Source: Mya arenaria (taxonomy: Eukaryota; Mollusca; Bivalvia; Myida; Myidae). From it: 64,000 nucleotides of DNA. Positions 1 to 64,000 of the stretch are shown here, piece by piece. The notes under the pieces are model-generated. The model was not told the origin of the DNA. It did no database searches and saw only the letters and a list, made by a program, of their open reading frames with translations. A program made the translations under genes and the position numbers. The DNA lies in assembly GCF_026914265.1 (NCBI RefSeq), contig NC_069124.1, forward strand, positions 88,188,915-88,252,914. Reading direction: 5' to 3'. Each line of letters begins with the position of its first letter. Positions within the stretch are counted from its first letter, which is position 1.

Positions 1-656
1 GGTCGATGCAGATTACTACGTTAAGGTACGTCTAAGGCACGGGTCGATACAGATTACTACGTTAAGGTACGACTAAGGCACGGGTCGATACAGATTACTA
101 GGTTAAGGTACGACTAAGGCACGGGTCGATGCAGATTACTACGTTAAGGTACGTCTGAGGCACGGGTCGATGCAGATTACTACGCTAAGGTACGTCTAAG
201 GCACGGGTCGATACAGATTACTACGTTAAAGTACGACTAAGGCACGGGTCGATACAGATTACTACGTTAAGATACGACTAAGGCACGGTACGACTAAGGC
301 ACGGGTCGATACAGATTACTACGTTAAGGTACGACTAAGGCACGGGTCGATACAGATTACTACGTTAAAGTACGACTAAGGCACGGGTCGATACAGATTA
401 CTACGTTAAGATTCGACTAAGGCACGGTACGACTAAGGCACGGGTCGATACAGATTACTACGTTAAGGTACGACTAAGGCACGGGTCGATACAGATTACT
501 ACGTTAAGGTACGTCTAAGGCACGGGTCGATGCAGATTACTACGTTAAGGTACGACTAAGGCAAGGGTCGATACAGATCACTACGTTAAGGTACGACTAA
601 GGCACGGGTCGATACAGATTACTACGTTAAGGTACGACTAAGGCACAGGTCGATAG
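1..656. repeat. 41-bp satellite array
   Basis: Direct tandem copies of a 41-bp unit beginning GGTCGATACAGATTACTACG run from the first base to about 656, roughly 15-16 units. Units differ at a few positions (for example GATGCAG versus GATACAG, and TACGTCT versus TACGACT). Two partial 17-bp units sit near 288-304 and 427-440, where the same variants recur in a larger block, so a higher-order unit was probably duplicated. The array runs off the left edge, so its true length is unknown. No coding sense was seen. Confidence 0.95.
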
Positions 657-669
657 GATTCCTACTTTT

Positions 670-693
670 CTATCCTCGGCTAGACGTTGCCAC
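670..693 (-). other. Possible terminal mini-exon of the minus-strand membrane protein gene
   Basis: On the minus strand an AG acceptor (ending GGGGCAG) is followed by seven codons and a TAG stop, in the phase that the exon at 1564-1766 would need if its GTACGT donor is used. The pyrimidine tract is weak and no polyadenylation signal was seen beyond it. It is recorded only as a candidate; the upstream exon could instead read through its donor to a stop three codons later. Confidence 0.15.
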
Positions 694-1190
694 CTGCCCC
701 GATACATAAGAAAGCAAGGGCAGGTGATGTAGTTATTCTGTTGGAAGCCGATTTAAACAAGCTGTTTCAGTAAAAGGAAAGACTATGGCACTATTCAGTT
801 ATATTTAGAAAGGTTATAATAGGACGTAATATAATAACGCCGTTTAAAAAAGAGAAGTCATCCATACCTGCCAAGGGTCTTTGAAAAATCTTTTCTTTGA
901 ATGTATTATTCTACCGATGATCTGGAAATAAAAGAATATTATACTAGTATAGGTAATTTGAAAATCGAACTACCACCGGATAACCGGTCAGAATCGTCCA
1001 GGCGACATATTTATTGTACACTTACCGACAGTATTATTCTGATTGCCGTTTCTCCTTCTCGTTAGTAAACAACACAGTTATGATGTGGACATATCAGTTA
1101 CATTGTGGTCCATTTGACAGCGGGGTCCGTCAAAACTTTTCAGATATATAAAGTGTTCGATTGAAATACAAGTTATAGTTAAAAACTAAG

Positions 1191-1511
1191 TAAAACCTGC
1201 ACTCTCACTAATTTATCGTTTTGACAACTTTTCTAGTTTTTGTCTTTGAAGGAGCTAATATTTGCGTAATTTAAATGTCTAGAAACCAGTAACATAAGAC
1301 TGCTGAAAAAGATCAGATAACCGTTTAGCATATTTACGCTCGAAAACTGATGTTTTGAAATTGTGTGCAGTTTACCAAACAATTGAGATCTGTTCTATTG
1401 TGCGTCATCTAATTAAACTGAATTAATGACATTGATGCCGAAATCAGCTGATGCTGGGACAAATGTTTGAAAAGTGTCAAAACTGACAATTTTCGAGAGT
1501 GCAGCTTTAAG
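1191..1511. mobile_element. Palindromic MITE, family 1, copy 1
   Basis: The left end has CTGCACTCTCAC and the right end GAGAGTGCAGCTTTAA, forming terminal inverted repeats. The interior shares AGACTGCTG and a GATGTTTT-containing inner palindrome with the copies at 20075 and 32208. This is the most diverged of the three. There is no coding capacity, so it is a non-autonomous DNA element. It lies just downstream of the last firm exon of the minus-strand membrane gene, in its putative 3' region or intron. Confidence 0.7.
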
Positions 1512-1563
1512 AATTTTAAAAGACCATATGTACATGTGTGATTTTTATAATTCACGTACGTAC

Positions 1564-4500
1564 CTCGATAAAGAACAGAGCTGAGATGACGAGGGTGCCG
1601 TACCGGACGACCTCGACCACCGTCACCAGGTTCTCGTGCAGGACGGGTGGGCATCCTCCAGGGTCGTACGCTCCCTGGGTCGGGGCGGGGGCGGTGCTCA
1701 AGTTGCTCGTGCCTGAGGCGCCCTGTACGGTTGTGACTGCTGTGGTGACTGGCTCCACCCCGGGAACTGAAACACGAACACATGGAAACTGTAAAAAAAC
1801 TGTAAAAACCAAGCATAATAACTAGAGTGTACCCGCTATAAGCATTGTAATTGATATAACCTTTAAAAACATGCCTTTGTTAATTGAACCGAAGATTAAA
1901 GGATATGAAACTGCGCATGAAAACTACACCTGAACAAATTGATGAAAATGACCAAATTTTACATAAAAAATATATTTGTAATATATGATATAACTAGTGT
2001 TACAGTACCTTTGATAACCTCGAAGTGTATGAGAATTTCTACCGCCGACATGAGCGCGTGCAGGAACGTGCACGTGATTACCAGGCACTCCCCGTACACG
2101 CTGTATAACCAGCGACAGCACGTGCATCTAAAACAAATCGGAGCACTGTAAGTACTAAAGAAAGGGATATCTCATCATTTAAAAGGGGATGCGGCTAAGT
2201 TATATAAAAAAGATATTGTAATAAGTGACACGTAAGTATCAATAAAGTGCATTTCTAATTTTATGAAAGCGTAGTTTTACCAAGTAGATATAGTTTTCAC
2301 GCTGATAGAATGATTGAGTTCGGTTGTCATTTTAACAAAGCTGATACGACAGTTCAGTTCTCTTTGTTCATTAGCCACAGGTGAACTATATAAGTTTATA
2401 TTAGATCGATGCATAACATAAAACATAAATTGTCGCCTGTAATGGCTCTAATGTACTTTCATTCTTCCAGCAGCAGCTGTCGTTCGTCTCCTGGCATGCT
2501 ATGTTTCCATGAATCACAAATCCTACCGCCAAACGCCCGAACTATGCAGACAAGCGTTAGAAGAAAACTTGGGCGATATTTTTGAAGAAGTCAATTCAAT
2601 CTAAATTTAATAAGGACCAAATATTCAACCAACCATTTATCTATAAGTATTTGGTATAAAGAATGAGTTTATGCAGGTCGGCCAGAGCCATTGGGTTGCA
2701 CTATGGCTTGACACGGCCTTGACCTCATCACCAGTGTTTCCATAGACATTTAGTGTTGTCTCTTTTCTTCCAAGAAACATTCAATTACGTAAAATGTATG
2801 CATTGCATTTTATCCTATCTGTAAACTTTCTATTTTTTCGGCGTACCCAATGCTCATGTTTGCCAATTATTTGCAAAATATATTGGTTTATCTTGGAAAA
2901 TCAGCCTGAGATTTGTGTAAAGAGTTTAACATAGTTTAATTTCTTCCTCATCCATGCAGAGAGGGATTGGTTTCTGCGAAAGATTGATAAATACACTTGA
3001 CATTTGATAAACCAGCGCTATCGTCTTAGTACTTTGGATTTGTGAATGAACTTTAATCATTATTTGTAATGAAGTCGTATCAATATCAAGTATTTCATTT
3101 TTCGAAACTGACTATCACTCGTTTCGATTGTTATCAATACAGAACTCCATAAACTTTCTTTTTTCTAAAGTCATCAATTTACTACAAGGAGTCTTATTAT
3201 CACTATTGCATTCTATGAGATGTTTTCATCTTCTGGTCAAATATATTTGATACGTGTATAGGTTCATACATCACACATACCCTGAGCCTAATTTCATTCC
3301 TCTGGGCTACAACACCACAATATCACTGTGATGACTGATTTTCAACAACTACATTAAAGAAATGTGCTCAGTGCAAAAGTAGATTTGAATAACCACCATG
3401 ACGATATCTTCAAATATAATTTCGTTCAATTTGTTTCAATATTAAGCCGGCATATAAGACACGTTCCCTCTCACTCGTGTTAGTGCTCTGAGGGCTTTGC
3501 CAAATTATAGAAGAGTTTACCATATTTTGGCCTAGAGAGCAGGATTTTAAGGCGAAACTATACCAAGCTTCGGAATGGTTTCAGGTGTCATGATGTTTGA
3601 CACTATCAACAATGTATGGCGACCTTGTGGTGATTGGTTTCATTACTTTTAAGAAATACATTTGCATTATTAACCGGGATGCGAATTTAAGTCACAATGT
3701 TTTACAATGGGACATTACCCATCACTTGTTCGTTTTGGACCATCCCTTTTACCTACATTGGCCACTATATTTTAGTTGCTCAAGTTTCGAACCCACCACT
3801 TAAGTCTAGGAGGGCGATATTCGGAAATATTTTGGACAACAAGTGTCAGGAAAGTTAACATACTTACTGGATCCAAACATAATGCTATTCAAAACAGAGG
3901 GCTTTCAGCCTTATGTCTGTCCCCACCTCATTGCTGGTTGTATACTTGTCAGTAGACATATAATTATGGTTTGACTGATTGGTAGTTTCCTGTGCACTGG
4001 TGTACATTCTGGGGCTCGAGCCCGGGACATCGTCGGACATATTCAACTACACGAACTCACCTAGTGTGATCTAACCCGGATATCATTGTAATCAATGCAT
4101 AGGTCCTGGGATAAAATCAAGCATCCTACATTATTTCTAGTTTTGTAAATACATGAAAAGGATTATTATAAAAATCCAACGCCATTTTTCGATTACACTT
4201 AAAAGAGAAATACCAATGAACAATGAAGGCAGAGGTACCAAAACATATCAAATAGACGGAATAACATTTTTATAGCTAGAATAAGTGTTTATTAATTCTC
4301 AAAATGCATAATATATATGTTGTTTAATACATATTTGACTGTTGAAAATTGAAAACCATGATATATTGAACGTATTTACATGAGAAAAAGGAGTGTTTAT
4401 ATAAATGAATGGCTCAATAGGTACACAAATATATACTAATTGGATGTATATGCAGTGATAATGTACATCATGGAATAATTAGCCTTGCCGCTGACTGCCT

Positions 4501-5533
4501 GTCACGCTGCAAAATGATTTATCGATGTTCATAATTTATCGATAACCCGTCACTGAACTTTCAATATCATCATCATCATCATCATCATCATCATGTACAT
4601 TCAGTAAGAAAAGAAATAACACATTTACTGGGATGGAAACAGTTTAAAACTGCAAAAAAAAAACACATTTCATATCCAAGCAACACACAGTTGTTGAACC
4701 TTTTGCCAATTAATTTATCTGATTAAGGCAAATTATATAATCTATTGATACGTCTGAATTAAAAATTAGACAAAAATTGTTATTTTCCAAACAAAATATT
4801 CGCTTAATTTATTGAGTAATCCATATAATGGATTATGTAAATACACCTTAGAACGAAGAAACTTGAGTAATAAAATGATAAATGAAATTTCATAAAAAAG
4901 AAGATGTTAACAATACAAGCTTTCTCGTAATATTCACCAGCAGCCCGGAGTTTCCCACAAGAAATACAATGGTCCAGACAACAAGATACTCGGTGACAAG
5001 TAATTCAATAATAGACTAGGTGTCAGGTTATTCATTAAAGAACTAAGGTTAACTTGAGAAAAAAAAAACAGTCTGAAAACGTCATTAGTATCATATTATA
5101 AAGTATAGACGCCATAGAACACCATTTACAAAGCCAAACCCGACTGTGGTGTTTAAGTGAAAGAAACGATCGGGATAAAAAAATGTTAAAATATAAAAAT
5201 AAATATATATTGATATGAGTACATGAGACCAACCTGTCTTCGTGGGCCATGATGTACACGGGTATATTCCAGCTGTAATATGTACGGTGTTGTCGGTGTC
5301 ACATGCAGTATTCAGTGATAGGCAATGTATCCGTGTAGCTGATTATCAGTCAGACTCGATATCAGCTCATTATCAGCAAGAACAACGGCCTTTACTAATT
5401 GCTCAATATCAACACCGCCCTCTTGAATCACATACCTGACATGGGTAGCGTTAATAGTTAACGTAAACAACACTAATACAAGGATGTTAAGCAAGTACAA
5501 AAAAAAACGCACTATCTTTAATTTTTGTTTCAT
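1564..5533 (-). CDS. Multi-exon gene for a small membrane protein with about three transmembrane segments
   Basis: Three minus-strand exons fit together in phase: 5533-5436 (starts ATG, donor CAG|GTATGT, phase 2), 2127-2009 (acceptor TTGTTTTAG, donor G|GTACTG, phase 1) and 1766-1564 (acceptor TGTTTCAG, donor GAG|GTACGT, phase 0). Together they give 140 codons. Residues about 8-28 form a hydrophobic segment beginning FFLYLLNILVLVLF. Residues about 45-68 hold a second, including GECLVITCTFLHALM. A Ser/Thr/Pro-rich, probably extracellular stretch follows, then a third segment near 118-138 (VRYGTLVISALFFI). The end is uncertain: reading through the last donor stops after three more codons, or splicing may continue to 670-693. 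An in-frame ATG lies upstream of 5533, so the start is also open. The first segment resembles a tetraspanin first helix, but no CCG motif or fourth helix was seen. The family was not recognised. Confidence 0.6.
2128..5435 (-). other. Large intron of the membrane protein gene
   Basis: This 3.3-kb AT-rich stretch separates the first two firm exons of the minus-strand membrane gene. Apart from a trinucleotide array near 4566 there is no open reading frame with coding character and no clear transposon end. Short frames such as the one near 3600 have no homology that could be recognised. Confidence 0.5.
4566..4594. repeat. (ATC)n microsatellite
   Basis: About nine perfect ATC/CAT trinucleotides in a row inside the large intron. 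Simple slippage repeat. Confidence 0.95.
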
Positions 5534-5539
5534 ATTTCG

Positions 5540-7800
5540 TTGAAAAATAAATATTATCCATTTACGGAACATGTGAACTGTACTCGAACAACACATGTAC
5601 CGGGATTATACCTCAGTTTAAGGCGAGCGTTTTACATAGATATCCATTTGAACAGATTCTCCAGGAAAACATGGATCTTTCACACAAGACAAGCTGTGTA
5701 CAATAAACTCAATTCAATTGATTCGTATTTCCTTATTTATTCAGTTTTTTTATATACCTGTTTTCTGACATTAACCACACATAAACTATTCATGTCATTA
5801 TTCAAAGAATGTTTGTTATAACACATATTCATTTATTTTATTCAAACGAATTATTTAATTTTAAACAGTGAAAATAATCTCTTAAATCCTGTAACAGACA
5901 TGCATACCATGTTTATCTCGGGCATCGATTCTTTCCGACGTGGGATTCTGTCGGGTCATGTTACCTGAGGCCGATGTTGGATTGTCAATGATCGCCGTGT
6001 CCCCGGAGACAAGCGGCGATGGACCACAGATCGATAGCTGCATTCCATACCGACCTGCCCGGGTTACCACGGTAATCAACCGACATATGTCTGCATTAGA
6101 GCGCCAAGAGGATTTATCGCCCTTTCTTAAAACATCCGAACGTAAAAGGACAACAGAGCAGAAAACAAAACACATTCGATGCATATATTGGACTAATAAA
6201 CTACAAGCATATTAAATATCAGTGTAGAATACCAAAATCAGATACCAAACCTTGAATTGTACATTCGAAACTCCTCTGCCATTTATATCGTAAACAACCT
6301 CAGATGTAAATGGACGGTTTACAATGTCAGACATCGGTACAAGTTAACTACGCTGCAAGTAGACCGCGTAGTAATTTTAATTTAGCAGTTAAACTTAGTG
6401 ACTTAACTCTTGGGAATCTTAATTATGTTTGAAATAATTCACTTCACTGGCAATCAATTTAAACTTCGATCTACAGATGCAAGCTACAACACTACATGTA
6501 ATTAATAATATAATTAAAAAAAATAAGATCTATTTCTATTGATGTACCACTTAGCATACATCCGAGGTTGTTTTTGATAAAAATGACCGAGGAGCTCCGA
6601 ATGTGATTTGTTTTCATCTTAAATACGTACGTTAAACGGTTACAAACATACTAAACGAATGCACACCAGCGTAACCATTTGTTATGGAACCCTATATCTA
6701 GCACATGCCATACAAACAATAAAATGAATATGTTCTTAGTCTTTAATAATTCATATTGGAATACTGCCTCGGAACGGTAATGGAAAGACGGAATCCACCC
6801 GGGATTTATGCCCGGCCAATTTTCGATATTGAAATTTTGATGTTGGTTTGACTCGGACATGTTTATTACAGAATTAAAATGATTTTTTTTCGCTATTGTT
6901 CTCTTGGACCCAGACCAGAAGACAGCCAATTCCACACTATGACAGTAAATGTTGAGGCCGTAGCAAGCAATCGACATGTTGGTTCGGCGATCGTCCTTTC
7001 GGTAACTATAACATAGTCCATGCACCTATTTTGGTGTGTACCACTCCGATTTCTGAGCAGCGTTATTGCATATATACTGCATTTTCCATTTTGTCCTGTC
7101 CTGTCACTCAAATTCTCCGATTATCCCCCAGTGGTGAGCCTAATCCTTGTCGCGTAAAAGCGGTTGATATCAAGCAAGCCAGTCAAGTTGTGACATTTCT
7201 GTTTCTCCGTTTGATTGCTGAATGGAAGTGGGTAAGTTAATTTCAAGTTCTTTGTCTGCAGAAATTATAAAAAATCTTAACAAGAACATAATTGGCATAT
7301 CAAGATCTCATGTTCGTTCAACTCCGATGATGTCTCAGTTATATGTTTCCTTTCAAATACTTGATCACTTGTTGACACACGTCGTAGGTTTTAATGAGTG
7401 CTATGAAATACTGCAAGACATGTTCAAGACGAGTTGCAGTTTTAACAGTTACTTCTTTAACAGCAGATCATTTCCTTTCAGATGTTTGAAAAGGTTGCTC
7501 TTTTTAAGGCGTGGTTCTTTTTTACGCGTGTTGTTTTTCATGAAAGTATTAAATGCATCAAAAATATTGAGAAGATGTTTTAAAATAAGGCTGTTGAATA
7601 TCATCTTGACATTGAGTTGGTTTTGGATCTGAGATAACAAATAAACATTCCAGGTAAACATTAGAATACACTATTTGATTGATGAGAACCATTTTCTTTT
7701 CAAGGAAACGGTGTAATCAGTCCTGGTACTACCTTGATTATTCCAATTTACTTACATATATCTAATCACAGTGCATAGTGTAGTGATACATGACGTAAAG
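5540..7800. other. No firm gene; one weak exon candidate
   Basis: Most of this stretch is AT-rich DNA without supported genes. On the minus strand, 6053-5964 is flanked by an acceptor ending CGGGCAG and a donor-like CTCAG|GTAACA and has higher GC than its surroundings. It could be an upstream exon of the membrane protein gene or untranslated sequence. No transposon ends were recognised here. Confidence 0.3.
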
Positions 7801-7809
7801 GGTGTGTGA

Positions 7810-9000
7810 TTGCGGCTTTGGAGGTCGCCATTCGGTGCATCGTTACGGCAAGGTTATACATCTTTGTATGGCACGTGCCCACTGTTGGGTATCTACAACA
7901 TTTTTCGTTCACATCTCCATTATCTTGCCGTTCTCGCTCTATTTATAAATCCATGCTTGCTGTGTTCAGCTGCTCGGGCATGTCTTCGTACCGATTGTGA
8001 CAGATCTTTCTCCTGTCTTATACTTAAATTGTGTAGTCCACTGTTAATCACATCCTCAACAACATATGACCCACTGCATCGGAAGTTTGTTTTGATCAGA
8101 GTCAGAGGGCAACATGTGCTGGTTGTAGGCCTTTACTATCTCCAAGCCTATTTATGAGGTCTAGCGCATATTCATATGTTGTTAGCGTCTCAATTTCAAA
8201 CTAAAGTTCCATCAACGCTTGCATTTGGACCTCGTACAACTCTCTCATAATATTGTGCTCACCTCGAACACTTCCCGCAGGCAAATACCCATCCCAATAA
8301 TTTGGCCTTTCTTGGCACATGCGCTTCAAAATGATATTGAAAATGCCGTTCATTCTCTCACATACACCGTTATATCTCGGGATATAGGGTTTTGTATATC
8401 TGTTTTACATACACCACCCGAGCTGCCTCATTCAATAGTCACTCTGTCAATCAGTTGCTCTTTTGGGAATCCAATCCGACAGAATATTTCTAGCAATGCT
8501 AAAGCCAGTCGTTCTGTCTTTATCGCTGTCATCATATACCAGATGCTTGTTCCGGATACTGGTGCTAAAGGCCGGACCAAATCAAAGCATACTCTTTGGA
8601 ATGTTTCATCCATTACCGGCATATCATCAAGCGGAGTCATTTTTAACTCGTCTCTTAAGAGTTGTCTTCTGGCAAACATCTGAAATGTCTCTACAAATCG
8701 CTTGTGATAAATGACGAGCAAAACCTGCTCAGTGTTCCATCTTAAGCGTAATTTGCCGAAAGGTAACCACCGGCCATTTATCGACTCATGTGCCAGAGTT
8801 GTCACTCTCTGTCAATGTGAAATTGGAGCACATGTTTGCGACACCATGGGCTATCCCTATCCCGTTTTCATTCCAATTACCAGATCACAGATCAGCGTGC
8901 TTAATAAAATAGCTTCAATTTTGCCCGTGTAGTACGGTGATTCAACCGTAATACGTGCCGTCCGTATTGCTTTTCCAGCTCCATCTATTGTGATAATGAC
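7810..9000 (-). mobile_element. Gypsy-type LTR retroelement fossil A (protease and integrase remnants)
   Basis: Minus-strand translations match parts of a Ty3/Gypsy-like pol. At about 8870-8990 there is a protease end (ITVESPYYTGKIEA, then a DLVIGN-like stretch). At about 8430-8650 an integrase core reads with RVCFDLVRPLAPVSGTS and FCRIGFPKEQL. At about 8220-8420 the core continues with an ERMNGIF-like motif. Weaker similarity extends to about 7810. The order is compressed because most of reverse transcriptase is missing. No LTRs are recognisable. It is clearly broken, with many breaks, and old. The hAT element at 9001-15404 sits inside its protease region, and remnants may resume from 15405. 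Confidence 0.7.
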
Positions 9001-9242
9001 TAGGGATGGAAGCGAATATCCGAATATCCGGATATTAGATTGGTATTCGGATACTAAAATTGGTATTCGGATATTCGTATAATTTTCTTAATATTTTTTG
9101 TATAAATTATGCGGTTAAAATGGTCGATTAATTAGTGTAGGTCTTAAACATCTTAGCGTTTAGACTGTTTCAGGTGCTGCACAGACTGATTGGCGAAGCG
9201 CGATGGGTGTCATAAACCGTCTGCTATTAATTGGTTGATTGC

Positions 9243-12200
9243 GGTGCGGGGTGATACAGGAATCCAGTGGATTTCACGTGAAATCCACTCAAAACGTGAA
9301 ATCCACTCAGAACTCAGTTATTTTAATTAATAATTTAATTTTTTTATATACATATTAGAAAGTGCCTCATGAAGGGTTTATATTTCAAATTTTATTGAAA
9401 TTGGTCAAAAAATAAAGAAGTTAGAGCAATTTTTCATTTTTTTTTCCAAAAATAGATCGGAAATCGAGGTGAAATCCAGATTCCGATAGGTGAAATCCAC
9501 TCATAACTCATTAATTTTAATAAATAATTTTCTGTGTTTGTATATTTATTAGAAAATGCCTCATCAAGGGTTTATATTTCAAATTTTATTGAAATTGGTC
9601 AAAAAATAAAGAAGTTAGAGCAATTTTTCATTTTTTTTTTCAAAAATAGATCGGAAATCGAGGTGAAATCCAGTTTTCGAGAAGTGAAATCCACTCATAA
9701 CTCATTAATTTTAATAAATAATTTTCTGTTTTTGTATATTTATTAGAGAGTGCCTCATAAAGGGTTTATATTTCAAATTTTATTGAAATTGGTCAAAACA
9801 TGAAGAAGTAAGAGCAATTTTTCGAAAATAGATCGGAAATCGAGGTGAAATCCAGTTTTCGAGAAGTGAAATCCACTCTTAACTCAGTTTTATTAGTTAG
9901 TAATTTTTATTTTTTGTATACATTTTGGAAAGTGCCTAATGAAGGGTTTATATTTCAAATTTTATTGAAATATATCAAGAAATGAAGAAGTTAGAGCAAT
10001 TTTTCGGAAATCGAAGTGAAATCCACATTTTGACAAGTGAAATCCACTTTTTCAGACGTGAAATCCACTCACAACTCATTTATTTTTAACAAATTAATTT
10101 TTCTGTAGAACAAATAATTGAAAGGGCTTCATAATGGGTTTATATTTCAAATTTTATCCAAATTGATCCAAAAATAAGAAAGTTGTAGACCTATTTTGAA
10201 AAAAGATCGGAAATCGAAGTGAAATCCACATTTTGACAAGTGAAATCCACTTTTTGAGACGTGAAATCCACTCATAACTCATTTATTGTTAACAAATTAT
10301 TTTTTGTTGAACAAATAATTGAAAAGGCATTATCATCGGTTTATATTTAAAATTTAAAAGGAATTGGTCCAAAAATGAAGAAGTTTGATAAATATATTTA
10401 AAATTGATCTGAAAGCGTAGTGAAATCCACATTTTGACAAGTGAAATCCACTTTTCCAGACGTGAAATCCACTCATAACTCATTTATTTTTAACAATTTT
10501 TTTTTTGTTGAACAAATAATTGAAAAGGCATTATCATCGGTTTATATTTAAAATTTAAATGGAACTACAACAATAAGCATATTTATATCTAACAGCACAA
10601 TAATTGCTTTTAGCTCGTATTAATCTGTGAAATTACGTAATATGTTTCCTGATGGCGTGAAAGTATTTAATGTGTCCTTTGTTTTTGTAGTGCACCATGT
10701 CACTGTGATAGTCCTTATGAAATCTTATGTCCTTCATTTCAATGCATTGTACACTTTTTCGAACAAAATTTTTGATGCGTTTTCTCTGTGCGTTGAAACT
10801 TTTTTTGCTTAGAAATTTGTCTTTGAAGTTTCCCCTTTCTGTTTACCTGTGTATATTTTTATCATATTTTGCTATTGTTTATTTTGGGTAATTATTTTCC
10901 TTAACTGTTGTGAACATACCTTTTCATTATCTCTCATCATTGTAAACCAAGTTAAACATATGATTTCACTTGGTGTAACTTTGTTCTGTTGTATTTGTTT
11001 GTTTATTTTTATTTTATGATTACGTACATGTATATCAACCAATGTACATGTATAAATAACCATAAATAAATGTCTGGCATAAACAAATAATACAAAACAA
11101 TTCTCGGATTATTTATTAAATTTTTAATATTTTCAAAATTCGAAAGTAAAAAAGTGCCATGATTGAGGGCGCCTCCACGTGGTATGGCCTGGATGTGTAT
11201 GGATATTGTGTTTATCATGAAAAAAAAATAAACAATTATGCATACACAACAAAACGCCCTCACAATATAACTTCAACTTTCTTATTTTTGGATCAATTTG
11301 AATAAAATTTGAAATATAAACCCATTATGTAGCCTTTTCAATTATTTGTTCAACAAAAAAATAATTTGTTAACAATAAATGAGTTATGAGTGGATTTCAC
11401 GTCTCAAAAAGTGGATTTCACTTGTCAAAATGTGGATTTCACTTCGATTTCCGATCTTTTTTCAAAATAGGTCTACAACTTTCTTATTTTTGGATCAATT
11501 TGGATAAAATTTGAAATATAAACCCATTATGAAGCCCTTTCAATTATTTGTTCTACAGAAAAATTAATTTGTTAAAAATAAATGAGTTGTGAGTGGATTT
11601 CACGTCTGAAAAAGTGGATTTCACTTGTCAAAATGTGGATTTCACTTCGATTTCCGAAAAATTGCTCTAACTTCTTCATTTCTTGATATATTTCAATAAA
11701 ATTTGAAATATAAACCCTTCATTAGGCACTTTCCAAAATGTATACAAAAAATAAAAATTACTAACTAATAAAACTGAGTTAAGAGTGGATTTCACTTCTC
11801 GAAAACTGGATTTCACCTCGATTTCCGATCTATTTTCGAAAAATTGCTCTTACTTCTTCATGTTTTGACCAATTTCAATAAAATTTGAAATATAAACCCT
11901 TTATGAGGCACTCTCTAATAAATATACAAAAACAGAAAATTATTTATTAAAATTAATGAGTTATGAGTGGATTTCACTTCTCGAAAACTGGATTTCACCT
12001 CGATTTCCGATCTATTTTTGAAAAAAAAAATGAAAAATTGCTCTAACTTCTTTATTTTTTGACCAATTTCAATAAAATTTGAAATATAAACCCTTGATGA
12101 GGCATTTTCTAATAAATATACAAAAACAGAAAATTATTTATTAAAATTAATGAGTTATGAGTGGATTTCACCTATCGGAATCTGGATTTCACCTCGATTT

Positions 12201-12418
12201 CCGATCTATTTTTGGAAAAAAAATGAAATATTGCTCTAACTTCTTTATTTTTTGACCAATTTCAATAAAATTTGAAATATAAACCCTTCATGAGGCACTT
12301 TCTAATATGTATATAAAAAAAATAAATTATTAATTAAAATAACTGAGTTCTGAGTGGATTTCACGTTTTGAGTGGATTTCACGTGAAATCCACTGGATTC
12401 CTGTATCACCCCGCACCC
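9243..12418. mobile_element. Foldback (long inverted repeat) element nested in the hAT transposon
   Basis: The ends GGTGCGGGGTGATACAGG and CCTGTATCACCCCGCACC are inverted copies. The element is flanked by a 10-bp direct repeat GGTTGATTGC at 9233-9242 and 12419-12428. The arms (about 9243-10560 and 11270-12418) are built of tandem blocks of about 190 bp, seven on the left and six on the right. Each block holds GTGAAATCCACT motifs and an AGGGTTTATATTTCAAATTT core. The central spacer of about 0.7 kb (10560-11270) has no convincing coding sequence. A target duplication of 9-10 bp with long arms fits foldback or Mutator-like non-autonomous elements; the superfamily is inference. Confidence 0.93.
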
Positions 12419-12776
12419 GGTTGATTGCACAAGGCGCGAGATTGCATCTTTTGAAGGGTCCATGGTCCTGTTTATGAAAACAAGTGTTGTTTATGGTGTC
12501 TGAAGTCGCTAATTGGCACTAATTGGCAGTAGTTGACATCAATGATGACGTATATGATATGTGCATTAATCCATACGATTTAACTGTCCAATCACAAAGT
12601 AACGTCATGCAATCAGTAGATTATCCAATCAATTATCTTAATGAATATGCATAAATCAAGTATTGATGTCTGAATAAAATTATTAGAAAAAAATCGTTTC
12701 ATTTCTATTTTATTCCCAATCAGTTAACATCGTTTCAAAGTTTATCAATTGAGCAATCTTGTCAAAACTGGAACTG

Positions 12777-14641
12777 ATGCCTCCGAAAGTGACTTCTAGT
12801 GTTTGGAAGTATTTCACTTGAACTGAGGATGGTAAAAGTGTTGTGTGTAACTTGTGTAGTGTGAAACTTGTGTATTGTGGTGGGACTTCAAATCTAAGGA
12901 ATCACATGAAGAAGCATCCTGTGTGCAGTCCGCCATCAACTCCGTCTAAGACCCCCCCTGAAGCAGACGACACTTGACGTCACCGTTTCCACCCCTCCGA
13001 GGATGCAGGCTGCCACAACGGAGAGGGTTACCCGAGCGGTGACGGACTGGGTCGTACGTGACTGCCTTCCACTCAGCGTCGTCGACGGCCAGGGGTTCCG
13101 TGATATGATGGCCTTGGCGGCACCGTCTTATACAGTAAGTGTTATACAAATGTATTGTATACATGTACTGCACGTGCAATCATTTTGATATTGTCATAAC
13201 TTTTATAACTATGATATATTTCAGGTACCTACCCGGTACCTACCCGGCCGACAGTTCGTGCGAGGGTTGAGAAGAGGTACGCAGACGAACGCTCCAACCT
13301 CATCTCCCGGCTCGAGAAGGCGACGTCTGTCTCCCTCACGACAGACACGTGGACGTCCAACTCTACCGAGAGTTTTATCACCGTGACAGCCCACTACCTT
13401 GACGCCGAATGGATCCGGACGTCTTGATGACCAGAGCAATGCCAGAGCGTCACACAGCCGAGAACATCGCGTCCCGCCTACAAGAATGCGTAAGGGAGTT
13501 CGGTCTCACGGGCAAGGTGGAATGCTGCGTCCATGACAACGCCCGCAACATACAGAAGGCCGGCACACTCTGTCCAGAGTGGGGAGACCACTCCTGCTTC
13601 GCCCACACCCTCCAGCTCTGCATCAAGCCAGTCCTCGAACTTCCTTCTGTCTCCAAGGTCCTGAGCAAGTGTCGAAAGCTGGTAAGGCATTTCAAGCACT
13701 CAACGACAGTCACCGCTGAGCTACACCGTCGCCAGGAGCGGATGCAGAAGGAGGGCGAGAAGCAACCGACACTGGCCCTCATCCAGGACGTCCCCACGAG
13801 GTGGAATTCCACGCAGCTGATGTGTAGCCGCCTCGACAAGCTACGCCGGGTGGTCACTGACATCATGCTTGACGATGACGTCACGGAGGAGGCCGACCGC
13901 GATCTCCTTCTGAGAGACGGCGAGTGGGGCATCGTTGCCGACATATCCACAGTCCTTGGGCCGTTCACCCACGTGACCACCTTCATGAGTAAGGACAAGG
14001 ACGTATCCATCGGGGAGATGTTTCCCATCGTGTATAGTTTGGTTGGGAAAGTGTTGCAGCCCTGCAACAATGACACAGCGCTGGTCGCCTCGATGAAGAC
14101 CACTTTCCGGGATGAGATGACGGAGAGGTTCCAGCCAGGCCGAGATGAAACTGCCGAGTCCCTCCCGATGCTCGCCTCACTTCTGGACCCTCGATATAAG
14201 AAGTTAAGCTTCCTGCCCAGGCAGCTACGACGAAGGACACACACCATGCTGGAGGGCCGCCTTGACGATGTCCCGTTCAAGGTCAGCTCGCGCGATGACG
14301 GTGACTGTGCCACACCTGCTAAGCGACCACGGCTTGAGTTCATGGTCACAGCCCCGGAGTCATCGGTGGAGGACGATCTTCAGCTGTACCTTGCCGAGAA
14401 GATGGATGATGCAACACCAGCCCTCGAGTGGTGGCGGCGCAACGAGAACCGTTTTCCGAAGGTCGTGCAAGTGGCCCGTAGCGTCCTCGCGGTTCCCGCT
14501 ACATCTGTGCCATCGGAGCGCGTATTTTCGTCCGCCGGGCTTGTTCTGAACAAGTTGCGCAACAGACTTAACAGTGACATTGTTGGTGCCATCTTGTTCC
14601 TAAACAAGAACATGCGTTCTGTGAAGTGTGACACTGAGTGA
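12777..14641 (+). pseudogene. hAT transposase, ZBED-like, interrupted
   Basis: The first exon starts at an ATG at 12777 and encodes a BED-type zinc finger (CNLC ... LRNHMKKHP). It ends at a donor ACA|GTAAGT at 13134/13135. The second exon starts after TTTCAG at 13225, and the uninterrupted C-terminal part covers 13409-14641. That part has the RNase H-fold core and, near its end, the hAT dimerisation domain with ATSVPSERVFSSAG. Lesions: a TGA inside the BED finger; a frame change associated with a run of seven C at 12951-12957; a tandem duplication of the 11-bp GTACCTACCCG at the start of exon 2; and a shift near 13425. The similarity is to ZBED1/ZBED4-type hAT proteins. GC content is much higher than in surrounding DNA, a common feature of young transposase genes. 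Confidence 0.9.
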
Positions 14642-15404
14642 AATATGATGAACAGTGATTGCCATTGATAATGAAAGCATAGTGTATTCGGAACTGTGTG
14701 AATAATTGATGAATACTGAAAAGTAAATAACTGCATGTAAATGCAAGAACGTTTTGTAACTACTCACGTTTAGTGCGTCTAGTTCTAAGTATGTAGTATG
14801 TATATTATTTTTATAATTAATGTATTTGCATGTTATGTTATTACATGTTATTATGTTTGTACACGTTTGTGTCTAAATAAAGGCATGTAGGTAAATATTA
14901 AATGAATGAAATCATCTGTATTCACGACTTCTTTCTTTTTTGAAATCTGAAATGAAAAGGAAATGAAATGAACAATAAGTCAATAACGAATATTGAGGTG
15001 AATTAAAAGTGTTAAATCAGTACATTACAGAGTATCGTTATTTACAAACATCCCAAGGGCACATGTACATTATTCTAGAAAACTCATTGGTTTGCCTATT
15101 AATATTTTGACACATTTATATGACGCGCAATGGATGTAACGTATTTGTTTACGACTTAAAACGATAATGACGTAAAACAGATTAGTAAAAACACATCAAG
15201 CTTACGACGGATACCAACTGAAGTGTACTATTATTTCACTATTATTTCATATGATATGATAAAGGGTGTACATAGTAGAGGGTAAACGTTACATAACAAG
15301 GTGTACACATTCTTAGACAACAATTTCATACGAGTATCCGGATAGTATTCGGATAGTTGATACGAATATCCGAATACCAATTTGCTATCCGGTTTTCATC
15401 CCTA

Positions 15405-15844
15405 ATAATGACACAACATTTGTTAAGCAGTTGGACCATACCAATTCTCGCTCCACAACAACTAATTCACGTTCAATAGTACTCGAACCTTCTGTTGCTA
15501 AAATTGCCGCCTGTCAATTTTAAAATGCACTAGACGTACAGAAACTGCATCATGTCTCAAGTCTCCGATTCCGTTCTCAGCTTGCGTCCCAACTGTTCTC
15601 TACTTACTCGGAGCATATCGGACCTATGTGATCACTCGGGGATCCAATCCGTCAATGCCCAGAACGATTTTGATCATCTATGATGGCTGGTTTCTCTTTA
15701 ACTGCTTCGTAGGCAAGAAATTCTTTACCAAGGCTAGAAGCTTCATTTCCACACTGGGCGATGAAACAGTATTTGTAGCCGAAATAGGGGAATATCTGGA
15801 ACTCAGCTTAAAGATAAACACCCTAGTCTTGACAAAATAAAGGA
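15405..15844. other. Flank between hAT and LINE, probably more of Gypsy fossil A
   Basis: The segment starts with the right-hand hAT target duplication. Because the hAT inserted into the fossil's protease region, this DNA should be the upstream (5') part of the minus-strand fossil. No gag motif could be identified with confidence. Confidence 0.35.
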
Positions 15845-17345
15845 AAATGCCAAATGTCACCTGACTTTCACTTCACCCCGGTTACCGATAAAGATATTGG
15901 AAAATACATTGACAGGTTAAATAAAAAAAAGCAACTGGTATCGATCTGATTTCTTCCAAAATCATCATTGCTGGCAAAATCACTTTACAGGTTCATACAT
16001 GGCCATTGAAATTATTAGCCAAGGATCATTTCCAAATAGTCTTAAGCTAGCACAAGTTACTCCATTTTCAAGAAAGATGACCCCTTTATTGAAAAGAACT
16101 ATATACCAGTCAGTGTTTTACCATCAATGTCCAAATTATATGAACGGTTCATAAGTGAGTAAGTAATTTCGATAACATTTTTCATCCTTTCCTGGCAGCA
16201 TTCAGAACCACATCTGGATTTCAAACTACTTTGTTAAGGCTGGTTGAAGAGTGGAAAAAAACCCTTCATGAGAACAATTATGTAGGCGCAGTTCTAATGG
16301 ACCTCTCAAAAGCATTCGACTGCCTGCCCCATGATCTCATCTTATATAAGCTTAATACATATGGTATCTCACCCCAAGCATGTAGACTTATACACAGCTA
16401 TCTTACAAACAGAAAGCAACGTGTCAAACTTGGTCAATTTACCAGTGAGTGTGACTCCATCCTGATAGGCGTACCACAAGGATCAATATTAGGGCCTTTA
16501 GTTTTCAACATCTTCCTAATCGTCATATTTTACTTTATCAATAATCCAGCTTTATATAATTATGCAGATCAGAATACTCATTTTGTGTGCGATAAAAATC
16601 CTGAAGTTGTTAAGACCACTCTTAAGAAAGAAAGTAACATTTTGATTAGCTGATTGTTTACCAATCAAATGCAGGCTAACCCTGACAAATTTCAAGCAAT
16701 TTCAGCTGGCTCAAAGTATTGTAAAGAAATAAAACAATTTAATATACTTAATCACAACATTTTTTGTGAAGATAAATTGAAACTTAGGTGTTGAGGTAGA
16801 TAGTTTATTAAATTTTGATGCCCAGATTTATACAATATGCAGAAAAGCAGCTAAGCAATTGAATATTCTTCAAAGACTAAGCAAATTTTTGACAACCAAT
16901 ACTAAGCTTATTATCTTTAAATATTTTATCAGATTCAATTTCAACTACTGTCCTGTCGTTTGGCATTTTGGTAGCAAGACCAACACAGAAAAAATTGGAA
17001 AAGGTTCAATACAGAACGAAAATCTTCCTCAAAGAGTTCAATTGGCAACATTACATTTGAGCAGGGTAAGATACATTGCTATTGAAACTTACAAATGTCT
17101 GTAAGGTATCTCACTAGAATATGTTCAAAACTTTGTAACTTTTAAGACATGTAATTTTAATCTAAGATACGAAAACTGTGTAGATGTTCCATCAGTAGGA
17201 CCAACTATTAATATGGGAAAAACTCTTTCAGCTGTAAGGCCAGTCAGATTTGGAACAGCCTACTAAAGGAAATAAGGTGATCCGAAAACTACCAGGAATT
17301 TAGCAGGCTGATCAGCACATGGACAGGTCCTTCTTGTAAATGTTC
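15845..17345 (+). mobile_element. Decayed LINE (Jockey/CR1-like reverse transcriptase)
   Basis: The longest open piece (16231-16653) has reverse transcriptase motifs: MDLSKAFDCLPHDLIL (block with the first catalytic Asp), GVPQGSILGPLVFN, and YNYADQ, where the expected YADD has lost its second Asp. Upstream, 15850-16140 retains the KKATGID-type block and the PVSVLPS-type region in other frames. Downstream, 16770-17280 retains the C-terminal domain seen in such LINEs (LNILQRLSKFL, then YCPVVWHFGS and RVRYIAIETYKCL). Several frameshifts and stops make it non-functional. It has no LTRs, and the endonuclease part is missing, so it is 5'-truncated, as is usual for LINEs. Confidence 0.9.
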
Positions 17346-20074
17346 AATGTGCAAATAATACCTTTTGCTTTAAAAAAAATAGAAGAAATTGAGAAATTAT
17401 AAGATGTTTCGCTGAATATCTTCTGTCCTTTGTCTTATCGGAAAAGGAGTTTTGTTTTCAGTGGGATGGCCACTGGACAAGATAAGGCATTCAAATACCA
17501 GAAAAGATTTCAGCGGACTTTCTGAATAAAATAACAACTTATATTAAATAACATGCTTATATCTATTTATGATTATTTCAAATTTATATAACATCTGTCG
17601 AACACATACAACTACTTGTGTTTTCTTTCGGCAAATATTTTTTTTAGGTGTTACGACTTTACTTTTTCCAAATAACTTTCTTTTACAGTGATAGGTGTAA
17701 TAACAAGATAACATGATAAATATAACACCTCCTCTAGGCAATACTTTCCAAAGATTTTTCCTATCAAGCTAGATTGTTTATTTTTTTAACAACTATACAT
17801 CGATATACAAAGCTGTTGTCCCTTTGTATATTTTGCTTCTTTCAATTTTGCTCATTCAATGTATATGATTACCCTTTAAGTTATTATTATTATTATTATT
17901 ATATACCGTATTTATATAGCACTCTTTTCATTCGTCATGAACGTTCAAAAGTGCTTTACAAAGAAATAAATATATCACATACATGTATATGACAAACAAT
18001 TTAAAATAAGTTACAGATAAATACAGAGACAGTTAATACGTTATAAATAAAAAACGAATTAAATGAGATAAAATGTCCATCATCAGGTGACTGTAAAACA
18101 ACAGGAAATTGACATATAGAAATAAATTATAAAATGAACAGACCCGCTAAAACCTGTATTAATTGTCCTGTACTTAAAAACAAATAAAAATATAAAGATA
18201 AATCATTCAATATTTCCTAGTACATGTACACACAATATAAAAGGAAACAGGATAAAATGAAATAAAATGTTGAAATTACTGATAATACACATTACTCGAT
18301 GAGAGTACGTCGGATCAATGTCACAGTCAAGTCAAGTACCGATACAATGCGGTTAACACGTTAAGTTTCATAGAACTGAATGAATAAGTGTGAATAAGTT
18401 ATACTTTTGAAACAACTAACAATTTTACAGTGGTATATCAACTAGTGGAACCGTGCGCGTATGGACTGGCCGTACAGCCGGGAAAACTTGTTGATGTTAT
18501 CACTGTATACAGTGCTCTCATTCAATTTTACTATTTGAATTTGTATGCATGAATATGATTACGAACGGCTTTTGTAAATACTTGCTCTAATATCTGATTA
18601 TTTTTTTTACATATATGCTTTTATTTCCAGGTCACAAGCCCATTGTTATTTTTTAATATGTTATGTATGTCTTTTATTCACGTCGGAAAATAGCCAATTG
18701 AGCCGGAAAATAGCTAATTGAGCTATTTTTTCTTGTTAAATAAAGAGTCTTGTATCTTGTAGCTTGTATCTTGGTGAGTTGGATAGTGGATATGTCTTTC
18801 TATTTATTACTTGAAGATATCGATGTAGTCCAAAATGTCACTTTTCAGATTCTATGAAATGTCACTGTTGTAGTAGTCACTGTTCTGAAACTGATTAAAA
18901 AACAAAATGTTTTTTATGTATACTTCATCTTAGGGGTGGTTGTGTGTGTGTGTGTGTGTGTGGGGGGGTAATGCTTTGGGGTAGGGGTTGAAATTCTGAT
19001 GCAGAGACAAGCATGTTAGTAGTGATAATATCCTAGGTATAATGGCTTGATGTAAATATGGAAAATGAGTGTACCGTTTGGAGTTATCATCCGTGCACCT
19101 CAACTTAGAGTATTTCTGTTTTCATGAAATTTAAACATTTATGGCATAAGCTGAAAACTAAATTAACAGCTGATCTCAAACGCGACGCCTAGCTGTCCCT
19201 AAAAATAACATACCCGAAAATGATATATAAAACCGCTAAATAGTTACCGGCATAGGCTGGTGGAGACGACCCGAGCGGCCCAGCATCGAAGCTGAGGGTG
19301 CGGACTTGCTAAAGTGCCCTCCTTATAAGGACGCACATACTCAATTGGGTAAATAATGACAGACGCGTGAACATTTTGAAAAGCCTTGGCTGTAAAGAAA
19401 TACAATTGAAACCTAGTAAAATCCTATACGAGTGAATTGAAAAAAGAGCCCTTTTGTGGGTTAGATAAGCTCTATGTATGAGGGGTGAGTGAAATAACGG
19501 TAATGTATGAATGGATAAATTAATCACAGACTTGGTTAAATATAAAACAATAATAAAAATGCACGAAATGGGATAATAAAGATGAGATGTCTATGATTAA
19601 GACAGGTAAGCATTGCAACAAACAAAACACATTACAAAAATACATGAACAACTGGAGTATCTGCTCTCATGAAGATGATTGTCAGTCTGAGTCCTGGCGA
19701 GAAAGAGACAGCACAAACAAAAAAGAAAATGGATTTCTGGTTTGTTATGATACTTATATTAAACAGATGGTTAGATGACAACTTTTTCATATACATCAAC
19801 AAATGAAGAAATAATGGGTATTTAAGATCATTGAGCGTGGCTTTACGCCATTTTATATTGGCATTTTAGCCAAGACTAGCTATTAAACGTATATGGAATG
19901 TTTTAATTACAGACTGAAAAAATGTTAAGGAGAAATAAAGCTGATTCATTATGTTGACTGATAAATAAAAAATAAGTGAATCATAACTACTTTAAATGGA
20001 AGAGATTTTTTTTAAATAACTCCGCCAAAATGTTAGTCGAAACTTCCGAATATATTTCATTTTAACGTTCTCCT
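17346..20074. other. No gene recognised; simple repeats only
   Basis: AT-rich DNA. It contains a TTA array (17881-17902) followed by a TATATAGCAC...AGTGCTTTACAAAG motif (17907-17961), a form common in dispersed marine-invertebrate repeats, and a (TG)n tract near 18942-18961 that runs into a G run. No exon, RNA gene or transposon end could be supported. Confidence 0.5.
17881..17902. repeat. (TTA)n microsatellite
   Basis: About seven perfect TTA/TAT triplets, next to a possible dispersed-repeat end. Confidence 0.9.
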
Positions 20075-20413
20075 TTTAAAGATGCACTCTCACAGATTTT
20101 GACTTTTTTTGTCTTGGAATGAGCCATTTTTTTTGCGCAAATCCATGGAAACCAGTTATATAAGACTGCTGTCAAGAATATTATCGTAGATTTTTTATAT
20201 TTAAGTTAAAAAATTGATGTTTTATGCATTTTTCTTAAACCGTTTAAGCCATAAAACATTAATTTTCGAACGGAAATATGAAATCTGCGAACTGAATTTT
20301 GTATGCAATCTTATATTATTGGTTTGCACATATTTACGCAAAAATGTGCTCTTTCCAAGACAAAAAATAATTAAGTTGTAAAAATGGTAAATCTGTGAGA
20401 GTGCAGCTTTAAA
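20075..20413. mobile_element. Palindromic MITE, family 1, copy 2
   Basis: The termini read TTTAAAGATGCACTCTCACA on the left and GTGAGAGTGCAGCTTTAAA on the right, with further inverted pairing inwards. A second inner palindrome is centred on CTTAAACCGTTTAAG. It shares its interior (AAGACTGCTGTCAAGAATAT) with the copies at 1191 and 32208. It is non-coding. The termini include a TTTTAAA that is itself symmetric, so the target duplication (TA or TTAA) cannot be settled by eye. Confidence 0.85.
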
Positions 20414-21355
20414 AGAACGTCGCAGAATTGCTTTGTTAATTAGTCAGAACCTATAACAACAAGAACGATATATTAAGAGCGGAAAACACTTAATATGAAA
20501 CCTAAAGTGAACATTGAAAACATTCATAATGAAGTAAGTATAAAATGTAATAGCTAAACAAACCTCAAACACATAAATGAAATACGTCTGAATTTTAAAT
20601 TGTTATGCATCTTCCGCTGTTATATGGCTATGAATGTAGTTATATTTAATAAACAGAGACAAGAAAATGTACTTTTACTCGCAACACATGAAACCCCAGA
20701 CAGGAACACATTGTACCCAATGCATTTTTTAGCAGTTCATTGGGTCACATATTTGAATTTTAAATTGTGTTTCTTTGTTCAGGTGAACGGGCGATATGTA
20801 GGTCGCTGGATACCCAATGTCTATTTAAATCTAACCATTGAAAATGTATCACGATATTACGTTATTTACAGCCACGGGTGAAATCTGATATTTTATCGAC
20901 AATAGCATTTTATGTTTGGTAAGTCATGATATTCCCTAGTAGTTTATAAAACAGAACATAAAGGAGTGTCTTAAAATGATATTGGTTTCTGATTCCCCTA
21001 CAAGCTTTTTCAATCAATCAAATCAATCAATCAATCAATCAATTATTAATTCCACAAATCGCTGCTAAAACTACTGTGATTCAATAAAAGTTTCAAAATA
21101 ATAACAAATCTGGGCTGGTTTCATTCTAGTTCAATGTATTCATTTCTTTCAATTTCGTTTCATCATCAACGTTGAATATGCAATATATAAGAGAGGCTGC
21201 GAAACACCCCTTGTAATTGTACGTGCACGTGCACGGGAAGCTGTTTGTGCAGTTTCTTATTAAAGTCGGTTGCAAAACCTATTTCTTTAAAAAAAAATCT
21301 CGTGATTGTGAAGATGCAGCCGTAGTCCATCTTGCAGAAAACATATCACGCCTGT
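20414..21355. other. No gene recognised
   Basis: AT-rich DNA with a short CAAT/ATCA tetranucleotide array at 21011-21042. A weak splice-acceptor-like site (TTTGTTCAG at about 20774-20782) precedes an open stretch ending at 20881, but nothing around it supports an exon. Confidence 0.4.
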
Positions 21356-21494
21356 ATAACCACGGCCTCTAAACGCCAGCTCCACCACTTTACAGTGGTG
21401 CAAAGAAAAAGAGCTGTCGACACTTCCGTGGTGGAGCTGTGCCCTATGTTTACATGAACAAACGTGAGTATGGTTTATATTTTATTTGATAATT

Positions 21495-21749
21495 TCATTT
21501 AACGGACATATTTCGAAAATCGGAGAATGTGGTACCGTGTAAGAACACTTCTACTGCATGCTGGTTACTATTTCGTTTCAATATTATGCAAACTGTGGTG
21601 CCAGGAGCTTTTCTCCCGAATCGGACATGTGCATATTTTGAGATGTGATTGCATATCAAGTATATTTCGGTGCTTACACACCCCGTAGGAACATTCGCAC
21701 GCATGCAAACATAACTGTTATGCATAGTACCTATGCCGGAACACAACAC
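21495..21749 (-). CDS. 84-codon open frame in left arm of palindromic element
   Basis: The frame begins MLCSGIGTMHNSYVCMRANV and is mirrored in the right arm at 22847-23083 on the plus strand with only about six or seven residue changes. It is open in both arms. No family was recognised. It may be a chance frame in a conserved arm, or a small element-encoded peptide. Confidence 0.2.
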   Translation of the reverse strand: MLCSGIGTMHNSYVCMRANVPTGCVSTEIYLICNHISKYAHVRFGRKAPGTTVCIILKRNSNQHAVEVFLHGTTFSDFRNMSVK

Positions 21750-22846
21750 AACGGATAAGCACTTCCTAAAAAGGAAATATGCACATATTTATAAAAGTGG
21801 TGGCGCTGTTGCCCTAGTGGTGGCGCTATCGAGTGTGTTTTGTGCTTGAAGTAATATAGAAAGTTAACGCTTTTGGAATGAATACAGAGATTGCTATGTT
21901 TATCATTCATTGAACATTATGCTGGTTATGCATACTACGTGCGGAAACAAAACTCTTCGCGAACTATCTTAACCTTACTGAAAACTATTTAGGAATCAAC
22001 GCTAGGTAGTTTAATTTTACCATAGAACTATAAGTATATATCATGTGTGGCCGGTACGGATAGAAAAATCCGACCCGAGTGCACGCGCGTAAGCCAATTT
22101 ACCGGCCACGCAGCGTGACCGAGGGACGGATTCTTTGATCCGGACCGGAAAAACATGATTGATATTTTTTCCTGCATATCTAAAATTATCAATTTGTGGA
22201 AAAATTGACGTCAACCAAATTACCAAAAAGCGCGTGAAACGTTGTTTACTAACGTCATTAAGCGTAGTAATTTTAAAACCACTATTGGTGTCAAACAGTA
22301 ACTATTTAAATCGCGTTTTAACGATTATTTATTATCTATTTTAATTAATTGCATACTTCTATATTTTATTGTGCTTTATTGAAATGAAATAATGTACTTT
22401 TCATAAACCATACAATAAAATATATAAGAAGTGGCGCGTTGTTGCGTGTGACATATCTTACATGGGGGTGTAAGATGAGTTTTTCCAGCACTGGTCACAT
22501 GACCGTAAACATACGTCCGGTATGCAAGAATACCTCTCTCTTAACCGGACACACATGATAGATACTTATAGTTCTATGGTAAAAAAGGTAACAACACAAA
22601 GCCGTTTGTTTTCGAAATAGTTTTCAGTAAGGTTTAGCGTAGAGTTTTGTTTCCGCAAGAAGTATGCATAACCAGCATGATAACAATGAATGATAAACAT
22701 AGCAACCTTAATATTCATTTCAAAAGCGTTAACTTTTTATATAACTTTAAGCGCGAAACATACTCGACAGCGCCACCACTAGGGCAACAGCGCCACCACT
22801 TTTATAAATATGTGCATTTTTCCTTTTTAGGAAGTGCTTATCAGTT

Positions 22847-23083
22847 TTGTTGTGTTCCGGCATAGGTACTATGCATACCAGTTATGTTTGCATGCGTGAG
22901 AATGTTCCTACGGGGTGTGTAAGCACCGAAGTGTACTTGCTATGCAATCACATCTCAAAATATGCACATGTCCGATTCGGGAGAAAAGCTCCTGGCACCA
23001 CAGTTTGCACAATATTGAAACGAAGTAGTAACCAGCATGCAGTAGAAGTGTTCTTACACGGTACTACATTCTCCGATTTTTGA
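22847..23083 (+). CDS. 78-codon open frame in right arm, mirror of the left-arm frame
   Basis: The frame starts at the same ATG as the left-arm frame and stays open over 78 codons; changes are mostly N/T, A/E, I/V, I/L and N/S. It ends slightly earlier than the left-arm copy. Coding status is unproven. Confidence 0.2.
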   Translation: MLCSGIGTMHTSYVCMRENVPTGCVSTEVYLLCNHISKYAHVRFGRKAPGTTVCTILKRSSNQHAVEVFLHGTTFSDF

Positions 23084-23573
23084 AATATGTCCGTTAAATG
23101 AAAATATCAAATAAAATATAAACCATACTCACGTTTGTTCATGTAAACATAGGGCACAGCTCCACCACGGAAGTGTCGACAGCTCTTTTTCTTTGCACCA
23201 CCGTAAAGTGGTGGAGCTGGCGTTTAGAGGCCGTGATAACGTAGATGACAAAATATTTCCACAAGAGCACGTGCGAACATGGATGACGTAGCACTCAAAA
23301 TATAAAGCAAACGTGCACGTACGCTTTTCACGACGTCTCTAATGACGTAATAAGAAATAAAAGAAGTTTCTACGTTTAGTTTCTTATATCCATAATGTTA
23401 AAGACCATAAACGACACATTTATTCAGTATGCCCTATGTGGAATACTGCCAAGTATGGTGACAACTAAGACGGTCGATTTGCGCTCAGGTAAGCAGTCAG
23501 ACGTCGTCTTTCCTCGGTTTGTCATCATCCACTAATCTTGGATCTATACAGTGCCATCCACCGACAAGCCATC

Positions 23574-25798
23574 ATGAGGAGAGAGGTGTATGTTTTGCTG
23601 TTTCTCGGCTTTGTGGGTAAGTTTTCTTCCGACTATTATCTGCATAAATTTGATGACAGAGGGCCAACAAAATCAACCCTAAAACTATGTCAGTATAAAC
23701 GTAATTGCAGGCTATTTCCTCTAAGCTTGTTTGGGTGTCTTTGTTGGTGCATACGTAAGAATCGATCTACGTTAAATAATGTACAGAAAAAAACTTTGTC
23801 ATTCATCCACATAAAATTACTAACACAAGGTTTAGTTTAGTATATATCAAACTTCAGATCCCGACATCACAATTATGTTAAACAATCTCGTATACAATGT
23901 TTATACTATATATATATGAGTTTGTTTAAATAACATAATACATAATGGCACCGAAACGGATTGAAACGAAATGAGAGTTTAAAATGTTTCTCTTAATGTT
24001 TTTGGTTAAAAATTGAAATACATTCTTTCTTGCAATAAAGCAATACTATTGGTTTGTTTTGAAATCAATACACCCATTATTTACATAAATTATTAAGCAA
24101 GGTATTATCAAACTATTGTGTAATGCAACTCCACAGGGAGTCTTCTTGTACACATAATTATAATATATATATATACATGTAGCGCATTTAAATAAAGCAT
24201 GAGCCAACATGGGCATCAAGTTCCCTTTCGCAATATTTGCTTTAATATAAGCATGCTTCAAATAGTGAATGAGGTGAACGGTTCACTTCCCTATGCCCAT
24301 TTCTACAATTCTCAAAGATGTGCGTTTCTCATTGTAGCGGTGTGTGCGAGGTCCCCACCAGAGGACAAGCGTGACCATGATGACTGTGAGTGTAACGAGG
24401 ACATGTATCACCATGGAGACCGCAGTGACGTCGATGCCCGGGACGACTCGGACTCGCATGAAGATGAAACTGATGGACACATGGACTGGGAGACTATGAC
24501 GGAGGAAGAAAAGAGAGAACTCATGCGTCGTAAACACGAGCACCACGAGGAGAACCGAAAATGCTGCGAACACCACTGGTTAGTAGTGCTCTATTAGTTT
24601 ATTTCGTACTGACAGTTTTAGCTGAAACGAATACAGAAGCGCATGAACATCAGTGCGAAATTCCATAACAGGGGATTCTTGTACTTGTAACACTAACTGT
24701 AACCAGATATGGAGCGCCTACCTACATCTTAAATCACTGATAAAACGTGAAAGTATAATATAGAAAGTAGTTTGATAGCAAATAAAGTTGTGTGCGTGAA
24801 CCTATAACTGGGTCAATAAAAACCCATCAGGATAAGGAGAAATCTCGTCATCACATTCTTTGTACAGTATCTATATGTGTTTACATTCCACATGTTTCAT
24901 AATGAGTTCACACTGACGTGTTATCCTATATGTTTCACCAAGTACGAGATGGCAAGGATCTTGCATCCATAATTGTGAATCAGAAAATAATCTGCTTGTT
25001 GCCAATGACAACTTCAGCTTTATTAAAAACAGAATAGTAGAAGCAACGAATATGCTTAACAATGCATAGTTGCAAACAATCCTACGTATACTATTTATCA
25101 GAATAATTAATCTGTAATTGATAGCTCTAACATTTTCAAGTCGAAGAAATGAATAGTTTGCATTTGAAGTCATCCTGCAAGGTATGTCTTTTTTAAAAGT
25201 GTCAAGGAACATCACTGGTTTTATTGCCCCTACAGGAGATTGGGAGTATTCATAGTTCTCCCAATTATATTTACAAAGGTGCACTATCTTATTTGATGAG
25301 ACTGTGTATATTCCCCCGTGTTTTCTTTCGTGACAGGGGAAAGAAGAAGATTGTCATCGCTCTGGCCTTCTCCTCCGTCGCCCTCGTCATCATCGCCGTC
25401 GTTGTCGGCTACTGTTGCTACAGAAAACGTTGTAAGAAAAACTGCAAGACGACACCGGATAGCAAATACAAAGGTGCGCATTTGGAATTGACTTCTTTGA
25501 CAAAATGCTTCATTAGCCAGCAGCTGTTAAATCGGTTGGAATGTTCATGCTCGCCTTTGAATGCTTTTCATTTTTGACCAATCTAGATTATTCCCATGTT
25601 TTTTATTCAGAGTCAGTATCCCAAATACTGTCTGTGCCGCCAGTAGAGACGGTTTCCGGGGAGAAGAAGTACCCACTTCCGGAAGGTGACATCGCGACTT
25701 CCGGTTCCCCGCCTCCCCCGTACACCACCCTGCCCGAGCATGGCGTTGTCCTCGTGTCACCTCCCCCGTACCAGACGTACCCTACACCCGCACACTGA
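23574..25798 (+). CDS. Single-pass membrane protein, acidic/His-rich ectodomain, PPPY cytoplasmic tail (202 aa)
   Basis: Four exons join in phase: 23574-23616 (donor G|GTAAGT), 24338-24578 (acceptor CATTGTAG, donor TG|GTTAGT), 25337-25473 (acceptor GTGACAG, donor G|GTGCGC) and 25611-25798 (acceptor TTTATTCAG, stop TGA). The 609 nt encode 202 residues. Residues 1-18 are a signal peptide (MRREVYVLLFLGFVAVCA). Residues about 19-95 form a highly charged ectodomain rich in Asp, Glu and His with a few cysteines (CEC, CCEH). A transmembrane helix spans about 100-122, followed by YCCYRKRCKKNC. The tail ends with two WW-domain-binding PPxY motifs (PPPY at 175-178 and 191-194). This architecture resembles the Shisa/WBP1/CYYR-type adaptors, which recruit WW-domain proteins such as NEDD4-family ligases. 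That is family knowledge; membership here is inference. An AATAAA lies 69 bases after the stop. Confidence 0.82.
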
Positions 25799-25866
25799 AT
25801 TATGACAGTTGTTCCGTGGTTTTGAATTTTAAATATTGTATGTGAAACACTCTCTTTCTTGAATAC

Positions 25867-25872
25867 AATAAA
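25867..25872 (+). terminator. Polyadenylation signal AATAAA of the PPPY membrane protein gene
   Basis: A canonical AATAAA lies 69 bases 3' of the TGA stop at 25796-25798, which supports the last exon and the strand. A GT-rich stretch (TTGTCTGTATGTGAGTATAT) follows about 15 bases later, as expected for a downstream element. Confidence 0.75.
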
Positions 25873-25899
25873 GCTCCGTAAACAATTGTCTGTATGTGA

Positions 25900-27150
25900 G
25901 TATATATGTGAACTGTTAACTTACGAGGAACAATAATGAGGCTGCGTTAGACATTTGGGTGCAGATTTACATGTAGACAGGACTGAAGCTATGTTGTGTT
26001 TTGAAATTTGAGATGTTATTTCCTGCTGGTTCAGAGATTTTGTTGTTTGTCTCCTTTTTAATACATGTTTGTTATTGTGGTTTCATTAAAATCTTTCAAA
26101 ACTGATGTTTGTTCTGAAAAAGTTTGCAGCGTATTTATTGAACAGGGTTGTTCGACACAACCTCGACACTCACAACACAAAATGCCTATTAATAGTAACA
26201 AGTGTCGTCTGCCTCTTTACCACCAAAAATATAGTTTGAGAAAGTGCGGACTATATAAATTGCAAACTATGTTTCCAATAACCGAGCTAGATTTGACAAA
26301 ACAAGAAGCAATCATAACGCAATATCTATTTTAATCATTTAATTTGTTGAACTTAGATAAAAATAATAATAAAGTAGTATCCCTGCGCCCCAAAACGAAT
26401 GAAAATTTAAACGTGAACAAAGAATTACTATTCACTCAAAGCGCTTCATTTTATCACGTGACATAATGATCTCATCCCCTGCGCACACTTTCCCCGCTTA
26501 AAACATCACGTGATAGCCCACGTGGGAATAACAAACGCACGCCATTTTGGCATGCACGTACTAAAGTGCTGACGAGTTAGCTGACGATAAAGAATTAGAA
26601 GAGAGTTGCTGACCATATCGACAAAGAAGGAAAAACAAAGTTTTGAAATTAAAGATTTTCCAGACTTATTTTGTTTAATTTGTTTTATATACTTCTTATA
26701 GTGTACGTAAAGACGGATGTTTGTGTATTTTGATTTGAAAATGGCATTTTATTGAAATGAATTGAGTTATTTTTTTGCTAGTTTGGTGTAAATATGAGAA
26801 AATATCACGGATTTAGTAACTTTTTTAGGTGTTTCGTTAACAATTGTTTGAAAGCAATTATTTTAATTTTGATCATTTTAATATTGGAATTTAACGGGAA
26901 ATTTGTCTTGGCTCAGTGCATTTGTTTATTGTTAGAGTACATTATAAATGACAGGTTAAATAAGGCCTTTTGAACCTTCTTATTGAGTGAGAAATCTGAC
27001 AGCCAAAATCGTTCTCAATCTAAAGTATGATCACCTAAAACAATGAAAACAACATTCAAATTTTGAATGACGCATTTTGCCGCAATTGTGAAATTGGTTA
27101 TTGCGTTATATGAAGACAAATTATCCGAAACGGGTAAATATTCACATAGG
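25900..27150. other. No gene recognised apart from an E-box cluster
   Basis: AT-rich intergenic DNA. An open stretch near 26065-26334 has no recognisable domain and no exon signals. The CACGTG cluster at 26455-26524 is the only organised feature. Confidence 0.45.
26455..26524. promoter_or_regulatory. Cluster of three CACGTG E-boxes
   Basis: CACGTG occurs at 26455-26460 (within TCACGTGAC), 26507-26512 (within ATCACGTGAT) and 26519-26524 (within CCCACGTGGG), each in an extended palindrome. The DNA around it is locally GC-richer. CACGTG is the core site of bHLH-leucine-zipper factors such as USF, MYC/MAX and TFEB/MITF. The cluster could be a promoter or enhancer, but no adjoining first exon could be identified. 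Confidence 0.4.
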
Positions 27151-27152
27151 TA

Positions 27153-27216
27153 CGGTCGATAGCCTAAACTGGTCGCAGATCCAGAGGTCATTTCAAGTTC
27201 GAATCTTGCTGCCGAC
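27153..27216 (+). repeat. tRNA-like A/B-box sequence, possible SINE head
   Basis: TAGCCTAAACTGG resembles a polymerase III A box, and AGTTCGAATCT about 35 bases later resembles a B box with a CAAG/CTTG T-stem. The acceptor stem does not pair well, so this is not a working tRNA gene. It could be the head of a tRNA-derived SINE. Confidence 0.3.
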
Positions 27217-27424
27217 GAAAACCTTGCTCAAATTATATTTCAATAAATTAAAACCTACATCTCCAGTAAAGAGATCGCTATCGGCGTGTAATAAGTACCA
27301 CACTTGCGTTTAACAACCTAATAGACATGAGGTTATAATCATTGACCAGTTACAAAATATGCTTACTATATTCATATTGACAGAACACTTGTAACATATA
27401 ATTGGTTTACAAATCTTCTGGAAA

Positions 27425-28767
27425 AATACATTTGATTACTTCAAACACGGACATAAACACCATGTATACATGACCATTTATAGGTCCGTGTTACAAAGTT
27501 TAAAGACACAGCTTATGGGTATTGATTTTGTTTCCAGTAAATTGGCGGGAACATTCGTTATATCAAATATTTATAACTCTGGCAGATAACCGACTACCTT
27601 AGTTATAGTACATGTTTGCAATAGTTTAAGGAATGAATTGCGGGATGATGTAAATCCCGCAATTCATTACTTATATTTACACCAATAGTTCATTATTTCA
27701 TTTTAGAAGTGTTAAAAAATACTTCATTTCATTAAAGAAATTCTTTTTCTCACCTATTCTGTAAACAGAACGACCCGACTGTGACTGGAAATGTTTTATC
27801 AAATGACGTCATTACGTGTGAAAAGATCAGCCACTTGAAATCACTTTTAAACGTAAAATTGAAACTCTTATGACAACACGATATTTAACATATCATATAT
27901 TAACACTGTCTTAAAGTTATTTTAATTTCTATGGGACCTGCTGCCACAAAACAAACAATAACAAGATGAACAAGTTTCATGTATATTGTAACATTATGCG
28001 ATGATTCGCGATCCGAACATATCCGAAGAAGCCGCGTTCATCCGATGATAACGCAATTTTCGAAAGGCAGTTCATTTAAGGAATGGAACTTTAGGTGTAA
28101 ATATAATTATAACAGAGAACGCTACGGTGCCTTTATTCAGCAACGTAAAATAGAATCGGTGCATTTATTAAACAATCAAAGACGCATTTTGTCTGCTTTT
28201 TCAGCCGAGCACGTTCATTAATGTATTCCAAATGTTGGCCATGATAAGTCCATGACCTCTTTCGAGTTTAAGGTGAACATATCAAAGTCAAAGATCATAA
28301 TAAAAAAAGACTGAGCATTGCCCTATGGACATCAACGTTTAAAGAAGATTTTTTGACAAGTAGATGATGAAAATTGATTTTGAGGTCAAATTTACTGTGA
28401 TCGAAAGTAATTAAATGTTTTCTATTAATACCTCATAGACTGACCTTTTTATTCTGTTTACACAATGCATATACATGTATGGCTTCTCCAATTGATAACG
28501 GCTTTCAGTTGTTTTATTACTTAAATATATTTTTCAATGGCAGCGAGTTGACTCCGGTAGATGTGAGATCCGTAAAGCGTGACAAAGTATCCCAAGTTGT
28601 CGCGAATATCGCGAACTATTGTTTATAAAGTTATTAAGAAGCCCACACAATTATTATATCTTCGGAGACCATCACATATAGATTGGTTAATTGCGTAAAA
28701 AACTAATGATTCGTCGTCAACCTTCATTTATTTTGAATGGTTAAAAAAGTCCCGACGGATTTTTGGA
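27425..28767 (+). repeat. Duplicated 5' flank of the receptor gene (displaced copy)
   Basis: This stretch matches 57257-58081, the DNA immediately upstream of receptor copy 2. Shared landmarks in the same order include TTTATAGGTCCGTGTTACAA, GACACAGCTTATGGGT, TATACATGTATGGCTTCTCC, GTCGCGAATATCGCGAACTA and TCCCGACGGATTTTTGG. About 560 bp (27615-28175) is absent from the other copy. The homology stops exactly at ATTTTTGG (28767). In copy 2 that point is followed at once by TATCGGAATCGAC, a sequence found for copy 1 only at 35753. The segment is therefore the ancestral promoter-side flank of copy 1. Confidence 0.88.
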
Positions 28768-29168
28768 CTAGGGCACTTGTGGCCTAGTTAATAGCCATAA
28801 ATGCGATACCTGCATTCTCAAGCCGCATCTGGGGGTTCACTGACGTAATGTATTCATACGCTGTATTTTGATTGGATTGCGGTTAGCGAATTTGAATAAT
28901 CAAAGTAGTACCAGAACTGATTACAATGAAAACATCCAATAAAAATAGTTCTCCTAACAATTCAAGCTAACTGTATGCTCTTTTAATGAAGCACAAGAAA
29001 TTCATGCGTAGCGAGTGAGTTAATCGGGTTAACTACATGAATGTTCGTGCATACGGTCAGATTATATGTGCAATAAGAATATAAACATACTGGAAAAGCA
29101 CACATCGAAATTTTCCCGTTCAAAGCTCTGTATTGATAGACTGTTACCCTCTTTCTCTTTCATCCGAA

Positions 29169-29664
29169 ATGAAACCAGTATCAGCTAACCGCGGTGCCCG
29201 TCGCGCATTCGAAATGTCTTGTGAATTCATACGTAAAGCGAATAAAGCGTGCGGTCTAGGTAGAAAACAACCAGGAAAGTTGGTTTAAAAAAGTATTGTT
29301 ATCCTTTGTATAGAATGTTGGTATTCCGAAGTCGGTCCCTGTTCTTTTTTTCGACATAATTTGCATGTTTCCGTGATATTTCCTTTTCGATACAAAGTTT
29401 TAACTAATCATCGCGAGGCACTTTTTTTTTTTTTTTAAAACAACATGATTTTTGGTATTTATTGTTCAAATACTATTAATGTTAACTAAAAACCATATGC
29501 CGCGTACCTGTATAACTTTATATTTTTTAGGAAAAGTAAATAAGGGTACCAGTCTACTTATTGACCTCAAAATGTACTCTGATCAGAGCGTCCGAATGAT
29601 TCAGACATGTATGTTATCACTACTTCCGGATGCTGATGATGTGAATTTCATAGTGTTTTATTGA
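29169..29664 (+). CDS. Weak two-exon candidate, 74 aa
   Basis: An ATG at 29169 opens a 91-nt frame ending at a donor-like CTAG|GTAGAA (29259). A pyrimidine-rich acceptor (TATTTTTTAG) at 29530 begins a 134-nt frame in the matching phase, ending TGA at 29664. AATAAA follows at once (29668-29673). The predicted protein is basic at the N-terminus (MKPVSANRGARRAFEMSCEF) and has no recognised domain. Phase agreement alone would occur by chance one time in three. Confidence 0.2.
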
Positions 29665-30057
29665 GGAAATAAAGCCGACATTGAATGATTACCACCATCA
29701 AACGGATTTATTTTCAACTTACCGTGGGTAGCATTTTTAATTTGACACGTAAATTTTCAAGCAATACAAGTTCGTTTGAAAAAATAATGTAATTTCAATT
29801 TCGCAAAATGGAGATAAAAAATATCAAATATGCGCATACTTATTTATGAAGTTTCATTCTAAATGAGGCCAAATGTATTGATATGTGCACAGCATCTGTG
29901 AATAAGATGATTGTTTACCTATGTGCATAGAAAAGTCTTGGAGCCACTCTCAGTGTAAGTACATAATAACTTTATACATTTTGTTCAATGATATGGTGAT
30001 AAGCCATCGCCTTTGATAAAACAATCTTGCATGCTCAATTTTGATTTCCTCTCTTAT

Positions 30058-30476
30058 AATGCACCAGTCAATTGTTACCACAGCCCCCTCGGGGATATAC
30101 CGGGAAAAAGGGCTGTGTTATTACCTTTCATGTGTCCTCGTAGCTATTATATAAAAGAACTTCAGCGAACACATTATATATTGACTTCTTGGACGTGTTG
30201 TAAACATCAACAAAAAAATATCAACATTAAAGTTATGGAAGCCAGAACTAATGTCCTCTCAATGCCGGGTGATTGCGGTGGTTTTGTCTTCCCTCAAAAT
30301 ATATCAGGGAATTGCTCTTACCTTAGATCCCCTGGGTGCGGGGACGTTATTCACGGGATTTTACCACCAGTTCGTCCTCCCAGGGTAGGGATTTTACCGG
30401 GGATTGGCTGGACCGAAAGTCAAAGTACCTGCTATTCCCTTGGGGAGGGGGCGTGGTTACAATTGACTGGTGCATA
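30058..30476. mobile_element. MITE family 2, copy A
   Basis: Terminal inverted repeats AATGCACCAGTCAATTGTTA and GGTTACAATTGACTGGTGCAT bound a GC-richer interior with GGGGATATACCGGG and GACCGAAAGTCAAAGTACC. The family has four copies in this window (30058, 30934, 46902, 50414). It is non-coding; the 171-codon open frame across it is a by-product. Confidence 0.85.
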
Positions 30477-30933
30477 CTTTACAAGTTCTTTTTCTGAAGA
30501 CACTTTGTACTCACTTTTTGTTTTCTAGCCAAGAATGAAAATCAAAAATCAGTCAGAGATACAGTATGGTGATGCATTGTTGTTGATAGATCAATATAAA
30601 TTTGTGAAATATTTGAGGGAAATGTATTTAGTTAAATAAGTGTAACTCTTGAGTTTTATTTTACATTGCAGTGCCGAATATTGTGGAGATAGAATTGAAT
30701 TTGTATTAATTAATCAGTTGACTTGTGGCGTTTAGGGAACAAAATTAAAATCAAAATATTCAATAAAGTTCCCTTATCACCCAATGTTGTGGAATAGTGA
30801 AGTAATGAAGATTTAACCTCACAACAGTCTTTCTCAAATGCTGAACATTCATGCTTTTGTATGCTTAAGAATAACTAACCTCGCGATGTCAGACCAGAAA
30901 TCATCTTCACATGAGATCGGATCACCATGGATC

Positions 30934-31232
30934 ATTATGCAGTCAATTGTAAATACGCCTCTTACAACCGGGGGTATACCGGGGATAGCCGGCGAAATGG
31001 GCCATGTTTTTACCTTTCAGGTGGCCCCGCAGTGCCGGGTCTTCCCGGAAAATACAGTGTGGATGGGGCTTAACCTAATGTCACTTGGGTGCAGGGGCAT
31101 TTGGTGGGGACTTTACCATCAGATTATCTCCATAGCGCGGGGATTTTAGCTGGGGTTGGCTGGACCGAAAGTAAAAGTCCCCGCTATTCCGGGACCGGGG
31201 GGGGGGCATGGTTACAATTGACTGATGCATTA
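30934..31232. mobile_element. MITE family 2, copy B
   Basis: The left end TTATGCAGTCAATTGTAAAT and right end GGTTACAATTGACTGATGCAT match the family 2 termini. The interior shares GGGGGTATACCGGGGATAGC and GGACCGAAAGTAAAAGTCC with copies C and D. It lies 460 bp from copy A in the same orientation. Confidence 0.85.
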
Positions 31233-32207
31233 GCTTGTGTATTCAGATAAAGTTAAGAATATATATTTATTTATATAAGTTATACTTTGCAATCTAAATC
31301 AAAGATTTGAAAAAGGTATCCTGTATCAATAAATGCAAGTATACATAAATGACTGTGCAAATCTTTATGTATCATCCAAATATGAGTACCTTGCAGGGTG
31401 AATGTTATTTGTTATACTAAGTGAGCTTTCAAGATTACCTTTCAAATCGCATACACAATGCAGTTTGAAACCTGGATAATTAAAACAAATATTGGTTGTA
31501 GACCATAACTATTTAATAGTTGATAAGTCACATACATTATAAGGTACAGTTTAAAGGGGCTGTACTCAGTTAATGATGAAAAAGCAAAAATTTAAAGAAA
31601 ATTGTAGAAAATTGACATAAACTTTGTATCGATGTGTACAATTAATGCATTGAAACTTACTACCTGATGATCCCCATAGTTTACAAATGATTTATTCATA
31701 GCAGTTATTTCGTGTTTTTCCAACAAAAAAATATTACTAGGTACATGTATATCTACCGAGTAGAATTCATTCCTTATGCGTGATCTGCCGTTGATGTTAT
31801 TACATGATATTAGCGAGTTAGGTATACATCTGGAAAATTCCACCCAGTAAAAGTCAGTCTTCATAGCATAGTAGATACGACACTTCACTGCATTTTTTTT
31901 TCATTTTGGTATTTTATTTACAATAACGATATCAAAGAGTAAAATATTTTATTAAAAAAGTGTCCTTAGATTCGTTACAGGAAAAAAAAACTTTTTGGTG
32001 CCAATCTGGTGTACAGTCCCTTTCATAAACAACAAGTGAAGCCAATGCTGTATTAATTTGAGACAAACAAAAAGAAGACAGCACAAAATTCAAAAAGGGT
32101 GACTAATGTGAGAATACCTTACATAATTTATAAATTTGCATGCGATTCAGACAATTTTAAAGCTCGAAATCACAAAAAATCATTCCCTTGAATTATTCCT
32201 GTCAGAG

Positions 32208-32549
32208 TTTAAGCTGCACTCTCACAGATTTACTGTTTTTACAACTTTTTTGGAAAGAGCAAATTTCATCTTCAAACAATGATATCAGATTACTGACAAA
32301 CAATCAGCTCGTAGTTTGTCATATTTCCTTTCGAAAATTAATGTTTTATGGCTTAAACCGTTACTAACAGTTTAAGAATAATGCTTAAAACATCATTTTT
32401 TTAACTTTAATATAAAAATCTGCCATCTAAATTTTTGTCAGCAGTCTTATATAACTAATTTCCATGGATTTTCGCAAAAATTGGCTCGTTCCAAGACAAC
32501 AAATAAAAAAGTTGTCAAAACGTTCAATGTGCGGGAGTGCAGCTTTAAA
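32208..32549. mobile_element. Palindromic MITE, family 1, copy 3
   Basis: The termini GTTTAAGCTGCACTCTCACA and GGGAGTGCAGCTTTAAAC are inverted copies. The interior is the reverse complement of the 20075 copy (CAGCAGTCTTATATAACTAA and GGCTTAAACCGTTACTAACA). It lies inside the 7-kb interval that separates receptor copy 1 from its old 5' flank. Confidence 0.85.
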
Positions 32550-34360
32550 CTCATAATAAAATTTCAATGCACTGCATTTGACATAATTTTAAACAGATGA
32601 AAAAATGTTATTTTTAAAAAGCACAATATATCCTTTATGTGACCTTACATTATAATGAATTTATTCAGATCATAATTAAGTGACTTTTCTTGCACTCAAA
32701 TGTGAACAAGTCAAAGCTTGGGATCGAACACTAAATGAAACAAGAATGAAATGAAATGAATCACAAAATATCATCAAAATTATACACACAAATGTTCTTT
32801 GATATACAAAAAAAATGAAACTTTTTAGACTTTCAAAAATTTAACATTTACTAAATACGGTTATATAAAATGATGAATACATTTGTAGGATTTGATAACC
32901 TGCTAGATGTAACTCGGCTTCGTTCATTTTTCTAAATTTTCTCTCAGTGATGAGGAATAAATTTTATTCACTGCAGTCGTTTTCTAAGTTTATGAAAATA
33001 AGAACAATTGAAACAATTCATTAACTACTGTTGATCAGTGCAGATTGTGGGAGGTCATGGTTGATTTCAATGAACCACCAATAAGCCCTGCCAAAATTGG
33101 ATACTGATTGGTCAGTCAGGTGCTTTTGGTAGGCATTATTAGCACGAATGTTCATTTTAACCATCATTTATGAATGTTTACAAAATCATTGAATATTGAA
33201 ATAACAAGCAAAATGTTAGTTTGAATGATGAAAGCCATGAAATATGTGAAGTTTTCCAAAAGAGACCAGTTTTTCAGCTTGTGTAAATAATGAGAAAATT
33301 GTTAAGTAAAATTATTTATGTGTATCAGGAAAATGTTGAAATCTCATGTTTAGGCCTATAGTAATCATACTTGATTGCTATGTTATTGGCACTTATTGCA
33401 ATATGTTTTATTCATTGCAATATTTATGTAAAACATTAATTATTATGTTGACTTAAGTTTGAAGATAAGAACTAATGGTATAGGTGATGTGAGAATGATC
33501 TCGTAAGTCTTTAAAACCACTTTTGGTATTGTGAGTTTTTTTGCTGCAGTCTTGTTCAGTTTAGCTTTTGAAGATTTTCCAGCTGTCTAGAAAGACTATG
33601 TCAAACCCTGACAAGATATAATTTCTTGTCTTTTCAAATTAACAACTTGGCAATGGTTTTATCATAACATAGGATATTGGTTTTAAAGAACATGTTAGTG
33701 TTTTTGTATGTGGAATGAAATATTATAAGTGGCACTAAATTGAACATAATTTATAGTTCTCATTGATATTACACAAAGCCCCAAGTACATGTTGATCTAA
33801 GATTTAAGGCTTGGATGGAGTCAGGGCAAGAAAAATGCATGTTAATACATTGTACTTTCCAACGCAAGAACTGTTTGTTTATTCAAGTAAATAAAGCAAT
33901 CCCCACACCAAGGAACTGCAGTATTGCTTAACCAGCTTAATTGACATTATGAGTTGGAGTTCAAATTACTGCAATTAAAGGCACATCTAGTTTACAGAAT
34001 TATTCAAACTCTGATTTAGCAACCTTAGTTATATGAACTACTTTTGCGAAATGAAAGCTTTTTTAGATTTACAAGGACGGGTGAAAAGTATTTGCCAAAT
34101 GTACTGCAATACCTGATACCTGTTGCCTAGGAATCCAACAAATTCTTGGCACTTCAAATGTTACAGTACTATTCAATTTGGAGTGCCTGAAAAGAAAGCT
34201 TTTTGATCCTACATTCAACATCTTCTTTCTGTATGACATATTGGACCAGGAGAATCATGAACCTACAACCTTTTGCATCTATTGAGATAGGGAGCGTTCA
34301 GGACAGTGACAGAGGACAATACAAGAATGGCCAACTGCTGCATTTATTGAGTTATCTAAT
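32550..34360. other. No gene recognised
   Basis: AT-rich DNA (about 1.8 kb) with stop codons in all frames and no transposon ends that could be identified. Confidence 0.5.
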
Positions 34361-34364
34361 GCAT

Positions 34365-35370
34365 ACAAATTAAGACGGAGAAAACAATTCTTAATTTTTC
34401 CAAACTACTTCCTTAAGCATCTTGTATGTAGTTGTCTTTTACAATGATTGTTCAAAGTTACAATGGCCCTGTGGGTTAAACATGATCTGTCCACAGGGTA
34501 ACATGTTTTGTACATAATAGGGTTATAAGTACTGCATTTTGATCCAGGAGGTTGTATTCAACTCAAGTAGATTTTTGCAGATTTGGATTTCACAAGGCAC
34601 AAGCCGAGTAAAATCAAAATCTACAAAAAACTACCAGAATCAAATATGACATTCGGCCATATCCGGATCAAAACGCAGTACTAATAACCCTTTTATTATA
34701 TACATTACTGATTAGATCACTTAGAAGCAACATCTTTGCATAACAAATTTCATTTTAAGGATGCACTCATTGCTTTAATGACGTCAATTTAATATTGCGC
34801 AACATACTTGTTATGACGTGATGTCACAAGGGTGGTATATATGGCCGTATTGAACTGGAGCGGAATATGGGTTAAAGTATTTTGTGATATGTATTGCATG
34901 TGGATTGATGATGGGTATATAATAAAGAATAAAATTATGTTTGGTATTCCATTCTCACTAGCAGTGTGATTAAATGCTGACACCATGTTATGAAATTTGA
35001 TGATCAAAGTATTTAAAAGACATTTCAATATTTCATACTTTAAAAACGATATTCATCTCATCTTAGTCTACTCAACTTGCTTTGCTATGTACAAAAGTCT
35101 GCAGCAGTAATATGAATAGCATTAGACAGAAGGCAGTGCTTAGTATTCATCAACAGCACTAAGTTATCATGGTAACATGTTATATGAATTGAATACCAAG
35201 CACAAATTAAGAGGGAGAAAATAATTCTTCACTTTTTAAATAAAAACTACTTCCTAATAGCATTGTGTAGTCTGACATAGGTGTACAATGTAGATGTATT
35301 TTACAAAGATTGTTCAAAGTACGGTCCTGTGGTTTAAAGCTCCCCTGAAAAAGAGGTGACAGGTTTTCTA
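34365..35370 (+). repeat. Diverged direct repeat pair
   Basis: 34365-34515 and 35200-35370 share, in the same order and orientation, ACAAATTAAGA(C/G)GGAGAAAA, AACTACTTCCT, ATTGTTCAAAGT and a GTCCTGTGGTTTAAA-like block. Both copies are non-coding and moderately diverged. The pair lies just upstream of receptor copy 1. Confidence 0.6.
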
Positions 35371-35752
35371 TATAGTATATAATTACATCATTGAAAATCT
35401 TCCCTGAAACTGCAAATAACAGACCTTTGATATAAAAGGATTTGATCAAATTAAAGAGGTATGTGTGCCAACCACGTAAATTAATTTGTACAAGTCTGAT
35501 TTAACGACTTTGAGAAATTCAAAAGAACTATGACTTTATCTGATTTAACGCTTTAGCCCCCCCCCCCCCACACTTAACTTGATTTTTCAAATTTCTTTGC
35601 AGCTTGCAAGCAGTTTTAGTCTAAAGTTTAAGCTAGCCCATCAAACAGTGACCCCTTTTAATGTGAGCCGATTTTGTCAATGCTTAGAACATGGTTGTCA
35701 ACATTCCCCTAAATGAAGCCCTAGTCCATCAGTGCTTTCTGCACTTTGATTG

Positions 35753-35874
35753 GTATCGGAATCGACAATCACATAAAACTGCGTGTGAAGCTCACTGTAC
35801 AATCGAACAGTACCCACCAATTGTAACTACGCTGATTTCTGAAACAGTGGCTGTAAACACAGCATGATAGAAAA
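35753..35874 (+). promoter_or_regulatory. Proximal 5' flank/leader of receptor copy 1
   Basis: The 122 bases before the ATG are nearly identical to 58082-58202 before copy 2 (ATAAAACTGCGTGTGAAGCT, then ACAGTGGCTGTAAACACAGC). Everything upstream of 35753 is different DNA. No TATA box was recognised. Confidence 0.6.
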
Positions 35875-37188
35875 ATGAAAGTAGTCGACGTACACGTACC
35901 TGTTGTTTCAATATGTTTTGTGATATTCGCTGTTTGCACGCGCAGTGTAGGACACACATTCAATGACACACGGACACTACTGTCTGACCTTCTGAATGGA
36001 TACACGGCGGACGTGCGGCCGGTGTTCGACCAGGCCGCCCCACTCCACGTTAACATGAGTATGGACCTTGGCGCCATCCAGGACTTAGACGAAGTGCAGG
36101 AAAAAATCACTATAGTTACGGGGCTGTATATGGTGTGGATGGACGCCGGGCTCAAGTGGGACCCCGCGCTCTACAACGGCATTCGGGAGATTACGATTCC
36201 TTCAAACAGCGTCTGGACACCTCAGGTCATCTTGGTTAGTTCTATTGGCCCCCTTAAACCGATAGGCTCGGATCAAGGCTGGCTGACGGTCAGGTACAGC
36301 CATGACGGCAGCGCCTTCTGGAGCCCCGGGGACGGGGTTGTCTCTAGATGCATACTCGACGTAACTTTGTTTCCTTTTGATACGCAATCCTGCGAGTTTA
36401 AGTTCATTCCCTGGGGCCAGCTTGCGCGAGATGTGATGCTTAAACACATGGAAGACACGGTTCTGACCACTTTCTACGAGGAGAACGCCCAGTGGGAAAT
36501 AGTGTCCTCCCACGTGTCGTCCGGCGATACCGCGGGGGGCTTCTCTCATTTCACTGTAATGATTGATCTGAGACGGCGTCCAAAGTTCTTCTTTGCAACC
36601 TTCATGCTGCCGGTTGTCGTCATTAACCTGTTAAGCATCTTCGTATTCTGCATTCCTGTTCAGTCGGGTGAGAGATTATCTTTTACAATCACTGTTCTTA
36701 TGTCCGTGGCTGTGTTTATGAACATTGTTGTTGCTAATTTGCCTCGAAATTCGAAGAATATGGCTATTGTATGCTACCTTTTGTTGGCTAACGTGTGTAT
36801 CTGCGCTTTGGTGGTCCTGCAGACTATTTTGAGCTTGTCTATATACTACAGGAGCACACGAGTGCCACGCTGTGTTGCCGTTCTGACAAGGAAATTGATA
36901 TCTGTTCGAGATCAGACCAAAGCGCAATTTAAAAAAAGAAGCAAGCATGGTCTGCATCTGGAAGAAAAGGAAAATGATAAAGCAAGCAATATGGACGGGA
37001 GTGTCGAATGCAACTCCATCGGCGAAACGTCTGGTAGTGTGACGTCAAGTAACGGCATTATGTGGAATGACGTCAGCAAAGCCACGGATCGTGTGCTCTT
37101 TTGGTTGTCATTAGCCTGGTTTACTACCACAGCACTTCTATACATGGGATTTGTTCTGTACCATTATACAGATTCCTTAAAGAACTAA
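35875..37188 (+). CDS. Nicotinic acetylcholine receptor-like subunit, copy 1 (437 aa, intronless)
   Basis: A full-length Cys-loop ligand-gated channel subunit in one exon. Signal peptide about 1-26; sequons at N30 and N60; Cys-loop C159-C173 (CILDVTLFPFDTQSC); transmembrane helices about 238-261, 266-288, 296-322 and 406-430; cytoplasmic loop about 325-405. The pore begins G-E-R (E266 at -1', R267 at 0'), as in cation-selective receptors, with no Pro-Ala insertion. The 9' gate is Met276, whereas most family members have Leu; 20' is Ala instead of Glu. The Trp residues corresponding to loop D (W88) and loop B (W180) are present. Loop C (211-224) lacks the vicinal Cys pair and its tyrosines, and the loop A Tyr is Val, so this is a non-alpha type subunit, perhaps forming only a complementary face. 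It is about 93% identical to copy 2. Molluscs are known for large expansions of this family. Confidence 0.95.
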   Translation: MKVVDVHVPVVSICFVIFAVCTRSVGHTFNDTRTLLSDLLNGYTADVRPVFDQAAPLHVNMSMDLGAIQDLDEVQEKITIVTGLYMVWMDAGLKWDPALYNGIREITIPSNSVWTPQVILVSSIGPLKPIGSDQGWLTVRYSHDGSAFWSPGDGVVSRCILDVTLFPFDTQSCEFKFIPWGQLARDVMLKHMEDTVLTTFYEENAQWEIVSSHVSSGDTAGGFSHFTVMIDLRRRPKFFFATFMLPVVVINLLSIFVFCIPVQSGERLSFTITVLMSVAVFMNIVVANLPRNSKNMAIVCYLLLANVCICALVVLQTILSLSIYYRSTRVPRCVAVLTRKLISVRDQTKAQFKKRSKHGLHLEEKENDKASNMDGSVECNSIGETSGSVTSSNGIMWNDVSKATDRVLFWLSLAWFTTTALLYMGFVLYHYTDSLKN

Positions 37189-37379
37189 ACTTATCTCAGA
37201 TGAAGCATGTTGAATATAAAAATGCCTGTAGAAATGAGCTTTCGAATACAATTGGGATTCTAGAAAACTAAATTTTGTGCCATGAAATGCTTACAGATAT
37301 TCAATTTTATTTTGATGTAAATAGCATTTCGAAAGAGATTATACATGTGGTAAAGCGACATATTCTTAATCTCATACAT

Positions 37380-37610
37380 ACGCATTCATAATGTATTGTA
37401 TATCTTATATATACGCATACATATATTGTATATCTCATATGCACGCGTTCATATATTGTATATCTCATATACAAGCATACATACTATTTTGTGTATATCA
37501 TAAATACGCATACATATATTCTATATATCATAAACACGCATACATATATCCTATATATCATATATACGCATATATATAGTGAAACACTCATACATATATT
37601 GTAAATCGCA
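37380..37610. repeat. Short satellite of the ATATTGTATATCTCAT family after receptor copy 1
   Basis: About seven degenerate units of 26-32 bp built on CATACATATATTGTATATCT follow the copy 1 3' flank. The same satellite, greatly expanded, follows copy 2 at 59690, so it was part of the ancestral duplicated unit. Confidence 0.85.
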
Positions 37611-37619
37611 TACACGCAT

Positions 37620-38268
37620 AAGAAAGAAAACAAAACAACAAAAAACTTTTAAAAGGTTACCGCCTGGATTTTGTTTAGTGAGTGTGTTCAAGTGCTCTAC
37701 ACTTTACTAACTCCAATTTGCACGTCATTTTTAATTGTAAATCGTTCTTAGTGTTCGAAATTTTATTTTGTCCAATTGGATGGCAGTATTTTTCAAATTT
37801 CCCGTACACTTATTTGGATATACCAGCAGTTAGCCGTTATTAATAATAATTAGTTTATAGTTTACACTAGTTTCTTTTAGTTCGATTGTGATGAAAGCTG
37901 ATAGTTTATAGAATCACTCTCGAGTCCTTTACCTGAGTAGAAACCAGGGAGAGGCCATTTTAATTGTAGTTTATAATTCATGTATATCAAAATTTATATT
38001 ATTAAAGCATTCGTTTTCAAAAGGAGCGAAAGCTTGTTGTTTATCGTTGAAACTCCGGACAGTAGATCATTGCGGTTGACGTCAAGGCCAAATAAATGAA
38101 CCAACTTTGTCAAGGACAGGAGTGTAAAAAGAAGGAGAGTAATCGTCGTTTAACGGTGATTTACTCACTTTGCGAAGATTTGCTCATTTTGCTTGATTTG
38201 GCTTTAGAAGGGACGGCACGTGTTCTTGCATGGTTTGGCTCTTTGCGAGATGTTGCCTTTATGGTATA
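37620..38268. other. No gene recognised
   Basis: AT-rich DNA between the short satellite and the interrupted repeat R. No coding or element ends were identified. Confidence 0.45.
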
Positions 38269-38670
38269 CCGGACTAAATTGCAGTATAAAGGACCCTTTT
38301 CGAGATGTTGCCCTTTGTGGTGTAAGTGAAATAACTGCTGCATAACGCGACGCATAAAACCGTGAAGAGTTATTCACCATAACCATGTTTAATAGATCGT
38401 TTTGTTAACAATTGTCAAAGCCGTCTAAGCCGTCTTGGGTTTCCGCGTTAATTCACTCTCAAGGTTCGGGTAAAATGACACCAAAGACTTGTGATGGAGT
38501 TTAACCATGAGCGAATGTTATGACATGTGTAAGGCGCCGAATAATTTGTAGCAATCTTTGTGATAGAGGGGAGATACACGTTATAGTTAATACCCTGAGT
38601 ATTCGCGAAATTCATTTGGCTTCCAGCTGCGTGAAGTTGTAAGTAGAAGACCGCTGTTAAACACAGCTAT
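38269..38670 (+). repeat. Repeat R, copy 1, left part (interrupted by the LTR element)
   Basis: This is the reverse-complement match of about 56830-57231. Shared blocks include TTTTCGAGATGTTG, AACTGCTGCATAACGCGACG, TTCACTCTCAAGG and CATACCCTGAGTATTC-like sequence. It breaks at 38670, where the LTR retrotransposon begins after its CTAT target duplication, and resumes at 46311. Its function is unknown; it is non-coding. Confidence 0.85.
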
Positions 38671-39557
38671 TGTAGCGGAACCGCATAGTTGCACGATTAC
38701 CGCCCTTTGTTATAAATTAGCCATTTGCGCTTACAAAGTTAAATATCTGGCGGTGTATTTCGAAGGTTAGTTTTACATTTTAGACTTATTTATTCCATAC
38801 AAATATTTTATTAGCGACAATAATAATTAAAGAAATCATGTTAAACATTATTAATTAACCGGGAGTTTTTTCATAAAGAGTATAAGTAAAAATAAAGCCG
38901 TCTCCCTTCATGTTTTCGATAAGTGGAATATACCCGTTTTACCCATCTTAATAATGAACTCGTCCGCCCGGTAGTATATAAGCGCGTCGCTTAGCTAAAA
39001 GATTCATTCTGTGTTTGACCCCCGTGGAGGTAACTTCAAACAGTAAACCGGAAATAGTTAATAATTAGAGTCTTGACCTTCTGGCTGTTTATAATTGAAC
39101 ACCGGGCATTGTGATCTGTGGGATAAAAAGGCACCAGGAACTTGACATCTATAGGGTTATCTAGCGTTCCAGTTCAAGTAGCCAGATACATAGAGCATTG
39201 CGATTTAGTCTGGTGAACGGATCTGGTGGCTAGAAACTCTAATAAGCCTCATACCCGACAACTGCGTTGGCCACAGAGCATTGCGATCTGCGCGCTGACA
39301 AAGGTTAAGGTATTTTGCATCGCCAATAAACAAGCTCCCGTAAGAGAAAGCCATTCATCATTAAAGTGACTGAACTTTATAAAAACCAATGCATAATCTT
39401 TGAACCCTGATTATTTGGTTGATTATGTTTTAGCTCACCAATCATTTTTCGAATCATTTGTTTTAATCATAAGGCAAAGTAGCCTGAGGAAAATTTATAT
39501 AAGAGCGATCCATATAGGCTCTACGACACCGATTGAACATACAGCCGGCTCGTTACA
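38671..39557 (+). repeat. 5' LTR
   Basis: 887 bp, TG...CA ends. A TATATAA box at 38975-38981 is followed by AGCGCGTCGC and could be the element's own promoter; the 3' LTR keeps the same box. Near-identical to 45411-46310. Confidence 0.95.
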
Positions 39558-39561
39558 AAAT

Positions 39562-39579
39562 TTGGCTCCCAACGTGGGA
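39562..39579 (+). other. Primer binding site region
   Basis: TTGGCTCCCAACGTGGGA lies four bases after the 5' LTR end. Its form is close to the TGGCGCCCAACGTGGGG-type sites common in invertebrate Gypsy elements. The tRNA species was not assigned. Confidence 0.6.
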
Positions 39580-39590
39580 CAACATTAAGT

Positions 39591-40800
39591 ATGGATCGAA
39601 CTTCATCACAGGCAGACCTATATGAAGAACGAGAGATGATGGCCAGAGAAATCGAACATTTAAAGCGGAAGGTGCACATTCTACAACTAGAGAAAGAAAT
39701 AGCGATGGCAAAACGGGACTTGGATTTATCCAGTAGCAGACTTGTGACTTCCACGCCTAAGCCAGGGGTTCACACGCGATGTGGTGTAGGCATAAATACA
39801 CCTGCTAGGACCGATTTTGTCACGGAGAGGCGACGGTTAAAAAGTGAGCCTGGGGCCGACGAAGCTGGGATCGGTACTGTTTGTGGTGGTCTGAAACCAC
39901 AAGCAATTGAGACTTGTCTGGGCCAGACAAGTAAGCCATTAAGGGCTTGAGGCTCAGCAGGTAGTGACAAACGTACCGTAATGAAGCCGGCTACGTTTGA
40001 TGGAAATGGTGCCTGGACTGATTATAAGGCACATTTTGAAGCTTGTGCTATGTTAAATGACTGGGATGATACCCAAAAGGGTCTTTATTTGTCAGTGTGA
40101 TTGCGAGGACAGGCACAAGGTGTTTATGGCAATTTGGCCACGAAAACAACTAATTACACGGATTTAGTTCAAGCCCTTGAGAAGAGGTTCGCTCCTCCGA
40201 ACCAGACTGAACTATATAGAGTTCAGTTGAAGGACAGGCGACAGAGAGCTACAGAATCGATTACTGAGTTAGGGCAAGATATTCGTCGCCTGACGAACCT
40301 TCATATCCAAGCGCACCTGTAGATGTGCGCGAGACATTGGCAAAAGAGCAGTTTGTGGATGCTCTGGTGAATTCGGATATGCGATTGAAAATAAAACAGG
40401 TTAGGCCTGTGTATTTGAATGACGCAGTACGTCATGCTGTAGAGCTTGAGGCTTTCTACAGGGCTGAAAGAAAGGGCCAGGGTGTTGTTAGCCTAGCCGC
40501 AAACGAAAGTTCACAAAATACTTCCGATGTAAAGGAACTTATGAAGAAAATGCAGGAAATGCAATGCACTATTGATAAGTTATCAAAAGAAAGGCAATCA
40601 CCACCACAGCCTCAGACGAATAACGGCTATAGAGGAAACAACCAGTACCAAAACCGGGGTCCTAACAGGAACAATGAAAGAAGATGTTTTGAATGTGGGT
40701 CGAAGGACCATTTGAGAAGGAATTGTCCCCAATTGAAAGCTGCTCAACCCAATGCAAAGACGGGTGAGCGTAATGTTTACAATTCAAGTAATAAATTGTC
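39591..40800 (+). pseudogene. gag region of the LTR element
   Basis: It opens with a charged, probably coiled-coil stretch (EREMMAREIEHLKRKVHILQ). A capsid-like helical part follows (LVQALEKRFAPPNQTELYRV), and it ends with a CCHC nucleocapsid knuckle (CFECGSKDHLRRNC). The region is broken. Boundaries are approximate. Confidence 0.85.
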
Positions 40801-42770
40801 AGGCATGTTTGCAACAGCAAAACTTGAAGGCTGTACCATTGAATGTTTAGTTGATACAGGGGCAACACTCACCTTAATATCAAGTAAACTATGGAAAAGC
40901 ATACACGACACTCATAAGCTGATAGAATTTTCAGACCCCATAATTTCGGCTTCAGGAAACAATATGTCTATTTTGGGCTGTACTGACATTATTCTTGAGT
41001 TAGGAAATATCAGATGTCCAGTGAGGGCTCTAGTTGCTGAAATAAATTTAGATGTAATATTGGGCATAGATTTTATGCAGTCACATGAAGTCACGATCGA
41101 GACGATGGAGCCAGGCATACAGAGAATAGGGCTGGGATTAATTGAGCCAAGTGAGCGGTTTCAAGTACTTGGGAATGGATTTGTCGCCAGGTCGTTAGTG
41201 TATGCACAAGAAATCGTACCTGTCAGACTAGTAAACTTTTCAAAAGAGACACAGACTTACTATCCCGGAACGAACGTGGCTACTATCAGTAAAGTGGACA
41301 GGGTAGAAGAAAAGTCGACAAAACTTAAATATGGTGATACCTTACCTGAACATATGAAAGATATGTACGCTAGGGCATCTGAAGGTATGACCGATGGAAA
41401 CAAGTTGAAGATTATGGACCTTTTGAAGAAATATTCACATATTTTCTCAAAGGATGATCATGATTTAGGCCGGACGGGTATAATAAAACATCGGATACCC
41501 ACAGGAGACGTACGGCCTATCAAGCAACCTTTAAGGCGTGTCCCAATACACATGAGAGATGAGGCTGATCGACAAATAGACACTATGCTGGAAAATAACG
41601 TAATACAACCCTCTACAAGCCCTTGGTCCAGTTGAATAGTTCTTGTGAAAAAGAAAGATGGGACAAAGCGGTTCTGCATTGATTATCGTCGTTTAAATGA
41701 CGTAACCATTAAAGATGCATACCCATTACCAAGAGTGGATGAATTGCTGGACCAGCTTGCTGGAGCTAAATGGTTTTCATGTCTTGACCTTATTTCTGGG
41801 TACTGGCAGGTCGAGATGGCAAGTGAGGACAAAGAGAAAACCGCATTTAGCACGCGCAAAGGCCTATTCGAATACAATGTCATGCCTTTCGGCCTTTGTA
41901 ATGCGCCAGCCACGTATGAACGCCTGATTGAGTCGGTATTGACAGGGCTGCAATGGCAAATATGCCTCATCTATCTAGATGATATCATTGTGGTAGGACG
42001 GACTGTAGATGACATGATCGAAAATCTGGACAAATTTTTTCAAAGATTTGAGGAAGCTGGACTGAAGCTAAAACCAAGGAAGTGTCAGCTCTTCAGAGAG
42101 GAAGTTGAGTTCTTGGGGCATGTCATATCAGAGCACGGCGTTCATACAGATCTGAAGAAAATAGACAGTGTCAAGAATTGGCCAACACCGAAAAATCAAA
42201 CAGAGGTTCGGTCTTTTCTTGGTTTATGTAGCTACTACCGTCGTTTCATTAAGAACTTTTCTCAGATTGCAAAACCACTGTTTAGGCTCACGGAAAAGAA
42301 TGTTAAATACTTTTGGACGCCTGATTGTGAAAGCGCATTCACAGCACTAAAACGGATGTTAGTGTCGGCTCCGATCCTTGCCCAATCTAATTTTGAATTG
42401 CCGTTCATTTTCGATATAGATGCAAGCGATTGTGCAATTGGTGGTGTGCTGTCTCAGAAAGTTAACGGAGTTGAACATGTAATTGCTTATGGAAGCAAAA
42501 CTCTTTCAAAGTCAGAAAGACAGTATTGTGTCACGAGAAAAGAACTGTTGGCTCTTGTTCATTTTGTGAAGTTCTACCGACACTACTTGTATGGACGTAA
42601 GTTCTTGATACGGACAGATCATGGGTCTCTCAGATGGCTTATGAATTTTAAAAATCCTGAAGGACAGGTAGCTCGCTGGTTGGAAATATTGGCACCATTT
42701 CAGATGGACATCGAACATAGACCAGGCAGACAACATGGTAATGCTGATGGATTGAGTCGTATACCGTGTC
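40800..42770 (+). pseudogene. Protease, reverse transcriptase and RNase H region of the LTR element
   Basis: The aspartic protease active site reads CLVDTGATLTLIS, with ILGIDFM downstream. Reverse transcriptase shows FCIDYRRLNDVT, FGLCNAPATYERL and the catalytic YLDDIIV, followed by FLGHVISEHG and FLGLCSYYRRFI of the thumb/connection. RNase H shows DIDASDCAIGGVLSQ and ends near HGNADGLSR. All catalytic motifs are of Ty3/Gypsy type. Confidence 0.92.
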
Positions 42771-43069
42771 GTCAGTGTGGTATTTTAGACCACGATAAAA
42801 CCGTTGTACGGATACAGATACTCCCAACTTCCAAAGAAAGACAACCGCTGATGATTTGCATGCAGAGCAGTGCAAAGACAGTGATTTGACAGAAGTGCGA
42901 AACTGGGTCCAGGATGGAAAGAAACCTTGGTTTAAAAACATAGGTTCTGCTAGTTACCAGGTTAAGTCGCTATGGAACCAGTTTGAAATGCTTGAAATAC
43001 ACGACAAACTGTTAGTTCGTAAGTGGGATGACAAAATGACAAAAGTACTGGTCAGATTTTACACCAGGT

Positions 43070-44140
43070 GATTTTACCTCTTAAATGTCGCAGAAATCTT
43101 TTGTCTTTGGCACATGATGCAAAACCATCTGCACACCTAGGCATACGAAAAACAATAGCCAAAATAAGACAAAGTTTTTATTGGCCTGGGTTACGTAATG
43201 ATGTAAAAGTTATGTGGGTGGTTGTGAGACTTGTTTGAAAAGAAAAGGATCAAACAAAACAAAAGAAGCTCCTATGCAAATTGTGAGATCCGGGTATCCG
43301 ATGGAGAGGCTAGCTTTGGATATTTTGGGGACTCTACCGGAAACAGAACAAGAGCATCGGTATATTTTGGTCATTGGGGATTATTTTACAAAATGGACAG
43401 AAAGTTTCGCCATGAGCAACATGGAAGCAGAAACCGTAGCAAAATTGCTAGTGGAGGAAGTAGTAGCACGATTTAGTGTTCCAAACAAAATTCATTCCGA
43501 CCAAGGAACACAGTTCGAGGGAAAAGTATTTCATGAGATGTGCTCACTTCTTGGCATCAAAAAAACTCGAACTACACCATATCACCCGCAGTCTGACGGA
43601 ATGATAGAACGGTTTTACAGGACTCTTGTCACTATGTTAAGCCATTATGTGAATCATCGGGACTGGGATATGCAAATACCGTATGTAATGATGGCATACC
43701 GAAGTGCAGAGCATGAAACGACAAGCACGAGTCCAAACATGCTAATGCTGGGAAGAGAAGTGTCAACGCCACTTGATCTGGTTTTTGAATTACCAACAAG
43801 TATGAAACCAATTCCGGATAGTATTTGGGTTTGGGAATTGCAGGAACGTTTAGAAACTGTTCATAACACTGTACGCCAAGCAACTGGACACGCAATGAAA
43901 CGACAGAAACAAATCCGTGATAAAAGGAATTCTTATGAACATGTCGATATAGGGGATAAGGTTCTCGTGTATTTTCCCGTTAGGAAACCGGGTACAAGCT
44001 CAAAGTTTACATCTTTTTGGCGTGGCCCTTAAGCGATTTTAGGTAAACTTTCGGATGTTTTATACAAAGTAGATTGCGGTCGAAAGAAAGCCGAACAAGT
44101 TATACACTGTGATCGTATAAGAAAGTGTAAATCTCAGATT
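43070..44140 (+). pseudogene. Integrase region of the LTR element
   Basis: The zinc-binding head is near 43100-43260 (HLGIRKT, CETCLKRK). The core has LALDILGTLP, HSDQGTQFEG and TPYHPQSDGMIERF, giving the D-D-E arrangement. The C-terminal part has DIGDKVLVYFP, followed by a region with CDRIRKC. Confidence 0.9.
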
Positions 44141-45051
44141 TTGCTAGGGGAGACAGCTGATAGGACAATAACTGATTATGATATTGATGTCGTTGAGAAC
44201 GGTTTGGATGATGAGATTGTATATACGAAACGTAAGAGAAATGCACCTATATGGACAAAAGATTATGTTCTTTCTATTTTCAGGTGGATAATGGCAAATA
44301 CTAAGGTCACTGAAAGAAAGAATAAGGACGAGGGTTTGACAGAAAGTGTTGACAGTCGCACTTGTGAGATTTGCTCAAAGGTGTTTAAGAGGAGGGCCTA
44401 CATGCAAAAACACGTGCGCAAAGTACATAGCAAGAAGGACAGTGAATCAATCGGATACGGATTGGTCGCTAGAAAGTGATCCAGATGTTTTCGTTGAGGA
44501 AGGAGTCCATGAGCACACAGGACAAATCAAATGACAGTTGTTGGAAACAGAAGGAAAGTGTGCCTGCAGCAGGAAATAGTAAAGGCATTGAAAATGTGAA
44601 GCTGGTTACAAAGAAAGGAAAAACGAAGATCCAGGAGATAGAGAAGGCAAACAGTATCTTCAAGGGCAGAATGTATCGAAAACCAACCTTCCCGGTGCCA
44701 GTATTTGCTACCAAGAGGAAGTACAACGACGTACCTGCCAAAACTATGCCAAAGAAGTTCAGTTTTCAGCCGAGAACAACTGTGACTGAAGTTCAGACAG
44801 ATCTCATAATGGTAAAGCGAGGATCAGGAGAGTCGGAGATGCAGACGGAAAATGACATGTCAGACAAGCCCATGGATCAGCTGAAAAAGTTTGTTTGTGA
44901 ATATTGTGGGATCCAGTATAGCGACTCAGTCATGTATTACGTTTATGCTGGTTGCCATACTATGAATGCGCCTTTGAGATGTAACATTTGTGGGCAAGAT
45001 CAGAAGGACAGTCAGTCCTTCTATATTCATCTCACTTGGGGACACAAGTAG
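44140..45051 (+). pseudogene. Extra 3' region with C2H2 and Ikaros/Hunchback-like zinc fingers
   Basis: After integrase the element continues for about 0.9 kb. A classical C2H2 finger (CEICSKVFKRRAYMQKHVRK, then H) lies near 44360-44440. After a basic, low-complexity stretch, a finger pair closes the region near 44890-45050: CEYCGIQYSDSVMYYVYAGC then H, and RCNICGQDQKDSQSFYIHLT then H. The spacing, the VMY motif, the GCH motif and the CNICG start of the second finger match the C-terminal dimerisation fingers of Ikaros and Hunchback proteins. Standard Ty3/Gypsy elements lack this region. Capture from a host gene is inference. Confidence 0.75.
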
Positions 45052-45150
45052 AAACTGATTCTGATCTTCATTTGTTTTTTAGATTATATTCAGTTTACCA
45101 TCACTTAAGGCAAAGTGTTTCAATGAGAGTGTTTAGTTGTGACAATGTTT

Positions 45151-45151
<1 letters not shown>

Positions 45152-45206
<55 letters not shown>
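45152..45206. repeat. (ATT)n microsatellite inside the LTR element
   Basis: About 18 perfect ATT/TTA triplets lie between the zinc-finger region and the 3' LTR. Confidence 0.95.
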
Positions 45207-45410
45207 GAAAAAAAAACCTGTGAATTCGTGGCACTAACATTTACGAAACATTTTTTTAAGATGAGAAATTGTTGAACTTTATTGACATTTTTAAAATTGC
45301 ACATTGTATCATGTTGTTTGTGGTTACAAACTTGTTTTATTAAAAAGTTCATTGTTTGATCATTTTTTTATTAATCATGCAGGGACGCATGAACTCGGAG
45401 GCGTGGGTAA

Positions 45411-46310
45411 TGTAGCGTAACCGCATAGTTGCACGATTACCGCCCTTTGTTATAAATTAGCCATTTGCGCTTTCAAAGTTAAATGTCTGGCGGTGTATTT
45501 CGAAGGTTAGTTTTACATTTTAGACTTATTTATTCCATACAAATATTTTATTAGCGACAATGATAATTAAAGAAATCATGTTAAACATTATTAATTAACC
45601 GGGAGTTGTTTTCATAAAGAGTATAAGTAAAAATAAAGCTGTCTCCCTTCATGTTTTCGATAAGTGGAATATACCCGTTTTACCAATCTTAATAATGAAC
45701 TCGTCCGCCCGGTGAGTATATAAGCGCGTCGCTTAGCTAAAAGATTCATTCTGTGTTTGACCGCCGTCGAGGTAACTTCAAACAGTAAACCGGAAATAGT
45801 CTTTTGAAGGCAAATAATTAGAGTCTTGACCTTCTGGCTGGTTATAATTGAACACCGGGCATTGCGATCTGTGGGATAAAAAGGCACCAGGAACTTGACA
45901 TCTATAGGGTTATCTAGCGTTCCAGTTCAAGTAGCCAGATACATAGAGCATTGCGATCTAGTCTGGTGAACGGATCTGGTGGCTAGAAACTCTAACAAGC
46001 CTCATACCCGACAACTGCGTTGGCCACAGAGTATTGCGATCTGCGCGCTGACAAAGGTTAAGGTATTTTGCATCGCCAATAAACAAGCTCCCGTAAGAGA
46101 AAGCCATTCATCATTAAAGTGACTGAACTTTATATAAACCAATGCATAATCTTTGAACCCTGATTATTTGGTTGATTATGTTTTAACTCACCAATCATTT
46201 TTCGAATCATTTGTTTTAATCATAAGGCAAAGTAGCCTGAGGAAAATTTATATAAGAGCGATCCATATAGGCTCTACGACACCGATTGAACATACAGCCG
46301 GCACTTTACA
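45411..46310 (+). repeat. 3' LTR
   Basis: 900 bp, matching 38671-39557 with about twenty differences and a 13-bp extra segment (about 45801-45813). It is preceded by a purine-rich GGAGGCGTGGGTAA likely to act as polypurine tract. CTAT follows the last base. Confidence 0.95.
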
Positions 46311-46447
46311 CTATAAAGTTTTGACCTTGAAGTTTTAACCATTCGAGTTTTTTAACATAAAAACCCCTCTGCTGTTGATATGCTCAACTACTTACAAATA
46401 AAGAAAATTTATTAATAAACCAATGTCAGATGACCGATTACTTTATG
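46311..46447 (+). repeat. Repeat R, copy 1, right part
   Basis: The homology with 56690-56815 (inverted) resumes here: CCCCTCTGCTGTTGATATGC, AATAAACCAATGTCAGATGA and TTACTTTATGTTAT. Together with 38269-38670 this reconstitutes the host repeat split by the LTR element. Confidence 0.88.
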
Positions 46448-46901
46448 TTATATTACTATGTAACATTTGTCCTTAATTATAGTTAATCATACTAATGAAC
46501 ATGTAAAAATAGCACTATCTTTAGGATAAGCTATTTTAAACTTGATTGAAACAACACAGTTTGATAAAATATTCTTATATAATTAAAACGTACTTTAATA
46601 TGACGATCATTCATAATAATAAATAACCCTGCTTTTAGTAAAAAGTTTGAAACGGCTTATAAATATATAAATCCACCTGAATCAGTTTAACATCATATGC
46701 CTCTGTATTTAGACATAATTTAGGATTGATTTTGGAATTGTAAAAAATGATTACTTACCCAGGCATCATCACACATCAGACTCCATATAACATAGACTAA
46801 ATTTTGTTTTTATTATCACAGTAAATGCAATGACATGTGCTTATTAAAACAAAAAGAACAAGGGTATTTGTCAGAGTACTTTTTTTGGTCATTTAGATGT
46901 T

Positions 46902-47233
46902 TTTATGCACAAGCCAATTGTATATGCCCCCCCCCACTAAGTCCGGAATAGCGGGGACTTTGACTTCCGGTCTCTCAAAACCCGGGTAAAATACCCGACC
47001 TGCATGGGACACACTGCTGGTAAAATCCCTGCCAAATGGCCCCGCAACCCCGAATACCTATGTGAGGCCCATTCCCGACTATTTTCAATATGAAGAGAAA
47101 ACCACATTCACTAGGCACTGCGGGGCCATCTGAAAGGTAAAACACAGCCCATTGCCTCTGCTGTCCCCGGTATACCCCTGGAACAAGGGCGAGGGGTGGG
47201 CGGGGCAGTGGTTACAATTGACAAGTGCATTAC
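46902..47233. mobile_element. MITE family 2, copy C (inverted relative to A)
   Basis: The ends TTATGCACAAGCCAATTGTA and GGTTACAATTGACAAGTGCAT match the family. The interior has AATAGCGGGGACTTTGACTT and CCCCGGTATACCCCTGGAAC, the reverse complement of the copy A and B interior. Confidence 0.82.
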
Positions 47234-47919
47234 AATCCCGGATTATGCTGCAAATAAAAACAAAATATAAGGTGATAAACTTAGGCTTAATTATGTTAGG
47301 TATATCCACACCAGTGTTTATATCGCTATTTGTGAAATGATATTTGTTCAAAACTGTTGTTTTGTCAGAATTTGATAAAAAATGAGCTTGATACATCAAT
47401 TTGGACCAAACAATGAATCATGTTGACCTATCCGATTTCCATTCAAAACGAGTCACTAATTACGCAATATAATCGCTACCAGTCTCAGATACACATGCTT
47501 TATTGCATAATGATTGCTTTAAATAATGATCCTTTAGTGCATGAGACGATCAACAATGACTTCAAGCAAACTCAAAACATATTTATTGTCAAAAATAATA
47601 TTTAATTTCCAAACTTCGAGCCACATTGTTTATACCGGAAGCCGCCATTTTGATTGAATTTATTGAAACCCATGCTAAACCGATCGATATACAGTATAAA
47701 AACACTACGCATCGGTAACTTCCCTTTACAAAAACACGAAAACTAGCGTAAAAAATATACTTGATTATTTTTAGCCTTTTAATAAATTATTACTTGAAAA
47801 AAATCTGCTTGGCGATCAAAATGGACGTGCGGGCGCACAAAAAAATAAGAATATTTTTTTTACATTTTCAAAAAAATAGGAGCGGTAAATCCGCGGAACG
47901 AAATATCAATTTGGTGTGG

Positions 47920-47938
47920 CCTAACCCTAACCCTAACC
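47920..47938. repeat. Short telomere-like (CCCTAA)3
   Basis: CCTAACCCTAACCCTAACC is three units of the animal telomere repeat, isolated within AT-rich DNA. Confidence 0.8.
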
Positions 47939-48004
47939 GACTTCCAACACATATCATATCATAATTGAAAAAGTAGATCTTAAAAAGGCTTTCAAAAATC
48001 ATCA

Positions 48005-48330
48005 TCCAGAGTATAAATAATTCGGGTGTTATCTCCAGTATCTCAAATTGCTAAATAAAATAATAGCGACGTTATCCCGCCCCCTCGTGCTTTTAAAATA
48101 GTATCCTATGAAAATATCTAAACTTTGATCGGTAGTAAATTTTAAATTGTTTAAATATGGTGATAGGTTGCTGTCTGTTGACACTATTTTATTATTTAAA
48201 TACAAATTTAAAAGTTACTACCGATCTAAGTTATATATTTTTTAATAGCACGAGGGAAAAAGGACAACGCCAAAGTTGAATTATTTAGCAGCATAAGATA
48301 AAATAACACCCTAATTCTTTTTATACTGGA
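48005..48330. mobile_element. Palindromic MITE, family 3
   Basis: TCCAGAGTATAAATAATTCG at the left is inverted at the right (AATTCTTTTTATACTGGA). Further inward, GCACGAGGG/CCCTCGTGC and ACTACCGATC/GATCGGTAGT pair, so most of the 326 bp folds back on itself. It is non-coding. Confidence 0.75.
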
Positions 48331-49464
48331 TTTTTTAAAGGTCAACCCTTTCAATTATAGTATGATAATATTTGTTAGCCAGTCGGTCATTCAAATCCTC
48401 CAAAGTTAGTCACCTTAAAATGTATTGGTTCACACAAGTTTGAAATAGGTTATACCAATATAATGCTATATTGTAGCTATCATAAGAATGATTAACTATA
48501 ATTAATGACAAATTACACAGTAGTAGAACATTATTGATACACTGGATTTTGTCATGACACAACTTGAGAATGAGTATGGCACTCTGGAATCAAGAGAGTC
48601 CGTAATTAGGAAGTTTTACTCTTGTGAACAAAAGTCAAATGAGTCCGTGCAGACATTTGCTACAAGACTTGAAAATAAGGTTGTCCACTTGCATGCATGC
48701 AACTATGAAGTTTTTAAAAGAAAGATAAGAACCCTAGTGTGCGTTATTCAGGTCCTAAGTTAGTTGGTGAAAGTAATGAGGTCACTACGTCATTGAATAT
48801 TGAATCAGTCCAGTGTCTGCTCTTTTCGATATTGGCAGTTGTGTTTCTCTAGTGTTTGAAAGTTATCATAAAGACCAATTGCTTGGTATTGATATTCAAC
48901 CTCTTGATAATATTTTAAATATTGAGTGTGCTGATGGAATCAGTTTGCCATATCTAGGTTACATAAAAGTTGATATTAGTACAGGCGAGGGTTACCTTAG
49001 TCTACTTCACACTCGTGTCTGTTTTTAGTTTAACCAGATACTCAGCATTCTGCCACCACACCAATCATTAATGGTACACATATTTTAAACGAACAATTGA
49101 ATAAATGCAAAGAGAACATTGACAATCAATATCTCTAGAAAGCTGGCTTTACATAACCCATGGTACCTGAGTTTAAGAATCATTGACATAAGAGAAAAGA
49201 AGTTGCATGGAAAAGGAAGGATAGCCGTAATTAAGAGTGCATCACCATATAAGATTACCATTAGGCCAAATGAAACGGTTAAAGTAGCTGGGTATGCTGA
49301 CAATGAGATGGCTTACTCAACCACCACTGCTATTATACAGAATACAGAAGTAATGTAACTCCAGCTGTAGTACATTACACATATAGGAACAATGGTGAAG
49401 CCTCAGTAATGTCACAACCTATACTGTCACTATAGCCCCTAAGTAAATTCTTTCTGAAGAAGTA

Positions 49465-52138
49465 TCCCAGCAAGCATGACCATATCGGACCGATGTCGGC
49501 TGAATATCGGCATATCGGCCAGTGTTTGCCGATATCGGCCCGACATCGGCCCGATATGGGCATAAACATTATAACATAAACAATAGCTTTTGTTTTTTTT
49601 TATGGATAAAAAACATTTTATAAATATCGCGATATCGGTCCGATATTGGCCCGATGTATACTCTGTATTGATTCAAGGGAGAGCAATGTATATGCTGCAA
49701 CTTTCACTAGCAGTTCATTCCCCTGGCGATTAATAAATATTTAAATTCATTTAAATATCATTAAATAATAAAACCAATTTAAGTTTATATGGTTATTTTT
49801 AATTAATTCTGTAATTAATAGATTCAGTTCATGTTTATTTGATTTTTATCTACGAAATTATTTTGTTTTATATTCACTGCGGTATTTGTGCCATTTCAAA
49901 AAGATGATGCAAGTCAAATCATACTTTTGGTATTAATCAATGGTAAGTAATCTTTGAATCGTTGTTGAACATGTGAATATAAGGAATTATTATAGTACTA
50001 TTCTGTTAATATATTGTTTTATCTCAAAAGTTATATAAATACTTTTATTTCGAGTAAATATGTTGAAAAGGAATTCGTGTAACATATTTTCGTGACTAGT
50101 TCTCTTTGTAAGTTTGTTGTTTTATGAGTTTGATTAAAATCTACATTTAGGTAGCATGTGCACACAAAAGCAAAGTATTACATTGATGATTTGGTTGGGT
50201 TTGAATGATTAATTTATCTGCTTCCATTGTAGACAAATTTAAAAAGAACATTTTGTTATCAATTATGAATCATAATTGAGACATTGTAATTTACAGTATC
50301 GTATATTGTGGAAAGATCGATCAAAGTTGCAGAGAGCGGACAACTGCAAATCGAGACACTGAAATAGAGGAATAAAGGCAATCATAGGGGAGGTATGTCT
50401 TTACGTCACAATTGTAATGCACCAGTCAATTGTAACCACGCCCCCCACCCCCCAGGTCTAGGGAATAGCCGGGACTTTGACTTTCGGTCCAGCCAACCTC
50501 GGGTAAAATCCCCGCCCTGCTGTGACGAACTGATTGTTAAACCCCGGTCAAATGCCCCCACACCCCAGAGACTCTATATAAACCCCAATCCCCGCTAAAT
50601 TTGGCACTATGACAAAACCACCGCAGTCACCCGGCCCTTTTCCCCGGCTATCCCCGGTATACCCCCGGATCTGGGGGGCCGTGGATACGATTGACTAGTG
50701 CATTACCATTTATATTGAACGTGTTCATATTCATAATATGTTAGTTACAATCAGTCTGTCAGGATGCATATGTATATTTTTGTGAAGCAAGTTAATTTAT
50801 GATACATCTGTTAATGAATTAAGATCGAAAGTACTGATAAAAAGCAGGTGATTTAGGGTATTTGACTATTTCACACTTAAGAAAAGCAGGTTGACTATAC
50901 CAACCTTTAAATTTACCTACAAAGAATGATCAGGATAACCGACTAATGCATTTGTAACTGTAACAAAATGTGATGCATTTCAGAGGAAGCATATTTAATC
51001 AGATGAGGATGAATAAATGTCAGTGACAAAACCACCAAGGCATTCGAAGGTGACAGTGGCTATGGCAGGACTGTTCTGCAGGCATTACAACAGTTACTAT
51101 AAGATCCCCAAACAGTTGCACCATCTCTACAGGTATATACCGCTATTTACCTTTGTTTCAAGCACAGTTCAATATATAATCCCTCCAGAAATATGCGAAG
51201 GGATGTAGAATTTTTTTATACAAACAACACAAAAAAAAACATTTCACATTTGACAAAAACCCAATTAAAATTAAGAATACCAACTTCCTTGAAATTCATT
51301 ATGTAAATACCCATATCCTGGAAAAGACCTATCTCGCCTATTTATTAACAGTACATGCAATTCTTCCAGAGGGTGTTGCGAAATTCCGTCGTTTCTCACA
51401 ACAGAGGTGCGAGCGAAAAATGCCGCCTGGTTGAAGACCGCATCGGACAGAGATGGTGGGAGGGAAATGAGGCAGACGCAAATATCTGAATGCATCCTTG
51501 GAACACCGGGATGAAAAAAACAAAACAATATTATGTTAAAAACGCTTAATGTTTAATGCAGTAGCGTTACCTTAAGTATTGTTCAATGAAATAACTTTTA
51601 TTTCAAGTTTTATTTTGTTTGTTTATTTATACAGTGACAGCCTACGTGTATTATGGCATGTTTTTGTATTTTAACTTGATTTTGATAAACTGTTCAGGGG
51701 TATTATCCACATTCTGTGATAATTCAATTGTTTTAATATTTAGAGCAATGATAATAATAATAAAAATTTATAAGATGAAATAGCTTATTTTATTATGTAG
51801 TAATTTGTGAGTATATAATATGCATGTAGGTTTTCGGTTGATTTTCTCTGCATTATTATTTTTTCTCTCAGAAGATAAACCAGGACAAATCTTGTGTTTT
51901 AACTATCTTGTTCTGTTGTCATTGAGCATGACAATCCATCTGTATAAGAATAGGAACGAAATAGGAAGGATATCGGCATCATGCTGGCTAAATGTCGGCT
52001 ATTAAAAATATGCCGACACCGGCCCGATGTCGAGCCGTGTTGCACATCCGACATCGGCCCGATGTAAATGCCGATGTCGGGCCGATGAAGTGTTCCATAT
52101 CGCCCCGACGTCGGGCCGATATAAAATGTTTGCTGGGA
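49465..52138. mobile_element. DNA element with TCCCAGCAARCAT ends and ATATCGGCCCGAT subterminal arrays
   Basis: The left end TCCCAGCAAGCATGACCATA and right end ATATAAAATGTTTGCTGGGA are inverted copies, flanked by TA (49463-49464 and 52139-52140). Both ends carry several copies of ATATCGGCCCGAT/CGACATCGGCCCGAT (about 49484-49560 and 51968-52125). The 2.7-kb body holds MITE family 2 copy D. An open stretch near 51017-51208 and the GC-richer 51350-51510 could be transposase remnants, but no known domain could be identified. It interrupts fossil B between protease and reverse transcriptase. Confidence 0.85.
50414..50706. mobile_element. MITE family 2, copy D
   Basis: The ends TAATGCACCAGTCAATTGTA and GATTGACTAGTGCATTA are inverted copies. 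The interior has GGGACTTTGACTTTCGGTCC and CTATCCCCGGTATACCCCCG. It lies nested in the TCCCAGCA element, making a three-level nest with fossil B. Confidence 0.88.
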
Positions 52139-55089
52139 TATGCTAAGCTAGTAGATGAAGAAATATATCATGGATGGATTGAAGATGAATTTGACATTTT
52201 AACTAGCAAGTTATGTCTCTGCTTTGACTATCGCATGCTGAACGAGCGCACAGTCAACGATTATTTTGCATTGCCACGCATCGAGGAAATACAAGATAGC
52301 CTTCGTGGTGCAAAATATTATAAAAAGTCTTGATACTTAGTCTGGGTATCATCAACTGGAACTAGAAGTATTCATAAACAACACACAGTATTTACCGTAA
52401 TAATCATTGGGTACTTTGAATATAACCGTATGCCATTTGGATTGACCAACGCACCTGCTACATATCATCGCATAATACAGTAATGTCTAGGAGAACTAAA
52501 TTGGAAAAACTGTCTTGTCAATTTGGATGATGCTTTGTTTTAAGCGAAACTTTTGAACAACACATAAAACGATTACATCTTGTATTGGAAAAATTTAAAG
52601 CCTGCAATATGAAACTAACTCCTGAAGAATACCACTTCTTTAGTACAAAAGTTCATTTTCTTGGACATGTCGTAGGAGGTGATTGCATTGAGACAGAACC
52701 TGACAAGATTAAGAAGGTGAAGAACTGGCCAAAACCATCTAATCCTTTTCAGCGTTTGCGGGTTATTACCGCCGTTTTATCAAGGATTATAGTAAAATTA
52801 TAAGACCACTAGCTGAATTGCTACCACCTACATCAACTGAGAAGGAAAGCAAAAATAGCGTTGTCGAGTGAAGGTGGAATGAAAACTATCAGAAGGTATT
52901 TAATGAGGTCAAACGTATGTTGTCGTCATCAACACTACTTGCATACCATGATTTTATCAAACCCTTTGAACTTCTTACAAACTCGTTGACAAAGGCATTT
53001 GGACCGGTCTTATATCAGCTACAGGATGGCAATAAGAGGTTGAATGCGTATGCCAGTAGGGCATTGAACAAAGCTGAGCGAAACTACAGCGCCTTTAAGC
53101 TAGAGTTTTTAGCCCTTAAAATGTCCATCACTGAAAAAAAGTTCTGATTATTTAGCCCTGAATCATTTTTCGGTTTTGACGGAAAGCAATTCACTCACCC
53201 CTTTATTTACAACAGCCAAACATGACGCTACGGGTCAGAGATGGGCTTCTGCTCTAGGTCAGTTTTCTCTTGACAGAGCTGGATTAAGGAACAATGAAGC
53301 GGACGGCATGAGTCGATACATCTATGAAAGATTAACATCTGAGAACTACTAAGAACTTGTAAAAATTGATGATTAAACAATTATTAAGTCCATTTGCTCT
53401 TGCATTGTTTTACAACCATACCATGAAAGCTTGCCAGCATCGAGCATGATCATTGTGGAAACTTTTGAGGCCAAGTTTTAGGTCGAAAAGAACGCCGAGG
53501 AATTAGAGCAATGCAACGACAAGACCGATCAATTGAGATGTGGAGACGAGTGGTCATTGACCAATTCATACCAAAACAGAGACTAGACAAGATATATTTG
53601 ATAATGAAAATACAGTTTAACCATTTATTCATGAAAAGAGGAATTTGATTTAGAAAGGTTACAAACTAAGACGAGAACAACTGACATTACCGGAATGTTA
53701 TATCGACGAGGTACTCAAAGGCTTATACGACAATGTTTAACATCCTGGTGTGGAATGTACCATGTGGTTGTTACGAGAGCGTTTTTATTGGCCAGGCTTG
53801 ACTTCAGATGTTGGAAATGGGCGACGGAGTGTGACAGATGTCTAAGAAGGATGGACAAAGGAATTCAAAGAGCCAATGGTGAGTGTGGTAACCACATACC
53901 GCTTGAATTAGCATGTTTCGACTATCTGACCTTGGGAGTCAGTAGGTGAGGGTAATGTATTGATTATTACTGACCATTATACCCAATATGCTTTAGCAAT
54001 ACCGACAAAGAATCAAACGGACAAGACAACTGTTGAAGTTTTTCTATAAAGAGTTCATTGTTTCTTATGGAATTTCTATCAGACTACACTCAGACCAGGG
54101 AGCAAATTTTTAGAGCGAATTAATTAAAGAACTCTGTAATATCATGAACAAGAACATTTTCAAGGCGATGCCGGACCCGAGGACTTCAATAGGACACTGT
54201 TAAGTATGTTATGGACACTAGGGATGGAAGAAAAGGTTGATTCGAACACAATATAAAGGACAAGTATGAAGATGTAGTTTATGTTGTCGAAGAACAATCA
54301 AGACCAGACATACCTGTCTTCAAGGTAAAATCAAGAGAACAAGAGAAAATTTTGCATCGCAGTATATTGTTCCTGTTGGATTATCAAGACGAGGTAGCTG
54401 AGGATGATGATGGTGTTGAAAGCATTGACAATAATGTAGTAGTAGAGGGGAATGAAAAAAATGGATCCATCAAGGACATTGAAGTAAAGAAGAAAGAACA
54501 GACTAGAACACTGAAGACTTTGACAGCAAAGATGGAGAGTATAGGACGCCCACAAATCTGAACCTGTTACAAGCGGGATAGTTATGGAAGAGGAAGAAGT
54601 GGAACTTAGTATAGATACTAGATACGGTTTATGCCGACGGTTTGCGGAATAAGGAAGACAATGCAGTTGAAGAAGTGAGTTTGGAACAGTAAACGCATAT
54701 TGAAACTGGAAATGTAACTCCTGAAGATGATGAAGACATGGTTGATGATGTTAAAGATGATGATATAACTGAAGATGCTCAGACACAACCCCATGATGAA
54801 AATAGAAGCCTTAGAAGACGATATAGAGCCTGAGCCTAAGGTCGAAGAAATACAGGTAGAACTTGAACGCAAGGAAGAGGTCAATCCTGAGAAAGATAAG
54901 GATACAACTGTACCTAAACCAAGAGATCGAAGACCATCTAAACGATTTGAAGACTATCACATAAACCAGACGGTGCCTATGAACGACAAAGTTCACGCAA
55001 TAAACGCTTTGGTTGAATCTGGTATTTTGATTAAAGTAAGTAGTGATATGGCTCATAGGCTATTAGGTGCTATTATGAATAAGTGATTA

Positions 55090-56689
55090 CATGATATGAT
55101 GTTGTTTTACCATTTGTTTTTAGAAATAAATCAAGTCAGTTATAGGTTACTGTTTGTTTTAATTCACCACAGTTTACATAAATATCTGTTCGTTTGTATG
55201 TGTGCTGTAATTCAGTGATATTGCGTAGACGCAATTATTTTTTGCGGTGGAAGAGTATACAATGTATTTAAATAAAAATACACGGTGTTTGTGGTGATTT
55301 TGAGGCGATTATATGAATATGCAACGCGATATTGCGTATTAATTACGTTATAAAGAGTTATAGTTACGGTGTTTGTATAAAATGTCAAGTGTGTTGTTCG
55401 ATATGAAGTATATATGATCACGAGGTAGTAATACTATGTATTAGTGTCTACAATACTATGATAGAAGTGTAGCAAAGGTAGTGCCTATAATAAGTGGATA
55501 GTTAAATAGAGAGTAGCAGTAAGATTTAGCACACTAGGTTGTGTTGTACATATTTTGTTGACCTGACTAAGACCTGATTTTTCATGCTTACAGGTGACAT
55601 GACGAGGAAATGACATGAGGCATTTAAGAAAGAGGGGAAGTATGCAGCCGCCTTGAAAATTCTTTATTTTTATGTATTTCCAATTTTGGTTGTTATTAAC
55701 CTTTGGTTTGGCAAGAGATACAAATTATCTCCATTTGACCATTAGCTTTATGATTTATGATTATTCTAAGTAAGGCGTGAACTCATTTCCCGCATTTTCG
55801 TGGTTTTAATCCTATAATTGGTCATGTGGCATTGTACAGTTTCACATAAGTTTTGGAGGAAGCGGACATTTATTCTTTGTCCCTTCATGAAATCAAAGTA
55901 TTATTTTAATGTGTTAAACATTTGTGAATGATGAGGTAAGTATTGTATCAATTCAATTGTGGTAAAAGAATTAGTATAAGTTAACAAACAAAACTGACCA
56001 GCAGAAAACGTAATGACCAATGCAGTAAGCGTATGCCATTGGAGAACCTGAAGTTGTCATCCCAACTAGAACTAGCCATTCTAGTGAGGACAACGACCGT
56101 CCTGAACCTGCTGTTACACAGCAATCTATCTATTTCTCTACTTGACCTTTTCCTCAACTACTACATGATTTTCAATGAAACCTTCAAGGAATATAATACA
56201 GAATCCCGCGTCATCTGGCTCTACAAACACTCCTTAACATGGAGCACCAATTGCACCCTCCAACCATCCCTTCAGGTGAGCTGTGATGCCAATGGCGGCC
56301 GGGTGACCGGAACATTTATTTCTCCCATTAGGTATGTAAGGTAACCTAGGCCAGTTGTCCAATTTGAAATTCCTGACAGCACAAACGAGCCTCCTATGCC
56401 AAGATACATGCTTTACAAGCTCATAAACAGGAGTGTTATAAGGATTAAGAGCTTTACAAGCGTTTAAATTAAGACCATACCCAGTATTCAGACTAATAAA
56501 AGACAAACAAAATGTACACTAAAAGTGCCTTGGAATATTTGCAGGTGATATTGCGTTTATCTTGAAATACGACATTACTGTCGTTCCTGACCATTGAGTG
56601 CTACTGGAACCTCAATTGATAGATGAGGGGAAAATGGTGTGATGTCATGGCGGAATCGTGCCCTATCGTTATCCCTCAATGTAACCACC
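55090..56689. other. No gene recognised
   Basis: AT-rich stretch after fossil B. It may include its decayed 3' end, but no LTR match was found. The 103-codon open frame at 56033-56344 has no recognised domain or exon signals. Confidence 0.45.
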
Positions 56690-57231
56690 TATAACATAAA
56701 GTAATCAGTCATCTGACATTGGTTTATTGATGAAATTCCTTTATTTTTACTCGGTGAGCATATCAACAGCAGAGGGGTTTTCTTGTTAAAAAGATGCTCG
56801 TCAGGTTAGAATTTCAAGGTAAATGTTTCTGTTTACTAGCGCGTTTCTGCTTACAAGTAGCTGGAAACCAAATAAACCTTGAATACTCAGGGTATGACTT
56901 GCGGCGTTTATCTCCCCTCAATCACAAACAAATAAATATTCATTATGAGGCGCGCCACACATACATGTCGTAACATTCGGTCATGTTTAAACACGATCTA
57001 AAGTCTTTGGCGCTACTAGGTTTTCACTTTAACCGAAGCCTTGAGAGTAAATTAACTCGGAAACCCAGTGGCTTAGACTTTGGCAATTGTTAAAATCATA
57101 AGCAAAAACAATCTATCAAATATGGTTACGATGAATAACACAGTATTATGCGTCGCGTTATGCAGCAGTTATTTCCCTTTCACCACAAAGGCCAACATCT
57201 CGAAAAATATCCAGTGTGTGTATACCACGTG
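56690..57231 (-). repeat. Repeat R, copy 2 (uninterrupted, inverted)
   Basis: The reverse complement of this segment matches 38269-38670 plus 46311-46447 across the LTR insertion point, so it shows the empty site. It lies directly upstream of the 5' flank of receptor copy 2. Confidence 0.87.
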
Positions 57232-57256
57232 ATAAATTACGTCATATATGCGGGAT

Positions 57257-58081
57257 AATACATTTGACTGCCTCAAACACGGGCCTATGAACCATGTATA
57301 GCTGTTTATAGGTCCGTGTTACAAAGCTTAAAGACACAGCTTATGGGTCTTTATGGTGTTTCCAGTAAGTTGGCGGGATTATTCGTTATATCCATTATCT
57401 ATAACTGTGACAGATAACCCACTACCAAAATAAATGTTCGCAATCTAAGACGCATTGAGCCTGCTTTTTCAGCCGAGCATGTTCAAGAATGTATGCTATA
57501 TGTTAACCATGATAATTCTATGACCTCTTTCGATATTAAGGTGAAAATATCAAGGTCAAAGATCAAGGCCACAATGACCTCTAGCAACTAAACAAAATAA
57601 AGTGTTTCATATCCATCAATAAAAAAGGACTGAGCCTATGGACAACAACGTTCAGAGAATAATAGTCATGTTTTGTCAAGTAGATGCTGGCAATTGATTT
57701 TGGGGTCAACTTTTACTGAATTAAGTGTTAATGGTTTCCTATTATTACCTCACATACTGATCTTTTTCTTAGAACTGTTAACACAATGCATATACATGTA
57801 TGGCTTCTCCAATTGATAACGACTTTCAGTTATTGTGTTACTTGAATATATTTTCATTTGCGTCGACTTGTACAGATGTGAGATCCGTAAAGCCGCGGTG
57901 AAAAAGAATCCCTTGTTGTCGCGAATATCGCGAACTATTGTTTATAAAGTTATTAACAAGCACAATTGTAACATCTCCGGAGACCATCACAATTAGATTG
58001 GTTAATTGCGTTCTAAAACTGCTCATTCGACGTCAACCTTAATTTATTTGGAAAGGTTAAGGAAGTCCCGACGGATTTTTG
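57257..58081 (+). promoter_or_regulatory. 5' flank of receptor copy 2 (ancestral arrangement)
   Basis: Homologous to 27425-28767 with an internal gap of about 560 bp. It runs without a break into the leader shared with copy 1 (from TATCGGAATCGAC at 58082). Conserved blocks such as GTCGCGAATATCGCGAACTA and TATACATGTATGGCTTCTCC are candidates for regulatory sites. No TATA box was recognised. Confidence 0.7.
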
Positions 58082-58202
58082 GTATCGGAATCGACAAACA
58101 CATAAAACTGCGTGTGAAGCTCACTGTAAAAGCGAACAGTACCCACAAATGGTAACAACGTTCATTTCTAAAACGGTGGCTGTAAACACAGCACGATAGA
58201 AA

Positions 58203-59513
58203 ATGAAGGCAGTCGATGTACGTGTTGCTTCAATATTTTTTGTGATATTCGCTGTTTGCACGCGAAGTGAAGGACGCACATTCAATGACACACGGACACT
58301 ACTGTCTGACCTACTGAATGGATACACGGCGGACGTGCGGCCGGTGTTCGACCAGGCCGCCCCACTCCACGTTAACATGAGTATGGACCTTGGCGCCATC
58401 CAGGACTTAGACGAAGTACAGGAGAAAATCACTATAGTTACGGTGCTATATATGATGTGGCTGGACGCGGGACTCACGTGGGACCCCGCGCTCTATAATG
58501 GCATAAGGGAGATTACGATTCCTTCAAACAGTGTCTGGACACCTCAGGTTATCTTGGTTAGTTCCATTGGCCCTCTTAAACCGATAGGCTCGGACCAAGG
58601 CTGGCTGACGGTCAGGTACAGCCATGACGGCAGCGCCTTCTGGAGCCCCGGGGACGGGGTTGTCTCCAGATGCATACTCGACGTAACTTTGTTTCCTTTT
58701 GATACGCAATCCTGCGAGTTTAAGTTCATTCCCTGGGGGCAGCTTGCGCGAGAGGTGATGCTCAAACAAATGGAAGACAAGGTTCTGACCACGTTCTACG
58801 AGGAGAACGGCCAGTGGGAAATAGTGTCCTCCCACGTGTCGTCCGGCGATACCGCGGGGGGCTTCTTCTCTCATTTCACTGTAACGATTGATCTGAGACG
58901 GCGTCCAAAGTTCTTCTTTGCAAACTTCATGCTGCCGGTTGTCGTCATTAACCTGTTAAGCATTTTCGTATTCTGCATTCCTGTTCAGTCGGGTGAGAGA
59001 ATATCTTTTACAATCACTGTTCTTCTGTCCGTGGCTGTGTTTATGAATATTGTTGTTGCTAATTTGCCTCGAAATTCGAAAAACATGGCTCTGGTTTGCT
59101 ACTTGTTGTTGGCTAATGTGTGTATCTGCGCTTTGGTGGTCCTGCAAACTATTTTGAGTTTGTCTATATACTACAGGAGCACACGAGTGCCACGCTGTGT
59201 TGCCGTTCTGACAAGGAAATTGATATCTGTTCGAGCTCAGACCAAAGCGTTATTTAAAAAGAGTAGCAAGCATGGTCTGCATCTGGAAGAAAAGGAAAAT
59301 GTTAAACCAAGCAATATGGACGGGAGTGTCGAATGCAAATCCATCGGCGAAACGTCTGGAAGTGTGACGTCGAGTAACGGCATTACGTGGAATGACGTCA
59401 GCAAGGCCACGGATCGCGTGCTCTTTTGGTTGTCATTAGCCTGGTTTACTACCACAGCACTTCTATACATGGGATTTGTTCTGTACCATTATACAGATTC
59501 CTTTACGAACTAA
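58203..59513 (+). CDS. Nicotinic acetylcholine receptor-like subunit, copy 2 (436 aa, intronless)
   Basis: A tandem paralogue of the 35875 gene, in the same orientation and also a single exon. Layout: signal peptide about 1-24 (MKAVDVRVASIFFVIFAVCT); Cys-loop of 13 residues between the cysteines; four transmembrane helices; cytoplasmic loop; short C-terminus. The N-terminus is two residues shorter than copy 1, and one Phe is added before the first helix (GGFFSHF versus GGFSHF). The pore differs: Ile at 1' and Leu at 9' (VLLS), the usual gate residue, where copy 1 has Met. The loop C vicinal cysteines and aromatic residues are absent here too. About thirty residues differ overall, clustered in the signal peptide and cytoplasmic loop. 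Both copies are open, so both may be functional. Confidence 0.95.
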   Translation: MKAVDVRVASIFFVIFAVCTRSEGRTFNDTRTLLSDLLNGYTADVRPVFDQAAPLHVNMSMDLGAIQDLDEVQEKITIVTVLYMMWLDAGLTWDPALYNGIREITIPSNSVWTPQVILVSSIGPLKPIGSDQGWLTVRYSHDGSAFWSPGDGVVSRCILDVTLFPFDTQSCEFKFIPWGQLAREVMLKQMEDKVLTTFYEENGQWEIVSSHVSSGDTAGGFFSHFTVTIDLRRRPKFFFANFMLPVVVINLLSIFVFCIPVQSGERISFTITVLLSVAVFMNIVVANLPRNSKNMALVCYLLLANVCICALVVLQTILSLSIYYRSTRVPRCVAVLTRKLISVRAQTKALFKKSSKHGLHLEEKENVKPSNMDGSVECKSIGETSGSVTSSNGITWNDVSKATDRVLFWLSLAWFTTTALLYMGFVLYHYTDSFTN

Positions 59514-59689
59514 ACTCATTTCAGATGAAGCATGTTGAATATAAAATGCCTGTAGAAATGAGCTTTCGAATACAATAGGGATTCTAGTAAACTATATTTT
59601 GTGCAATGAAATGCTTATAGAATCATTTTTTTAGTTAATAGCAATTCTTTTACTAATGAAATCATATATGTTATAAAAGCGACAAGTTG

Positions 59690-62500
59690 TATATCCTATA
59701 TAATGTATACCTCATACACGCACACATAAATTGTATATCTCATAGATTCATACATATGTTTTATATCTCATACACGCATGCATATATTGTATATCTCATA
59801 CACGCATGCACATATTGTGTATTATATATACGCATACATATATTCACGTATAACTCATTTATGCATACATATATTCACGTATATCTCATACCCTCATGCA
59901 CATATTGTATATTATATACACGCATACATAAATTCACGTATAACTCATCTACGCATACATGTATTCACGTATATCTCAAACACGCATACATATATTCACG
60001 TTTATCTCAAACACGCATGCGCATATTTCATATCTCATACACGTTTACTTATATTATGCATATCATACACGTTTACATATATTTTATATTTCATACACGC
60101 TTACATATACGTGGGTTGTTCGAAAAGTTTTGAGACTGCATTCATAATAATCAAACCACTCCAAGGATGCATTTAAAATTTTACCAGCTGACAGTAATAT
60201 CTAATATAAACAAACTCTGAAAGTTTCAACAATACAGTACGGAGTGAATGTTTACAAACATTACAAAAAGTACAGGGTACAAGCCACGGAGCAGTTCATA
60301 GTCTCATTGCGTCACGTCATTTACAGTTCGTATAATTTTCTATAATTGTACCTCGTCTACGCATACACGTATCGTATATCTCATACACGCATACATGTAT
60401 TGCATATCTCACACAAGCATACATATATAGCATATCTCATACATGCTAACACATTTCTATATCTCATACACGCATACACGTCTTGTTTATCTCATACACG
60501 CATGCACGTCTTGTATATCTCATACACGCATACACGTCTTGTTTATCTCATACACGCATGCATGTTTTGTATATATCATACACGCTTACACGTATTGTAT
60601 ATCTCATACACGCATACACGTATTGTATATCTCATACACGCATACATATATTGCATATCTCATACACGCATACATAGATTGCATATCTCATACACGCTTA
60701 CACGTATTGTATATCTCATACACGCATACACGTATTGTAAATCTCATCTACGTTTACACGTATTGTATATCTCATACACGCATACATATATTGCATATCT
60801 CATTTACGCTTACACGTATTGTATATCTCATACACGCATACACGTCTTGTTTATCTCATACACGCGTGCATATAGTGTATATCTCATAAACGCTTACACG
60901 TATTATATATCTCATACACGCTTACACGTATTGTATATCTCATACACGCATACACGTATTGTTTATCTCATACACGCATGCATGTATTGCATATCTCATA
61001 CACGCTTACACGTATTGTATATCTCATACACGCTTACACGTATTGTATATCTCATTCTCGCATACACGTATTGTATATCTCATACACGCATGCATGTATT
61101 GCATATCTCATACACGCTTACACGTATTGTATATCTCATACACGCATACACGTATTGTATATCTCATACACTTTTACACGTATTGTATATCTCATACAGG
61201 CATAAACGTATTGTATATCTCATACACGCATACATATATTGCATATCTCATACACGCTTACACGTATTGTATATCTCATACACGCTTACACGTATTGTAT
61301 ATCTCATACACGCATAAACGTATTGTATATCTCATACACGCATACATATATTGCATATCTCATACACGCATACATATATTGCATATCTCATACACGCTTA
61401 CACGTATTGTATATCTCATACACGCATACACGTATTGTATATCTCATACACTTTTACACGTATTGTATATCTCATACACTCTTACACGTATTGTATATCT
61501 CATACACGCTTACACGTATTGTATATCTCATACACGCATAAACGTATTGTATATCTCATACACGCATACATATATTGCATATCTCATACACGCATACATA
61601 TATTGCATATCTCATACACGCTTACACGTATTGTATATCTCATACACGCATACACGTATTGTATATCTCATACACTCTTACACGTATTGTATATCTCATA
61701 CACGCATACACGTATTGTATATCTCATACACTTTTACACGTATTGTATATCTCATACACGCATACACGTATTGTATATCTCATACACGCTTACACGTATT
61801 GTATATCTCATCTACGCATACACGTATTGTATATCTCATACACGCATACACGTATTGTATATCTCATATACGCTTACATGTATTGTATATCTCATCTACG
61901 CATTACACGTATTGTATATCTCATACACGCATACACGTCTTGTATATCTCATACACGCTTACACGTATTGTATATCTCATCTACGCATACACGTATTGTA
62001 TATCTCATACACGCATACACGTATTGTATATCTCATACACGCTTACACGTATTGTATATCTCATCTACGCATACACGTATTGTTTATCTCATACACGCAT
62101 ACACGTATTGTATATCTCATACACGCTTACACGTATTGTATATCTCATCTACGCATACACGTATTGTATATCTCATACACGCATACACGTATTGTATATC
62201 TCATACACGCTTACACGTATTGTATATCTCATCTACGCATACACGTATTGTATATCTCATACACGCATACACGTCTTGTTTATCTCATACACGCATGCAT
62301 GTTTTGTATATCTCATACACGCATACACGTATTGTATATCTCATATACGCATACATGTATTGTATATCTCATACAGGCTTACACGTATTGTATATCTCAT
62401 TCACGCATACATGTAGTGTTTATTTTTATCTCATACACGCATTCATGTATTGTATATCTCATACACGCATACACGTTTTGCATATATCATATACGCGTTG
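59690..62500. repeat. Expanded 28-bp satellite after receptor copy 2
   Basis: The unit CATACACGCATACACGTATT plus GTATATCT (28 bp) is repeated about 75-80 times from 60350 to 62500, with looser units at 59690-60110. Variants alternate GCATACACG and GCTTACACG. Because 28 is not a multiple of three and the plus strand of the unit has no stop, all three plus frames stay open for hundreds of codons with a 28-residue period. A mariner-like fragment interrupts at 60111-60345. The same satellite in short form follows copy 1. Confidence 0.95.
60111..60345 (+). mobile_element. Fragment resembling the end of a mariner element
   Basis: GTGGGTTGTTCGAAAAGTTT followed by TGAGAC resembles the terminal repeat of Tc1/mariner-type transposons. 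About 235 bp of non-satellite DNA follows, and then the 28-bp array resumes. No inverted partner was seen at the right side, so it is a truncated copy. Confidence 0.45.
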
Positions 62501-62579
62501 ATATCATGTGTATCTCGTACACCCATACGTGTTTTTATACCGCATGCATGTATACATTTATTATATGCCTATCAAATTC

Positions 62580-63440
62580 CTTTTCCATATCCAACAGTGA
62601 AAATACAGCACGGCGTATTGAAAAATCCGTATCATGATACTGTCGTTTTTTGAATCCGTATCATGCGAGTACCGTGTGTTATCTCTGAACTACTCTCGCT
62701 AAAAATAGCGTGACCAAACAAAAGTGGTAAAACCTGTAAACTTTTAAATACATTAAACTATCTAACTTTACTCACGCTCCAGAAGCAGGTAAATATTCAG
62801 GAACATGGTTCTCGTGTTCTTCAAAGAACCATGAGGATAAGCACGAAGCAGAGAACACTTCCAATCTAGACAGAGCTCTACTTCAGTGAACTAGTTGTTT
62901 GCCATTTCGAAGTCCATAAATTGTTCCATTATCCCATGTTCATTATCATAAATATAAGAAGCTCGCCATTACAAAGAAGAAGGCGCATTCGCGTTATCGA
63001 TAGAAATAGCGATTGACTCACGAACGTCCCAGTTCTGCATATTGTGATCGTCAAAAAATCCCACGAATATATACTTTGTTAAAAATGGCTGCGTTTATAC
63101 GTCTACAGAAAGTGACGATTAGTGTATACTCGTAAAAGAAGTACCGCTTTATTGTTGTTGTTATTTTGTGCTGTGACATTTAATAACAGTTCTCGTAAAA
63201 GCAATTTGTTTATTTTGCTAAAACACAAATTATTTGGTTCTTATTTTGCTAAATAAAGTGATTTCTGTAACTTTTGACTTCGTTTCGCTGTATTAGCCTC
63301 CCTTGACTTCATTACACAAAACTACGTGGCACATTCGAATTCATAATGGCAGATGGCGGTAAATGTAAATCAAATTGAAACCGAAAAAAAATAAATAAAA
63401 ACTTAAACGAATAATTAAATAGGCAGGTATATAATTAATG
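62580..63440. other. No gene recognised
   Basis: AT-rich DNA between the satellite and the hairpin. A GTTCTCGTGTTCTTCAAAGAACCATGAGGAT stretch near 62810 contains a short hairpin. No exon signals were supported. Confidence 0.4.
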
Positions 63441-63442
63441 GA

Positions 63443-63595
63443 ATATTATGATAAAACGCTTTTCTGGTGTCTTGTATCACGTCTCGTTCGGTGAGTAAAC
63501 ATGTATCTGTCTCGACCTGCGGTCTCGACGGATACGTGTTTATACACCGAACTCGACGTGGTACAGGTCACCAGAACAGCGTCCTATCATAATAT
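63443..63595. mobile_element. 153-bp hairpin MITE
   Basis: Two arms of about 70 bp (ATATTATGATAAAACGCTTT...; GTGAGTAAACATGTATCTGT paired with GGATACGTGTTTATACAC) are inverted copies around a short GACCTGCGGTC centre. At this length and symmetry it would form a nearly perfect hairpin. It separates two blocks of related satellite DNA. Confidence 0.8.
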
Positions 63596-63599
63596 CCCA

Positions 63600-64000
63600 A
63601 ATAAATTGTATATCTCATATATACGAATATATTTATTGTATATCTCACATATATAAATAAATATGTTATATATCTCGAGCACGCACGCGTATATTGTATA
63701 TGCCATATATACAAATACATATGCTGTATATCTCAAGCACGCACGCGTATATTGTATATGCCATATGTACAAATACATATGCTGTATATCTCAAGCACGC
63801 ACGCGTATATTGTATATGCCATATGTACAAATACATATGCTGTATATCTCGAGCACGCACGCGTATATTGTATATGCCATATATACAAATACATATGCTG
63901 TATATCTCAAGCACGCACGCGTATATTGTATATGCCATATGTACAAATACATATGCTGTATATCTCGAGCACGCACGCGTATATTGTATATGCCATATGT
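63600..64000. repeat. 58-bp satellite array
   Basis: From 63679 units of 58 bp repeat exactly (GCACGCACGCGTATATTGTA, then TATGCCATATGTACAAATAC, ATATGCTGTATATCTC). The unit is close to two diverged copies of the 28-bp satellite, sharing GTATATTGTATAT and TGTATATCTC. Before it, 63600-63678 holds looser copies. The array leaves the window at the right edge. Confidence 0.93.

Follow-up and report, generated by a model that had tools for sequence, protein, structure and literature searches.

Does a Ty3/Gypsy retrotransposon encode, past the integrase, paired zinc fingers of the kind that closes Ikaros and Hunchback proteins, and what might such a pair do there? The question is raised by a locus in a window of 64,000 nucleotides (the whole stretch of DNA that was analysed), for which a first-pass annotation had proposed a Gypsy-type element at 38671-46310 with an extra region between the integrase and the 3' LTR. 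Both are present. The segment 38671-46310 is a 7.6-kb Ty3/Gypsy LTR retrotransposon, as identified from its LTRs, its target site duplication and its Pfam domains, and all of its features given below lie on the plus strand. The LTRs (TGT...ACA) occupy positions 38671-39557 and 45411-46310, and a 4-base target site duplication, CTAT, is found on both sides of the element, just upstream of the 5' LTR (38667-38670) and just downstream of the 3' LTR (46311-46314). When the slices 38671-39556 and 45412-46311 were aligned, 867 of 901 columns matched, 18 were mismatched and 16 had a gap, i.e. the LTRs are ~98% identical with gaps excluded. A putative primer-binding-site-like stretch, read from the sequence, lies directly 3' of the 5' LTR (39563-39579).

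The internal region follows the standard plan of the group. A Gag CCHC zinc knuckle at 40682-40732 scored under its Pfam cut-off (19.2 bits for a cut-off of 20.8) and has all four ligands in its sequence. It is followed by an aspartic protease (40814-41098; PF13650, PF13975 and PF00077, each over its cut-off), by a reverse transcriptase and RNase H (41645-42700; PF00078, 1.1e-36; PF17917, 2.3e-33), by an integrase core (rve, 43301-43588; PF00665, 2.2e-14) and by an integrase C-terminal domain (p58_C, 44036-44122; PF22938, 29.8 bits for a cut-off of 27). The order protease-reverse transcriptase-RNase H-integrase, obtained from Pfam searches of separate pieces, is that of a standard Ty3/Gypsy element. 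Within the window, BLASTN revealed no further copies of pol or of the tail described below and no LTRs other than the two of the element, and neither Rfam nor a tRNA scan gave a match anywhere in the window.

The pol frame of this copy is interrupted. In-frame stops are present at 41633-41635 and at 44030-44032, with the p58_C domain starting directly after the latter; at about 42887-43201 eight stops are found in frame, partly bridged by another frame, and a change of frame separates a lone C2H2 finger from the finger pair. With these stops and frame changes, the examined copy is broken, and it is presumably inactive despite LTRs that are ~98% identical with gaps excluded. Though broken, the element is fairly recent.

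Other features of the window were recorded around the element. Two ORFs of ~440 residues each that resemble nicotinic-receptor channels (Neur_chan_LBD and Neur_chan_memb) are found at 35857-37188 and 58200-59513; they are 93% identical (408/439), flank the Gypsy element at a mutual distance of ~22 kb, and are copies of a duplicated gene that is apparently without introns. These channel ORFs make an animal the probable source of the window. Just 3' of the second channel gene, a 28-base unit forms tandem arrays at 59698-60109 (14 copies) and 60359-62496 (76 copies). As similar repeats, spaced by ~30 bases, also occur behind the first channel gene (37360-37592), the array may have been duplicated along with the gene. 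A hAT transposase ORF with its C-terminal dimerisation region is located at 13403-14641, with a long ORF antisense to it at 13450-14379, and a reverse transcriptase fragment at 16159-16653 (RVT_1, E 9.5e-14) is, by its look, perhaps of the non-LTR type.

The extra region consists of a finger-bearing tail of ~300 codons that follows the integrase. The first-pass annotation had described in it a C2H2 finger and then a finger pair with VMY, GCH and CNICG features, in which one expected His of the first finger is a Tyr, and each of these features was recovered. The lone finger (CX2CX12HX4H, 44363-44428) matched zf-C2H2 at 1e-4 with 23 bits, for a cut-off of 25.2, and shares the frame of the integrase (mod 3 = 2). 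The pair is held by an uninterrupted ORF of 192 codons in another frame (44473-45051, mod 3 = 1), so that in the examined copy it is out of the integrase frame. By chance, such a frame would stay open with a probability of ~1e-6 given the base composition of the window, or of ~8e-4 given the local density of stops. The ORF begins with a spacer (44473-44889) that is basic (27 K/R and 16 D/E among the first 136 residues), and ends with the pair (44890-45048). In the first finger of the pair (44896-44958), Tyr (44944-44946) stands where the first His is expected, a change that could be due to decay; the second finger (44980-45045) is of the form CX2CX12HX4H, and its last His is one residue ahead of the stop codon (45049-45051). 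Since the tail is placed between the integrase and the 3' LTR, inside nearly identical LTRs, its position suggests that it came with the element.

Attempts to characterise the tail by other means were less informative. Codon-usage scores were 0.050 and 0.044 for the two tail frames, 0.063 for the sequence downstream of the stop, -0.022 for the fingers by themselves and 0.097 for the reverse strand of the fingers, and the test did not set the tail apart from the non-coding stretch 3' of its stop. Searches of the tail in Pfam, PHROGs and PDB sequences returned generic C2H2 or weak matches only, among them Sacchrp_dh_C in Pfam (E 0.023, 15.3 bits, cut-off 31) and function-unknown entries in PHROGs (best E 0.0019, for the piece that holds the lone finger). 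When the structure of 44860-45048 was predicted without related sequences, one model had a mean pLDDT of 72 and the remaining four had 41-47; the only predicted helix spans residues 4-16, and the fingers show none beyond it. The spacer contains two putative motifs, VQTD (44791-44802) and MQTE (44839-44850), which resemble those bound by dynein light chain (LC8); 3 of 20,000 shuffles have two such motifs. As this motif was picked once the sequence had been seen, these sites are only a lead.

To what extent does the pair resemble the Ikaros type? The comparison used reference letters that we take to be those of human IKZF1 fingers 5-6 and of Drosophila Hunchback. In BLASTP, the pair aligned with this assumed IKZF1 sequence without gaps at 21 of 54 positions (39% identity, 52 bits) and with the assumed Hunchback sequence at 17 of 50 (43 bits). 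With phmmer and the same assumed references, the pair alone gave 47.7 bits to IKZF1 and 37.7 bits to Hunchback, in one stretch each, and the complete 192-residue tail ORF gave 47.6 and 34.2 bits, respectively. When the window was represented by its 2069 stop-to-stop ORFs of 20 amino acids or more, each assumed reference matched a single one (E up to 1), the tail ORF at 44473-45051. In the Pfam profile search, no family dedicated to C-terminal pairs of the Ikaros/Hunchback type turned up, and the assumed IKZF1 fingers themselves fell under every cut-off.

The likeness was then set against chance and against other fingers. The seven zinc-ligand places were fixed and the other 41 positions of the pair were permuted 20,000 times. 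The observed scores were 121 against IKZF1 and 107 against Hunchback, the permutation maxima were 85 and 80, and none of the 20,000 permutations reached the observed score with either reference. A chance likeness to the Ikaros type is thereby rejected. The same applies to a classical DNA-binding pair: the two classical pairs that were scored, a consensus C2H2 pair and Zif268, reached 60 and 55, compared to 121 and 107. Among the references scored, the fingers are therefore nearer to those of the Ikaros/Hunchback C-terminal type than to either classical pair.

A control against the PDB (177,635 sequences) was less clear-cut when whole-sequence totals were considered. The best score of the tail ORF was 31.9 bits (HIC2). 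The pair alone reached up to 40.1 bits (PRDM9), a total over five stretches that exceeds the Hunchback total of 37.7 but not the IKZF1 total of 47.7. In any single stretch, the pair reached no more than 19.2 bits among the best 5 of 47 chains. The assumed IKZF1 pair itself obtained a total of 42.4 bits with HIC2 in the PDB, with a best single stretch of 25.0 bits. Whole-sequence totals of multi-finger arrays separate poorly, whereas single-stretch scores stand well apart; the argument is therefore built on the latter and on the permutations. Chains labelled Ikaros, Eos and Helios in the PDB were matched weakly by the tail ORF (E 0.06 to 0.13); the pair alone matched chains with the Ikaros and Eos labels (E 0.0019 to 0.0098). 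Combined, these comparisons of letters indicate that the likeness of the pair looks real and specific to the Ikaros/Hunchback C-terminal type.

How would an element have come by such fingers? The natural answer would be capture from a host gene, and the location of the pair at the very end of its ORF, as in Ikaros-family proteins (PMC12506653, in excerpt), supports an origin of this type. A capture need not involve the whole family: a piece of host transcript, the 3' end of an Ikaros-like gene, may have been gained by recombination during reverse transcription in a single event, with no role in the family. Only one copy is known, its fingers are already degenerate (Tyr for His) and out of frame, and an unbroken 192-codon ORF is what a processed transcript or a terminal exon would leave behind. 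Against such a one-off transduction, the lone finger lies in the integrase frame, the 192-codon frame is still open at the low chance probabilities given above, and stops as well as a frame change are likewise found in the remainder of pol, so that decay does not single out the tail. We consider a one-off event improbable.

Alternatively, the tail, with its C2H2 fingers behind the integrase, may be an old, ordinary and widespread property of a Gypsy clade in the animal group of the host, its Ikaros likeness being due to ancient capture or to convergence. Extra proteins or domains are described for some LTR retrotransposons (PMC12440569, in excerpt), in keeping with such a history, but convergence looks unlikely given that none of the 20,000 permutations reached the observed scores, and no such clade is described in the titles and abstract openings of the open-licence papers among the matches listed. 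We give this reading little credence. The same titles and abstract openings contain no description of Ikaros-type fingers in a Gypsy element, and the excerpts of PMC6238403, PMC12440569, PMC2836005, PMC2577118, PMC8672886 and PMC13228809 make no mention of them in Gypsy elements.

Tail-bearing relatives were looked for in two collections of contigs. None was found in viral contigs with pieces of the tail, the integrase and the reverse transcriptase or with a DNA pattern of the finger pair, a pattern that recovers the window's own pair as a positive control; nor was any found in prokaryotic genome contigs with a slightly looser finger-pair pattern and the reverse transcriptase piece. These negatives mean little, because viral and prokaryotic collections are poor places for animal retrotransposons. 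One 3.8-kb contig labelled as a Synechococcales MAG matched the reverse transcriptase at 2276-3406 of its 3847 bases (42% identical in the best segment), with ~440 bases remaining 3' of the match; it is perhaps a eukaryotic contamination of the bin.

The explanation that we tentatively favour, while regarding it as far from settled, is that of a Gypsy Pol with a host-derived Ikaros/Hunchback-type tail that would serve as a protein-interaction module, mainly for tethering to host chromatin. The Pol of the lineage would have an extended C-terminal tail, or else a separate 3' ORF, in which a C2H2 finger and a basic spacer precede the Ikaros/Hunchback-type pair at the extreme C-terminus. The pair would have been captured from the 3' end of the coding sequence of a host transcription factor. 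In relatives that still function, it would provide the integrase or Pol product with a module for protein-protein contacts. By analogy with the chromodomain, its most likely role would be to tether the integration complex to Ikaros/Hunchback-type host chromatin proteins or to their partners; a secondary role might be to aid the formation of Pol or integrase multimers. Such an interaction role is the most likely one in intact relatives because the Ikaros pair dimerises and because a chromodomain occupies the same place after the integrase in other elements. Fusion to Pol is supported by the lone finger, which follows the integrase C-terminal domain and shares its frame. Against this explanation stand the single copy with no tail-bearing relative in viral or prokaryotic contigs, the position of the pair out of the integrase frame, the Tyr ligand, the HX4H spacing and the non-discriminating codon usage. 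The stronger form of this proposal, in which a Gypsy lineage captured the dimerisation fingers of a host Ikaros/Hunchback-type transcription factor and, by means of these fingers on its integrase, targets chromatin to which such factors are bound, is rather doubtful.

Integrases act as multimers, and the tail, if coding, might work mainly by self-association: the pair would dimerise Gag-Pol or integrase with no host partner, and would help particle assembly, protease activation or intasome formation. Ikaros-type C-terminal pairs are indeed described as modules for homo- and heterodimerisation, a function served by the two C-terminal fingers of the Ikaros family (PMC12506653, in excerpt). As the GPY/F motif has already been described for multimerisation (PMC2836005, in excerpt), the need for a further module is less clear, and we hold self-association as the main function to be unlikely. 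HBL-1, which bears such a pair, is reported not to homodimerise (PMC12506653, in excerpt), and the fold alone is therefore no proof of dimerisation.

Compared to known systems, the tethering proposal combines properties that are otherwise found apart. With the Ikaros/Hunchback pair, as far as its assumed letters go, the pair of the element shares the register, VMY, GCH, CNxCG, the spacing between the fingers and the C-terminal place; the assumed Hunchback pair has GYH in place of GCH. It differs from them by the Tyr for one His and by its second finger, which is HX4H and not the HX5H that we take the Ikaros and Hunchback sequences to have. Unlike Ikaros/Hunchback proteins, the element has one finger ahead of the pair rather than four DNA-binding fingers, and the pair is carried by a retrotransposon. 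With Ty3/Gypsy elements (Metaviridae) it has in common the LTRs and target site duplication, the protease-reverse transcriptase-RNase H-integrase order and the p58_C integrase end, and the counterpart of their CCHC knuckle is just under cut-off; the ~300-codon finger-bearing tail after the integrase sets it apart.

Integration-targeting tails of LTR elements are, to our knowledge, few, and the chromodomains of chromoviruses have such a targeting role. A tail derived from the interaction domain of a host transcription factor would constitute a new way of choosing insertion sites and a case of domain capture from host to element. Ginger1 DNA transposons likewise join additional C-terminal domains to a Gypsy-type integrase, and differ in being DNA transposons with a single transposase, the added domains being OTU-like or Ulp1 proteases (PMC2836005, in excerpt). 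Chromoviruses carry a chromodomain after the integrase (PMC3605345 and PMC12440569, in excerpt). The element has an additional module at that same place; unlike theirs, it is of the zinc-finger type, and no chromodomain family matched the two tail pieces searched (Pfam, E up to 1). If our proposal is true, the tail would be a transcription-factor-borrowing analogue of the chromodomain.
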